Origin: Apophysomyces variabilis
Taxonomy: Eukaryota; Mucoromycota; Mucoromycetes; Mucorales; Mucoraceae
NCBI GenBank assembly: GCA_002749535.1
Contig: MZZL01000409.1
Location: 1,160,604-1,224,603 of the forward strand
Direction of reading: 5' to 3'
Length of the DNA: 64,000 nt
Position 1 is the first letter of the stretch. Every line of letters starts with the position of its first letter. Below are positions 1-64,000 of the stretch, piece by piece. The notes beneath the pieces are model-generated. The model was not told the DNA's origin, ran no database searches, and worked only from the letters and a program-made list of their open reading frames with translations. The position numbers and the translations under genes are program-made.

Positions 1-266
1 ACAAAGACATTTGAGCCTGGCGAAGGTGTGCAACAAAAGACAGGTCATGGATTGACTCCAGCCGAACAGTTGAAGATCAAGGTAAAAAGAAAATCATACA
101 GTTTGCCGGCAATGTAAGATGAGGATAATGACTTAAAAATTTTGGTTTGCAGGAGGCTATCAAGCAGGCGACATCGCTTGACGAGATTTCAAGGCTGGAA
201 CGATTGTTGAAAGCCGGTCATTTACCACAAAATGCAAAAGACTCTACGACCAACGAAGAAGCTTGA
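1..266 (+). CDS. lea1: U2 snRNP component U2A' (partial, 3' end)
   Basis: Last two exons of a gene that enters from the left edge. Exons are 1-81 and 153-266 (stop TGA 264-266), separated by a 71-nt GT..AG intron whose acceptor is tttgcag. The visible C-terminus starts TKTFEPGEGVQQK and continues through LTPAEQLKIK, then EAIKQATSLDEISRLERLL. This matches the tail of U2A' (human SNRPA1, yeast Lea1), which follows the leucine-rich repeats: the KTFxPG motif, then an EAI..A..L.E..RL..LL helix. In that family the protein pairs with U2B'' on stem-loop IV of U2 snRNA in the spliceosome. The LRR domain itself lies outside the window. The call rests on about 64 residues of tail similarity, so it is good but not certain. 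Confidence 0.75.
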
Positions 267-401
267 TCTGTTCTTTTTTTTTTCTTTTCTATATTTCTTT
301 TTGTTGGCAGGGGGAACAGTGGGCATAATGATATACATACAAAGAAAAAAAAAGTGAAAGGCAATATAATCCCATTGGCCATAGCCCTTTTTAAACGGAT
401 T

Positions 402-906
402 TCATTTTGGCAGGGCTTCAAAAGCCATTTTCAATTCTTTGACTTTCATTCCGGTCTTGGTCCTCACCTCGCTACGCATCTCATCGGTGGGTAGTTCCTG
501 CAGAAATGCCTCGTAGGCATCTAGGCACTCTTTTACGGCCTTTTTGGCCGTTTGATAATCCTCGCGATAATATACCGAGCCTTGGGACTCCTCGGCATAT
601 TCCATCTACATGTTTTTACCTCTCAATTCAGTGCCTTTCGTTATATCTACGGAGTTTTCCCAATTAACTAACTTCATCTTTGGCAGCAGTGAACAACTCT
701 TCAATATGATTAATCGAGTTCTCGAGCTGTGTAGCATTGTAAGATGTTCTCCATGGTGAAATCACAGAGAATCTATGACGGTTTGCTTGAGAGATGGTTT
801 CAGTGTTCGGACTGTTTGCTTTGCTTTGCTGTTCTACCTGGAAATGGCTGGCATCTGTTTGATAATAAGATAATGCTCCTGTTTCTTGGCCACCAAGGGC
901 GAACAA
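402..906 (-). CDS. Small conserved acidic helical protein, function unknown
   Basis: Three exons on the minus strand: 906-838, 726-673 and 605-402, all joined in phase 0 (donors gtagaa and gttagt, acceptors acacag and tgtag). They give about 108 residues starting MFALGGQETG. The middle and last exons form one helix-rich unit, with INHIEELFTAAKDEMEYA followed by YREDYQTAKKAVKECLDAYEAF. The C-terminal segment, SEVRTKTGMKVKELKMAFEA, looks like a short conserved family of cytosolic helical proteins, but I cannot name it. There is no signal peptide, membrane segment or catalytic motif. The gene is divergent from the Dgk1-like kinase, with 226 bp between the start codons, so a shared promoter is likely. 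The first exon is the least certain part. Confidence 0.6.
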
Positions 907-1132
907 GAGAGTGCGATTTTGGTAGGAGGGTAATGTTTGTCAATCGTTGCATATCAGGTCAAAGGGTTGAAATCGGAGAGGATCGTGCCTGCCGGTCGGG
1001 GTTAATGTCAGTTTTGGAAAAGTAGCAAAAAAATTTGAGCTTATTCGACTCTTCCCTACGCTTGTTCTTTCTTTTGGCTTTGTCCTTTTCCTCTCTCTTC
1101 CTTTCCTGTTCCCTTCTTTACCTTTTCAATCC
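907..1132. promoter_or_regulatory. Divergent promoter, small helical protein gene / Dgk1-like gene
   Basis: The 226 bp between the two start codons must hold both promoters and 5' UTRs. A pyrimidine-rich stretch (about 1055-1125, CTTTGTCCTTTTCCTCTC-like) lies directly before the kinase ATG at 1133, as is common before fungal transcription starts. No specific operator is recognised. Confidence 0.4.
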
Positions 1133-1974
1133 ATGTCGCAACAAGATAAAGTAAACGACAAGAAGAGTGCTGAAGACCCACGCTTCTCTCATATTCAACC
1201 CAATGGTAGTTGGGAGATCCCTCGCAAGATCTTCCATTACTCAATCGGTAAAGAATATAGGATCCTATCGACTCTCTGTCTCAGGCACACGACTTATATA
1301 TCATGACTAGGTTTTGTGGTGTATTATCTCTATACACATGGATATAATACAACCGATGTATATCCCTTATTGACGGCATTCCTGTGTTTGGTATTGACAG
1401 GCGAATTACTGCGATTCTCCGTTGAATGGTTCAACGTACTGTATTGCCGAGTATTGGGATCGCTTATGCGTCGAACAGAAATATCCTCACGACTAAATGG
1501 TGTTGTTTACTATCTTGCAGGTTTGTCAAAAGATAACAAAGATGAGATAGATAAACTAGGTACTTATCCCATGTTCTAGGTTGTGTCATCGTTCTGTATG
1601 CATTCCCTAACGATATCGCCTCGTTATCTATAATCTATCTTTCATGGACGGATCCAACCGCTAGTATATGTGGCCGTTTGTGGGGTCGATATACCCCTCG
1701 CTTTGGTAACAAATCTTTAGCAGGCACGTTGGGCGCGGTGGTAACTGGAGCACTTGTGACCTATGCTTTCTTTGGCACGAGCGGATACAATGCACCATCT
1801 TACTCACCTGATGGTATCAACCTGGTATTGTTCTCCCTATATGGTGGTATCGTGGCCGGTGTTTCCGAAGCTGTGGGCGATTCCCTTGGTTTAGACGATA
1901 ACCTGACCATCCCTGTGCTTAGCGGCATTTTCCTCTGGGTACCGCTGGTAGGGTTGGGTCTCGGCAAGGCATAA
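1133..1974 (+). CDS. dgk1: CTP-dependent diacylglycerol kinase, Dgk1-like integral membrane protein
   Basis: Exons 1133-1247, 1311-1520 and 1580-1974, joined in phase 1, give 239 residues. The N-terminal IPRKIFHYSIGFVVYYLY block is the conserved entry motif of the Dgk1/dolichol-kinase/phosphatidate-cytidylyltransferase-like superfamily. Further on are LSWTDPTASICGRLWGR and FGNKSLAGTLG, the D-P..A...GR...GK.SL.G signature that binds the nucleotide, then GVSEAVGDSLGLDDN and a final hydrophobic helix. Several hydrophobic spans fit a multi-pass ER or nuclear-envelope protein. In yeast Dgk1 makes phosphatidate from diacylglycerol with CTP and opposes lipin. The assignment to Dgk1 rather than another member of the superfamily is inferred from length and the RK.FH start. 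Confidence 0.85.
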
Positions 1975-2406
1975 ACACAACAGGCCACATGTCTATTCTT
2001 CTTTCCTTTGTAACATAGAGATTTCCGGCTGGTTCGTCAGAAGCTTGTAGATAACAATCTCTCTCGATTCCTTTTTAATTGCTTTGTTTCTTTCATGCAT
2101 TTTTTGCTAACATGTACGTCACTAATAAACACATGGAATAGAACTTAGAAACAGTCAATTGTGGTTTTTTTTTTAGAAAATTGAAATTTTTAGGCTATTT
2201 TTTTGGGGGGTGGGTGAATGTGATAGAGAGAGAGAGAAACAATTCATTCCCCATGTAGTAGAAACTGGATTTGTTTTTGGTAAGTTAAAAAAAGAAAGAG
2301 AGAAGGAACAAAGATTACAGGGAGGTATTGGAAAGGTAGACAAAAGAAAATAATCCAAGATACAAACGTTAGTCAACTTTTTGTTTTTTTTCTCAATACA
2401 GCAGAT
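1975..2406. other. Intergenic, convergent 3' ends
   Basis: Lies between the 3' ends of the kinase gene and the zinc-finger gene. Contains AATAAA-like A/T-rich signals and poly-T and GA tracts (2162-2310). No gene is supported. Confidence 0.5.
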
Positions 2407-4060
2407 TTATGAGGACTTGGGGAGACTGATGAGAGACGGAAACGCAAACGGAGTCAGATGTGGATCTTCCATTGTCTTGTGATCATCTTCTCGTGGGTCT
2501 GTATCTTCCATGTAAAACGGTCCTTCGTCATCTGTCTGATGATGATTGTTGTGATTATGGTTAGAAAATTGAGTAAATGGATCCGTTCTAGTCTCGAGAT
2601 CTTGGATATTGGTTGCCTTCTGCTGGGTCTTGCCACTATTTCCGCCGCCAGGAATATTAATAGCGTTTGACTTGCCCTGGTCCAGATCTCCTTCATCCAT
2701 ATCTGTGTAGAAGTTTGTTTTATAGTAAAATGGCACCTGTAAAGATCGGGCTTGTTGTGAATGCTGTTGTGGTTGCTGCTGTTGGGAAAGACTGTCAAAT
2801 GGCGACTGGCCATCCATGATCAGCGACGGTCGATAGCCAAGCAACGATTCTGAAGTCGATCGTTCAATCATGCGATCTCCAGGACTATAACTTGCATGGT
2901 AGGAGCGAAAGGATGCTTGCTGCTGCTGATTTTGTTGGTGCTGCCGCTGTTCTCTCGACCGTCTCTGCTGTAATTCGGTCGGTGTCAAAAGCTCGTTCAG
3001 TGAGGAAGGTAGCATAGCATCGTTTATGTTTTCGTCGTCATCGTCTAAAATATCTTCGTCAAAAATGTCGCCATTAGAATAATAAATGCTTTGAGGCACG
3101 TCTAAATAGCGGGAGGATGATTCTGGGATGCTGTGGAGCGCCTGGCTACCGCGTAAGGAGGAAGACAAGACGCTGTTGCTTGCCGAATGAGAGAAAAACG
3201 GACGATAAGGTGAAGAACTCAGGTCACATTCGCGGGGCGACGCCGTACGTAGACCACTAATGAGAGGATCCATCGAAAATAGATTAGCATGGGATTGCTG
3301 CTTGGAACGCCTTTGGTCTTCAAATACGGGAAATGACGATGGTTGCGATGGTGCGGATGTTGCAAAGGGGTCACGCAGCGAACGATCGACACTACTAGAC
3401 AATTCTGGCTCGAGCCACCCACGTGCGGATGCATATAATCCACCAGCTCCACTACCGCTGAGGTCCAAAGCATGAGGACTGCCAGAAAACCGACCCACAC
3501 GGCCATTACCCGCCGTCAGGTGTTGCTGCTGTTGCTGCGTACTACTGCCGCCTGCACCGACCGAGCGGTTCATCAGTAATTTTCGGCCGTCGGCGGAATA
3601 AGGCGACATGGTGTGCAACAAAGCGCATTTGGTACCAAACTTACAATTGCCTTTCAAGAAATACTTGCACACCGATGATTCAGAAGTAGGATCTGGGTTA
3701 TGCGAAAAAATGCAATTGGCGCCAGCAGTGCAGGTTCCTTGTTTGAAGAACTTGCAAGGCACATGGGAAAGGTTCGATGCTATCAAGCAGTTAGATATCG
3801 ATCCTTTGGTTTGACTTTCCTTAGTTCTTACGTTTATTATGGTTAGAATTGCTCATGTTAGTTGTATGAGGTGCTCTTGATGGAGTGGATGGGGAGTTAA
3901 GCGATGAGTCATTGGGAAGCGGCGGGACAGGACCCTGTTGGCTGCGCGACCGTTTCAGTTGGAAAGGGGGAAGTCGTGATGGGGAGCTTTTAGACAGCTG
4001 ATTGAGGCCGAGGCGATCAAAGCCTTCCAGTAAATCAGGTGCCAACGAATGGTCTGTCAT
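2407..4060 (-). CDS. Tandem CCCH zinc-finger protein, Lee1-like
   Basis: Two exons, 4060-3832 and 3779-2407, are joined in phase 1 by a 52-nt intron (donor gtaaga, branch ctaac, acceptor gatag). They give about 533 residues. The splice joins an N-terminal Ser/Pro-rich segment (MTDHSLAPDLLEGFDRLGL) to SNLSHVPCKFFKQGTC. Two fingers follow, both C-x7-C-x5-C-x3-H: CKFFKQGTCTAGANCIFSH and CKYFLKGNCKFGTKCALLH. This spacing and the KGNCKFG..CALxH sequence match the fungal Lee1-type family, probable RNA-binding regulators. The rest is low-complexity: Gln tracts (about 2735-2790 and 2905-2965), Ser-rich blocks and a DEDILDDDDEN acidic patch. RNA targets are unknown, and the intron is needed to keep the first finger in frame with the start. 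Confidence 0.85.
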
Positions 4061-5887
4061 TGGAGTCTAGAAGAGGTGTAGTTTTCTTTTCTTTTTTCTA
4101 CTTTTTTGGTTTTTTAGGTCTTGGTAAGGTTGAGTGAGAAGGAGGACGAGAGAGTATGCCTTGAAAGGGTCGAGTGGTTATTCTATGAACAGCATACAAA
4201 GTAAAGTCCCGCAAGAGAAAGATGACTAAAACAGAGAGGTGTCTTTGGATATAGAAGAAGCGAGTGAGAAAAAAGGGGAGTTCTCTTTTTTTTTTCTTTT
4301 TGGATAAAAGGAGTTCACAGTCAGACGGTTGGCTGCTTCTTGTACAAACAGCGAGTCATGCGCTCTGTTATTTTGCCAATGGTGACACAAAACCGACATC
4401 TGCATTCTGATGCTATCGGTTATTACTTCACTGATGAAAATGATGGCATGTTTCCCAACACTAACTATTACCCTTCCTCCTCCCCCCTTCCCACTTCATC
4501 CTGCTCATGATCGGGGAAAGTAAAAGTAAAAGGTGGATCTTCTGCCTTTTGCATCTTCCGAGATTTATATTCGACTTGAAGCAGTTACTTGGATTTTGCT
4601 CAAATGACTGATATTTAAAGGATCCTACTACAAAAAAAATATTGCAACCCGAAAAGCGGGAAATGAAGTCGAGATCACAATCTGTCGAGTCAGCTGCTGA
4701 ACCATCCGTCTATCCAGGAGTTGTCACTGGATTGAATGTTATACCTCAATTATTACTCATTATTACACTCCACGTAGCCTCTTACCCAGAGTAGTCAGCT
4801 TAAGGCATGAGTTATGTATGGCTGTAAGACCTCCTGTACTTAGGAGACGTACTCGTTGTCTTGTTATTAATTGGTCCCTGTCGTGGCTCGATCTTGCAGA
4901 ATGATGACAGATGGTTCGAATAAGACACCTACACTGAGGAATTTTGGTCGCTTTTATTATGGATATAATGTATAGAATAAAATCTTGTAAGCACAGATAA
5001 GCATCCAATGTTCGCTGAAGAAAAAGCAGCTTGGCGTATGGTGGTAGGAACCTACGCATTGCTCTTTCTCTTCTATTATCTACTTCAGTTTGTATGTCCT
5101 GATTACTGTAGCAATCCCCTCTGTATCACTCTGATAACCGGTCAGAGGCTAAGGAACAAGAACAAAATAGCAATAAATTTTAAGCTTTTCTTCTCTTAGT
5201 GGAATAACTCTCCTCATTGAATAGAGTGATGATGTTTACTCGGTTTAAGCCCAATACTGCACTGATTCCCTTTTCTGATGGCAGCCCTCGAAGATCAAGT
5301 CATAAAATTAAAGGAAATCGGCCAAGCGCAATGAAACTCTGAGGTTGTTTCTACACGAGGTATCTAACATTACTCATGAGAAAGAGTTATGCAAGCCCAG
5401 GAAGGATGCCGTACTATCGTTTCTTTTTTAATAGTGCCCTTCTTCCGCCCGTATTCAGCTCCGACGCTCCCCCGATCATCGGTGGAAAAACCATTCATGC
5501 CGGGAAAACTGTCTCACGATACTTAGCCCACAACGACTTGGCTCCGAGCCCATTATTTTGTCTCCATATGTGCATGCGTTGGTGTCAAATTGAGAGATAC
5601 TGCTCTTAGACAGCATGTCCTAAGTCTTGGTACACAGTGTTTATGGAAGCCATTTTGGGCTCCTAGATAAGGCTACTGCTAGTTCCCGACAACATGTGCG
5701 TCGACTTTAAACGCACTGATAATTTTGCCAGTGACCCATGGTTGATAATCGGCTGGTTAGGTATCCGCAGGAAACACAGCATACGTGTTACTCGGTTAAA
5801 TGATTAAACGCTGTGTTTGCAATGTGTAGACGATCCTGAATCGCGGACACTTTGCTTGCTGCCTGAAAGTGTTTAGCCTTGTCGATC
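4061..5887. other. Gene-poor interval upstream of MSH3
   Basis: The left part (4061-4350) is the purine-rich 5' region of the CCCH gene. The rest has only short open frames without family resemblance or splice support. No RNA gene or repeat was recognised. Confidence 0.4.
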
Positions 5888-8800
5888 ATGTGCAGTGGCC
5901 GTAAACAACAGCAACTCACTCTTAGTTCCTTTTTCAAAAAGAAAACGGACAGTGATGGAGCGAGCAAAACATCAGACGCGGCTAGTAAAAAGCAGGAATC
6001 ACCCTTTTTCGGGACCTCTAGACCGGATCTGGAGCAGCGATTCGGATATGATCCTAAAGCTACCGTCGATACTGAGCAGGATGAGCACAAAAAGAGACTC
6101 CATGCTCAGTTTGTAGAGAAATTCGGTGTTCTTGCCGAAGAACGGGAAATCAAGCGCCAGCGTCATAATGGGGAGCCAAAGGCAGAAGACACAGAAGAAA
6201 TGCGATCCACGCGTGAAATCCCTTTAGATCTTTCAAAATACGTTAATCAAGACAAAGAAGAACTAAAATCGGAACGAACTATACCTGAACCGCCAAGAAA
6301 GAAATGGTCGCCACTCGAATTACAAGTACTTGAGCTGAAACAACAGCACCCAGGCATTTTGCTCGTCATTGAAGTAGGATACAAGTTCTGCTTCTTTGGA
6401 GAAGATGCAAAGGTTCGTCTAATCTCACATGCAGCAGCTGGATAGATATATTCAACAGTGCCTATATAGGTTGCATCACGGATACTTCACATTGCGCATT
6501 TTATCGATCGAAATTTCTATGTTGCGAGTATCCCTTTTCATAGACTCTCCATCCACATCCGAAGGTACGTAAAAGAGAATGCCGATATAGATTTTGTTGT
6601 TCATACGGTAATAAAGGCTAGTTTCTGCTGGACATAAAGTGGGTGTGGTGCGTCAGGTTGAAACAGCGGCATTGAAGGCAGCAGGGTCAAATCGTGCTGG
6701 ACCGTTCCGACGCGAACTTAAGCAGTTGTATACCAAAGGAACTTTCGTGGATGAAATGACAGCATCAGATCTAGAGGAAGATACGGAATTGACTGCATCG
6801 TCAAACTACTTGATGTGCGTTGTGGAAGAAAAACGCGGTGGTGGAGGGCCAGATGAGCTAGTGAAGACTGGTATCATTGTAAGTACTTCCGTGTCACGGA
6901 TCTTATGTTACTGAATGCTGTGCCAAGGCGGTTCAACCAGCAACAGGTGATATAATATATGACGCTTTTGAAGACGGTTATATGCGCAGCGAACTGGAAA
7001 CACGGTTGTTGCATATTGAACCCTGCGAACTTTTGCTCCCTCATACCCTTAGCAAACCAACGGAGAAATTGATCAAACACATTACCTTACAGAGGTTATT
7101 ATTAGCGATCCTTTTTTGAACAACTCATTTACCAGGTACTAGAGCATCGGCTTTCGGCGAAATGGTTCGGATTGAGCGATTGGCAGAAGATAACACGTTT
7201 GCGGATGACTATAACGACGCCTTCACATATGTATCAGGGTTCTACACGTGTTGCAAAACAGAGCATAAAGATGGTGTTAAACATGGTAAGGGGCAATTAC
7301 ATTGTACCATACGATATTCACAATAGATCAGATCTATTATTCGCCGAGGTTTTACAGTTACCGGACACCGTTATGTAAGATAATAAGATTCATGGATGCC
7401 GAATCTTACATTTCAACCAGCAAAGCATTAGCAGCTACTATAAAATACCTTTCTGAGTTTGGCCTTGAGCATGTATTACAATTGACCAAATACTTCCTGC
7501 ACTTTTCCTCGCGAAACCATATGCTTTTGAACGGCAACACCATTGCTAACTTGGAAATATACCGAAATTCGACGGATTACAGCGAGAAAGGATCACTTTT
7601 CTGGGTCTTGAACCATACTATCACGAGATTTGGAAAGCGCCTTCTAAAAAGATGGATAGGAAGACCATTGGTCGACGTTGAGTAAGATTGCAGTTATTGT
7701 TACTATATGACTTACTTTTTTTTTCATTCTAGTCAATTGAATATTCGTATCAATGCAGTAGATGAACTTTTAACGACGGAAAATCCAAAGAAACAAAAGG
7801 CGCAGGCGCTTCTGAAACAATTACCGGATCTTGAGAAAGGACTATGCCGTATCCATTACGGAAGAGTATGTAAACCAAATCCATGTATAAGTTGCTAGGC
7901 TACCACTGCTTCTAGTCTTCTCCAGCAGAGCTTATTCAAGTGTTGGATGCGTTTCTAAACGTGTCTACTACGTTTTATGGATCGGAACAAGCTGAACGAT
8001 TCGAATCAGAACTTCTTAACAACATTTTTGATTTACTTCCAACTATCCGCAAAGATGTGATGGAATTCCGAAATGCGCTTAATGCAAAGGCCTTAAGTTC
8101 GCAAGATTGCAAGATATATTTGTTTCAATCTGAAGAGCGATGGCCCGAAATACCACGGCAGAAAAAGGTATGAGTGGGAAAGAAACATCTGATATATTTC
8201 TGTCCCTTATCGGTGATGAAATACATAGTGTATATCAGAAATAGAAATGCAACTTGAAAGCTACTTGGAGGAATTGAAGACGTCTGTAAAGATTCCTACA
8301 TTGAAATTTGTCCATGTCGCGGGTATTGAAGTAAGTATCAATAGTTTTATTATCTTTTATTGACAGAGTTCTTTTTCAGTATCTTTTAGAAGTCAAAAAC
8401 AGTTTGACAAGCAAAGTTCCTCAAAAATGGATCAAAATTAGTGGCACAAAGGCTGTCTCTCGGTTCCACACTTCCTTTCTCATAGAAAAGCTAAAGGAAC
8501 GTGAGCAGCACAGGGAGAGTCTTGTAGTTGCTGCCGAAACAGCATATCGCGCATTTTTGAGGTAAATAATATAGTTTGTTTGTTGGACAGGTAATGACTT
8601 TACATGGGTCATTAGCGAGATATCCGATAATTACGAAAGTTTGCGTGATGTTGTACTACGGCTAGGTGAACTGGATTGTTTACTATCGTTAGCAGTAGCC
8701 GCACGCCAGCCGAATTATGTGAAACCAACGTTTACTGAAGGAACACAAGTCAAAGTTGTGAATGGGCGTCATCCAATGGTGGAAAAGTTTCTGGGCACTT

Positions 8801-9849
8801 CCTATGTTGCTAATGATGTCGACTTGGATGTAAGCGAGTCTATCTCTATTGTTTCTGTGGTCTAATCTACGCATACGTATAGGCTGATGGGTGCCGAACT
8901 CTTGTTTTAACGGGTCCTAATATGGGTGGTATGTGTGAAAGAGAAGATATTTCCTCATTGAACGTGAAATTAGGCAAGAGTTCGTATATTCGTCAAGTCG
9001 CTCTGATATCTATCCTTGGCCAGATTGGATCTTATGTACCTGCAGACTCAGCTACGCTTGGAATACTGGATGCCGTATATACGAGGTAAGTCTCTTCAGA
9101 CGTGTTTTTGTACTTAATCATTGAGCAATTGTTAGAATGGGGGCAACGGATAATATGTTATCTGGAGAGAGCACATTCATGGTCGAGCTACATGAAGCAT
9201 CAGATATCATGAAGCAGGCAACAGCACGGTCACTGGTTATTTTAGATGAGCTGGGCCGGGGAACAAGCACTCATGATGGCATGGCCATAGCCTACGCAGT
9301 GTTGCACCACTTCATTACGAAGGTAGCTATTAAGTAAATGACAGAAGAATGAGGCAACTGATTACTTCGTAGATCCGATCAATAACGCTTTTTGTCACTC
9401 ATTATCCGTTCCTTGGAGAATTCGCTGTCCAATATCCCGGATCCACAAGGAATGCACACATGAGTTTCATCGAGGATGGAGAACGAGGTATTTAGAAATT
9501 GTCCCAAATCTAGTAGAACTATGTTACTTACGAACCGCAGTCGTATTCCTCTACAAGCTGGCCGATGGCCTAGCGACACGCAGCTACGGGTAAGTCATCG
9601 ACATCACTTTCGTTCCCAGGCAACTAACTGATGTCAAGCCTTAATGTTGCTCGGTTAGCTAATCTTTCTCGACAAATCCTTGATACAGCGAAGGCCAAGT
9701 CAGAAGAAATGGAATCGATGATCGCTCAGAAAACACAATTGCGAGAACAATGGCTACTGCGTCGTACCATGCAGCTGATATCACAGGAAGATTTGCATAG
9801 CCATATTGATGAAATCAAACAGATTCTATCGCGTCTTTCATCTCCTTGA
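5888..9849 (+). CDS. msh3: DNA mismatch repair protein Msh3 (MutS-beta subunit)
   Basis: Eighteen exons: 5888-6412, 6470-6564, 6617-6878, 6928-7094, 7143-7285, 7332-7374, 7421-7681, 7733-7865, 7916-8167, 8229-8330, 8380-8561, 8616-8829, 8883-8928, 8974-9085, 9136-9322, 9373-9487, 9541-9589 and 9639-9849. All phases agree and give 1,032 residues. Near the N-terminus QLTLSSFF is a PCNA-interacting box (QxxLxxFF). The mismatch-binding domain opens with [14 protein letters not shown] and [13 protein letters not shown], typical of Msh3 rather than Msh6. The ATPase has Walker [14 protein letters not shown] (split by an intron), the STFM signature, Walker [16 protein letters not shown], then LFVTHYPFL. 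In the family it pairs with Msh2 to bind insertion/deletion loops. The start chosen is the first ATG before the PCNA box. Some introns are very short, for example 7286-7331 (46 nt). Confidence 0.95.
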
Positions 9850-9938
9850 TATACACACCCACACATGCACTGACAAATTTTCTCACGACCTAGTTTGCTC
9901 GATTTTGTGTTTATTACTGTAAATAAAAAAGCAATTGC

Positions 9939-10960
9939 TTAGATAGCTTCGACAGCAGGAGCTTCAGCGGCAACAGGGGCAGCAGGAGCAGCAAAGTCCT
10001 GAGTGATGGGCTCAGTGACGGCGGTCTCCTCCTTGGGCTCAAGGATGGTGACAATATCGGGAAGGGAAGCCTTGGGGCCGTTGCGGCCAGAGGGGTCGCT
10101 ATCCAACATGATCTTGACCTTGATACCAAGAACACCCTGACGCAACAAGACGTGACGGACAGCAGTGGTGATGAAGTCGCGAGTGGGCTGACCAGAGTGG
10201 ATCATGAAACCGTCACCGAACTTCATGGCCTTGGCACGAGCAGCACGGAGCTTACCAGAGACAACGACCTCACAACCCTTGGCTCCGGATTCCATAACGA
10301 AACGGACGACACCATAGCAAGCGCGACGGACAGCAAGACCGTTGAGAAGCTTGAACTTGACGGACTCGCACTGGGCAATGGCGCAGAGACCACGGTTCTG
10401 GACACGCTCGGCATACAACTCCACAGCGTTCTCGGGGAACTTGAAACGCTTTTGGACGAGAGTGGTCAACTCACGAATGCGGCGACCCTTCTCACCAAGG
10501 ACATTCTGGGTGTGCGTGGCACGGATGATGACCCTAAGGTTTTTTGGTTTTGATTTTGTTTCGTTGAGCATTCCTTTCCTCTTGGCATATATATTTTTTC
10601 TATCTTTTGAACATACTCAGTGCGGGCGGGAGTGACGCGAACTTCGACACCGGCGTAGCCATCCTCAGCCAATTCGCGGGTGAAGAATTCGTTAAGTTCA
10701 GCGTAGAAAACACCGTCGGCGACCTAACAATAGCAAAAACGATAACGAAGACAAAGCGATAGAGAAGTTAGTGTTGTCATTCTCTACGATGTTCCTGCTG
10801 TTCCCCATTTTCCCTCGATCGGTCGGACTACTTACGAACTGCAGTTGGATGATGATGAATAGAAAGGTAAAAAATGAAGTAAAGCCATAAGTTATCCATA
10901 TCCAATCCATCCGGCCAAATGCATCCAAACCTTTCTCTTCTTGGAGATCTGAGCGGCCAT
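9939..10960 (-). CDS. rps3: 40S ribosomal protein uS3 (RPS3)
   Basis: Minus-strand exons 10960-10931, 10838-10836 (three bases), 10723-10617 and 10533-9939 give 244 residues. The protein begins [25 protein letters not shown], then [11 protein letters not shown], and [18 protein letters not shown] of the KH domain. [20 protein letters not shown] and the [18 protein letters not shown] block of the C-terminal domain follow. uS3 sits at the mRNA entry channel of the small subunit and also has repair-nuclease activity in some species. The tail ends in an Ala/Pro/Glu extension instead of the animal form. Codon use is strongly biased to C-ending codons, as expected for a highly expressed gene. Its 3' end converges with MSH3, with 89 bp between the stop codons. 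Confidence 0.95.
10836..10838 (-). other. rps3: Apparent 3-nt microexon of RPS3 (TTC, Phe)
   Basis: On the minus strand the bases read ctgcag-TTC-gtaagt. A perfect acceptor and a perfect donor therefore flank one Phe codon. It supplies the conserved F of KKRKFVADGVF, which is missing if exon 1 (ending AAG at 10931) is joined directly to the VADGVF exon at 10723. The two flanking introns are 92 and 112 nt. Confidence 0.65.
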
Positions 10961-11453
10961 GGTAACAAAAAGAAGGGAGGATCCTGGGTGTGGCCATTCC
11001 ACCTTTCTTTAGCTTTGGAGCGCAACGCCAAACTCGCCATCCATGTCCGGTGAATATCCCTCGCACTCCGGGTTTGTGACTATTTAACCAACAATCTGTC
11101 CGATCAAAAAACTATCTGACAAGGAAATTTGCGCCAGCGAATAGGATAACTTCGTGCTGGCTGCAAATGTAATCCAACGATCCCCGTCTGAGGGAGGGAT
11201 AATGGTCTTCTGACTTTTGTTTTCTGATTCAATCGAATAATGGCAGCGACTGATAAAAACCAACTTTCTTTATGCTTATCTGTCAAATACTGAAAATGAA
11301 CAGATTGGTTTTTTATATCCTTCTATAAAATAATGATGTTACGGATCATGCCTTTACTTGTATAAGTTCTTACGGGATCACTTTCTAGCCACATACTTCC
11401 TCCAAAACGGACGCCCTTTTCTCTCAACACTAGCAAAATGTTTCTTTATTTAA
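10961..11453. promoter_or_regulatory. RPS3 upstream region / 3' flank of sugar transporter
   Basis: Holds the 5' region of RPS3 (adjacent to 10961) and the 3' UTR of the transporter gene. No specific element is recognised and no further gene is supported. Confidence 0.4.
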
Positions 11454-13128
11454 TTATTTCGGTTCAACGACAACTTTTTGTTCTGTATCACAAACTTCAA
11501 CCGACTTCTCTTCACTAATATCATCGTTAAGGTATCTAATCCATCTTGATCCTAACGCTGCATAGAAAAATACATAAACATAGCAAAATAATGGCATGAT
11601 AAACGAAATGTTAATATTGCTATGATCTTTGATAGTCGCCTGCACAGGGGGAATAACCGCTCCGCCGGAGACACCCATGATAACTAGAAAAAAATATTGC
11701 TTTGTTCAAGTCCACATTGACATTAACTAAACTTACCCCAAGAGGCTCCCCGCTTATAGTTTCTTCCAAGATCTTTGGTTGCTAAGGCAAAGATAGATGG
11801 AAACATAACGCTCTCAAAGAACAGCACGACCATTAATGCGTATGTTGTAGCACTTGTTTTCATTGCTATCACGAACACATTACTAATAATAGCGCCTGCA
11901 GCAAATACTGCCATCAGATGGTCTGGTTTAAACTTGCGCAAGAGAGCAGCACCGATAAAACGACCGACCGTAAAGCAAAGCTGACCGTAGGATAATAACT
12001 GAGAGCTGTAAGCATCCTGGAAACCACCAACCTCAGCACCGTAGAAGATAAAAAGAGACGCAACAGAAACTTGTGCTCCCGTGTAGAAAAATTGGGCGAG
12101 AACACCAAGGAGTAAATGAGGGGACGCCAATGAAGCTCGTTGAATAACTTGACCAGAACTTTCTGCTTCTGCAGCCATGAGAGCTTCCTCATCCACTTCA
12201 GGAATATGAGCAAAACAAAATAATAGAGCGATAAGAAAGACGCCTAGACAGATCAAAAATGGTGTGAGAGGGCATACGTCTGCATTTTTATCGTGAGCGT
12301 AGGCTAAGCTTAGCTAACTCACCACAGGCTACACCTATATAGGCCCATTTGACTGTATCCAGATTACCGGTAGCCTCCTCATTTCCTCCGAAAAATGCAT
12401 AAGATGCAATAATAGGGGCAATCACAGAAGCAATCCCATTAAACCCCTGTGCAAGATTGATTCGGAATGAGGCCCATTTACGGGATCCGATGATAGTGAT
12501 GTAAGTGTTGGCCGCTGCGTTAGATGTCCGAAAGCGAATTAGACATGTTGGGTTTCCATGGTGAAAGTGTTGTTCTCTTACATGTCTCGAGCGTAGAGAG
12601 TCCACAGGCAATAACAAATAATGAACCAACAAACCCGCCAAATTGACGGGTTACCGCCGAAGGATAGAAACAAATGGCACCAATGACATAAAGCATCAAA
12701 CCAAAAATAATAGCTCGTTTATATCCAAACCGTTTGATGATCATACCCGCCCTGCAGCAACGTAGAGACGTTATTGACTTGTTCGTGTATATTTTTCGGT
12801 CAGTGTCTTTGTCTTTTTTTTTTCTCTTACGGCATACTAAAAACGAAATACGCGCCAAAATATGCCACCTGCATCAGAGCTGTCTGCGTGGTTGCTGCCC
12901 ATCAAGCATATCAAACTAAATCGTTAAACTCCCCTTCTTTTTCCCTAAGCGGCAAAGCTTACATATATGTAGCACGTTTCGGAAATGTTTGTTTAAGGTG
13001 TCAAGCAATCCATAACTAAACCCCCAAAGGAAGAAGAGAACAGTGACAAGGGCACCCGGTATGAAGTAGCTTGGTTTTCCTTCTTGAGCTGCCAATCCTT
13101 CTTTTATTCGGCGCAGGGTGATTTCCAT
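11454..13128 (-). CDS. MFS sugar transporter, FucP/GluP (fucose/glucose/galactose porter) family
   Basis: Six exons on the minus strand: 13128-12963, 12894-12831, 12751-12582, 12514-12323, 12243-11737 and 11683-11454. Phases are consistent and give 442 residues. It starts MEITLRRIKEGLAAQEG, and the first membrane helix reads FFLWGFSYGLLDTLNKHF, the N-terminal signature of the fucose permease/GluP group. LMQVAYFGAYFVFSMPAG and ANTYITIIGSRKWASFRINL follow (the family has ANPYxxxLG...A..RLNLAQ), then FNGIASVIAPIIA. The C-terminal half carries the remaining helices, GVSGGAVIPPVQ, and a short acidic tail. In bacteria such proteins are H+-symporters for fucose, glucose or galactose, and the fungal substrate cannot be read from sequence. 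The upstream in-frame extension before 13128 lacks an ATG. Confidence 0.85.
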
Positions 13129-14453
13129 GGTATGCAATAAAAAACCGAAAGCAAAAACGAACTGCACCTACTTTTTATACTAACCGTACGCTCTTGATCA
13201 TCTGACATGAGGTCTTTGCTACTTGAAAATCATTAAACTTGTACTTGTTGATTCCTGGGAAAGCATTGTATCACCTCTTGGGAAAAATCAACCAGGAAAA
13301 GCCGGGTAAATCTTGTTTTCTACCCCTCAAACAAAGGATATTTTTGAAGGCATCATTGTTTTCTTGGTAGGGTCTGCTGCAACATATCAGCCGACTCATG
13401 CAAGTAAATCTCCTTTTACTGTCTTTCAACCCATCATGCTTCTTCACATCACAGTTAATATGCTTTCAGATCACAGGTAATAATCCACAACTCCGAAAAC
13501 CATGTTCCAAAGCCCTTTTCTAATGGCTTCTCCATTATGCCGCCGAACACAAATCAGCGGCCCCCGTAACACTTTCCTAGGAAAAGAGAAAGCATCAACA
13601 AATAGAGGAACAGTTGCAATATAGCTGAACAATCCAGGTTACTGTACCCACTGCCTTCTATTTTCTGAATATAGAGTATCCGTAAAAGTTATGTCAGTTG
13701 TTCATCACCCACCTTTTATTCCATGATCAACCCTCAGGTTGTTGAGGTGACGTTACCCAATAGTCTGCTAGATCTCATGCGGGGATTTTGCTCCATCTAA
13801 AAGTGCAACGACAGTTGGGTAGTACAAGTAAAACTTATTTATTCACTACAATTTGCGGTTGTTGGCTGGTAAACGGTCGAGCCATAGTCACATTCCGCTT
13901 ATCATCTGTGTATACGTTGGGGAAAGAAGGTTTAATAACCTGGTACATCTTGAAGCGGGTAACCTTATCAGCATAATCTCGATAGACTGTTATGGGAATG
14001 GTTGGGGATGGCAAAGGAGACGGAACAATGCAGTAAAATGGCACAATATTCTGTATAACTCGGGTTTTTCATAGTTGCTAATAGCCTTATCATCTTGGCT
14101 AACTAAATTGGTGGAGCAGAAGCCTCTTTCAAGACATAAGGACCAATAGGGTCGATCCAATCATTCAGCCACGGAATTTTCCATCACTGGATTGATCTTG
14201 TACAGGAACATACCTTTGGTATATTCATGATCCATCTATTCTTTGTCAAGAAAGGCATGAAAAGTGTATATACATTTATGCTCGTATTAAGGTTAATGCT
14301 TGAAAGGTTTTTAGATGGCTATGCCTGCCTTTTTATTCTTTACAAGTACGATTGATGGTTGAGGCATTGACAGTAAGATAGAGAGAATAAAGAGAAAGAG
14401 AGGAATATGAAGATATATGAGTTGAGAGAAGTATACAGGGTGCGGATACTGTT
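13129..14453. other. Intergenic: transporter promoter and 3' flank of EXORDIUM-like gene
   Basis: The part next to 13129 is the transporter promoter, with A/T-rich tracts. The rest contains only short open frames without recognisable similarity. No RNA gene seen. Confidence 0.4.
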
Positions 14454-15531
14454 TTAGTTTTTCGATAAAACACACGCTTTCTTCTCTCTGCTGTAGATAG
14501 TCTGAACAAGGTATTTGCTGTCTCCAATGGCAAGGTTGTAATGTCCGCCATTGTCTTGCTGCACATTTCCGAACCACTGCTCCTGTGTAACACCGCCGCC
14601 GGAACAGAAATCGCCCAGCTCTATCTCGGTCTGACCAGATCGTACGATCCAGGCGTTATTGCGAGGATCTGTTAGGATATCTTGAAGTTCATGAGAAAAT
14701 ATAGTGATCATTGCGTCCACTGCCGGGTTGTTGTTGGGAGAAGTAACGTTATTGAGCGGTGGTATACAGCTGTAATAAAGTGTTCTTAATGAGATAATAT
14801 CATTTGGCATATGAATAAATACCTTTGTGCACATGCACCTGGATGACCAATGTACATGTACTGGAACTGATCACTGTAACTATTGTAGCCACAGTTTTTG
14901 CTACAGAAACCGCTATCATTAACATTGCTGGCACCAAAAATGATGTAAATGCCATTGCTGTCCAGTTGATTGTCGGCGGAAAGATATCCGGAATTAACGG
15001 CATCAATCACAATTTGCTTATGAATTCCGTTGTCGGAAAGATTAAGCCCGTGGCTACCGGAGTCAGTCAGAGCAGCTGCTAAATGCAACGAACCGACTGT
15101 CTTGCCATCATTGCCCGTGTATTCTTTGACTTGATCGTACAGGTTAGGTAAAACAACGTTTATGGCAGAATAATGGTACTTACACGTATTGTACCACGCT
15201 GTGCCCGAGACGCGATCCACAAAGTTCAAAAGGATGTTCTGGTCTGCGGACAACGACTTCCAATCACCGTAAAAGATGGTGTAAACTTTATGAATTATGC
15301 ATTAGTCTCTCATTCTAAGTTGATAAAGGAGAGCAAAAAGAAAGAAAGGGTTGTTGCATTGTTACCGTTGACTTGGTCACTGAGAACTTTGCCACCGACG
15401 TTTTTGAATGAATCGGCATACTGTTTTGCGACGGGTGTTAGGCCGTTACTATTAGCTGTGGTCTGTTGTGGTTGCTGTGCGATAACGGAGGCGATTGAAA
15501 GAAACAAAGCCGCCACAGAGGTTAACAACAT
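14454..15531 (-). CDS. Secreted EXORDIUM / phosphate-induced protein 1-like protein
   Basis: Four exons on the minus strand, 15531-15366, 15285-15184, 15129-14823 and 14769-14454, give 296 residues. The N-terminus MLLTSVAALFLSIASVIAQ is a signal peptide. The body follows the plant EXORDIUM/phosphate-induced-1 pattern in order: VYTIFYGDWKSLSADQ, GIYIIFGASNVNDSGFCSKN (family: ..DGFC...CG), PNNNPAVDAM, TDPRNNAW, EIELGDFC and YNLAIGDSKYLVQTIY ending in ACVL. Plant members are apoplastic proteins tied to growth and carbon or phosphate status. The fungal role is unknown, and an extracellular or cell-wall location is inferred. The 54-nt intron 15183-15130 is a multiple of three and has no stop, so an isoform 18 residues longer is possible. 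Confidence 0.8.
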
Positions 15532-17798
15532 CTTTTTTAGAGGTGAATTACTGGAATGAAGGGGAAAAAAGAAAAAATAGAATGGACCTTACACAGAGAA
15601 CAAAGCTCAGAGAAGGGGTAACATCCAGTTTGATTGGCTAAGATTTTATTTGTAGCCGAAAATAGAAAATCCAAGCCCCGTCCGTGATAAGCTGTTCTTG
15701 CGTGGTGATAGCTTCAAGAATAATTTAACAACGAGGGGGAATTACACAGTCCACTTCTTTCAGGGATCTTCCGATTTGATCAATTATGTATATTGTATAA
15801 AAATCATGACTTTCTAATATATACTAGCCGATTGTGCTCAATGAACTCTATAAATCTTGCAGAAAACCTGGCACGGGAATCGTGGCTCACTTTAGTTGCT
15901 ATAACTGTAATCAGAAGGCATACAACCTATTGAATAGTTGTTGAGGACTGAATTTGCTTACTGACTCTCCCTTTGGATTGGTTTCTTAAAGTCAAATATA
16001 CTGACAGGAAGGGCAGCGCGTGGCGGTCGTATAGAACCTGACAATAGTGTTCTTTCATCTGCTCTTACTTCTTTTTGCATGTTACACACGCCTAGCAGAG
16101 CTCCTTTCCCATCCAATATTCATGGATGTGACATCAATGACCATTAAAGCATATCATGCCATAGCAGCGACTTGGTTTGCACACTAGACTGTGGCTACAG
16201 AAAAGTTGTCTCAATCTAGACTTGATAATCCTGTTTATACCCTTTGTTGTGTGCAAGGTAAAATAAGACTTATTTTGCTGCGACCAGACCACAGCCTCTA
16301 AGCTAATTGCCCATTGCCAATATTGAAACTCCAAAGCATCTCCAATTCTAGGAATCAAACGTATAACTAGGATTTTGTTTTTCCGTCTCTGGGTGTTCTG
16401 ATTGATATATCGTTCCAGCCTTTCATACTGACGATATGGTTACATTACGCCACTAGACACTGTTGGCTGTCTGATTTTCATTAATATAACTACCTTTATA
16501 CCTATTTCTTTTGTTTACTGAGTGTGCATGATATCAATGGCATAAGTGATTCATTAATTTCCTCGACTTTAAGCTATTCCAGGTTTTGTATTTGAACCGA
16601 TAAGTATCAGAATTCTTGCGGTAGGAAACGACACCAGAGCTTGGTCACTGTCGTTTTTTGAGCGATCCGCATTTCTATGCCAGGTCTTAAATGAACCATC
16701 ATTATTCGTGAATCATTGTATCAGCAATATCATGCCTGGTTTATAGTACTTATAAGGGAACAAATATTGTATAATTGGAGCAAGCAGTTCATTTACTTAG
16801 GAGTTGGTTATTTTTTGCTATTCAGCTATTATTGCCGGGGCTCGCTTTAAATCGGCTAGCATTGCCGCTCATTTGTCGTATATAACCCCGTGCTGCCTGA
16901 AATAGGACATGCACGCAGGTGCCAGCCCATATGCGTTAGAGTTGCAAGTTTTCTCGTAACCAATATATGATAGTTCCGAAAGTGGTGCTCTTGGCACAGT
17001 GTATGCTAACTTTGTTCTCATTGTCAATTGGAGTTGGCTGTTGTGGAGTTCAGGAGGAATGGTTATTGCACGTGTTTGTTTTCAATGTACTTTCCGAACG
17101 ATGAATATGATGTTATAAAAGCAATACGATGAAGATCTCTGTAGCTTGTATACTTGTCATGTCGATTACCTATTGAGCTTTGTCATTGTTCATAAATTCC
17201 AATACATATCATGAAATATTTCAGTTACCTTGTCTATGTCTCATTCTCTCTACTTTTTCTTCATACACTTCTGATTTGCCACTTTCCTCTACTTATAGTC
17301 CGCTTCAATTAGCAGGTCCTTCTGCACTTGTTTCTTTAAGCAATGATGGTAACAACGGACCCTACATCTGCAACAATTCCGAGATAGGTCCAGACATACA
17401 TGGAACAAACGAGTTATCCATAAAGAAAAAGGAGGTTAACATAGCTCAACCAATACATCTCGTTCAGAAATAAATATAATGACTATGCCACGATCAGGCG
17501 ATTATATGGTCAATGACTATAAAAAATTGAGCAAGATGATAATCAGAAAAGGGGAAGCAGTAAAAGAAAGAATGGGCGGGGGTTGGATATGATGAATCCA
17601 AAAACAGCTATTAGAAGCTTTCCCCTACCCCAAAGGATACATCTCCCTAAAGGTTCACGACTGTTCGTTCATTTCTGTTATTCCCCCCGCCTTTTTTCCC
17701 TTCTTCCTCTACTGCTTTCTTTTCTTCTTCTCCCCCTCTCTTCTCTTTTTTTTTTTTTTTGACTCCATAGTTCTCCAAAAGCCATAGAACAGGAAACG
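15532..17798. other. Long intergenic region, no gene recognised
   Basis: Only short open frames with no splice-supported continuation or family match. 17695-17760 is a strong C/T tract leading to the ATG at 17799 and is the likely core promoter and 5' UTR of the next gene. Confidence 0.4.
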
Positions 17799-19481
17799 AT
17801 GGTGGCAACGCAGTCCCGTCGACCATCAAACATTTCGGCGCAAAGACGTCGTTCACAACGTCGATCTGCGGATAAGCTGTCCATACATCGACAGCAAAGA
17901 CGACCCACGCAACAGGATATACGTCGGCCATCCCAATTGAGTACCATCTCTAATACTCCTCGCTTATCCATTGCCAATCGTTTCATGTCTCCCAATTATC
18001 AGTCCTCATCTTCGCCTTCTGTAGCATCTTCTCAACACCGACCAACCACTGATAGCTGTCTTTCTTTTGGTACACAACAGGATACCCTGAGTATCCGTCT
18101 TGAGAGATCACCATCATCTAGCCTATCAACAAGTACGCTCCTTAATTCTGTCCCAGCCTCCACTGCTGCAGCTTCCACTACCACCGACCCTGCTCCGGGA
18201 AGATTAACGATTGCGAGTGCCTTCATGAAAAGCACCACATCGTTCAATCCCGCGGAATCTACTATCAGTGGCACCACCCATAGGATGAGCTCATCCATTT
18301 TAGATGAACTTGATCTGGGAAATCATAGTGGTTTTGCACCATGTAACTATTGGCCATCACACGCCACAGACTGAATCGTAACTTTCTGTTGCTATTTTCT
18401 TTATGTAGCTGAGCAGTTACATCCTCTAGAGGGAGTTCATCGAGCATCACGCACCAGCACGCTATTGGACACACCTTTGCTCAGCATCGATCTGTCACTC
18501 TCACCACATACCACAACGAGCGAGGGCAGGCGGAACATTCAACCTTGGGAAAGTCAAGAAACATTAGTACAACTGAAAAAGCCAGCCTATGCTGCCTCGG
18601 ATATGGAGGAGGCGACAACCACTACGATTGACATGAAGCTGTCTGAAGATGACTATTATGACTCTACCCTCGGCGATTCAATCAGCGACTGTTCGACCCG
18701 ACAAGGTGATGAAGAAAACAGCCTGAACGCAGCTAAACGCCCCCGTTCCTGGACGGGTGCAGGTGACAGCAATGAGGTGGAAGCTCGAGGATGCTGGATA
18801 GGATGCTGTTTTGTCAGCTGTGGTCAGCGACCTAGTCGACGTGCACTCGAGAGACGTCGAGAACGGCAGACAAAGAAGAAGTCATGTCAACGTGGATGGG
18901 TGTTTTGCACCTTCATCGGTTTGATATTGATAGTTGTAACATCGTATATGCTATGGCCTCGCACACCATTGATGCGCATTGAAGGCGCAGAGTTAACCAC
19001 TCCTCCCAAGGTGACTGAAACTCGACAGGGTGTCATGGTTGGCAATGTTCAATTCGAGAGTGCATGGTTAGTGAACGTGACTGTGGACAACCGTCAAAAC
19101 CATGTGCCTACACATTTAGTTGGGGTTCAGGTCCTAGCCAAGGATGCCCTGACAGGTTTGCTGATCGGCAAAGGAGAAAAGTCCGATGCAACAATATTAT
19201 CACCTAATGCCATCTCAACCATACAACTTCCTGTTTTCGTGGATTATCAGGCCCGTGAAGCAAGTGATACTACATTTGTTAACCTTCGAAAAACCTGCAT
19301 GCCACAACAACAACAAACTGTCAATCATAATGGTACCACCATTGTAGAACAGCCTCAGCGAGAGTCACTACAACTTCATTTTTGGATTACGCTACATATT
19401 TTCGGTTTGGATTGGTTTGGATATAAACCAACAGTTATTGCAACACCAGCTACCGGCGGATTTGCTTGTCCGCTTGCATGA
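17799..19481 (+). CDS. Single-pass membrane protein with LEA-like lumenal/extracellular domain
   Basis: Exons 17799-18342 and 18409-19481 (intron with donor gtaact and acceptor atgtag) give about 538 residues. The first 270 or so are a disordered Ser/Thr/Arg-rich cytoplasmic region (RRRSQRRSADKLSIHRQQRR). A Cys-rich basic juxtamembrane stretch follows (CWIGCCFVSCGQRPSRR, KKKSCQRGW), then one helix, VFCTFIGLILIVVTSYMLW. After it, RIEGAELTTPPKVTE and VQFESAWLVNVTVDNRQNH look like the start of an LEA-2/WHy-type beta domain, as in fungal vacuolar or plasma-membrane proteins of the Tag1 type. The positive-inside rule favours a type II orientation with the C-terminus outside or in the vacuole lumen. 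The specific function is unknown, and the LEA assignment is by pattern only. Confidence 0.75.
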
Positions 19482-21140
19482 AAGAGTCATCCTATACACA
19501 ACACAGGCACAAAAAAAAGAAAGAGGAATAAGACTGGGGAATCTATCATATCTCCATGTAGGCTAGTTTAAGGTTTATATAATTTTTTCTTGCTACAAAA
19601 TACAGCTAATATTCTGGCAGTCTGGTGTACTTCTTTTCGCGTTTGAAAGTTTGTTATGCATTAAATAATATCGAACATAGTGGATATTGGACTTTCCCTA
19701 GTAAAACTCTATGTATTCGGCAAAAAGATCTCAAACGAACGTTTCACTACGGTTCGGAAGCTGCGATCACCTAGTTTGTTTGCTCTCTTTGTATACAGAT
19801 GATACTATAGTAACTTATGGATGGTTAAAGCAAATCTGCGAACGCTTTTGACCACACAACTTTAGCGTGTATAAGAAATATCTAATACTCTAGCAGACAT
19901 GAACCCGAATTAGCCATATCTTATAGTTGCGTATCAGTTTGCTTGTTCAAGATGCTCTGTTGGTAATAAGAAAGTAATCCTTAGCTTGCCCTATTGATTG
20001 AGAGCACACTGTAACGCAGTTAAGATAAAGGTTCTGATTCAAATTATTGTCTGTAGTTATGCATGCTGCACAGATTAGACCCTGAATACATGGCACTAAT
20101 ATACATTCTATCCTTGCCGTAAACACACTTATGCAGAGAACAAAAACAGATTAACTCATACACAACACACATGCATAGTACCATGCTTGATATTGATGCT
20201 GATGACAATCGAACAGTTAATTCCCAGAATCAGCCAATAATATATAGCTCTGTAGCATAGTCGAGCTAGCCAAAAATCGATTATGTTTCGCATGATATTC
20301 TTTATCCTGTTTATGATTACCCCTTTATCCTTACTTGATAAGTTTTGTTGTTAATGCGATTGTTATTTAGAATCATTTTATGTCTATTATAATGCATCGG
20401 CCGTTATACCTACCTAATCCGCATTCGACGCTAAGAGCTGTATGCTAAAAAGGCGTCAATCTTCCCTGCATGCATCAAACCCAGCTTACAAAGGTCCGAC
20501 CCGAGGTTGAGAATGAAACTGTCTGTGTCACTACTAGCTGCGTCCCTGAATCTTGTTGCTGGCTGAAATAGTTGACTATGAAAACTCGACCCAAAACTAG
20601 CAAAACATGGCATGCACGTAGATTGCATATCAGAAAATACGAACGTGTACTTCTTTCTGCGGAGACACCAGTACATATATGCAATTGATCCGTAAGAGGA
20701 GAGATGTTTGGGAAACCCCTTATCCCGATCTCTATAGGCTCAACACGATCTAATTTATACAATTTGCTTCCCCCTTAAGCTTTGATTGGCACTGGCCTAG
20801 AAAGCAACAATATTATCAGTTACACCGAAATATCTCGCCCTAGCAAGGTGAGTACATGCCCAATAGAGATGCTGTTGTTGAGCATTTACTGTGTTTTTCC
20901 CCATTTGTTTGCATGTTTCTATTTTTTATTTGCGGAATGGGATTCAAGTTTTTGCGGAATCCAAAAGTACTTCTGCATGATTGGATGAAAATACTTGCGG
21001 TCAGACTACCCTTTGCATGAAGTCGAGTCGCATGTTCACAATCACTGAGATAGTTTATTTCAAACCACAGCAAGACGAGTTTATTTAAAGAAGTGGTTCT
21101 CTATTTGCACCTAATAAAAACAACTCTCAGAGTGTCTGAT
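19482..21140. other. Gene-poor A/T-rich interval
   Basis: No open frame above background and no recognised domain, repeat or RNA gene. It begins the 6.6-kb gene-free block that also holds two transposase relics and a dispersed repeat. Confidence 0.4.
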
Positions 21141-21147
21141 TCATCTT

Positions 21148-21420
21148 TGACAGTCTGAGCGCTTTACTTTTCGCGCTGCTTGAACAATACGCTCTTGAAG
21201 GTTATCGTCAACTCGTAAGGGCTCCCTTCTTACCCCAGCTTTCACTTTGGCCCAAAACTCTTTTATTGCGTTGAGAAAGGGAGAGTAAGAGGATAGAGAC
21301 ATTTGTATCCTCTTTCTTCGACCAACTGCTTAACCTTGACTGGTGTATGGATGGGCGCATTATCGATGACAAGATAATAACCGTTCATTCCGTGGCAATC
21401 CAATCTTTTGTGATTGCCTA
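21148..21420 (-). pseudogene. Tc1/IS630-type DDE transposase relic, C-terminal part
   Basis: Minus-strand translation gives MNGYYLVIDNAPIHTPVKVK and VEERGYKCLYP. After a frameshift in the motif that should read LPPYSP it continues as YSPFLNAIKEFWAKVKAG and ends VRREPLRVDDNLQERIVQ. DNAPIH and SPFLN.I.EFW are the second and third catalytic blocks of IS630/Tc1-mariner transposases common in Mucoromycota. The normally acidic residue after NAI/NPI is Lys here. The N-terminal half with the first catalytic Asp was not found in frame upstream, although an intron-like junction at about 21421 may precede it. Clearly dead. Confidence 0.75.
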
Positions 21421-21626
21421 ATAGACAAAGTTTAAGATAAAATAGAAGAAAAGGAGAACATTACTACATTCAGGGAAAATAAAAGTGGAATATAAGGCAA
21501 TACGGTTGAGCAGAACTGGAACTGGGTACCATTGCCCTGACAGCTTCTGATGCCATAACTGACAGAAACGGATATGATAGCATCAATGGCGTACAGAAAT
21601 GAACGAAGAGGGTTTATTTCCTCTAG

Positions 21627-21668
21627 AGATGTTCCATTACAGATGTTCCATTACAGATGTTCCATTCT
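21627..21668. repeat. Three tandem copies of a 14-bp unit
   Basis: AGATGTTCCATTAC is repeated three times head to tail, the last copy ending ..CT. A small local duplication in gene-free DNA with no evident function. Confidence 0.8.
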
Positions 21669-22149
21669 GTCCCAGACTTTCTGTCAGACTGAGTCCATTT
21701 ACTCTTGGGACACTTGTTGGCTTATCTCTGAATTGTTGTCATCCATAAGACATCCATTGATTTTCTTATCCATGGCTGTGATTTTTGGTTTCATTAATCA
21801 CGTACTTGTTAAAAGCGAAGGGACAACACCTTATTCAATTCTTTGGCTCTGTTCTCCAAAAACATTCCCGGTATGTACTTCGCATTGATTATATGTACAG
21901 AATGACTGATGTCCCTCTTCTGTATCCTTTAGCCTGCATGACCTCTGTTCCGAACCACCTTAGGTTGTGTGAGTAAGCTCCCTGCACTCCACTAGGCAAG
22001 TGAAGAAGAAAATCTTGTCTGTTTATGCACAGTGTCATTCATTATCTTCTGCTTCCAAGTCCTCGCCAGGTGTTGCATCGCTTCAAGTCGTCTGCAGTGC
22101 GTTACACACAAACCGGCCGCTCATGGAGGCCCTGCCTCTCTCTCGCCGT

Positions 22150-22416
22150 CCCCCTACCTTTGCGTAGGATTACCCTTCGGGGGTAAGTAAAAAAAATGTC
22201 AAACTATCCTTCCATTTACCAACCATGAACATTCTTTTACGCTGCTCAAACGAATTTTGTGTCCACGGAAGGACCAAGTTGAGGTAAGTAAAATACATTT
22301 CCCGCATAATCCACTTACTAATGACGCATATTTCTATCCCTTTTAGCGCAAACTTGATACCTTGCACGGACGCAAAATTTAGTTAGAGTAGCGTAAAAAA
22401 TTGTTCAATAAACAGT
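22150..22416 (+). repeat. Dispersed repeat, copy A, with inverted arms and intron-like core
   Basis: Aligns along its length with 38841-39108 in the same orientation. Shared blocks include CCTTCGGGGG, TTACCAACCATGAA/TTAACCATGAATTA, AATTTTGTGT, GTAAGTAAAAT, TTCCCGCATAA, AAACTTGA and TTCRATWAAACAGT. Arms at about 22235-22284 and 22348-22398 are inverted copies of each other: TTTACGCTGCTC pairs with GAGTAGCGTAAA, and AATTTTGTGTCC with GGACGCAAAATT. Between the arms the sequence starts GTAAGT and ends CCTTTTAG, with ACTAAT before it, like an intron. Looks like a non-autonomous mobile element. Confidence 0.7.
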
Positions 22417-23864
22417 ATACACTATTACCCTGTATGAAAGGCAAGGACATAAAACTATAGGTCAACTACTATGAAATGTAAATGTTGATGTATATCTCTA
22501 TTACCCGGCTCACTATTTTTAGAAAACATCTCGTACAAGGAGTTACAACACCCAAGAATTTATGTAAAACGCTTAATTAATGTGCGTGTAAAAAGAACAC
22601 ATTTTTAATGACAATATGCATGATAGGCACACCAACTGAGCAAACATAGGCTTGATATGGACCAAGCCCAATTTGTTATTTGATCCTTCCTTATCATCTT
22701 GAAAACTAATTCTTATTTTTATTGATTACCCGCTGCTTATTTCTCGGTATAACAAGATACTCGGTTCCTTTTCTTGTAAAGGATAACAACGGCAAATCAA
22801 TTATACAAAATAAAAAAGAAAGCAACAGTAGACAGGAAACGCCAGCTTTCGGAATATCTTGAAACTACTTAGTTGAAGAGGAATGAAAGGTAAACGCTCG
22901 GCTACCGCAGTGAACTGTTATTCAGAATGTAGCACGCATGAGCCCAGTTGGAGGGACATAGTAACAGAACGGTAGCGTTTTCTTGCAGTGGTTTTCTTCG
23001 AGACTATATTTCGCTGAAGAAATGACAAGGTAACCACGATTGGCGGGTTTTTTATTATGTTGTGGACATACTGAAATGCCATAAGTCATGACCTTCAAAA
23101 CAAAGTCCTTGTAAACCGTGTGCTGCACCATTATCAATACAATACGGAGATAAATTGCTATTGTTCTGCATGTTGGATAAGTGCAAATGTCACAGATACT
23201 GCGGTTTAGCCATTCAGTAAACCAAGGTGTGTATTTTCTTTTTCTCTTTTTGCATCAGGATCAAGTATAGTCTCAAAAACCACGTTCATTACAGTAGAAT
23301 CCAATAAAAATATGTTTAGACATCAAATCTTCTCCAGTCGATGTCCATTTGGATAGCTGCATAGAAAGAAGTTAACATGAATAACTATGATAATACGACC
23401 TATGGCCAACGCTGCTATTACGTGCAAAGAGCAAATGCGCAAGTTTAGGAGGTGTCAGGCAAATCCGCACGCAAGGTCATGAAACATATCTGTAGCATGT
23501 CTTATTACAGATTAGATAGATCGGCCATTTTTAAGTACGAGGTTGATACCAATCTAATTGAGAAAAGAGTGTTACCTGGTACAGCTGGTACAGTTGACCT
23601 TGTCATTTCTAGTTAAGAGTAATTTTTTCGGTTTTGAGAGAAATAATTTCTCATGCAGAATTGATGGTAGAAAGTAAATTCTTATTGTTTAAAAAATTTA
23701 GAATGGATTTCTACTGTATCAATTCATGATCTGGCGTCTATATTGGCTGGAAAAGCGATAAATATTACTAAGGATGAACTTCTTTACGAACTTCAGCAAA
23801 TCTACATGATAAGTTATCTTCAACCATTAGTTGAAGGTATTTTTATCTTTCCTTTTGCTAATAA
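22417..23864. other. Gene-free interval
   Basis: A/T-rich with short open frames only. No family match or RNA gene recognised. Confidence 0.4.
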
Positions 23865-25330
23865 TCAAAGCTGCTCAGTAGCATTCAGCTCAATAAACAA
23901 GGGGACAGCTACATTACTCTATAACCTCTGCTTTCAAGTTTTCTTAGAATTGGTTTCGATTTGCAGATTGGATTATTGTCCATGGCCAGGTAACTTCGCT
24001 TCAAACTCTCCACACCAAAAAGGTCATCATAAGAAATAGGTAGATGTTGACCTTTTACTGCTAGCTTAGTGATATCAACATCTACAGTCAATTCCTCATT
24101 AATATTCTCAGCTGCAGCGCTTTTCTTTTCACTGCCAACTTTCCTCTTCTGTTTAGCGGTTTTTATCACCGCTTTATAGTGTCGTATTTCGACATACACA
24201 CAGACCAATAAACGTTTTCACATTACCAAAGCAGTAATTAAAAGAAGAATAAAGTGGAGATCGTAAAAAAGACTTCTCCTTGAACCTGAAGTCGATCTGA
24301 TACAATAACAGTCTGAAACCTGTTGAATAAAGACGCAGTCCAGACTCAGGAACTCAGAGATAACCTCTTTACCATGACTAAACCAAAATCTACCATTGGC
24401 TATCCCAATGAAAAACTTTTTTTCGTCATGAATATGTTTACTGATTGGTTTATTATCTGTGTCAAAGAAACTACGATCTAGTAACCGCTCACAGTATAAA
24501 TAAGACTTGGAATCTAATCTTAATAAAGAAAACTCTTTTCTCGAGTCTCGATTTATTCTTGTTATCCATTTTTTATCCTAAATTTCCCTCAGATTCCACA
24601 TATAGTATGATTTTTTTTTTTTTGACAAACTATGTAAAGAATACTAAGCGAATGAATGGGCACCAATAACTGAGTGAGAGACTGCTGTAGTTTTTGCTGT
24701 CTTTACTATAGCATAGGTCTTACTTGCTGATGTAGCCCAATTGTTCTTCACATTGATATCGAAACTAGCCTTATCAGTAAACACACAAGTCTTTATATAA
24801 CCAATTGTCTGCGTCCTTCAATTTCATGAATCACTTGAATTTCGTCTGCAAGTTTGCCTCGAAGTTCCTTATGTCAGCTTCAAAGGTTGGTTTTTTACAA
24901 TGATCAGCATGGTATTCTTCAAGTGGTGAATAGATTGCGGCGTTAAAATAGAAGAGTACTGAAACTGTTTGGTCAAATCTCTTATAATGTGTTCAACAAA
25001 GAGCTTCATATATCACATGCTTTATTTGTTCCCTATGCTCAGTAGTAATCGAACTTTTAAGACTACTGTTCTTAGTTTTTTTATAAGGTACTTCTCCGGT
25101 TTTTTGATATATTTCGCATCACCTTTTAGCATTATGAAGGTCAGTTAAAGCTCCTTTGCGGTCTCAGTATATTCCCTCTCTCCTCAGGATTTTAACCATT
25201 CGATCTATAATTTTTTTCGCTTTGTCGGTCGGTATAATCGTAGCATATTGTGGGCTCTGGATTCAGGTTGACAGCTTTTGGTTGTTTAGATTTCTTTTAT
25301 ACAACTTTATTCTCTCAGCAGACTGAGAGC
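23865..25330 (-). pseudogene. Second degenerate Tc1/IS630-type transposase
   Basis: Several ordered minus-strand fragments fit one dead transposase. At about 24810-24670 there is FMKLKDADNWLYKDL, then after a frameshift TCVFTDKASFDINVKNNW, which corresponds to the first catalytic block (VFxDE.GF). It runs on to TYAIVKTAKTTAVSHSVIGA. At 24208-23909 a spacer rich in Lys and Glu leads to YLAMDNNPICKSKPI and ESRGYRVM, the second catalytic block, normally MDNAPIH. Just beyond, near 23870, lies ELNATEQL, the third block (ELNPIEQ.W), followed by a stop. Stops, frameshifts and altered catalytic residues show it is inactive. The outer limits are approximate. Confidence 0.6.
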
Positions 25331-26107
25331 TAAATAAGCCTGCTGGCTTGTTGTCGTTCGAAAGACAATATTAGAATCTGTAATCAGTGTTAAGATATCC
25401 TCCATTGGATCATAGCTCTATCTCCCTGCTCATTGAGAAGATGGTCCTGTCCATCTTTATAAAAACAGCTGTTTGCCATTGCGTAAATCTTAAATAAGTC
25501 ATAAGGTAATAAAGGTAATCACTGCATCAGGAACCTGCGGTGACGATTAAGCTTATAGTTCCCAAAAATTCTGACAAACAGGTTTTATTTTTCGGAAAAC
25601 GTTTTTCAATAACCGACAATATCCAAGGTAACGACTGTGCAAGGTAATAGCAAGGATTGAGGTAGGACAGGACAAGAATAAGATTGCTCAACGGTACTCG
25701 TACTACAGAAGGTAGGGAAACATATGTACCTTCAATGTCCTTCTTTAAAAGGCATCCTTATCAAAATAGCAAAAATCATAACCTTTTTCTCTCTCTTTTT
25801 CACTTTAAAAGGAAGATAGCTGCGTCGATCTCCGCTCAAAGCTTAACCCAGACGACCCGAAGAATTGAATAAGTCTATATAAAAAAAGTTTCATTCAGCG
25901 CAGAGATATAATGGCATATGTATGGAAGAAAAATAGTATTCTAAACTTTTTTCTACTTTATAACATCGGAAGCATATGCTCTCACTGGGATAGAACTTTT
26001 TTTGGTTTTGATAGAATAGGATCGTTTTTTATATACAGAATAACCCACTGCTTTTTAAGAAAATTTGTAATTATTATTATGAAAAAAAAATAATATAATC
26101 ATTAAGT
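25331..26107. other. Intergenic, 3' flank of FTR1
   Basis: No gene recognised. Next to 26107 is the A/T-rich 3' UTR of FTR1. Confidence 0.4.
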
Positions 26108-27336
26108 TTAAGCCTTCACACCTCCGACATGCGCCTTTTCAGACTGATGTTGTTCTTCGTCTCCGGTTTTAGTACCGAGAATGGCACCATCTTGGTCAAC
26201 AAAGTTCTTAGCGTTCTCCAAAGCTGCGTCACCGTCATCCCATTCGCCCTTCTCTGCCTTCTTGATTGATTCGCGCTTTTCCTTGAAATGCATGTATACA
26301 AGAGCCGCAGCGACAAGAAGCCAGTAAAGGCAGTAGCTGATGATTGTACCAATGGTAGCAGTGTTATTCCAACCAAGGATAGCATTGAAGATTTGCCTGT
26401 AAAATAAGAGCATTAGCAAACTGTAATGAGTCGAAGACATCAATTAGAAACTTACCAGCCACCGTTGTCATCGGTCTTGGCTTCAGGGTCACCCCAGGAC
26501 ACATGCCACACGGCAGTAGTGACTTTATATGCAATCACATCACCACCTTCTTCGGCAGCTTCACCACCAATAACCTGGTTCCACGAGTATTGCTCAAAGT
26601 AACCGACTGCTTTGGACATGAGACCAGCCGCGACCAAGTAGAGGATAACAGTAGAGAAAATAAAGAACCAGCGGAGTCGAAGGAGGGAACCACCACGGTA
26701 GATCAAGAATCCGACTAAAGCACCGCAGATGAAGCCCATAATGGCAGCAATAGGGATAGACTTTGCCTGGACATTAAGGGATACCTGCAATACCAATCCA
26801 GATGAGTAAGAATATTTCTTTTGCTTATATGATCTTTTTTTACTTACACCAGCAATGAAGACGACAGCTTCCAGACCTTCTCTCAGGACAGTAATAAAAG
26901 GCAAAAGGAAGAAGGAGTATTTCTGCATCCAGACTTTAAATCCAGACTTGACATGTCTGGTTTCCATGGCCTTTGCTAGCTTGATCTTCCACTTTTCTTG
27001 CATGCGTTCAGTCTTCAACATAGCCAGACCCATGAGGGTGATCATGATCGTGGCAATGAGAGAGAAAACACCTTCCCAAATATCTTCAGAATTACCCCAG
27101 AGATCATTCAACACAGTGTAGTAGACGGCAATGAAGGCAGCACCAATACAAAGACAGATAAAGAAACCAATTGCGGCACCAATCCAGACTTGATTGCGGA
27201 GACGCTTGTAGATAGGTGTGTTTGTTTCGAAGACTTTTCTTAAGAAAGAAAGAAGCACGGACACAATGATGGCTGCTTCTGTTGTCTCACGGAAGACAAT
27301 GAAGAAAATTGGCACATCGAAAAGGTCCTGAGACAT
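26108..27336 (-). CDS. ftr1: High-affinity iron permease Ftr1
   Basis: Three exons on the minus strand, 27336-26848, 26784-26456 and 26396-26108, give 368 residues. The start is MSQDLFDVPIFFIVFRETTEA. The first iron-binding REXXE motif is R16-E17-T-T-E20, the second R152-E153-G-L-E156 in LPFITVLREGLEAVVF. About seven hydrophobic helices are visible, including VWIGAAIGFFICLCIGAAF and IPIAAIMGFICGALVGF. The C-terminal tail is charged (KEKRESIKKAEKGEW) and probably cytosolic. The length is typical of fungal Ftr1. In yeast Ftr1 forms a plasma-membrane complex with the ferroxidase Fet3, which passes Fe3+ into the permease. The partner gene lies head to head 714 bp away. Both key motifs are intact, so the protein should be functional. 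Confidence 0.97.
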
Positions 27337-27532
27337 TGCGACTAGGCCGACTTGAAGTGGTCAGGGAAGAGAGAGAGAGAGAGAGGGAAGGAAAGAAAGA
27401 AGAAAGAAAAAAAAATGGAAAAACAGACGAGGATAATATAAGCACCGGATTAATCAAAAGGGAAACAGAAAAATTTTTTTATTTTATTTTGTCTACTACT
27501 CGTATTGAATCGGGTGATGGGAAGGAGTTTAT

Positions 27533-27541
27533 TTATCTGAT
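27533..27541 (-). promoter_or_regulatory. GATA-type iron motif 1 (ATCAGATAA)
   Basis: Reads TTATCTGAT on the plus strand, which is ATCAGATAA on the minus strand. Confidence 0.6.
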
Positions 27542-27554
27542 GGATAATACTACT

Positions 27555-27563
27555 TTATCAGAT
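27555..27563 (-). promoter_or_regulatory. GATA-type iron motif 2 (ATCTGATAA)
   Basis: Reads TTATCAGAT on the plus strand, 13 bp after motif 1, so the two could bind a dimer or two fingers together. Confidence 0.6.
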
Positions 27564-27712
27564 GTTCCCCGATCAAATCTACAACCCCAGACGGACCCAT
27601 GCCATGTGAGACCCTTTAATCCCATATATTGTACGACGGTCATAGAAGGGTCGGGGGTTCATGGTTGACCAACAAAAAAACGAGCGTACATTTAAGGTTG
27701 TGGCGCCATCTT

Positions 27713-27721
27713 TTATCAGAT
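27713..27721 (-). promoter_or_regulatory. GATA-type iron motif 3 (ATCTGATAA)
   Basis: Reads TTATCAGAT on the plus strand, in the middle of the shared promoter. Confidence 0.6.
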
Positions 27722-27924
27722 GAAGAAGCTTCCGACGATAGACGGTCCTACATCTACTTGACGCTCATCATTGGACATCCGATTCCGTAAAGCGGAGTCT
27801 ACATGCATATCAACCAAAATAAGAACTTTTTTTTTTGCTATACAAACCCGATCCCGACACAATAGCCAAAGAAACGCGCTGAAGTGGATTCTATAGAAAT
27901 AAAAAAAAACTTTTTCTATATCTG

Positions 27925-27933
27925 ATCTGATAA
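27925..27933 (+). promoter_or_regulatory. GATA-type iron motif 4 (ATCTGATAA)
   Basis: Perfect match on the plus strand, 118 bp before the FET3 start codon. Confidence 0.6.
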
Positions 27934-28050
27934 TTTCTCCCCACTTTCTCCGGAGTACATTATACACAACGCGCTCATTCTTATTTATTGTCACTGTTTT
28001 TTTCCAGCCTGGTTTTTTTTTCTTTCTTCTTTCCTTCTTTCATCCTTTCC

Positions 28051-30298
28051 ATGCGTTTCTTGGAGACTTTCCTTGTGGCTGGCCTTGCCTCAAGCATAGC
28101 ACAAGCAGCACGCGTTGTGCATGATTGGAATATCACTTATACCACTGCAAATCCTGATGGTCTCCGTGAACGCCGTGTCATCGGTGTCAATGGCAAATGG
28201 CCGTAAGTCCAAAAAAAAGTATTTGTAGCCCACAGAAAACTTACATTACTTTGGTTATAGTCCTCCAGCTATCCATGTCAACCTTAATGACACATTAGTG
28301 ATCAATGTTCATAATTCTTTGGATGAGCCTACCTCCCTTCATCCTCACGGTCAATTCCAGAATGGTACCGTTTGGATGGATGGCCCTGTTGGCGTCACTC
28401 AATGGTGAGGAGCTACCAGACCGAAATCTTTTTTTATCTGATCCTGTTTTTTTTATTATCGTCATTATTATTATCCAGCCCTATTCCTCCTGGATACGAT
28501 CTTACCTATGAGTTCAATATCACTCAAACTGGTTCTTTCTGGATTCACAGTCATTTTATGGTAACTAGAGCAAAAGAAGAGATGAGGATGTCATAATATT
28601 TATCATTTTTTATCTTTCAGGGTCAATATATGGATGGTCTCCGTACACCCTTGATTCTTCACAACCCTAACGAACCTTATAAATACGACCATGATATCAC
28701 CGTGCCTCTTTCCGGTAAAATCTACTTTCTTATTTTCCCGGGTATCCACAGATAACTAAATCAGGGAAAATTGTACTGTAGATTGGTATCACGAGGACTA
28801 CCATAAAGGTCTGGATACTTTCATGAGCATCTATAACCCTACCGGTGCCGAGCCTGTACCACGTAAGTTTCCTTTTTGGTTTTTATATGGAGATCATTTT
28901 GTTTTGCTCATTGCTTGCCAATAGAATCTGGTTTCATCATGGAAAATGTCAACTCAAGCCTGACCTTTGAACCTGGAAAAACCTATCGACTTCGTCTCAT
29001 CAACATGTCTGGTTTCTCTACTTTCTTTTTCAGTATTGATGGTCATGATCTGGATATCATTGAAGTCGATGGTGTAAGTATATATTTATCACATCACATC
29101 GAATGGTTAGCTAACGGCACTTTCTTTTGCAATAGATTGACACCGAACGAAAGACCGTTAAGAACTTGTATCTCACTGCTGCCCAACGTATTTCTGTCTT
29201 GGTTACCGCAAAGAACAGTACTTCTCTCAACTATTTGATGCACGCTGATATGGACACTGGCATGTTTGATGTCCTTCCTCCGGATCTCAAGACAAGTATG
29301 TAAACCTTTCCCTACTTTTTCTTTCTCCGGTCTAATACACCTTTTCCCAGACCTCACTACTCCCATCTACTACAATGCTTCACATGGCAACTTTGCACCC
29401 AGTGAAGACGTCGGCATGGGAAGTGATTTTGACGATATTGCCCTTCCTCCTCTCCACCGTGCAGCTGCCGTTGAACCCGACCATCAGGTTAACCTAACCT
29501 TCAATTTTGATGTTACTACCGATGGTCTCAACCGCGGTATGTTTAACGAGATCCCCTACTTGACGCCCAAGGTCCCCACCCTTAACACCTTGTTCTCCAT
29601 GGGCAACCTCTCTAACAACATTGATGTCTACGGTCCCCAATCCATGGCTTATATTCTTAAGCATTTGGATATGGTTGAGATTGTCCTTAACAACCTCGAT
29701 GACGGTGATCATCCTTGTAAGTTTCGAAGCAATCGTAAATCACATTGGTATTTAACCCTCCTTATCGAACGCTTTAGTCCATTTGCACGGTCACGTCTTC
29801 CAAATCGTTGCCCGTGGTGACGGTATCTACACCGGTAACCGATCTGAAGTCCAATGGGTCCTTGACAATCCCACTTCTCGTGACACTGTCCTTGTCCCTG
29901 GTAATGGTTACACAATTATCCGTTTCCGTGCAGACAATCCCGGTGTCTGGTTCTTCCATTGTCACATCGAATGGCATTTGGAATCCGGTCTGGCTGCCAC
30001 CTTTATCGAAGCTCCTGATGTCGCATTGCAACGTATGACCTTGCCTGAGAAGTTCTACGATATGTGTGAAGCTGGCGGGAACATTGCTAAAGGCAATGCC
30101 GCTGGTAAACAAGGTCTGGACCTCAGCGGTGCCCCCGATGGCATCAGACTTATCTACGACGGTTTTACGGCCAAGGGCAAGGGTGCTATGGCCGCATGTA
30201 TCATTGCCGCTCTGATTGGTATTGGTACCATTGTCTGGTATGCCTTGGCTGACCCCCAGAAGGAGGCCAAGCAGATTGTTGCTGCCAAGCAACATTAA
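28051..30298 (+). CDS. fet3: Multicopper ferroxidase Fet3
   Basis: Nine exons: 28051-28202, 28261-28404, 28479-28560, 28621-28714, 28782-28862, 28925-29073, 29136-29295, 29351-29716 and 29778-30298. They give 582 residues. [19 protein letters not shown] is a signal peptide. The four copper-binding blocks are [37 protein letters not shown] and [15 protein letters not shown], with the Cys of the type 1 site inside HCHIEWH. A single C-terminal helix ([19 protein letters not shown]) and a short Lys-rich tail give the type I topology of yeast Fet3. The first block reads HPHG where yeast has HFHG, and the His ligands are kept. The enzyme oxidises Fe2+ with O2 at the plasma membrane and hands Fe3+ to Ftr1, encoded next door. 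Laccase is less likely because of the transmembrane anchor and gene context. Confidence 0.95.
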
Positions 30299-31466
30299 AA
30301 AATTTTTTCTTATAGCTTACAAACTCTTTTTTTTTCCCTTACATAATACATAGTACTTCTCTTTTTGCACTCTCTTCTTTAATTTGTATCGACCAAAAAA
30401 TAAAATGTATTTCATTGCAAAAGTCTTATAGAAAAGTACACAGTACATAGTCTGTTTAGTTGTCTTCAGTTTCCCTGATTTGCGGAACAGTCTTGTGCTT
30501 CAGTATGTAGGCTGGAGCGGCTATATGTCCGACAATCGGATATGCTCAATCTCAGCGCTATTATTCATATAAAAAGGCAATGATTTCGGTTGTACTACTC
30601 TAACAATTTTCTTCTAATCATTGTTGCCTTGTGCAAGCATATAAAAATTTTCGCCACACTTAAACAGTCAATTAATGATGGAGGCAGTTGGTTACGCTAT
30701 AAGTAAAGAAAGTAGTAACAGAAACAGTAACCCTACTCTTTTTACTTAGTAAATGCATTTTTTGAGCCTTTACAGAGGAACAAAATATGTAATAGTTAAA
30801 AAACAAAACGCGTGTTAAATAGACGCAATAAAACGTTGACGCAGTCCTAGTTTGTATGCGAAGATGTTCCTGTCGTGCGCACTGGTGATGACGGACGTGG
30901 TGGTAGTACACAGATTGGATTCTGTGAAGAAACCTGGTGGTTATGCATGCAGAGGTTTTGAAGCAAAGCAGCAGTTGGCGACTTGACTCCGAAGTACATG
31001 TGAATCAGCATACACTGTGTATAAAGCTACAACACTTTTTCACTTAGCAAGTAGAGTGCAGTGACATTATTCATATAAACAAGATGGTTCCAGACAAAGA
31101 TCACGTAGGCTAAATTACAGATAGAAAGAATATGCGGTTGTTCTGTATGTACTTTATCCTAATGTCTCTCAGGATACTGTTTGGAAACAGAGCGAAAAAA
31201 CCTTTGTAGGTAATAGTCCTTTCAGCTTAAATAGCTCCCCATTGTTTGAGAGTAGGGGACATTATTGCAGTTATTATCACTCCATTACAAGTTGCGAAAT
31301 TGCTTACAACACGCTTTAGGACAAGGTGCAGATTTCTATTGAAGCAATGGCTACAGGAGGAGAGGACATGTATAATAATATGGGCGTACAGGTCATCATA
31401 TATAAGGTAACAAATTTAGAAAGAAAGACCTCACTTTCAGTGCGGTGAAACTTAAGAAAGATGCTT
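30299..31466. other. Intergenic, convergent 3' ends
   Basis: Between the 3' ends of FET3 and the WD40 gene. A/T-rich, no gene or RNA recognised. Confidence 0.4.
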
Positions 31467-34048
31467 TTATTTTGAGCTTCTGGACGAGAATAAATTACCA
31501 AAGGGGCGTCGTCGGATAGCGCTGGTATTTTCGGCTCCTGAAGATACACTCTTCGTATTTAATGAAGCCGAATCTACGCTATGTCGTTTTGTTTGTTGAT
31601 TCGGATAGACACCAGAATCCATTCTCCATACTTTGACGCAGCCTTGAAAATCAGCTGAAACAATAATCTGGCCTTCGGAAAACTTGTATTCATCTTTAGC
31701 TTGCCCGTTTGCTTCAGTGGCCGAGTCCTCTTCTACGACCTGCTGATCATCGTCTTCAGCTGATATGCGTTGAGAGATTGGCGTGTGATTATAGATTATA
31801 TCATGACCGGTCTTATAAAGAAGCTGACGAGTTTTTGTAGGTGCAAATGCCGTGCTAGTGACCATATCTTGGTGTGCTTCGAAGTATTCGCTACAATTTC
31901 GCCATTTATCTTTCATTTTTCGTTCGCTTCGCTTTAGCCATCCGGAGGATTGTGGCTCCCCATGCTTGAACTGCTCGCTAAAGTGTCCCACTGCCGCTGC
32001 TGTTTTGATAGACTCATCTTGCAAATAATGGAATGGGGTAAAGCTAACCTGCTCTGTCCCCCAAAGGTAAACGTTGTGGTCTTCCGATCCACATACGATG
32101 TACTTCCCATCATCACTGAATTGAGCCTTTAGCTACATGCTTATGACTACGATACAAGCTAATACCTGAACGTTGCTCGTATCTGCATCGAAAGGTTTTC
32201 GTTTCCTTTGTATTTGTACATTAAGCTCTTATCTTTCATATTGATTAGTCGTATTCTAGAATCGTTACTGCTAATTAGAATTTTCTCATCGCCGGAAGGC
32301 ATCCCAGGCATTGGCTCGATCCCCGTAATCTTCCTTCCCTTTTTGGCGTTCCGTTTCTTGATCGAAATTTGAGTGTTGTATTTGAGGCCCTGAGTTTCAT
32401 AGAAGAAAACCTGGCCTAAATATGAGCCAGCACAAGCCGTATTACCGTCCAGAGTAAATCCAACCGCAGTAATCATATTTCCTTCAGGTATCTCATTCCA
32501 GAAAGCTACTTTTTTCTCGGGTATACTCCATAAACGAAGCTTGCAATCCAAGGATCCGGATAGAAAAAAGCGATCATCCTTAGGATTGGTTAGTTGCGTT
32601 CATTTATTTCACGAAGTTACCTTAGGATGAAAAGCTATGCCTGTCACAAAATCTAAGTGGCGAAAAACGCACAAACATTCTTTCCTTGATATATGCCATA
32701 AACTGCCCTTTCCTACTTGTATAAGCTCCATCTTTCTGTCTGATGACCAAGAATCAAAATACTCACCGCACCGTCTTATCCATTGAACTTGAAAGCAAAA
32801 AGTTATTCTGGCGTAACGTCAATGCTATAACACGAAACGTAAAAAAGACAATAACTCGCTTTACCTTAGACCAGCTGAGATCCAATATATCGGCAGTGTG
32901 TCCACGGTACTCATGCATCGGCAAGTCCTCAAATACTTTGATCGTGTTCTCGGTTGCTTTATCCGGATTTAAGACTTTCCATACTTGAACTAGGCAGTTT
33001 TGTCCTCCAGTCGCCATATACTTCCCATCTTTACTGAACTCTATTATCCATGTTGCTCCGCTGGTACCATTGCCAGATTGATCGCCAATGGCCGACGCGT
33101 ATGAGCCTGCTGCTGTTGCTAATGTCTGGGCTAACACTAGACGTGAGAAATCTTTGTTTCCTTTGGACTTTGACTTCATCTAAAAATGCATCTCCTTAAG
33201 ATCTTGTGCTTTGTGCAAGACTCGGTACCTTAACAGGACGTTCTCCATGTGGGACTGTAGTAGATAGGTTGCTGTTTAGTTGTGCTAACAATGTTGAATG
33301 ACCGGATTCAAAGCTATTTCTCCTGTCTGTCGCTGAAGACGACGAACTTGCATGGCTGTGATCCGATAAGGCATCACTAACCGGTTGCTGTCGCCTAAAC
33401 TTGATACGAGAGAACAAACCATTAGGTTTCCTATGTATGATCCTACTGTGAGCCAATAGTTTATTGCGGATTCGCAATTCAGGTATGCTGTACTTTAACG
33501 CAGGATCCACTTGTAGCATGTTATCTGACTTCTCATGTTCCTGTGGGTCCGATTTAAATGCATCTTTGTCCCTGTTTATATTCTTCTGATTACATAAGGA
33601 AGAACTGCTAGGCTCATCATCATCCACCAGAACTGCTGGAACAGAGATCGTGCCATTGGATCCGTATAGTTTCGAAGTACGTCGGACAATATGAGCAGAC
33701 AATGGGTCCATGGACATCCTTTTGTTCTGCCCGTCCGACGTTGATGGGTCCACTAACGGGGAATCTCCGGGCAAATTATCTAAACACGAACATCATATAC
33801 AAACGTTAAACAGATGCAACAGCTTGCAATAAGACATATGAAAAACTTGATCCGTTTTCTTGCGATGTCTTGAGAACAAGCCTAAACAGGTACAGCTATG
33901 TAACGTGTTCCCGCTTCGTTGATGAAGGTAAGGGGAAAAACGGATCGCTTGCGATTCTGGTACCTTTATGCTGAGAAGGAGTGTATGGCTTTGGCGACAT
34001 TGCGTCTTTGGCATCATAGAATTCATCATCTGAACTGATGCTGCTCAT
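31467..34048 (-). CDS. WD40-repeat protein, WDR44/Dgr2-like
   Basis: Seven exons on the minus strand: 34048-33964, 33779-33229, 33179-32865, 32807-32767, 32702-32621, 32578-32166 and 32115-31467. They give 711 residues in consistent phase. It begins MSSISSDDEFYDAKDAMSP, an acidic SDDEF-D start seen in WDR44-type proteins. A disordered region follows, then WD repeats: IIEFSKDGKYMATGGQNCLV, EYRGHTADILDLSW, LLSSSMDKTVRLWHI, FRHLDFVTGIAFHP, LSGSLDCKLRLWSI, FSDDGKYIVCGSEDHNVYLW and, late, ADFQGCVKVWRMD. A long insert separates the last two, as in the family. WDR44 binds Rab11 and links endosome recycling to other organelles in animals. The yeast relative Dgr2 is poorly defined. The Rab role here is inference. 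Confidence 0.85.
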
Positions 34049-35071
34049 GGCGAGAGGCAATGGCGTTGATGCAATGGGTTAAATGTGCAGAGCGGAAGAA
34101 AAGGGCTTCGCCTCAATGATTTTGCGCGTGACTTTATGCAGCTCGATTTTCGATCCAGGAAACTGAAAACATTGCTAAACCATACTTGGGAGCTTCAATA
34201 TTATAGTCCGCGAAAGCGGGGAAGTAGTCAAGATAGAATGCTATCTATTTCATCAAAGGGATAATGGGCTCTATTTTATCATGAAATAAGTCCCTTGAAG
34301 GCCTATAATTACACCATTTACCGGAACAATCCATTTTGGGATTTGGGTATGCGAACATACTAGTCTTCCAACGTCAACTTACGCCATTTTCCATGAAGAG
34401 CATATACACTGTTTGATGATTAGGCAACTAATGTAGAAAGGACCATTATCGAATAACAACTAACTGCTTTCAGATATTTGCTGATCTTCTAAAACGGAGG
34501 ATCTGGATGTCCCTTCCTGTTTGCGCAATTGGTTTATTGAGAGCGGGTCCCAAAGTCCAGTCAATTGGATTGATAAGAGAGACCTTCGCCACTACTTGCG
34601 CTTGTATTTCTATCTAGCTATTAACGGGCAGTGTCGATGCAACTTCTGCTGCTCATTGTGCTTATATACTCGCTTTTTTCTTCTCTTTCGATAGCGCCTT
34701 GTTTTCCTTTGCTTTCTCTTATCGTCTTTCTTCCGTCGAATACATCAATTATACAATCTTTAGGCCATTATATCTGTTGTTATTCTTTCACTCTTTGGCT
34801 TGAACATTTGATGATGTCTCAGTAAGATGAACTGCCAAACGAAGTAGTCTTCCTTAATGAATCAATATCCATTGACATATGCTCGTGTACAACAAGCTAC
34901 AACGCTAATTATTAGATATTGTTCTGTTCGACTATTTTGGCAAATGGACAAATAAAAGATGGACCATCATAGACTTAGGAGGATGAGCTATCGTTATGCC
35001 ATGCAAAAAAATTCATTCCCAGTCAGCGGAAAGTTATCCTATCGCTTCATCTTTTCAACTTGGAAGATTCG
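34049..35071. promoter_or_regulatory. Divergent intergenic region, WD40 gene / HECT ligase gene
   Basis: About 1 kb separating two divergent start codons. No recognisable operator, repeat or third gene. Confidence 0.4.
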
Positions 35072-37699
35072 ATGAATAGGATCGCACCACCCATTCGAAC
35101 AGACGGCATAGACTACGAAGCAATCCATGTGTTGGTAGAACAGTGTAAAGCGACAGGCGTATGGAGCCCACTGGAGGACAGACTATTAGCTGTGTTTGGC
35201 GACATCCACGCATTGAATGCAAGCTTTATTACGGTATCATCATAAATCAAAGAAGACATCTGCTTAATGCTGTCTCTTGTGTTTTCCAGAAGAGCAACGC
35301 TTTATACAGTCTATGTCCTGTTGATAAACAGCAAGCGCGTATGGCATTCGAATTGTTACAGACTGAGGAATGCTTTTTATCCTCCTGCATGCTGTTATTA
35401 ACATGCCAATAGTGTCCCTCGTATATTACGGAACAGTTAGAGAGGCGGTCACGCAACCTCTTGCGATATTGTGTTAGAAATAGTAAAGAAAAGATAGGAA
35501 TACAGCATTTAAATATGCTTGTAGTCATGTTCCAGGTAAAGTTGCTTGCTGTCCGGTCATTGGCACTGATATATCCAGGAAGTGCCCTACGTTTGTCAAT
35601 CCTTTTTATCTAAACGGAATTCTGATCGATCTGTGCGAGTTTACTGCCAATTTAACCGATCACTTGCAGGACAAGCTTTGTCGATATCTTATCGAATCCA
35701 TTGAGGGATCTTCGTCGACATCCGAGTTCGAACACATCTTACTCCTGTTCCAACAGCTTATTCGCGACCTAGTGACACGATCTGAAATAAGTCCTAATTC
35801 GAACCCATCTATTATTGACGCAACGAAATGTCTCGCCATGATGTGTAAGTATCTATAAGACCTGTTTGTGCCTGTGCGTTTTGTTTCTGAGCCAAGAAGA
35901 TAGACAGACTCAACGAGCGCCGTCATTATGTGCACTATACCGAATTTTATAACGATGAATTGAACGACAAGTTAGAGATCAAAGAGGATTTCCCCAATTA
36001 CAAGGACCATAAAGGGTACCGGCTAGAAAGGCTGTAAAGAGAATAATGCGAGCAGATATCAGCGTAGATTTTCATTCTGCGACTATCCGTTTATCTTGAA
36101 TCCCGCGGTGAAAGCCGATATACTCAAGATAGAGAGCGTATTTCAGATGAGACATGAGCTCCAAGATGCGTTCTTTCGGGCTCTATTTCAAGGTGAAGTT
36201 ATTGATTGACTGAAATCTCTGCTTATACGTTTTACAGGAGTCAACAGCCCTTATCTTGTCCTAGAAATCCGCCGTGATCATATAATATCGGACGCTTTAC
36301 AACAGGTAGCAGAAAAGGAACCAATCTCTAAGAGTCCGATATAATGTCTATTACTCATAGCTTGAAGAGAAATCCGTTCATGACCTAAAGAAACAGCTAC
36401 GGGTGCAGTTCGTAGGGGAAGAGGGTGTTGATGAAGGTGGCGTTCAGAAAGAGTTTTTCCATTTAATTGTTCGAGAATTATTTGATCCAAAATACGGTAA
36501 GCAATTAGAAAGAAAAGTGATAACTTGAACTTATAGTTATGGTTACAGGTATGTTTACCTTTAACGAGGAATCAAGATTATGCTGGTTTAGTTCAAGCCC
36601 TTCTGTGGATGATTACACAATCCGAGAATACAAACTCGTAGGCTTGTTGCTGGGTCTTGCGGTCTATAACAGCGTCATTTTGGATTTGCATTTTCCTCTT
36701 GCTCTGTATAAACACCTCATGAATATCGATGTTGGATTATCAGATCTGGAACAGCTTGATCCAGTTAAGTAATCATATGTATGACACTGTACTGACGATG
36801 GAAACAGAGCCTTGGAAGAGGACTCAAGCATTTGCTTGCATTCGATGGTGATGTTGAAACCGAATACGATCAAACCTTTCAAATAAACGTTGAATCGTAC
36901 GGCCATGTATATACATTTGACTTGAAGCCTACGGGGTCAACGATCCAGCTAACAAACCAGAATCGCGAAGGTAGGATAATAGAGAGTCATAAGAGCAGAT
37001 TAACAATGAAACTAGAATTTGTGGAATTGTATATCCGGTTTATCCTTTATAAATCAGTGAAGAAACAGCTACTTGCGTTTCAGGAAGGATTTCGCCTTGT
37101 CTGCCAAGATAGCGCCATAAAGGTAATGAAACCGCAACGAAACATTAGTTTACATCTATTTTTATAGATTTTCAGGCCGGAGGAAGTTGAACAGCTAATC
37201 TGTGGAAGCTCTGACCTTGATTTTGAAGCATTAGAAAAATCAACTGTATACGACGGCGGATGGACCAAAGATTCTTCTATTATCAAGTAATCATGTTGCC
37301 TTGACAGGTTTTAGAGATTCTTATAATTCCTACAGATATTTTTGGGAGATCGTGCATTCCTTTTCTCCACAAGAGAAGAAGAAGCTTTTATTTTTCGCAA
37401 CAGGTTCAGATAGGGTAAGCCAACAAAAAAAGTTAGCGAGATGCTCATATAAACGTGCCAAGGCGCCAATTGGAGGTCTAAGCAAATTGCAATTTGTAAT
37501 TGCTAAAAACGGGGGTGATTCTAACAGGTAACGGAGCCAGGTTCCAACATGAGTGTTTAACCTTCATGTCTTGCATAGGTTACCGACTTCCCATACGTGT
37601 TATAATGTATTACTATTATGCGAATACAGCAGTAAAGAGAAATTACGCGAACGATTACTAACAAGTATCAGTAATTCGGAGGGTTTCGGTATGATATAG
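35072..37699 (+). CDS. HECT-domain E3 ubiquitin ligase (HECTD2-like), one in-frame TAG
   Basis: Fourteen exons: 35072-35233, 35290-35535, 35583-35844, 35892-36015, 36056-36192, 36238-36305, 36361-36496, 36549-36763, 36808-36970, 37016-37122, 37168-37286, 37336-37414, 37463-37527 and 37579-37699. They encode about 667 positions. The N-terminal half is helical. [19 protein letters not shown] and [16 protein letters not shown] lead into the HECT domain: [61 protein letters not shown], and the catalytic Cys (codon 37598-37600) in [13 protein letters not shown], 32 residues from the end. The frame contains TAG at 35410-35412 between LLLTCQ and [13 protein letters not shown], both of which look coding. 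It may be a nonsense allele or error, or lie in a 102-nt intron (35339-35440, weak donor GTATGG). Otherwise the gene looks intact and constrained. Confidence 0.85.
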
Positions 37700-38840
37700 A
37701 TGAAATAAAATATTTTGCAATTACTTTGCGCTGAGAGGGACGAATTTCACGCTAGGTATATTACTGCAACAGAATGCTCAAGACTGAATGAAAAAAAGCC
37801 ATGCCTTAACCGTGCATAGTTCAAATCTTGTTTAGATCTAATATAACCATAGGATAGCACAATCCTGTTTCTTTACTGATGATGTTGTTTCGATGAAGCA
37901 TGACGACAAGAAGCAATGGGTTGAGCACTATTGTTATATTCTCACAACATATGTTGGCTGAGGAAGGATGTTCGCATCGATTAAGAACGATACATAAGCT
38001 GATGAATGATAAGGAACACTTGAGTGATAACATCCGTTTTTCAGTCTATTGCATATTTCTGTTCCATATGGGTAAATTGTTGCGCTACAAACTGTCAACT
38101 CATCCAAGTTGGACATCTGTATAAGTAGCTTGCTGATGACCTATCAATAAAAGCTACGTGTACATGCGTGTGTCTAATTCCTTGACAGATGATCGTTTCC
38201 ATAAGTCATCTAGGTTTGAGTTGGTGTTGTATCTGTCTATGTTTCCCTTTTTTTTTCCTACTGTCTTACACTTTATGAGCGATATTGCTTCCATTGAAGG
38301 TTTAGCGAGCAAATACTTTTGTCGTCGTTATTTGTTGCTGAAGAATGTGAATTGGGTAAGACACAATGAGGATGTTTTTAGATACGTTCCTTCGTAAACA
38401 CGTATGAATTGTTGTCGCTTTCATTTCTTCTTTGGACATCTTTTCTCTTTTGCCAGGACCCGTTCCCGCTGTTGGTAAATATACACGCTTTCGAATTGCT
38501 CTCTTTACCCTTGATTCACTTCATGTTGGATAGTCCTCTCATGGTTGATGCGGTCGAGGTGCTTTTACTCTCATGACCCTCCCGCTCTCACTTTGATTTC
38601 TTTTCTTCGTCTCGTGCCTCAAGATTAGCAGCTGCCTCTCCTAACGGAGTGTCCGTATCCCATGGATTTAGATAAGGTGTTTGTACGTACTTTTTTATCT
38701 CTTATTAAATGAACAATTGCATACTGACAACATCTTTTTCCATCTGTAGCTCCTAACAGCTTTTTCGTTTTACCAAGTCTGGTTTTTTCTTTAAGAGAAA
38801 GCTCAATACAGTTGATCGCCCTGGGATTGGATAACCCGCG
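37700..38840. other. Gene-poor interval between HECT ligase gene and repeat copy B
   Basis: Short open frames only, none with a recognisable domain. C/T-rich stretches at 38420-38470 and 38570-38640. Confidence 0.35.
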
Positions 38841-39108
38841 CTCCCCATCCCATGCGTTGGGATTGTCCTTCGGGGGGTTAAGTAAGAAGAACTCATATCA
38901 CTCCCATTTATTAACCATGAATTATATTTTGCGCAATTCCAATAAATTTTGTGTACACTGAAGTATCAAGTTGATGTAAGTAAAATGTTACTTCCCGCAT
39001 AACATATATACTAAGAACGTATGTACTTTACTTTAGACCAAACTTGACTCTTTTCTGGTCGTAAAATTTGTTTTTTAGAGTAGCGCAAAATATGATTCGA
39101 TTAAACAG
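38841..39108 (+). repeat. Dispersed repeat, copy B, with inverted arms and intron-like core
   Basis: Partner of 22150-22416 in the same orientation, diverged but collinear. Arms at about 38926-38976 (ATTTTGCGCAATTCC...) and 39036-39090 (...AGAGTAGCGCAAAAT) are inverted. The core again starts GTAAGTAAAAT and ends TACTTTAG with TACTAAG before it. Both copies keep the splice-like signals. Confidence 0.7.
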
Positions 39109-40604
39109 TGAAATCCACAAGTAGACAGGACATATGCAGACAGAAGATTGAACTATTTATGTTACCCTTTTTTCCTATTTTCTCCACAACCCTGACCGGA
39201 CATTTTAGTTACACGTATATTTTCTCTCGTCTCCTTTCCTTTTTTTTTTCTGCAATATGATGCCATCCAGTACATGCTTGCAAGGGGTTAACTCTGTGTG
39301 TGTGTGTGTTGGTTGATCTCTGTGCAGATTTCGAACGCCGCTCGGCTTTTAGCTGAGACGGATAAACAAAAGGTTTACGGAGTTGTTGTTCTTAGGAAGA
39401 TGGTTTCTGTCGTAGTGTGTTTCAGTTAAGGCTCTTTCTGCCAAGGAAAGTCCGATAAACCATGGTTTTAGATAATCAGCCTTTTCCGAGGGAGCGAGAA
39501 ACGGATAGATCTTTGAAGGGGGGGGATTTAGATTTCTCACCATCACTACATGTGCTTTTTAATTGTTAAGACGCCTTGTGGGACCTGAGACACTATATTT
39601 GGAAACAAAGAATCTCGAGTATAGAATGCTAGTTCTACAAGTTGAGTCTTGGAACAACCCTTCTTTCGAGAGTAATAAATTTCCTGTATTTGCTGCCATG
39701 TTATAAAAAGCAAATAAGGTTCGATCTGCGGTAAAAAGAGAACTATGGTTACGCCCTTTGAGGAATTCGGGGGAGGAGGGGGGTTCGGTTAGTTATTTGC
39801 GTCAAACAAACGGTGTTAGGAAGTTAGCCCTTGTCATTAAGTCTTTGTGTTAGACCAAGACTTATCATATGATAAATGGGATCCATATTATTCGCTGATA
39901 TCGAAAAAATGACGCGAGGTGAGATGGAAGCTTTGACTGAGTTGCTTCCATGAACTTTGTTTGCTTCTCCGAATCATGATCAAAGGAAGAAATTTCAAGC
40001 ATCTTACAGAGACCAAACAGAAACAAAACAATTCAAATAAAAATCACCAAACGCCTTCCACGATTTATTTTATCTCTCAGTAGTCAGTTGCATCTACTTT
40101 GACTTGACCAAAGGATCCAGGTAAGATGAGACGTATAAACAAACGTGAAAGGATTCAACAGAGAAACGAAAAAAAGGTTAAGAAAAAGCCGAAAACACCA
40201 ACGGATAGAAAAAAGAAGATATGATACAAACTGAAAGTAAATAAGAAGAAATAAAGTAAAGAAAAAAAGAAAATAAAAAGCAAGAAACATGGACGAGCAT
40301 TACAATTTTGCGCAAATACCAAAAAAAAAGCCATTCTCACAACCCCGAAAGAAAAGAAAAAGTAAAAAAAAAAGATACAGTAGAACTACACACATACACT
40401 GTGCTTCACAATAAACAAAACCAAGAGGGAAACAAATATACAAAGAAGAAAGGGTATGAAGAAAGGGCGAAAGGGAAAAAACAAAAAGGGAAAGGTAGCG
40501 TTCATGTAAGCAAAGTGTTTGAGATAGCGAGCTTGTGAAGAATGATAAAAAAAAGGGAGAGCACTAACTGAAATGTTCATCATAACCAGGGTGCCATGTT
40601 TCTT
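39109..40604. other. Gene-free interval with strong purine tract
   Basis: 40130-40560 is an almost continuous A/G tract on the plus strand, i.e. T/C-rich in the sense of the next gene, probably its 3' region. A short GT repeat lies at 39296-39309. No gene recognised. Confidence 0.4.
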
Positions 40605-41704
40605 TTATGATGCCGCCTCGATCTTGAGCATGGATCTTAGTCCACGTTGTATCTCGGACAAGGTCCTATCTGTATCGACGTCGTGAGAAGTTGCAAGTTT
40701 CGTGGGTACTTGTTGGCGGTGGTAGTGACGAGAAGGAGTCAGCAGGTTCATAAGTTCCGTAGATTGTTGTTGAAGTGATGGTTCATGCGAAGGACGATAG
40801 TCCTCTATTACGAAAACGTCGTCAGGGTCGTGGAATGTTTGATGTTGTGGTTGTTCGAGGTGAAGGTTCAATGAAACAGTCCGTTGACGCATGTGAGTGA
40901 ATGACTCGGCAGGAAGGAGAGTAGAAGAAGTTGCACCTGCATTAAAGGCAGGGATTGGTAGAGCACTTGGGGCAGGAGCATTGTTAAATGTCGGACCAGC
41001 ATAAACCTGGCTTCTAAGGTCGATAGCACTGCTTGAACGACGGCGTGTACGTCCCGAGTCATGTCTGAGAATATGAACAGACCCCCAATTTCAGTTTCAC
41101 AATTTCATCTTTCCGAAATTTTTTTCCCTTATTACCTCTTTTTCTGCTGCAGTGGTGGGAAGGCTGAGGCAGCGGGGACTTGTTGCTTTTGATGGAGTTG
41201 AAGCTGCGTATTGCGCTTGTTTTTTTGGCGCTTACTCTGCACGGCCTTTTTTGCCGTAGCATCAGAATCATCAGATTCGGTTGAACTTGAAGAGGAAGGA
41301 GGACTGACACTCAACTCAAGGTCTACTTGAGAACTTTGTAGAGCATCGGTCATCAATTCGATATCTCTTCGTCTTTCGGCTCGACGGACCTTGACGGGTA
41401 AGACGGTACGTCGTTGCTGCGGAGTGGATGGTACAGAGGAGGATGGTTTTTTAGGAGGGATAGTCTTGGGCTGAGTCTTTTTCTTTTCGGCCAGTTTGAG
41501 CTTGTCTGAGTCTTGTTTATCATGGTCTTGTAATTTTTTGTTCTGTTTTTTGCCATGAGCTGATTGAGCTCTCTGTGGCAATCGCGGATTGTTCTTTGCA
41601 AGATGTTTTCTTGTAGGTTGCATTGATTTAGATGTAGTAGGTGCTGGAGTTGTATTTGATTGCACCAAGTTCTTTGTTCTGATGGACACAGCCTGAGTTG
41701 TCAT
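40605..41704 (-). CDS. Candidate mRNA decapping enhancer, Edc1/PNRC-like
   Basis: Two exons on the minus strand, 41704-41136 and 41064-40605, joined in phase 2, give 342 residues. The N-terminal half is basic and low-complexity (Lys/Pro/Gln-rich, KKQNKKLQDHDKQDSDKLK). A Ser/Asp patch (PPSSSSSTESDDSD) follows. The only clear conserved element is QVYAGPTFNNAPAPSALPIP at the start of exon 2. The YAG..F...PAP..LP.P pattern is the short motif by which fungal Edc1/Edc2 and animal PNRC proteins bind Dcp1-Dcp2 and stimulate decapping. The rest is disordered, as in that family. The assignment depends on one linear motif. A different disordered regulator using the same motif class is possible. Confidence 0.65.
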
Positions 41705-42724
41705 CTTGTTATAAAAGAGAAAGAGAGAGAAATGAGGTTAAGAAGAAACAAAAGAAAGAATCAAAGGGCCGGAAAATAAGGGAAGACAAGATATATCGGA
41801 ATAAGAAGAGGAGAAGAATATGAGATACAAAAAAAAAGAAAAAAGAAAAGAGAAGGAAGAAAATAGGTAAGAGGAGAAAGTGATAATATTAGGGCGGAAA
41901 GAAAAGGGTTTATGAAGAAGAAGAAAGGTCGATGTTATATAGAGTGTGAGTGTGAGTGTGAGTGGAGAGAGTGTTAAAAGAGAAGGTTATAACATGCGAA
42001 AACAAAATGGATTAAAGGAAGGAAAAGAAAAAAAAATAAACAGCTGGGGAACCGCTTTTTCTAACCAAAAAAAAATGGTTTATACAACAGCCTATTGTAA
42101 AAATATATCCATCTCCTCATTGGTTCAGTATGACATGTGTTAAAACACCGAAACGAGTGATGTCCCTTTCTTCATATTCACACTCCGTTATATATATATT
42201 TATATATATTGAACAGATGGGAGGAGTAGGATCTTCATACGTTGAGCAAAAGGAGAAGGAAAAATAGAATCGATTCATAATTTTTACACATCAAATGGGG
42301 ATTCATACATCATTAAAAATAATAACAAAGATTACTTCCTCTTTCTCTCTCTCTCTCTCTTTTTTTTTGTTTATATCTTTATCATTCATTCACTCTCTGT
42401 CTTCTATTTAGTCTTCTTGTAAGCATCTTGCATGATATTGTATCTAGCTTTAGTAAGTAGGACAACACAATGAGTCTATTATCAGTGCAACACAACATCC
42501 TATAAGCAGTATTGCATGACAGGAGCTTACTTGCTGTCCTATTCATCACTATCCTCCCTTTTTTAGTCACGCTTTGTCTTCCTCTCTTTCCCTCTCTTTC
42601 CCTCTATCTCTCTCTCTCTCTCTCTCTTTTCCTTTCTCTTTGTTTTATTTTTCTTTTCATTTGGTTGATATCTCACTCACTCTCTCTTGTATGTGAGAAT
42701 AAATACAAATATATCCGATATTTC
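41705..42724. promoter_or_regulatory. Divergent promoter region with simple-sequence tracts
   Basis: Between the divergent Edc1-like and CAP-Gly genes. It holds a purine tract (41715-41900), a GTGTGA-type repeat (41942-41965), a short TATATA run (42189-42210) and two CT-repeat tracts (42340-42362 and 42584-42640) before the CAP-Gly gene. All look like promoter or 5' UTR low-complexity sequence. Confidence 0.45.
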
Positions 42725-45700
42725 ATGTCAAGATTACCCAGCACGACTCCCTTGTCGAGTGGGTTACAAAAGCTTAGTCGCTTTTCTCAACAACCTTCTC
42801 GGAAAAAACGAAACGAAAACTCCCCATTACAACAAACAAAATCTACTCGATCAACATCGCAATCACAAACATCAGATTCATCTTACGATGAAGTTGACTC
42901 TCCTATTTCCTTGACGCGGTATTCAATCTCTTCCAGCAGTACGACCCAGACTGCCTCAACCACTCCTCGCACTTCGCTCACAACTCCTTCCCCTAGTGCA
43001 ACCAAATTAATATCTAGACCTTCTTTGTTGGCAAAAACCAATGAGACGTCTAAACTAAGTGTGGGCGATCGTGTAGCAGTGGATTCCATGGGCATAGTTG
43101 GCACATTGAAATACATTGGTCCTACTCAGTTCAAGGCAGGTACTTGGGCTGGGATTCAGCTTGATACCATCGGCACTGGAAAGAACAACGGATCAGTGAA
43201 TGGGTAATCCCACGATAAACTAAGAAAAGAATTGTCACCTTATCTTTGACATGCCCCATCGTTTTTCTTCCTTTAGCGTACGCTACTTCACGTGTCCACC
43301 GCGCACTGGCATATTCGTCATGCTATGCAAGTTAACACCAGTAGATCAAAACACGCCATCAAACTCCCCTACAAAAAAGCGACGATCTACTCCAAGTAGT
43401 ACGCTGAGGTCACGCGCTTCTCCCTATATTGGATTGTCGCAACCATCCAAAGGCCCGGTTAAGCCCGAAGCATCGCAATCGGCGATCATGTCATCTCCGA
43501 CTTGGATGGCTCGACATCGATCGCCAACACCAAGTTTACCGCCAAGTCCGGAAGCATCTCGATCACATCTCTGTATCAAACCAACCACAACAGGAATTCC
43601 TTCACCAGCAACAACACCAAGTACTTCAACCGCCCAGGACAATAGCCTCGTGAATGGGACAAAAAAGGATGGCTTTCCATCTGTCACACCTCAAAGTCCT
43701 AATATGGTTAAATTACGCGATGGTGCCTCCTCTATTGATCTTTACACCAACTGGAGCACGCAGACAGATTGGTCAAACACGAACCAGATATCAGGCGACT
43801 CAGAAGCATCAACTCGTACTTACCAATTCAACTCACGTGATGCCATTTCTAAAGTCCAGAATCAAGAAAACAATTCACTCAATGAGGATTCGCTGAGCCC
43901 CACAAAAAGTGATGATGTGTGGGAACAGACAGCATGCCCCAGTCCTCAGAATAGAGTCAATATATCAAATGAGGAGACAGTGTCTGAGGTAGTGCAAAGT
44001 TTAACGGAATCTGCAACACGTGCCGATGCCAACCTAACGATAATCGTACCAACTAAACGCGCCAGCATCTTTCAACACCAGTTAGAAGAGCACAACATAT
44101 CCCTGCAAGCTGAAATCGAACGCCATATATCCGAGAAAGAACAGCTAGTAAAAAAGGTCCATCTGTTGGAAAATGAAAAAAATGCTGACCAAATGGAAAT
44201 GGACATTTTGAAACGTGAATTGGCAGACAGAACCCACACCATGGAAGGTTATCAGTCTCACATTCTTCACTTGGAGCAATCTGTGGAAGATCTGAAGCGT
44301 GCAGGCATGGAGAGCCTTGAATTGTACGACAGTGCCGTCCGATTACATCAAGATGACATGAAAAAGTTGAATACGAAGTTGACAGAAAAACAAAGTCATT
44401 TAGAAACCCTCCAATCGGAACGTGAGGATCTAAGGAAAGCCGGTTTGGAAGCCATTGAAGCTTATGAAAAAACCATCAATGATCTGAAAAAGCAATACCG
44501 ATCCATGGTTGACGCCAAAGAACGCCAGCAACAAGAAATGAAAGCAGTGATCGAGCAATTGCAACAGGAGATAACGCAGCTAAAGGAAAGCTCACTGTCC
44601 GAGACAGCACGTCTACAGTTAGAAGATGATCTCAAGGCTGCCAAAGAGGCATTGACTGAAGAACGTGAAAAAGTAGTAAATCTAGAGAAGAAGAATGGAG
44701 AATTGGAACAAAAGATAAAGGATATATACGCTGAGCACGAAGCACAACTAACAGCTTATACCCAAGATCTCGAAGAAAAAAGACGAAAAGAAACCGAAGT
44801 CCATGAACTTAGAAAGTCAAAAGAGATTGTCGAGCGCGACCTGGTTACGATCAAAGAGAAGCTAGCAGATGCAGAAAGCACACTGATAGAGGTGCGAGCG
44901 CATGATCATTTGGTAGAGGACACCCTGGGCTTGTTGGAACAGGAGCGGCAGCAGCACGCGTATGATATGGAGATGCTGCGCATTGAGATTGAGAAGCTAG
45001 AAACGCAAAATTCAACTTTGATCAAGGAAAAGGAGCGATCATTGATCTTATCCAGCAAATATGAAAAGGGATTCCGAAGACAGATTGATGCGCTCAAAAA
45101 GGAGAACGCACAGCTGACAGCTGATCACGAAAAACTGCGTCTCTCGCACGCAGAAATAGAGAAAGAATGCATACGTCTAATGGATGAAGTTGAAAGATTA
45201 CGCACAACTGAGCCAGTGGTGCTGCTTTCGCGCGCAACAGATGATGAAGACGAGGAGATCAACACCAAGGCCCACATAGAAGAACGAATGGTTCGACTAG
45301 AGGAACAACTATGCGAATCGGAAAGTCATCTACAACGTATCCTTATACAGCATGCTGCTGAGATCCGGCAGCTGACAGATAAACATGCTAAAGAATCCCA
45401 AGAACGCTGGCGACAAATAAAGAAGTTAAACGATGACGTTGCTGTACTAGAGCGTCTGATTGAAGATAAATCCTTCAAGGAAGCAGATATGGAGGAGGCA
45501 CTGAAACAGGAGCGACGACGCACCCAGCGACTACAATACCAATTAGGAGATAACAGAGGCTCAATGATATATCGCAATCTTACGGTGTCGAAACGATGGA
45601 CGGCACTTTCCAAACCGGCCGTCAAGGAAGAGGAGGAAGATGCCTACTGTGAGATATGTGAGAAATCAGGGCACGATTTAATGAGTTGTTCTACCGTGCT

Positions 45701-45842
45701 TGAACGGTGCTCCACAAAACTAAACTCTGTTAATACCAGACATGTAAGTATCAGAGATGAAATAGCTACGCTTTTAGCATACTTATACCAACTTGAATAT
45801 GTCAAACAGGTCATATCCCCAGGAAAACCAGTTTTTTCATGA
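42725..45842 (+). CDS. CLIP-170-like microtubule plus-end protein (CAP-Gly, coiled coil, zinc knuckle)
   Basis: Exons 42725-43203 and 43277-45842 encode up to 1,014 residues. A Ser/Thr-rich basic N-terminus (MSRLPSTTPLSSGLQKL) precedes a CAP-Gly domain: LSVGDRVAVDSMGIVGTLKY, GTWAGIQLDTIGTGKNNGSV and GVRYFTCPPRTGIFV. A Ser/Pro-rich basic linker follows, then a coiled coil of some 480 residues (about 44060-45570, for example LEEHNISLQAEIERHISEKE). The C-terminal knuckle is AYCEICEKSGHDLMSC. This order matches CLIP-170 and yeast Bik1/Tip1, which track growing microtubule ends and recruit dynein factors. Near the end, 45744-45809 is a stopless 66-nt GTAAGT..CAG segment. Removing it keeps frame and gives a 992-residue form. 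Confidence 0.92.
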
Positions 45843-47795
45843 ATCTTTTGTAAATTGCGCCGCTATTTATTTTTCTTAATTTCTCCTCCAATTTCTTGCA
45901 TGAATTCATTTTTATCCCTGTTAGTACCCTTTTGTTTTCTTTCCTTCTCCTCCTACACTTCTAATTCACTCTGTAAATGATTTCCTCTTACAAAAAAGAC
46001 AAGACAAACCTAATTCTACACGTACTCTCTTTCCTAGAGCTCAGGAGTTTATATAGCTAAGGAACGCATTACTATACTGTTTACTGAATCGTAATCTACG
46101 CTACACTGAAACAAATTTTAAGTCTAAGGAAAGGATCAAGGTTGCGCTTTAAGTATAAGACAATATGCGTCATTAGTAAATGAGTCACACGAGACGTACG
46201 TTTTAATTGCATCAACTTGGTTCTCCAATGGACACAAATTCATTCCAGTAGCAAGAAATATAAATCGTGGTTAGGGTTTGGAAAAATATGCTGAATACCT
46301 TTGACTTCCCCCAAAAGGGTATCCCATCGCTAGTACGGGCGCTAGCAGCACACCAAATCCATGACGGTTGCTAGCAAGAAGGAGAAGTAACCGGGGAAAT
46401 CCGGTTTGTCTTGAAATCCACCACACCAGCTTGGAGATGTTTTGCTTGCCTGCCTCGTTAGACTATAAAGGAACCAAAGTCGAGGTAACATTCTAAGTGC
46501 TTTGTTGTCTTACCGCTTTGTTAGATGCCGTCTGTGTCCCAAATCACTCTAAGTTTCAAGTTGTGTTGGACGTCCGGAATCGTATGTGTCATCCTTGCTA
46601 TTAGACATGATACTTGTGCCAATTGCCCGGAATAGAGATACAATGAAACACGTTTGAGGTACCTTATTCCATATATACTGTGTCCTGAGATTATATGTCT
46701 ACATAATAATAAGAACATCAAATGTTGTCGTACCTCTTTTCACCCAACCCTTCTCCCGAAAGATACCTTGTGCATACTTTTGCTCAAAGTTGTGCGCATT
46801 TTCTGGAAGGGATCATATTAATAAATGATAACTATTGTTGTCGTCGCAAAGCTTACCTTCTATTGGAAATTTCAGCATGTCATTCCATATTGATATGTTT
46901 TTATGCTTGAAAGATTAATCTATTATACTGGAATCATGCAATTAGATACACCTTCTGACATTTGTACACTTCGACTTAGCAGGTACTTTTGTAACACATT
47001 GAATTGACGAATGTATCAATAGACTACCTAATTAAAGATGCAGTAAAGGATAGGCCAAAAGAAAGATCATAAGAGAACTACACCTCGTCTTATCAATGAA
47101 GGGGTGCGTCATGGTAAGACGTGTTAATGTTGCAGTAATCGCGATAATAAGGAAGCTGTAGTCATTTGATGTCATGAAACAAGCTGCCTGAAAAAATCTA
47201 AGAGGGGCTGGAAGCACAGTATGTCCGATGAAGTTGCCACCTATCGATGGAATGATTATATGCCTGAATTGACTAGTGTTACACGCATGGACTGACCAAT
47301 GTTTTTTGGTCAGTTGATCAATAATCGAAAGCTTATGTCTTTTCACTCGTTATCTATTCATATTACCGTAGTAAGTCATCATCCACCAATTTATGTATCA
47401 TCCTTAACTGAACCTTCCCTTAGCCGGTGTAAATTGCTAGAATACCGTAACATCGATTCTGCTCTTTCTATTCCATTTTTCATTTTGTGAGCGAACATTA
47501 TCGTAAGTTAGCGAAAAACATGCTACATCATCGCCATACTTATCTTAGGTCTTGGCAAGATTTGGACTATGTGCAGTAAAAGCGCAACTCTTTTTTTTTG
47601 AACCTTTGAGCACTCTGCTACAGCACTATGTCAGCGCCAAATTTATTTCCCGCGCTGCAAAAAGCAGTAAGCGGCGCCAGTCTTTGAATATGGCGTACGT
47701 CATTGGTCGGAAGTGACGGCTTAAATAATGGCTGTAAACTGAAGGCAGCTGGGGAAAAGCGCTCTCAATTGTGCTGTAACAGATTGATAAATATC
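45843..47795. other. Long intergenic region, no gene recognised
   Basis: Contains short open frames only. None shows a domain or splice-supported extension, and no tRNA or repeat was found. Confidence 0.4.
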
Positions 47796-49785
47796 ATGGC
47801 TTCGCTTTCGAGGTAACCGTGAGGGGAAACAATGCTATATGTGTCATCTAGACTAATTTCTTTGACAGTTTGTTACCAAAACCACAGACAAAACTGGAGT
47901 CGACTAGCGCTCCTTCAGTCAATTTGGAAGAAAAGATCCATCAGCTCGTCTCTAAACGCACGATCGCCAGAATCCCTCCTTATGGACAACGTAAAGATTT
48001 CAGACCTCGCTATGCAGAAGATTACGGAAATGGAGGTGCATTCCCGGAAATTCACATTGCCCAGTATCCTCTCGACATGGGGCGGAAGAAGGATAAAACA
48101 AGCGAGAGGAGCGGCGGTGCTCTGACCTTAGAGGTTGATGAAGAGGGCAATGTCAAGTACGATGCGATCGCACGGCAGGGACATAGTGAAAATCGCATAG
48201 TCCATACATCTCTCAAAGATCTCGTACCATTAAAGGAACGCAAGGATGTGGATGTCGAAAAAATAGCCATGGATCGTCCTAGCGAAGAGGAAGTACAAAG
48301 CGTCGCAGAAAAAACCAAAGCAGCGCTTGAACGTATTGTCAGCGGAAAGCTTGCTGCAGCCCAACCGAAAAATGTAGTTGCTACTTCAGGTGGAACGAAT
48401 AAAGATCCCACATACATTCGCTACACACCAGCACAAAATCAAGCCAGTGACACATTCAATTCAGGCGCAAAACAGCGCATTATCCGCATGGTCGAAGCAC
48501 CCGTTGACCCGATGGCACCTCCAAGTCATTTACATAAGAAAGTACCTCGTGGTCCGCCCTCACCCCCCGCTCCAGTAATGCACTCTCCCCCACGAAAGTT
48601 AACGGCCAAAGAACAAGCTGAATGGGTGATTCCCCCGTGCATCTCCAACTGGAAGAATACAAAGGGTTATACAATTCCACTTGACAAACGATTAGCAGCT
48701 GATGGACGTGGCCTACAAGAGCTGACAATCAACGATAATTTCGCGAAATTCTCTGAAGCACTCTATGCGGCAGATCGTCATGCGAGAGAGGAAGTTAGAC
48801 AACGAAATTTGATGCAGCAAAAGTTAGCACAAAAACAGAAGGAAGCCGAAGAGGAGAAGTTGAGAAATCTTGCCCAAAAAGCTCGAGAAGAAAGGTGAAT
48901 GACCACATTGTTTAGAAAAGTCGCTAAATTAATATTGACGTACTATCAATAGAGCTGGATTAAAACCTTCGGCTTCATCTGCAGCAGCAGAAATATCTGT
49001 CCCATCAAATCGTCCTACAGCTGCATCCATGGTGGCAGATTACGATTCGTCTGATGAATCAGGAACCGAGCGGTCAGCTAGTGGTAGCGAAAGCGAAAGT
49101 GAAGAAGAAAGCGAGAGTGAGAAACGCAACCGTCGGCGCCGAGAAGAAGAAGATGAAGCCAAAGCTAGAGAACGTGATCAATTACGACGCGAACGACAAA
49201 AACAACGCGAAAGAGAACTTCGCATGAGTCGAATGGGTACTGAAGCACGAGCGAGACAGCTTGCTCGGTAAGATATGAGCTGAATGTTTAACGACTTGAT
49301 CTAATTCGCTTCATTCGTTAGCGAACAAGGCCGTGATATTTCTGAGAAGATTGCGCTAGGTTTGGCTAAGCCAACGATGAGCAAAGAGAGCATGTATGAT
49401 GCTCGACTTTTTAACCAGAGTGAGGGCATTAACTCTGGCTTTAAAGATGATGAATGTAAGTACCTTAATAACCACAACGACAGAATACAGCATGGTATTT
49501 AAACGACCTTCTATAGCGTATAGCCTTTACGACAAGCCCTTGTTCTCTGAAGGATCGTCCTCGATCTACAAATTCAAAGGAAAGGGTGACAGTGAAGTGT
49601 GGGGTACAGAAGGTGAAGTACCTAGCCGCCCTGTTGAGTTTGAACAAGAGATTGTTAGCGGAAGCCAACCAGCTCCCACAGACAAAGATGTTTTCGGTTT
49701 GGATACCTTTTTGAACAAGGCCAAGAAGGGCAAGAGAGCGCGAGATAACGATAGCGACGAGGAGGGTGACAGGAAACGAAGATAG
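47796..49785 (+). CDS. prp45: SNW1/SKIP/Prp45, spliceosome and transcription cofactor
   Basis: Five exons, 47796-47812, 47869-48894, 48953-49267, 49322-49455 and 49517-49785, give 586 residues. The first exon codes only MASLS plus two bases. The SKIP/SNW core contains IPPYGQRKDFRPRYAEDYGN, GAFPEIHIAQYPLDMG and IPPCISNWKNTKGYTIPLDK, which includes the SNWKN signature. Next come LTINDNFAKFSEALYAADR and a Lys/Glu/Arg-rich helix. A Ser/Glu patch (SESESEEESESEKRNRRR) is followed by GRDISEKIALGLAKPT and YDKPLFSEGSSSIYKFK. In yeast and human the protein is part of the activated spliceosome (NTC-related) and also acts in transcription. All family blocks are present and the length is normal. Confidence 0.95.
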
Positions 49786-50474
49786 TTTATTTTTTTTTCT
49801 TAATAAGTTACAAACTCAAAACAATGGAATGGAAAATGAGCTCTCGGTTATTGACGACCTATTGATAATTTTTTCAGGGTTGCAATGCTTTAAGCTATCT
49901 TTCGTTATGCTGAATTTTTTGCGTATCTCTTAAGTAAATCTCTGAGCAATATCGGGAATATTTAAGCATTGGCTATAGTCAATTGCTCAAAAGTTGATGA
50001 GCTTGGTCCCTTTTCAAGGTCAGATTTTACCACTTTTTACAAGCCGAAACAGCACCTCAGCTGGATAAGGTTAGAAAAAGGTTCGAGGGTTACTACAAAG
50101 ATCATTTGACAATTTCCGAGCACCATAAGACGGTCAAACGACCTTTGCTTGACTGTTAAACTTGTGTATGCAGACGTGTAAATCCATGATTCTCTTGGCG
50201 TGTTTGATTAAGGAACCCTAATAGTATAACAAATTCCTATAATAGGCATTGTTGTGAGTCACACAATGAGACTGAATTTAAAAAAAGAAACCTGTTATAT
50301 GTCCGTCATAGCGACGGATGCCGGCCTTCGCATCCTGTTTATAAAATAAGCAAATTACTTGTGCAGATAACTAACAGTAACACCTACCAGTATGGTGGCT
50401 TTCTGAAGACGACTGTACGCACCTATAGTAAAGATATATTAGCTGTTAAAGCTGCCACACTTTAAATATGTCGG
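49786..50474. other. Interval downstream of Fanzor-like gene, with hairpins
   Basis: Lies 3' of both SNW1 (+) and the Fanzor-like gene (-). It includes tandem hairpins at 50303-50335 and a small palindrome around 50250-50264 (TTGTGAGTCACACAA). No protein gene is supported. Confidence 0.4.
50303..50335 (-). ncRNA. Tandem hairpins downstream of Fanzor-like gene (possible guide-RNA scaffold)
   Basis: CCGTC(50303-50307)/GACGG(50313-50317) and GGATGC(50316-50321)/GCATCC(50330-50335) form two adjoining, slightly overlapping stems about 140 bp past the stop codon of the Fanzor-like gene, on its 3' side. TnpB and Fanzor guide RNAs come from this position. Whether it is transcribed is unknown. The hairpins could equally be a chance structure or a terminator. 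Confidence 0.25.
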
Positions 50475-53400
50475 TTACCTTTGAACGGTGGTATCGGCAA
50501 TATTGGATATTCCAGCGTCAAAATGGCTGGGATCAAATGGTGGCAACGTTATCCTCTCTGCAGAAAATAGGTTGCTGATCGCCGCTAGTCCGATGGCCAC
50601 GGCGGCTTGAACGTCCCGATTTTGAGTCGTACGCCCTGCTTTAAAAGTAACACACTTCGAGTTGACGCAGCGCGAGCTTCCATTCATAGTACGCCATTTA
50701 ATTTCCTTGTAACGACGCCCTTTTGGGTGAATTATCTTCTGAAAACAGAATACGCATGTTTGCGAGCTACGATGCTCATCTGTCATTGCCACTGGGGTGT
50801 ACCTACGGTGTCTCGCCCGTAACCATTTGCCTCCACGCTTAGGATGGCCTTTCAATCTGGACCCAACACACGTCCCTTGGGTGCCAATCGCCATAACTGG
50901 TATTACCCTCCTTCCGCTATCATGTGGCCCCGCTTCCATCGCGATCTTTCTTCTCTCGTTTGCAGCCACTCTATCGTATATTCTCTCCTTGTAGAGATCT
51001 TGTATCACCTTTTCTTTGTGCCACCTGTTTGAATGGTAAAAATCCCTGAGCGTCTTTCTACAGCTCCGACCAATCTATAAATGTGTATGTTATCGATAGT
51101 TGTCCAAAAAAGACTAACGATTACCTTTTGACAACGAATAATATCTTGGACTGACATAGCTTTCTCCATCGAGGCTTCTTTCAATTGCTCTTCGGCTGCA
51201 AGAACCTCTGTATTCGACTGTGGCAATTATCACATAAGCACAACATATTGTAGCTGGCTTATTTACCTTCTTTCGTCGCTCCCGTTTCTTGCGGAATGTC
51301 CTTGCAAGTGTTTTTTCATCGAGCGATTTTGCCGTGATACGTATCGGCTTTGGTAGCTGGAGCATGTTAGTAGGAGAGACATCGATATCATCATCGTGAT
51401 CATTGACGTTATTGACACCCAGCATCGAATATCGATTGTAAAGCTGTAAATGGAAATCTGCTCTTTGTCTCGTAATAGGCACTGTAGTCGACAGCACTTG
51501 CAAACCGTAATCAGTGCCACTGAACGTTAGTACATTGTTCTGATCTTCTAAAAGTGGCCCAAGGTCTAGTCGGCCTACGCTGTCTTCACAGCCGGGGCGT
51601 CTCCCACTTTGGGGTCTGCACAGGCTATCCTCCTCCTCCTCCTCATCCTCCTCCTCATTTTCCTCGTCGTTATTGTCGTTGTGCTTGTCCTTCTTTTTCT
51701 CCTTTTCTTTTTTGTATTTGGTATCTTCTTCATCACCGTCTGCTTCCTCCATTTTCTCGTCTTCTCCTCCTTTGCTTTTTCTCTCTTTTCTGCCAGCAGG
51801 ACTTTTACCTTTTTTCTTTTGATGCGCTTTCACCAACTGTACGATTCTGTATATTAATATACGCTTTTATGTTGATGCAAGTTTGTATTCAACGTTACCT
51901 GTTCCAACTTGTACTTCTTCCGTCTTGCATTTGCTAACCGATCGTGTACTTGATTCAAAGCCATTTGTTGGTTTGACCAGTTCAATTTTGCAGCTTTTAA
52001 AGCTTCATAGCTCAGTTTCTGCTGTTGATATGCTGCTTCCTTTTCAGTAACCTTTTCATGTTTGTCTGCCTTTCTTTTGTCCCTTATGCGCTTTTGACAA
52101 ATAGCTTGATTTTCCTGATAGCTAGAGCGCAAACCTGCAACTAACTTCGTGGCTTCTTTCACAAGCTTGGTGTGTTGACATTTCAACGTTTCAAGAGTTT
52201 TTACATCCTTCTTTGTATCATCGAGAGTCTTTGCTAACTCAGGCGTGCTTTGTTGTTCGATGCTCGGCTCTTGGACGTAGGGTTCCTTTTTCCTATAATA
52301 CTTCTTTCGTCTCGCCTCGTACCGTGATTCTATGGGTCTTCTTTGTTCACAAACGTTACCATCAATAATTGCTGTTTTCTGCGGAGTTACTGTGATGCGC
52401 CAGCGTGGTACCAACCCACGCTCCTTGCATGTTTTTTCAATAGCCTCTACGTTGAAAAACGATCCAATCACTGTTCGCTTTTCTGCTATTGCTTCGTCTC
52501 TGTTTGTGAACACTGAGCCGTCTGCCTTGTAAATATCAAGCTGGGCATAGCTTGACCCAAACATTTCATACATGGCTACTGCATCTAGTGGTAGTGCGTG
52601 AACAGAAGCAGGGCTGATTGTGGGACATATCGAAGCAGTGAACTCTTGATATCCAATCGAACAGAGCAAAGCGTTCGCCAATACTACGAAATTGAGACGC
52701 AGCGGTATACAAGGAGCAATTTGTCCCCTAATGACGTACGGCCTTAATGCGTTTGCGATATTCACCACGGTATCGATTTCTTGAGGAGAAAATGCATCGT
52801 CCGCATGAGAGGTAGCTAGCACATCTTCCACTGTTACATGGCCGCTGATCTTATCTGACTGTAGGAGGGCTTTGGTAATAGCTTGCAGGATACCGAGCTT
52901 TCGCCTGCTTGGCTCACTTGTCTCCTCCTTCTCCTCCTCCTCCAGTTCTTCTTCTATTTGTTCGAACACACCGATGTGTGTTTCACCGAGGGATATCAAA
53001 ATCTTCGCTTGCTGCTCCTATTTTGCCACGTAAGCATATATCCTAATCAATAATGAAGTTTACCTCTTCTTTTGTAACCGACGCTCGGTTGTTCATTTGC
53101 TCTACTTTTATTGATTTTGGGTTGGACCTGGACTCCGATCGCGCCAGCAATTGGTTTTCGAGCCGTTCGATCGCCTCAGCACACGTCGCCGCACGCGTGG
53201 CTAGCCTTACCAAGATATCATCTTCTTCTTCCTGCTCGATCTGCTTCTTCAAGTTTCGCAATTGCTTTTTCTCGTTTTTTAATTTCCTTTTGATAGCTTT
53301 TTTCCGATATTGGTACTTGATCACTTGTTGCTGCTCGATTTCTTTTTCTCTTGCTAGTTTTGCCTTCTCTCTGATTTATCGTACTTTTTCTTCACGCCTT

Positions 53401-54545
53401 GGTGCAAGATTAACACGGAGTAGAACACGCAATAAGTGATTCATGCTTCTGTTGTAAAGAGATCCTGCCCACATATTCTTTAAATTCGTCGAAAATTGCT
53501 TCATGTAAAAATGCGACGTCCTGCAAAGACCATCGGGAATTACAGGCTGATTGTCAAGAGTTTGATCATGGAACTGCATCCATAAGTAGTGTTTTTCTTT
53601 GCTCACGTTTCCTTTTGTGCCAAAATATAACCCGTGCAGAAATTGGATATGGTTCTCATTGAACATGGAAAGTAGATCGTTGTTTCGCCTGCCTGGCATC
53701 TCGTCAAGAAACTGCGAAAGATTATCTGGCATTGGGGCTACAGGTACAAAATAGTCATCTACCAGCATACTTTCGTCACGTAATTTTTCTTTGGGTACAA
53801 CTGTACGGATATCGAAGCCAGTTGATGTTTGGTCCAATTCAGCTTTCACTGAACCTGATGCTGGGTCTAGAGACAAGGAAACTGACACGTATTTCAACAT
53901 GGTAGCACGTACAACAGTTGCCAAGTCGGACACATAATCCGTCATTTGCACGGACGTCGACTCTACCGTGTGCATAAAAATCCTTTTCAGATTTTCGTCA
54001 AGATCCGGCCGCAGTACGGATTTCAAAGGAACTGTACATGTCCTGAAAAGGTTATCCGAGTCTTCATCTTTCTTTTTGGGTCTGTTCTGCTTTCCTTCAG
54101 CTTTGACCACAGCCAAGACATCATCGAAGTTATAGACCGCGCATTGTCTCCAAAACTCGCCTGTTTTATGGGACGACGAGAGTCTAGAACGTATCTGTTT
54201 CTCTATTGTCCCTTTAGGGACGCCCGCTTTTTTGTCTGCTTCCTCAAAACTTCCTCGAGGGATTCTGTCTGCTTTTTCAAGAGCTTGTCGCAAACGATTC
54301 ATCCTTTTTTCTTGAGCCTTCAGTCTCTTTTCTTTTGTTTTGGCAGACTGTTTTCCTTTCTTTGTTTTTCTAGAATTTTTTGTCTCATTTTTCCACAGTT
54401 CGTTTGCTATAGTACTCTTCAACTTCTGTAAAAGTACTTCAAGCAAGGTGTTTTTGGCTTGATCGTAGGATATCTGAGGCTCTGTTTGCCTTTTCCTTTT
54501 TCTTCTGGCGCTACCGCGTGGTGTAGGTAATTGTATTTCGTTCAT
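50475..54545 (-). CDS. Fanzor/TnpB-like RuvC nuclease with zinc ribbon, one in-frame TAA
   Basis: Minus-strand exons 54545-53064, 53017-51899, 51836-51267, 51217-51125 and 51074-50475 are all phase 0, about 1,286 positions. The N-terminal 500 positions are basic and helical (ARRKRKRQ, KTKEKRLKAQEKRMNRLRQA). The middle part holds IPLRLNFVVLANALLCSIGY and an Arg/Lys-rich coil, then a Lys/Glu tract (51590-51760). The nuclease part starts at FSGTDYGLQVLSTTVPITRQ (RuvC-I Asp). IPVMAIGTQGTCVGSRLKGH sits at RuvC-II and lacks the usual Glu. TDEHRSSQTCVFCF offers an alternative Glu and the first CxxC, CVNSKC completes the ribbon, and NRDVQAAVAIGL carries the last Asp. This arrangement resembles eukaryotic Fanzor proteins. 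TAA at 53376-53378 breaks the frame at codon 390, though coding sequence continues in the same frame. Confidence 0.75.
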
Positions 54546-55774
54546 ACAAAATACAAGAAATGTTGGATCTAGTTCTCAAAAGTAGAACGGAAAGGTGATA
54601 TGCGAATTGTTGTCTAAACTGTTGTCCAATTTTCACTTGACAGATTGGACTGCGAACTTTTCTGATGAAAAAAAAACTGAAACTTTATCACTTTATTTAT
54701 CGTGGCTAGCTCTCATGTAGTTGAAAAGGAGAAAGAAGATAACGAGAAAAATTCGATTCGGGCAACAGAGAAAAAATGGACAATTCTTTATAACGGTTGG
54801 CAAAGAAGGGGAAGACCAAGGATACAAAGTATAAAGAACCTAGGTTATAGTGATTGCTATTGAGAAAGAAGCGGCAATATGAATAAAGAAAATCACAGGG
54901 AAACAAGGGACAAAGGTTAAGCTGACTGGAATATACATGATCGCACTCCCACTTTTATTTCTTACCTTTTACTACCTTTATATCCAACCAATCTTGGTTC
55001 ATGGAAAAAGACGGAAAAGGTTCGCTTGCAACGTATCAGCGAAAGGAAAAAAAAGGTACGAGAGCAGAAAAGGCACACAAGTAAATGTCTTTGTGTCGGA
55101 TACAGGCCGCATAATTGCTCTGGTTGGTTGGGTTGATTTAGCCTTGCATCAAAAGATCGATAAAAGCCGGGCACTTGCTGTACCCTTCCATCTCAAAATC
55201 AAAGGCCTGCATGCTCCAGAAATCGTGTGGCCTCTGTTCGCAGTAACATCGTACATTGCAACAGAAATCTCATACAGTTGCGTAAACGCGCCTCCGTGTT
55301 TACATAAAGGTAATACATGCACAAATTGAGCGGTACTTCACATGTATAATTTTTTTGGATTGCCCCCATCAACGGTCGATGTAATTGTATATTTTCTCAT
55401 AGACTTGTGGGTGGTTTTTACTCTGCTGCCACATCTTCAAGTCCTTCCCATAAGAATGCCGATGTGAGTGTAATTTCAACGCTGTTTGAGTAAAGTAAAG
55501 ACTGTAATCGGCTTTTACGTACGAATCCCCCGTAAAACGTCCAAATTGCTAAGGTGTACCGTCGTTTTCTTTGGGATATCCTTGTATGGAAACCACTTCT
55601 TCAAGACTAAATTTTGCCTTGATTACGATGTGACCATCTGCGTACTGCTGATCGCTATGATAGACCTACAGAAAATTCAGCAAGAAAATGCGTCCTACGG
55701 TTTAAATAAAGAATGAAATAGTAAGCACGTTATCATGAATTGCTTTCTGTTTCGATTTATATTGCGCTTTTGTG
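54546..55774. other. Upstream flank of Fanzor-like gene with one orphan ORF
   Basis: Holds an open frame at 54937-55329 (+) coding about 130 residues with a hydrophobic start (IALPLLFLTFYYLYIQPILV). It has no recognised relatives or clear splice extension, so it is a weak gene candidate. No inverted repeat matching the other side of the Fanzor-like gene was found by eye. Confidence 0.3.
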
Positions 55775-56314
55775 NNNNNNNNNNNNNNNNNNNNNNNNNN
55801 NNNNNNNNNNNNNNNNNNNNNNNNNNNNNNNNNNNNNNNNNNNNNNNNNNNNNNNNNNNNNNNNNNNNNNNNNNNNNNNNNNNNNNNNNNNNNNNNNNNN
55901 NNNNNNNNNNNNNNNNNNNNNNNNNNNNNNNNNNNNNNNNNNNNNNNNNNNNNNNNNNNNNNNNNNNNNNNNNNNNNNNNNNNNNNNNNNNNNNNNNNNN
56001 NNNNNNNNNNNNNNNNNNNNNNNNNNNNNNNNNNNNNNNNNNNNNNNNNNNNNNNNNNNNNNNNNNNNNNNNNNNNNNNNNNNNNNNNNNNNNNNNNNNN
56101 NNNNNNNNNNNNNNNNNNNNNNNNNNNNNNNNNNNNNNNNNNNNNNNNNNNNNNNNNNNNNNNNNNNNNNNNNNNNNNNNNNNNNNNNNNNNNNNNNNNN
56201 NNNNNNNNNNNNNNNNNNNNNNNNNNNNNNNNNNNNNNNNNNNNNNNNNNNNNNNNNNNNNNNNNNNNNNNNNNNNNNNNNNNNNNNNNNNNNNNNNNNN
56301 NNNNNNNNNNNNNN
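55775..56314. other. Assembly gap (540 N)
   Basis: A run of undetermined bases. Open frames crossing it are meaningless. The true gap size may differ. Confidence 0.99.
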
Positions 56315-57269
56315 CTTGCTGGCACACGACAATAGGCATGTGTGTGGAAGAAACGCTATACTACAGATTAACCGAATGCTAAATAGATAACCCATTCAAA
56401 CAGAAGCTTACTATAGTTTGAATTCGATCTGTTCTTTCTCTTTGTTTTTTAGCTTCCATTTCTTTTTTTCTCCAAGAAGATTAAGAAGACAATGGTGAAT
56501 GAAGCTCACATTATCATTAGTTTATCCACAGTTGTCTGCTTTGGATTCCTGTTGTTATGTTCCCTTTTCTTTATATATTTTTTTAACCTTATACACCTAA
56601 CCTTATCTGAATTTAGATTTAGGTGGAAGTGACACACACAGAGATACTGTGAAGAGAGAGTTTTTGAAAATGTACGATCCCTGGATCATGGCCGGTCTTG
56701 TTGAGTATTTCAGTCTGGTCACAATTTGACTGGTGACCTGAGTCATGACCCACTCCTGTTATACCCTAATAGTACCTTGGTAAAAGTCAGAATACAGGCC
56801 TACAGTACAACATACGTTGAGGCCTCTCCGATCTACGTACCGTAATCAATAGCATTGTTTATGCAATACAGCTGTGGACAAATGCTCATCCAGAATGAGA
56901 TTAGTATAGCCTTATTGTGGCTACCGATAAAAATAAAGGATTTAATGAATTTATGCAGAACATTTCTTTTTCGCATCAGATCGATACCTTCGAAAATGCA
57001 TATGCTGATTTCTTACATAGGCAATAGTATTGTGTTGCAATGGAGCATAACAGTCGGCTTTCACAAATAATAGACATGTTAAACCATGACTGGGATACCG
57101 TCATGCATACAATGGCCGAGGTTCATGTCATTCTTCCAACGAAAATTAATGTTGCTCTAAGGACCGTCTTCTTTGGGGATAGGGAAATAAAAAAGGGAAA
57201 AAAAAGAATGTGGTAGTATGAATAGGGTTACTGTAGCATAACTAGATTCCTGTTCACTCTGACTACGTA
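56315..57269. other. Intergenic, no gene recognised
   Basis: Between the gap and the 3' end of the F-box gene. Short open frames only. Confidence 0.4.
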
Positions 57270-59117
57270 CTAATGTTTCAAGGGATACTTGATGTCGTGG
57301 AATTTGAATTCTCGTACTGAATGGCACAATACACTGACATAGCCATACGGAATGTCTGTTTCCCACGGTTCCTTATCGTAGTTGAAAGAGTCCCGCGATA
57401 CATTGGGCGGAGGATCAGTACAACAAGGGTGATATTGTTTCACTAATTGGATATCTTCCGCGTTCAGTTCACGTAAACGGTACGTATCATTATAATTTGG
57501 ATGTAGACAGCAGTTGTTGTGGTTACAAAGGTGATGCCATGTTCTCTTCGTATTCCTGTTTTTCAATTGTGATATCGAGAGGATCGTTGCGTTTGCCAGC
57601 CAGGTATCTGTCATGTCCATCCGACTAATATCATGGATATCCAGTAAAGTTAGGTCGTGATTCGGTAAACTGATCTCGATAGCAGGTTGTTCATGTAAGC
57701 CAATGCGAGCAACCAGATTCAGAGATAACTCTTGTAAACGAGGACAGTATCTACTTAAGAAATCAAACATGTCTGGATTCCAGAATGCCACATTCAGTTC
57801 TAGACGTTTGAGACTGTCGTGCGTTTGGTGATACCGGCTTTGGGTTGATATCGCTACTGTGGCGAATTTTATAACTAGCCTCGTCAAACTTTGGCAATGA
57901 TATAGGATCGGGTCGAGTTCAAATGTGTTGCGTCTTGGAGCATGATTACTTGTTGATAAAAGAGAGAGAGATGTTAAATAACGACACGGCCCAAGGTATT
58001 TTGCGATCTTTAACGAAAAATCAAGACGGTTTCTTTGCCATATAGGCGCTTTTACCGCCCTTGGTGCAAGTATTTGGACGCAGTTCCACAAAGCATCCAA
58101 TGTTTCTTCTACTACGCTATCGTGAACTTTTGACCAGAACGGCACGACTTCCATCACAGACAAGTTGGGATGGACAATTCCCAGCGCCTGAAAGAATCGG
58201 CGATCCACCACGATGCTTTCCAGCTTAAGCGTTTCCAGATGTGCTAACGATTCGGCCAAAATCGCAAGGGCTTTGCAACTCATCTCCCGATAATGCACTG
58301 TAGGATTAATTATGCGGTTGCATCGAATCTCGAGGTTTTCGAGGAAGGGATATTTGTATGCAAGATAGAAAAACCAATGATACTGATCAATTGTTAAACT
58401 TGAGAAATGTACTCTTTTCAGCCTCTTTGCCACTGGGTATCGTATAAGTTGGTCCCGATCATACATAGTCAAACGTATTCGCTTTAGAGACAAGTCTTCT
58501 AATAACGGACAATGTGCATGAATCGTTTCCATATCATCAACGGTCAATTCTCCATGCATCGCTATGTTATCGAGTACAAAAGATTTTATGTTTGGCGTAC
58601 ATTTCAACGCCTGGATCCATCCGAGTGTTTCTCCATCACACAGCTGGAATTCCAGATCTGTCAGCTGAGGACCCATTGCGTTTAGCACGCCCCGACACGT
58701 CTCCAGTTCCGGAAAAGCAGGAACGCGTTCTAGCTGAGACCAGCGGTTTAATGGTGCAAAGATTGGCCAAAGGATCCTTGGAAAGAGCAGAACTCTCAGA
58801 TAGGGACACAGTGATGGCAATTCACCTGCCAATGCTGGTCTAGTGTTGATTTCAACCCAAAGTTGATGGTTATTTTCGATTCTTAATTCTCTGACCAGAT
58901 GACCCGGTGGGTTATCCCCCAGGGCTGAAGCATTCAGAGCATGGTAGATGAAGCGTGTCCATTGGCGACCTGAGGTGATACGTACGGTGCGGTATATGAC
59001 CTGCCGTATGATTGAGTACCATAAGCGACATACAAATAAACATGTGTGTTGTTCCTTCGAAGATAGAAGCCTGGCAATATCGCAGAAGATCTCGCTAGGA
59101 ATATTAGTCGCTGACAT
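57270..59117 (-). CDS. F-box/leucine-rich-repeat protein
   Basis: An intronless frame of 615 residues, unlike its intron-rich neighbours. The N-terminus NIPSEIFCDIARLLSSKEQH and LFVCRLWYSIIRQVIYRTV is an F-box (LP.EI...I...L......CL.VCR.WY), which binds Skp1. Irregular leucine-rich repeats follow: CPLLEDLSLKRIRL, KYPFLENLEIRCNRI, LAHLETLKLESIVVD and YCPRLQELSLNLVARIG. A Cys/His-containing C-terminal stretch (HHLCNHNNCCLHPNY) may bind metal. Such proteins act as substrate adaptors of SCF ubiquitin ligases. The target is not predictable. The family is large and expanded in Mucoromycota, where many members are intronless and lineage-specific. Confidence 0.88.
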   Translation of the reverse strand: MSATNIPSEIFCDIARLLSSKEQHTCLFVCRLWYSIIRQVIYRTVRITSGRQWTRFIYHALNASALGDNPPGHLVRELRIENNHQLWVEINTRPALAGELPSLCPYLRVLLFPRILWPIFAPLNRWSQLERVPAFPELETCRGVLNAMGPQLTDLEFQLCDGETLGWIQALKCTPNIKSFVLDNIAMHGELTVDDMETIHAHCPLLEDLSLKRIRLTMYDRDQLIRYPVAKRLKRVHFSSLTIDQYHWFFYLAYKYPFLENLEIRCNRIINPTVHYREMSCKALAILAESLAHLETLKLESIVVDRRFFQALGIVHPNLSVMEVVPFWSKVHDSVVEETLDALWNCVQILAPRAVKAPIWQRNRLDFSLKIAKYLGPCRYLTSLSLLSTSNHAPRRNTFELDPILYHCQSLTRLVIKFATVAISTQSRYHQTHDSLKRLELNVAFWNPDMFDFLSRYCPRLQELSLNLVARIGLHEQPAIEISLPNHDLTLLDIHDISRMDMTDTWLANATILSISQLKNRNTKRTWHHLCNHNNCCLHPNYNDTYRLRELNAEDIQLVKQYHPCCTDPPPNVSRDSFNYDKEPWETDIPYGYVSVLCHSVREFKFHDIKYPLKH

Positions 59118-59699
59118 ACAGGAGACGGCTCTTTAGAACACAGTTGCTTTGATGACCGGTCTTGGTTTGTTGCACAGTTTTAAACAGCTGTCACATAACG
59201 GAATCTACAGTATATGGGGAAAAACCAAATAACCTAGATCTCTTGCTTTTTATTCCTTTTCCGTGACATAAGTTTCAGCATTGTTCGTTAGTATATAGCT
59301 TGACTAGATATCCAAATGAAATATTAAAGAATTAGTGATACAGGTTAATTTTGCTTCCTGACCCCTCGAGTGTCCGAGCGACGGATGTTTGGTAGGTTCC
59401 ATTAGGTTCCGATCATGAGATAGTTTAGGTTTTCACATGTTGTTACTTTCGAATGAAAAAATGTGGGGTCGTGTCTTCTTTGCTCTCTTTCTATATTCTC
59501 TCTCTCTCTCTCTCTTTTTTTTTTTGTTCTTTCTCAACCTATCTTGAATAGCGTGAAATACAATTATCCATCCTTTTTTTTTTGACTCAGCTTAAATTAT
59601 CCGAATTGGTTGGCAACAGATGCATAATAAAAATTCGGCTCCTGTTTCTCACTTTGCTTTCCCACCCCCACTTTCTGGTCCTACTCTTTCACTTAGACC
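59118..59699. promoter_or_regulatory. Divergent region, F-box gene / acyl-CoA oxidase gene
   Basis: 582 bp between start codons. A CT-repeat and T-tract (59497-59525 and 59573-59585) precede the oxidase gene and probably form its core promoter and 5' UTR. Confidence 0.45.
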
Positions 59700-62115
59700 A
59701 TGACTATCCCTCTCAAAGAATCCAAAGCACCTGATGCAAAAGCTGCCCTAGCACGTCTAGAACAGATCAAAAGCCAACTGAACCTGTCCCCATCCTCCAT
59801 GTCCTTACAAGCTCCCAAGGACATGGCCGCCGAACGCGCAGCTGCTGATTTTAATGTTAAGGCCCTGGCCTGTCTATGGGCTGGAGGTGACAAAGCATAT
59901 GAACTACAGGTAACACCACATACAATTCAGAAGAGAAACCCTATGTTACAAATGCTGACTTCCGCCCTGGCAGCAAAAAGCATATAGCATCATTAAAGAT
60001 GATCCTCAACTGGTGGTGCAGTCACCGAGGAATTTCCTCGAGTTTTCTACAGCAGAAATGCGCGAATTGTAAGATCCTTCTTACACTAAAGTCACCGTAG
60101 CAAAGATTAACGGTTTGTTCAGTACGATGGGTCAAATATACAGGATCATTGAACTTTTGAAGGACCCTGCCTACCGCAATGACAAGGAGCTGGTCTATGA
60201 AATTGCTCGTGCCGCTAATATGTACAATGAATCATTTTCGATGCGTTTCTTCATTCATGATTCGCTCTTCCGAAATGTTGTTATGATGCTCGGAGACAAA
60301 GAGCAACGCGAGAAATGGCTTGATGAAGTTGACAATTTTCGAATTCTCGGATGCTTTGCCATGGTAAGGTTTTCATTTTGTGTAACCTGGTGTATACTAA
60401 ACCTTGCTAGACGGAACTCGGTCATAGCTCTGCCCTAAGGGATATCGAGACCACGGCCACCTATGATTTTGCAACGGACGAATTTGTCATCACCTCTCCT
60501 TCTATCACCTCCACCAAATGGTGGATCGGTATGGCAGGCCAGACTGCTACACACGCAGTAGTCATCTCTCAAACAGTGATAGATGGCAAGAAAGTGGGTC
60601 TCAATTGGTTCATTGTCCAGCTTCGCGAGAAAGGAAGCGGAAAACTCATGCCAAATGTCATGATTGGCGATATCGGACAAAAGGCAGGCCACGGAGGTGT
60701 GGATAATGGTTGGATCCAATTCCGTGGAGCACGTATCCCACGTTCGCAAATGCTCAGCAAGTGGGTTAGCCTGGATCATCAAGGAAATTACACACCAGCG
60801 CCAAATCCAGCTGTCATGTATGCCACCTTGATTCCGGAACGTCTATCCCTTGTTACCGTCACAACCCAGATGATCTCCCAGGCTTTGACGATCGCTACTC
60901 GATATGGTGTGACTCGCCGCCAGGGTCCTAAGAACTGCCAAATCATGGACTACCAGTCTCATTATGTCAAATTGATTCCAGCCATTGCCTTCATGTACAG
61001 CGTCAAGACAGCACAGAGTGTTTTGGACGAGCAGTTCAAAGTACTAACCACAGGCGGCGAAATGGATCCAGAAGTCTATCTAAATCACATGGGTGAAATG
61101 CACGCGATTTCTGCATCTCTTAAAGGCCTAACCGGTTGGTATTCCTCTGAGATCCTTGAGACCTGCCGCCGAGCCTGTGGTGGGCATGCTTATTCATCTT
61201 ATAATGCAATTGCAAACATTATCGCCGACTGGGGTGTCATGACTACAGGTGGCGGTGACAATGTTGTGGTCCTGCAGCAGACGGCCAGACTTCTTCTTTA
61301 CCGTTTGATTCAGAAACTGGAATTTGATTCCTATCCGGATCTGAAATTCCAGAGCTCTACACACTACATCAAAGATGCCAAACGTTATTTAGCTAACACC
61401 TTATGGACCGTCACCGATGTGTCCGAGTGTCTCGTCAACCCGGTATATATCGAGGATGCCATTTATACAATCCTTGTGAAACGTGTAAGTACAAAATACT
61501 TATTTTGCCTTTGCCCTATACGGTTTGGTTTCTCATACCTTCAACTGTGATTAGCTTCGCAGTATCCAAAAGGAGCTAGATAATGGCAAGACAAATGAAG
61601 ACGTGTTGCTTGAGTCTGTCCGTGTGGCAGAATTCCATTGCGCCGCCTTTATGTTCGATGTCAGTGTATCCAAATATTTCAAGTCCTCCGATCAATCAAT
61701 TGAGCCAAGTGTTCTTTCAATCATGAAGCGCATCACAACACTCTGGGGTCTCCACGTAATGTACACCTATAGCGATCAGGGCTTCAAAGAGGGATATCTG
61801 ACCCCGAAGCAAGTAAAAGATATCGAAGAAGTATACCGAGAGGTCAGCTAGGCTTTCTTTAAGAATGCATTGCTCCGTATATTCATTCTTTCTTCTTCTT
61901 TCTAGCAATGCAAATCTCTTCGCAAGCAAGTTATTGGGCTTACAGATGCTTTCGGATTTCCCGACTTTGTGCTCAAAGCTCCAATCGCTCGGTATGACGG
62001 AAATATCTACGAACCCTACTTTGAAACGGTTCTGCAAGTACCCAATAGCGTGGCTCCTACTCCATACCATGACAAATATATTAGACCTTTAACTGAACGT
62101 CTACCCCCTAAATAG
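59700..62115 (+). CDS. pox1: Acyl-CoA oxidase (fatty-acid beta-oxidation, first step)
   Basis: Six exons, 59700-59909, 59974-60068, 60123-60363, 60411-61484, 61555-61842 and 61906-62115, give 705 residues. Diagnostic blocks are FSMRFFIHDSLFRNVVMMLG, GCFAMTELGHSSALRDIETT (FAD/substrate site) and FVITSPSITSTKWWIG. Later come QKAGHGGVDNGWIQF, IPRSQMLSKWVSL, ACGGHAYSSYNAIANI and DNVVVLQQTARLLL. The enzyme oxidises acyl-CoA to trans-2-enoyl-CoA, passing electrons to O2 and forming H2O2 in peroxisomes. The C-terminus is ..TERLPPK, not an SKL-type PTS1, and no PTS2 nonapeptide is evident near the N-terminus. Import by piggy-back, as reported for some yeast Pox proteins, is possible. The GTCAGC donor at 61843 is atypical, but the flanks join cleanly. 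Confidence 0.95.
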
Positions 62116-64000
62116 TTTAAATCATATTGCGCTCGTTTTGAAACGGACAAGTTTTGTCCTAACAATAAACTTTTGGGTATTGCTCAAATGTAGCTTGCCT
62201 TAATGATGTATTGATGTTGGTTGTTGATACACATGCGATACAACAATAGGTAGCTCGGTAAAGAGATAGAACTGAGCCATGGTATGCTGAGATAAAAGGT
62301 TCAAACAGAAATAAAAGAATTCATTCGTAGTTCATAGACTGGACTTGCAATCGAGGCAATGGGATATTGCTTTTATAACAACGTTTCTCTTTACTTCATC
62401 TTGCTAGTTTGTCAAATGACATTCCAGTAACGTTGCCTTTTTCTTTACTCGAACAACTTTTTTTTATATACCGATGGTCAAAGTAACAACGGCTGTGTCA
62501 CCAACCTTCAACACCTTGAATTTCCGCGTTAGAGAAAAAAAATTACTGATGTGCATAACGCTTTCTAGTCTACCTTTATTGAATTTCTATACAATTTTTT
62601 GAACCTAGCTGGGCATACTTCCGATCACTAACTAACACTATCAAATACACAGAACTGCAGAAGACATACAGGTTGCTATGGATGTGGATACATCAGCAAA
62701 GAGACTGGGTTACTGTCGTCAGAGGAAAAGGATATGCTAGTAAGCTCAGCTGTCTTCGGTCAGCGCATCGTAATGGGAGTATATGTGATCTCCGATTCGG
62801 TTGATCCCAGATTGCCTTACAGACATTCTTGCACGCCTAATAGAACGTGCCTCAGGTGCAACGTAATAACGTGACACTAAGAGAAGACCTTAATATCTTC
62901 ACAGATCAACCCATGCTTGACTTTGTGTTACATGCATGCAACTAATTGTTTGCCAGCTTCAAATAACCAACAGATTTTATACTAGAGATGATAAGCTATA
63001 TATATTCTCTTTTCAGGACATTTAGGAATAGATTCAGATGGTGCGATAAATTGAACCAGTAAGTGCAGGGGCACTGAGCTCTGACAAGATAATTCGTGTA
63101 ATCTTTGATTACAAAATCTTGCAAGCCTGACATTGCCATCCAATTATCCACTTAAGGATGGTTTAACCGAGCGTTGAATATAATAATTGGCTTTGGCTTC
63201 CGCAAGTGTTCGTGGTACCGATAACTAAGACGAACTTCGGTACGTCTATATCTACATGTAAGACGACAGCCTTATTGTCCCATTGCACCATTTCTGTGGA
63301 TGGCGAACCTTAATCGTCATATTGAATAGGTCCAATCATAGTCATCACAAAGAAAAAAGACCACAATCAACCAGTTCATGCATTTCTAGCATATGATTAT
63401 CTTTATCAGAGATCTTCAGTTTCAACCTTCAAGTTTAGAGTAAACTAAAATATGTAGGTTTGATTATTCACATCGCACGGATGCAACAGTGTTTGATGAT
63501 GGCAACAGAAGTATACCTGATATAGCAACAGTGGTGCCACCGTTTCTAACCTTGTTGCCAAGAGAAACATTCCGAATTTCATGTGGAACAGCAGAGCATG
63601 TATATTCGTGCAATTGCGTTCCTAAAGTCGGACGGAAAAATCAATCTTTTGCCTTCATGGCTCGTTCAGATGTATAAACAAGGGCTCTGTACGAGCAAAT
63701 TTACCACGTTATGGCAAAGGTAGCATCGTATCATTTCATCGTCGACGATCTCGTAGCACGAAGGCTTAACGACTGCATGAGCTTGTTCCCTTTTCGAACA
63801 ACATGGAATAAGCAGCGGATTGGAACACCTTATTCCTTGCGGCGCTCGATTCCTTCAATACGAGAGAAAATAATCGTACAACACGTTCGGTGGAACATTT
63901 TGAAAGCTAAAAATGACCTAAGATTGTTCTTGTTACCGTGATCTGTACGATTTCTGTTCTAAGGTTATTCTCAATGTGAGAGAGACAAAAAGAAAATGGA
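62116..64000. other. Right-hand end, no gene recognised
   Basis: A/T-rich. The only open frames (for example near 63489-63677 and 63711-63941) are short and show no domain. They could be an eroded gene or chance. No RNA gene or repeat recognised. Confidence 0.4.

Follow-up and report, generated by a model that had tools for sequence, protein, structure and literature searches.

A multicopy element of Apophysomyces variabilis carrying a gene for a very large Fanzor1-like protein

The Fanzors of eukaryotes, which belong to the TnpB line, are RNA-guided DNA nucleases, and few of them have, to our knowledge, been studied at the bench. The Fanzor1 motif has been described as D-X(125,275)-[TS][TS]XX-C4 zinc finger-X(5,50)-RD (PMC3627910), and the Fanzor fingerprint as DPG ("near exclusively") at RuvC-I combined with a shifted, alternative catalytic glutamate placed six residues ahead of the zinc finger (PMC10711439). 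D383 and N385 of SpuFz1 are named as metal ligands, and we take DPG as usual rather than as a strict criterion. Most Fz1 proteins have 600-700 aa, with one exception named in the same source (PMC11423790).

One of the closest described systems is SpuFz1 of Spizellomyces punctatus (8GKH; Saito et al. 2023, PMC10432273). As presented there, it shares with the locus studied here the RuvC domain and the zinc finger, a multicopy element in which no transposase was found, ghost loci that have ends and tail and no gene, and the position of the 3' tail. The SpuFz1 omegaRNA, which has been shown, lies between the stop codon and the right end and takes its guide from the flank (PMC10432273), whereas here the same layout, a scaffold tail with a guide from the flank, is suggested by anatomy. 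Our protein is about twice as long and has DYG at RuvC-I. The SpuFz1 element ends in inverted repeats of ~30 nt and has the left-flank motif CA, whereas the matching ends are ~7 nt here, and the left flank carries ACT (GTACT in 9/12) in one family of copies, A, or AAATACC in another, B.

In related fungi, the Mucor, Rhizopus and Phycomyces families MCi-2, MCi-4, MCi-5, ROr-4 and PBl-3 are likewise Fanzor1 elements, several kb long and present in multiple copies (Bao and Jurka 2013, PMC3627910). MCi-2 has no terminal inverted repeats and a near-identical 6-kb 3' part, and its subfamily 2A has a partial Crypton transposase. The MCi families are set apart from ours by description only; the DYG motif, a tail hairpin and ghosts are not mentioned in the portions of these descriptions available to us. 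PpFz1 of Parasitella parasitica (9CF1; PMC11423790) has an extra domain of ~100 aa inside RuvC, whereas the extra length of our protein is mostly before RuvC. The literature on Fanzors and Mucorales, as far as the text of the main papers goes, holds no description of the present family that we could find, although one of the 2013 Mucor families may overlap with it.

We analyzed a stretch of 64,000 nucleotides of contig MZZL01000409.1 (assembly GCA_002749535.1), referred to below as the window. We consider it probable that the locus belongs to a mucoralean element that has multiplied recently. The element would encode a very large Fanzor1-type protein, which would cleave sites matching the guide, together with a guide scaffold in its tail.

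The element, its copies and its junctions

The gene is composed of five exons on the minus strand (54545-50475), and its four introns are all GT..AG and all in phase 0, as read from the sequence; the reconstructed frame has 1,287 codons plus stop (Table 1). The first-pass annotation had proposed five exons and about 1,286 codons; the exons, the introns and the length were confirmed, whereas a stop at codon 390 had been missed. Because of this stop, the full protein cannot be made from the window copy. The annotation had also described a single locus and had overlooked that the gene is within a repeated element of ~6.5 kb (family A), present in at least 13 near-identical copies. As for the neighbors named there, SNW1 corresponds to a SKIP/SNW Pfam match (window positions 47852-48895, E 1.7e-73), and the F-box side depends on the reading of a 620-aa frame (57270-59132), which reads like an F-box protein.

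Table 1. Positions of the features in the window
Feature	Position	Strand	Remarks
Whole family A element	50223..56770	-	~6.5 kb; ends from comparison of copies and flanks
Left end, ...ACT[AT]TAGGGTATAACAGG	ACT at 56773-56771	-	comparison of copies
Right end, ...TTTGTTATAC[T]	near 50223	-	comparison of copies
Assembly gap inside the element	55775-56314		window sequence
Exon 1	53064..54545	-	494 codons; codon 390 is an in-frame stop in the window copy
In-frame stop truncating the window copy	53376..53378	-	alignment of copies
Exon 2	51899..53017	-	conserved central region; low-confidence fold
Exon 3	51267..51836	-	Lys/Glu-rich stretch, then RuvC-I
RuvC-I aspartate D976 in GTDYG	51510..51512	-	invariant in the 7-row alignment
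Exon 4	51125..51217	-	alignment of copies
Exon 5	50475..51074	-	RuvC-II, shifted Glu, zinc finger, RuvC-III
Glutamate E1188 at the Fanzor (Ealt) position	50775..50777	-	six residues before CxxC; invariant in 7 rows
Four-Cys zinc finger (C1195, C1198, C1224, C1229)	50652..50756	-	3-row and 7-row alignments
RuvC-III aspartate D1242 in NRDVQAA	50613..50615	-	6/7 rows; E in L048
3' noncoding tail, candidate omegaRNA scaffold	50225..50474	-	flank after ~50223 would serve as guide
Conserved tail hairpin TCCGTC-GCTAT-GACGGA	50302..50318	-	comparison of A and B tails

In the assembly (38.7 Mb, 126 contigs), the last exon has 115 matches at E <= 0.001. Ten of these, counting that of the window, show 100% identity across 199 aa, which is far beyond chance, and three show 99%; one further match is at 98%, and one copy, in two pieces, is at 96-97%. 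The rest are a second family of 12 (family B) at 61%, plus partial, diverged and broken matches. We extracted 17 regions and aligned 13 of them, including that of the window; L042, L044 and L047, with runs of 639-6,883 N, and L046, a relative at 88.7%, were excluded. The aligned copies are 98-99% identical to the window across ~5.5 kb, and all of them except L043, which is cut by a contig end, also match the 5' piece beyond the window's gap. The occurrence of 13 near-identical copies with different flanks indicates that the gene is carried by a mobile element, which apparently multiplied recently. The frame is intact (1,286-1,287 codons) in 8 of the 13 aligned copies; four have frameshifts or many stops, and the window copy has its single stop. 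The borders of all four introns are kept in 13/13.

The right terminus of family A is ...TTTGTTATACT, and the left terminus starts with ACTnnTAGGGTATAAC; the exact end base is uncertain by a few nucleotides because the same short sequence is found at both ends. The left junction, visible in 12 of the 13 copies, has ACT in all 12 and follows the pattern ACTnn-TAGGGTAT, and the right junction follows the pattern ATACTnn. Eleven copies have two flanks (one side is missing in L033 and L043), and in six of these the left nn equals the right nn, compared to a shuffled mean of 2.7 (p 0.014, a value derived from 11 copies only, with a register picked after inspection). Among the other five, AT is kept on the left in four, and L045 has GT/GA. 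We also considered a MuDR-type carrier (as in ROr-4, PBl-3 and MCi-4), and it was rejected, as a 9-bp target duplication was not found at each copy; CTATTAGGG is exactly repeated on both sides in the window copy only, among the 11 two-flank copies.

In family B, the 12 copies have one variable column in 2,380 compared positions, about half of the element; the 5' part is less uniform (97-100%). Beyond CAGATACC there is a sharp 3' end with different flanks in 12/12 copies: ATACC precedes unrelated DNA, and 11 of the 12 flanks start with G. The left end falls at L067 query positions 1843-1845 in 9 of the 11 other copies and at 1832 and 1849 in two; the left junction AATACCGAGTGGGTATTC is found in 10/12 copies, L016 and L025 being off by 1-2 bases.

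These uniform B junctions, together with the nn agreement in family A, are consistent with movement by a tyrosine recombinase (Crypton-like), in which the ends of a circular form, joined as inverted half-sites (ATACC, a short spacer and GGGTAT), would recombine with genomic sites having the left half, and the Fanzor would be a passenger or a retention factor. Under the hypothesis that the nn agreement represents a short overlap exchanged between the element and the target, as in tyrosine-recombinase insertion, AT kept on the left in four disagreeing copies is expected if the overlap is resolved either way. The example of MCi-2A, a Mucor Fanzor1 element without TIRs that has a partial Crypton transposase (PMC3627910), and 18 genome-wide Phage_integrase matches point in the same direction. 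Conversely, no Pfam match to a recombinase was found in exons 1, 2, 3 and 5 and two opposite-strand frames (the 5' third of the window copy is partly assembly gap, and the 5' frames of the sibling L035 were scanned in part), no empty site was seen, ordinary short target duplications could account for the junctions, and the p value has the limits given above. A DUF3504 search gave no match, and control genomes likewise gave none. We regard this route as quite possible, if short of probable.

The 3' tail and gene-less derivatives

The 250-nt tail has 21 matches in the genome, the window included, and five of the 21 score as identical across its full length. The A and B tails align poorly, yet a hairpin with a GCTAT loop is common to both, with the stems TCCGTC/GACGGA in A and CCTGTC/GACAGG in B. 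There are 50 genome matches for the word GTCGCTATGAC versus 8 for the reversed word, and 22 for a 13-base family B word versus 1 for its reverse. For 34 of the 50 hairpin matches, a same-strand Fanzor match is found 160-526 nt upstream (0.06 expected at random), whereas none is near a Fanzor match in any other orientation. All 34 are A-type or B-type tails, thus the conservation is between these two families; the exact word is absent downstream of most of the 115 Fanzor matches. We propose the hairpin as a candidate for part of a guide RNA.

Covariation in the hairpin is weak (double changes in 2/6 pairs; 24 of 500 shuffles were as high), and RNAalifold of the whole tail gave no net support (double changes in 4/30 pairs, covariation term +0.6). 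The tail and the 5' region each have 7.2 differences per kb among the 13 family A copies, and exon 5 has 2.4; when four of the 13 are left out, the values are 4.3 (tail), 7.3 (5' region) and 1.1 (exon 5). With all 13 copies counted, the family A tail is as variable as the other noncoding DNA.

Eight further tails have the B-type hairpin region: L056-L061, L064 and L066. Those of L056-L060 are directly downstream of partial last-exon matches, and those of L061, L064 and L066 have no last-exon match nearby. For two gene-less ghosts, at about C95:595700-598040 and at about C52:223250-225560, the whole sequence was gone through; their mutual identity is 75.6% over 1.85 kb. In both of them, the first ~50-68 codons of a B-type protein are joined to the last ~130 in decayed frames, the tail is kept, and a stretch of the family B 5' region is matched. 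Their right ends coincide with the family B end point (ATACT, GATGCT); on the left side, visual inspection shows a decayed likeness of the B left end, but the mutual similarity extends ~40 nt beyond it. Two more possible ghosts (C95:2256178 and C43:89177) were recognized by a 5'-3' match spacing of ~1.5 kb only, which suggests that they share the ghost structure. As the spacing is the same in all four, such derivatives may have spread as gene-less elements.

The encoded protein and its relatives

The protein makes two departures from published Fanzors: RuvC-I has DYG, or DNG in part of its relatives, instead of DPG, and the length, 1,287 aa compared to the usual 600-700 aa, is about doubled. 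The first-pass annotation was accurate on the length and on the motifs GTDYG, DEHRSSQTCVFC, CVNSKC and NRDVQAA, all of which are present; the second strand lacks the usual Glu, as had been stated, and reads VMAIGTQG, and the shifted Glu is found as E1188-x6-CxxC in 8/8 intact copies (E1187 in a copy one residue shorter). In the 7-row alignment (28-56% identity to the first row) and in a 3-row alignment, the zinc-finger cysteines are invariant, except for C1198 (R in L049). A reading as bacterial TnpB (IS605), with a Glu ~50 residues before the zinc finger, was rejected, as the alignments show no such Glu.

GTDYG is present at RuvC-I in 8/8 intact copies and in the database relatives P0001-P0005 and P0008, GTDNG in P0006, P0007 and P0013, and GVDPG, among the database relatives, only in P0011, P0014 and P0016; the same genome also has classical GVDPG members (L052; five last-exon matches of equal score). 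The regex version of the published Fanzor1 motif matches 8/8 intact copies and 9 of 17 database relatives, P0001 and P0002 included. The eight misses are mostly fragments; P0005 and P0013 are without parts of the motif, the shifted Glu among them. P0001 (EC973_007782 of Apophysomyces ossiformis, 1,285 aa) and P0002 (BX664DRAFT_8905 of Halteromyces radiatus, 975 aa), both hypothetical proteins, are 45% and 31% identical, respectively, to the intact sibling L035; both keep all catalytic residues, like the element protein, and neither is called Fanzor by its source. On visual comparison, family B is almost identical to EC973_007782, and part of family A has 89% identity to EC973_005401 across 15% of the query.

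Among the near-identical family A frames (8 frames, that of the window among them; L043 and the four broken copies were omitted), selection was not significant (omega 0.64, p 0.18), with 9 synonymous and 21 nonsynonymous distinct changes, and variation is equally low in introns and exons (0-3.1 versus 1.6-7.4 per kb). In the last exon, pS and pN are 0.88 and 0.29 for A versus B, 0.86 and 0.44 for A-L049, 0.84 and 0.50 for B-L049, 0.85 and 0.48 for A-L051, and 0.105 and 0.061 for L049-L050; in exon 3, they are 0.86 and 0.31 for A-B. The excess of pS over pN between families is indicative of long-term purifying selection on the protein. Such constraint speaks against the view that this Fanzor1 relative, though of RuvC fold, is no longer an RNA-guided nuclease and plays some other role for the element, e.g., in DNA binding or regulation. 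That view draws on the DYG/DNG and length departures, on the Lys/Glu-rich and coiled-coil insertions, and on a family A tail that is not especially quiet; however, the acidic triad and the cysteines are kept in most covering relatives (exceptions L048, L049, P0005 and P0013), and the two-family tail hairpin would need another role. We consider a non-nuclease function improbable.

With the last exon alone, phmmer gave no match in PDB, and Pfam TNB was matched at E 0.14 only. A nuclease-domain profile, built from DYG-type relatives only, matches the Fanzor1 of Spizellomyces (8GKH) at E 7e-10. In an AlphaFold model of the relative P0001 (residues 165-1240), which stands for that relative and not for the window protein, the predicted RuvC/RNase H domain is closest to solved Fanzors, with pLDDT of 80-93 in 23 of 31 ten-residue blocks. 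Long helices and a coiled coil are predicted before RuvC in this model; most of the N-terminus is poorly modeled, and these predictions are of low or tentative meaning. A sequence search of the PDB with the central region gave no match, and the separate model of this region is also poor. Overall, we envisage that the protein ends in a RuvC nuclease with its zinc finger, and that the ~975 residues before RuvC probably make up enlarged DNA/RNA-binding lobes. An unrelated zinc-ribbon transposon protein merely resembling TnpB/Fanzor might be thought of, given that the single-sequence searches were silent, but Fanzor comes first in both profile and fold searches, in support of the kind first assigned to the locus, and this explanation is very hard to credit.

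Proposed mechanism and implications

According to the reading we favor, that of a Fanzor1-type nuclease with a guide scaffold in the tail of its element, the tail would be transcribed as a scaffold RNA that continues beyond the right end into the neighboring sequence, thus the guide would differ from copy to copy and correspond to the site where the copy is inserted. The protein-RNA complex would cleave this site on chromosomes where the element is absent (an empty donor or sister chromosome), and repair of the cut would restore or copy the element. Movement itself would be the task of a recombinase, which was not found in the parts of the element that were scanned. The window copy is unable to produce the nuclease, but its tail, identical to those of siblings, could supply a guide in trans. 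We also offer, tentatively and with considerable doubt, a broader scheme: a separate giant Fanzor1 branch (DYG/DNG, ~1,290 aa) may be carried by mucoralean elements that integrate site-specifically, in a tyrosine-recombinase-like manner, at ATACC/GGGTAT half-sites. The half-site at the element end would be both recombination site and end of the guide scaffold, the genomic half-site would be the motif beside the target, and broken or gene-less copies would form a guide pool that the intact copies serve in trans.

The family is about twice the usual size and breaks the published RuvC-I fingerprint, and one genome contains two sets of near-identical copies, apparently of recent origin, as well as sharp element ends and derivatives that have lost the gene. 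The flanks of family B, different in 12/12 copies, would represent natural replicate guides. The copies therefore offer a direct test of what a Fanzor does for its element, and of the target motif versus the insertion motif.

Ends, gap and opposite-strand frames of the window copy

The window copy of the family A element, which codes for a giant Fanzor1-like protein, carries TACTATTAGGG at both ends, and this longer end repeat was found only in the window copy among the 11 copies compared. Perhaps the site into which this copy inserted was similar to the element's complete joined end. It should be noted that the size of the assembly gap (540 N) is an estimate only, because the matching stretch comprises ~598 bases in several sibling copies, according to the copy comparison. 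The first opposite-strand frame is split or interrupted in most family A copies and has distant matches elsewhere in the genome (contigs C116, C77, C66, C6 and C73); it is perhaps a captured gene fragment.

Features of the window copy and of related Fanzor loci in the same genome (G000)
Feature	Location	Strand	Context
End repeats	window 50216-50226, 56764-56774		window copy
Assembly gap, 540 N	window 55775-56314		within family A element
Opposite-strand frame 1	window 54883-55329	+	5' third of family A element
Opposite-strand frame 2	window 55474-55716	+	5' third of family A element
Family B	G000:C29:24143-~29100		regions L016-L027, L067-L078
GVDPG example	G000:C27:198900-200400		L052
Diverged relative	G000:C95:874700-876300		L048

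Recombinase candidates in the same genome

Phage_integrase produced 18 matches in the genome, several of them in open frames of about 1,270-1,370 codons. These are perhaps DIRS-like or Crypton-like elements and could possibly act as helpers in trans.

Other Fanzor lineages

A classical GVDPG Fanzor family is also present: the last-exon search yielded five equal-score matches, on C27, C95, C107, C110 and C79, together with similar ones. Thus, several Fanzor lineages coexist in this genome. In the diverged relative L048, RuvC-III reads NRE, not NRD. The 12 copies of family B, the sister Fanzor family, are very uniform (one variable column in 2,380; 97-100% in the 5' part). This uniformity suggests that the family spread recently and is perhaps still active.
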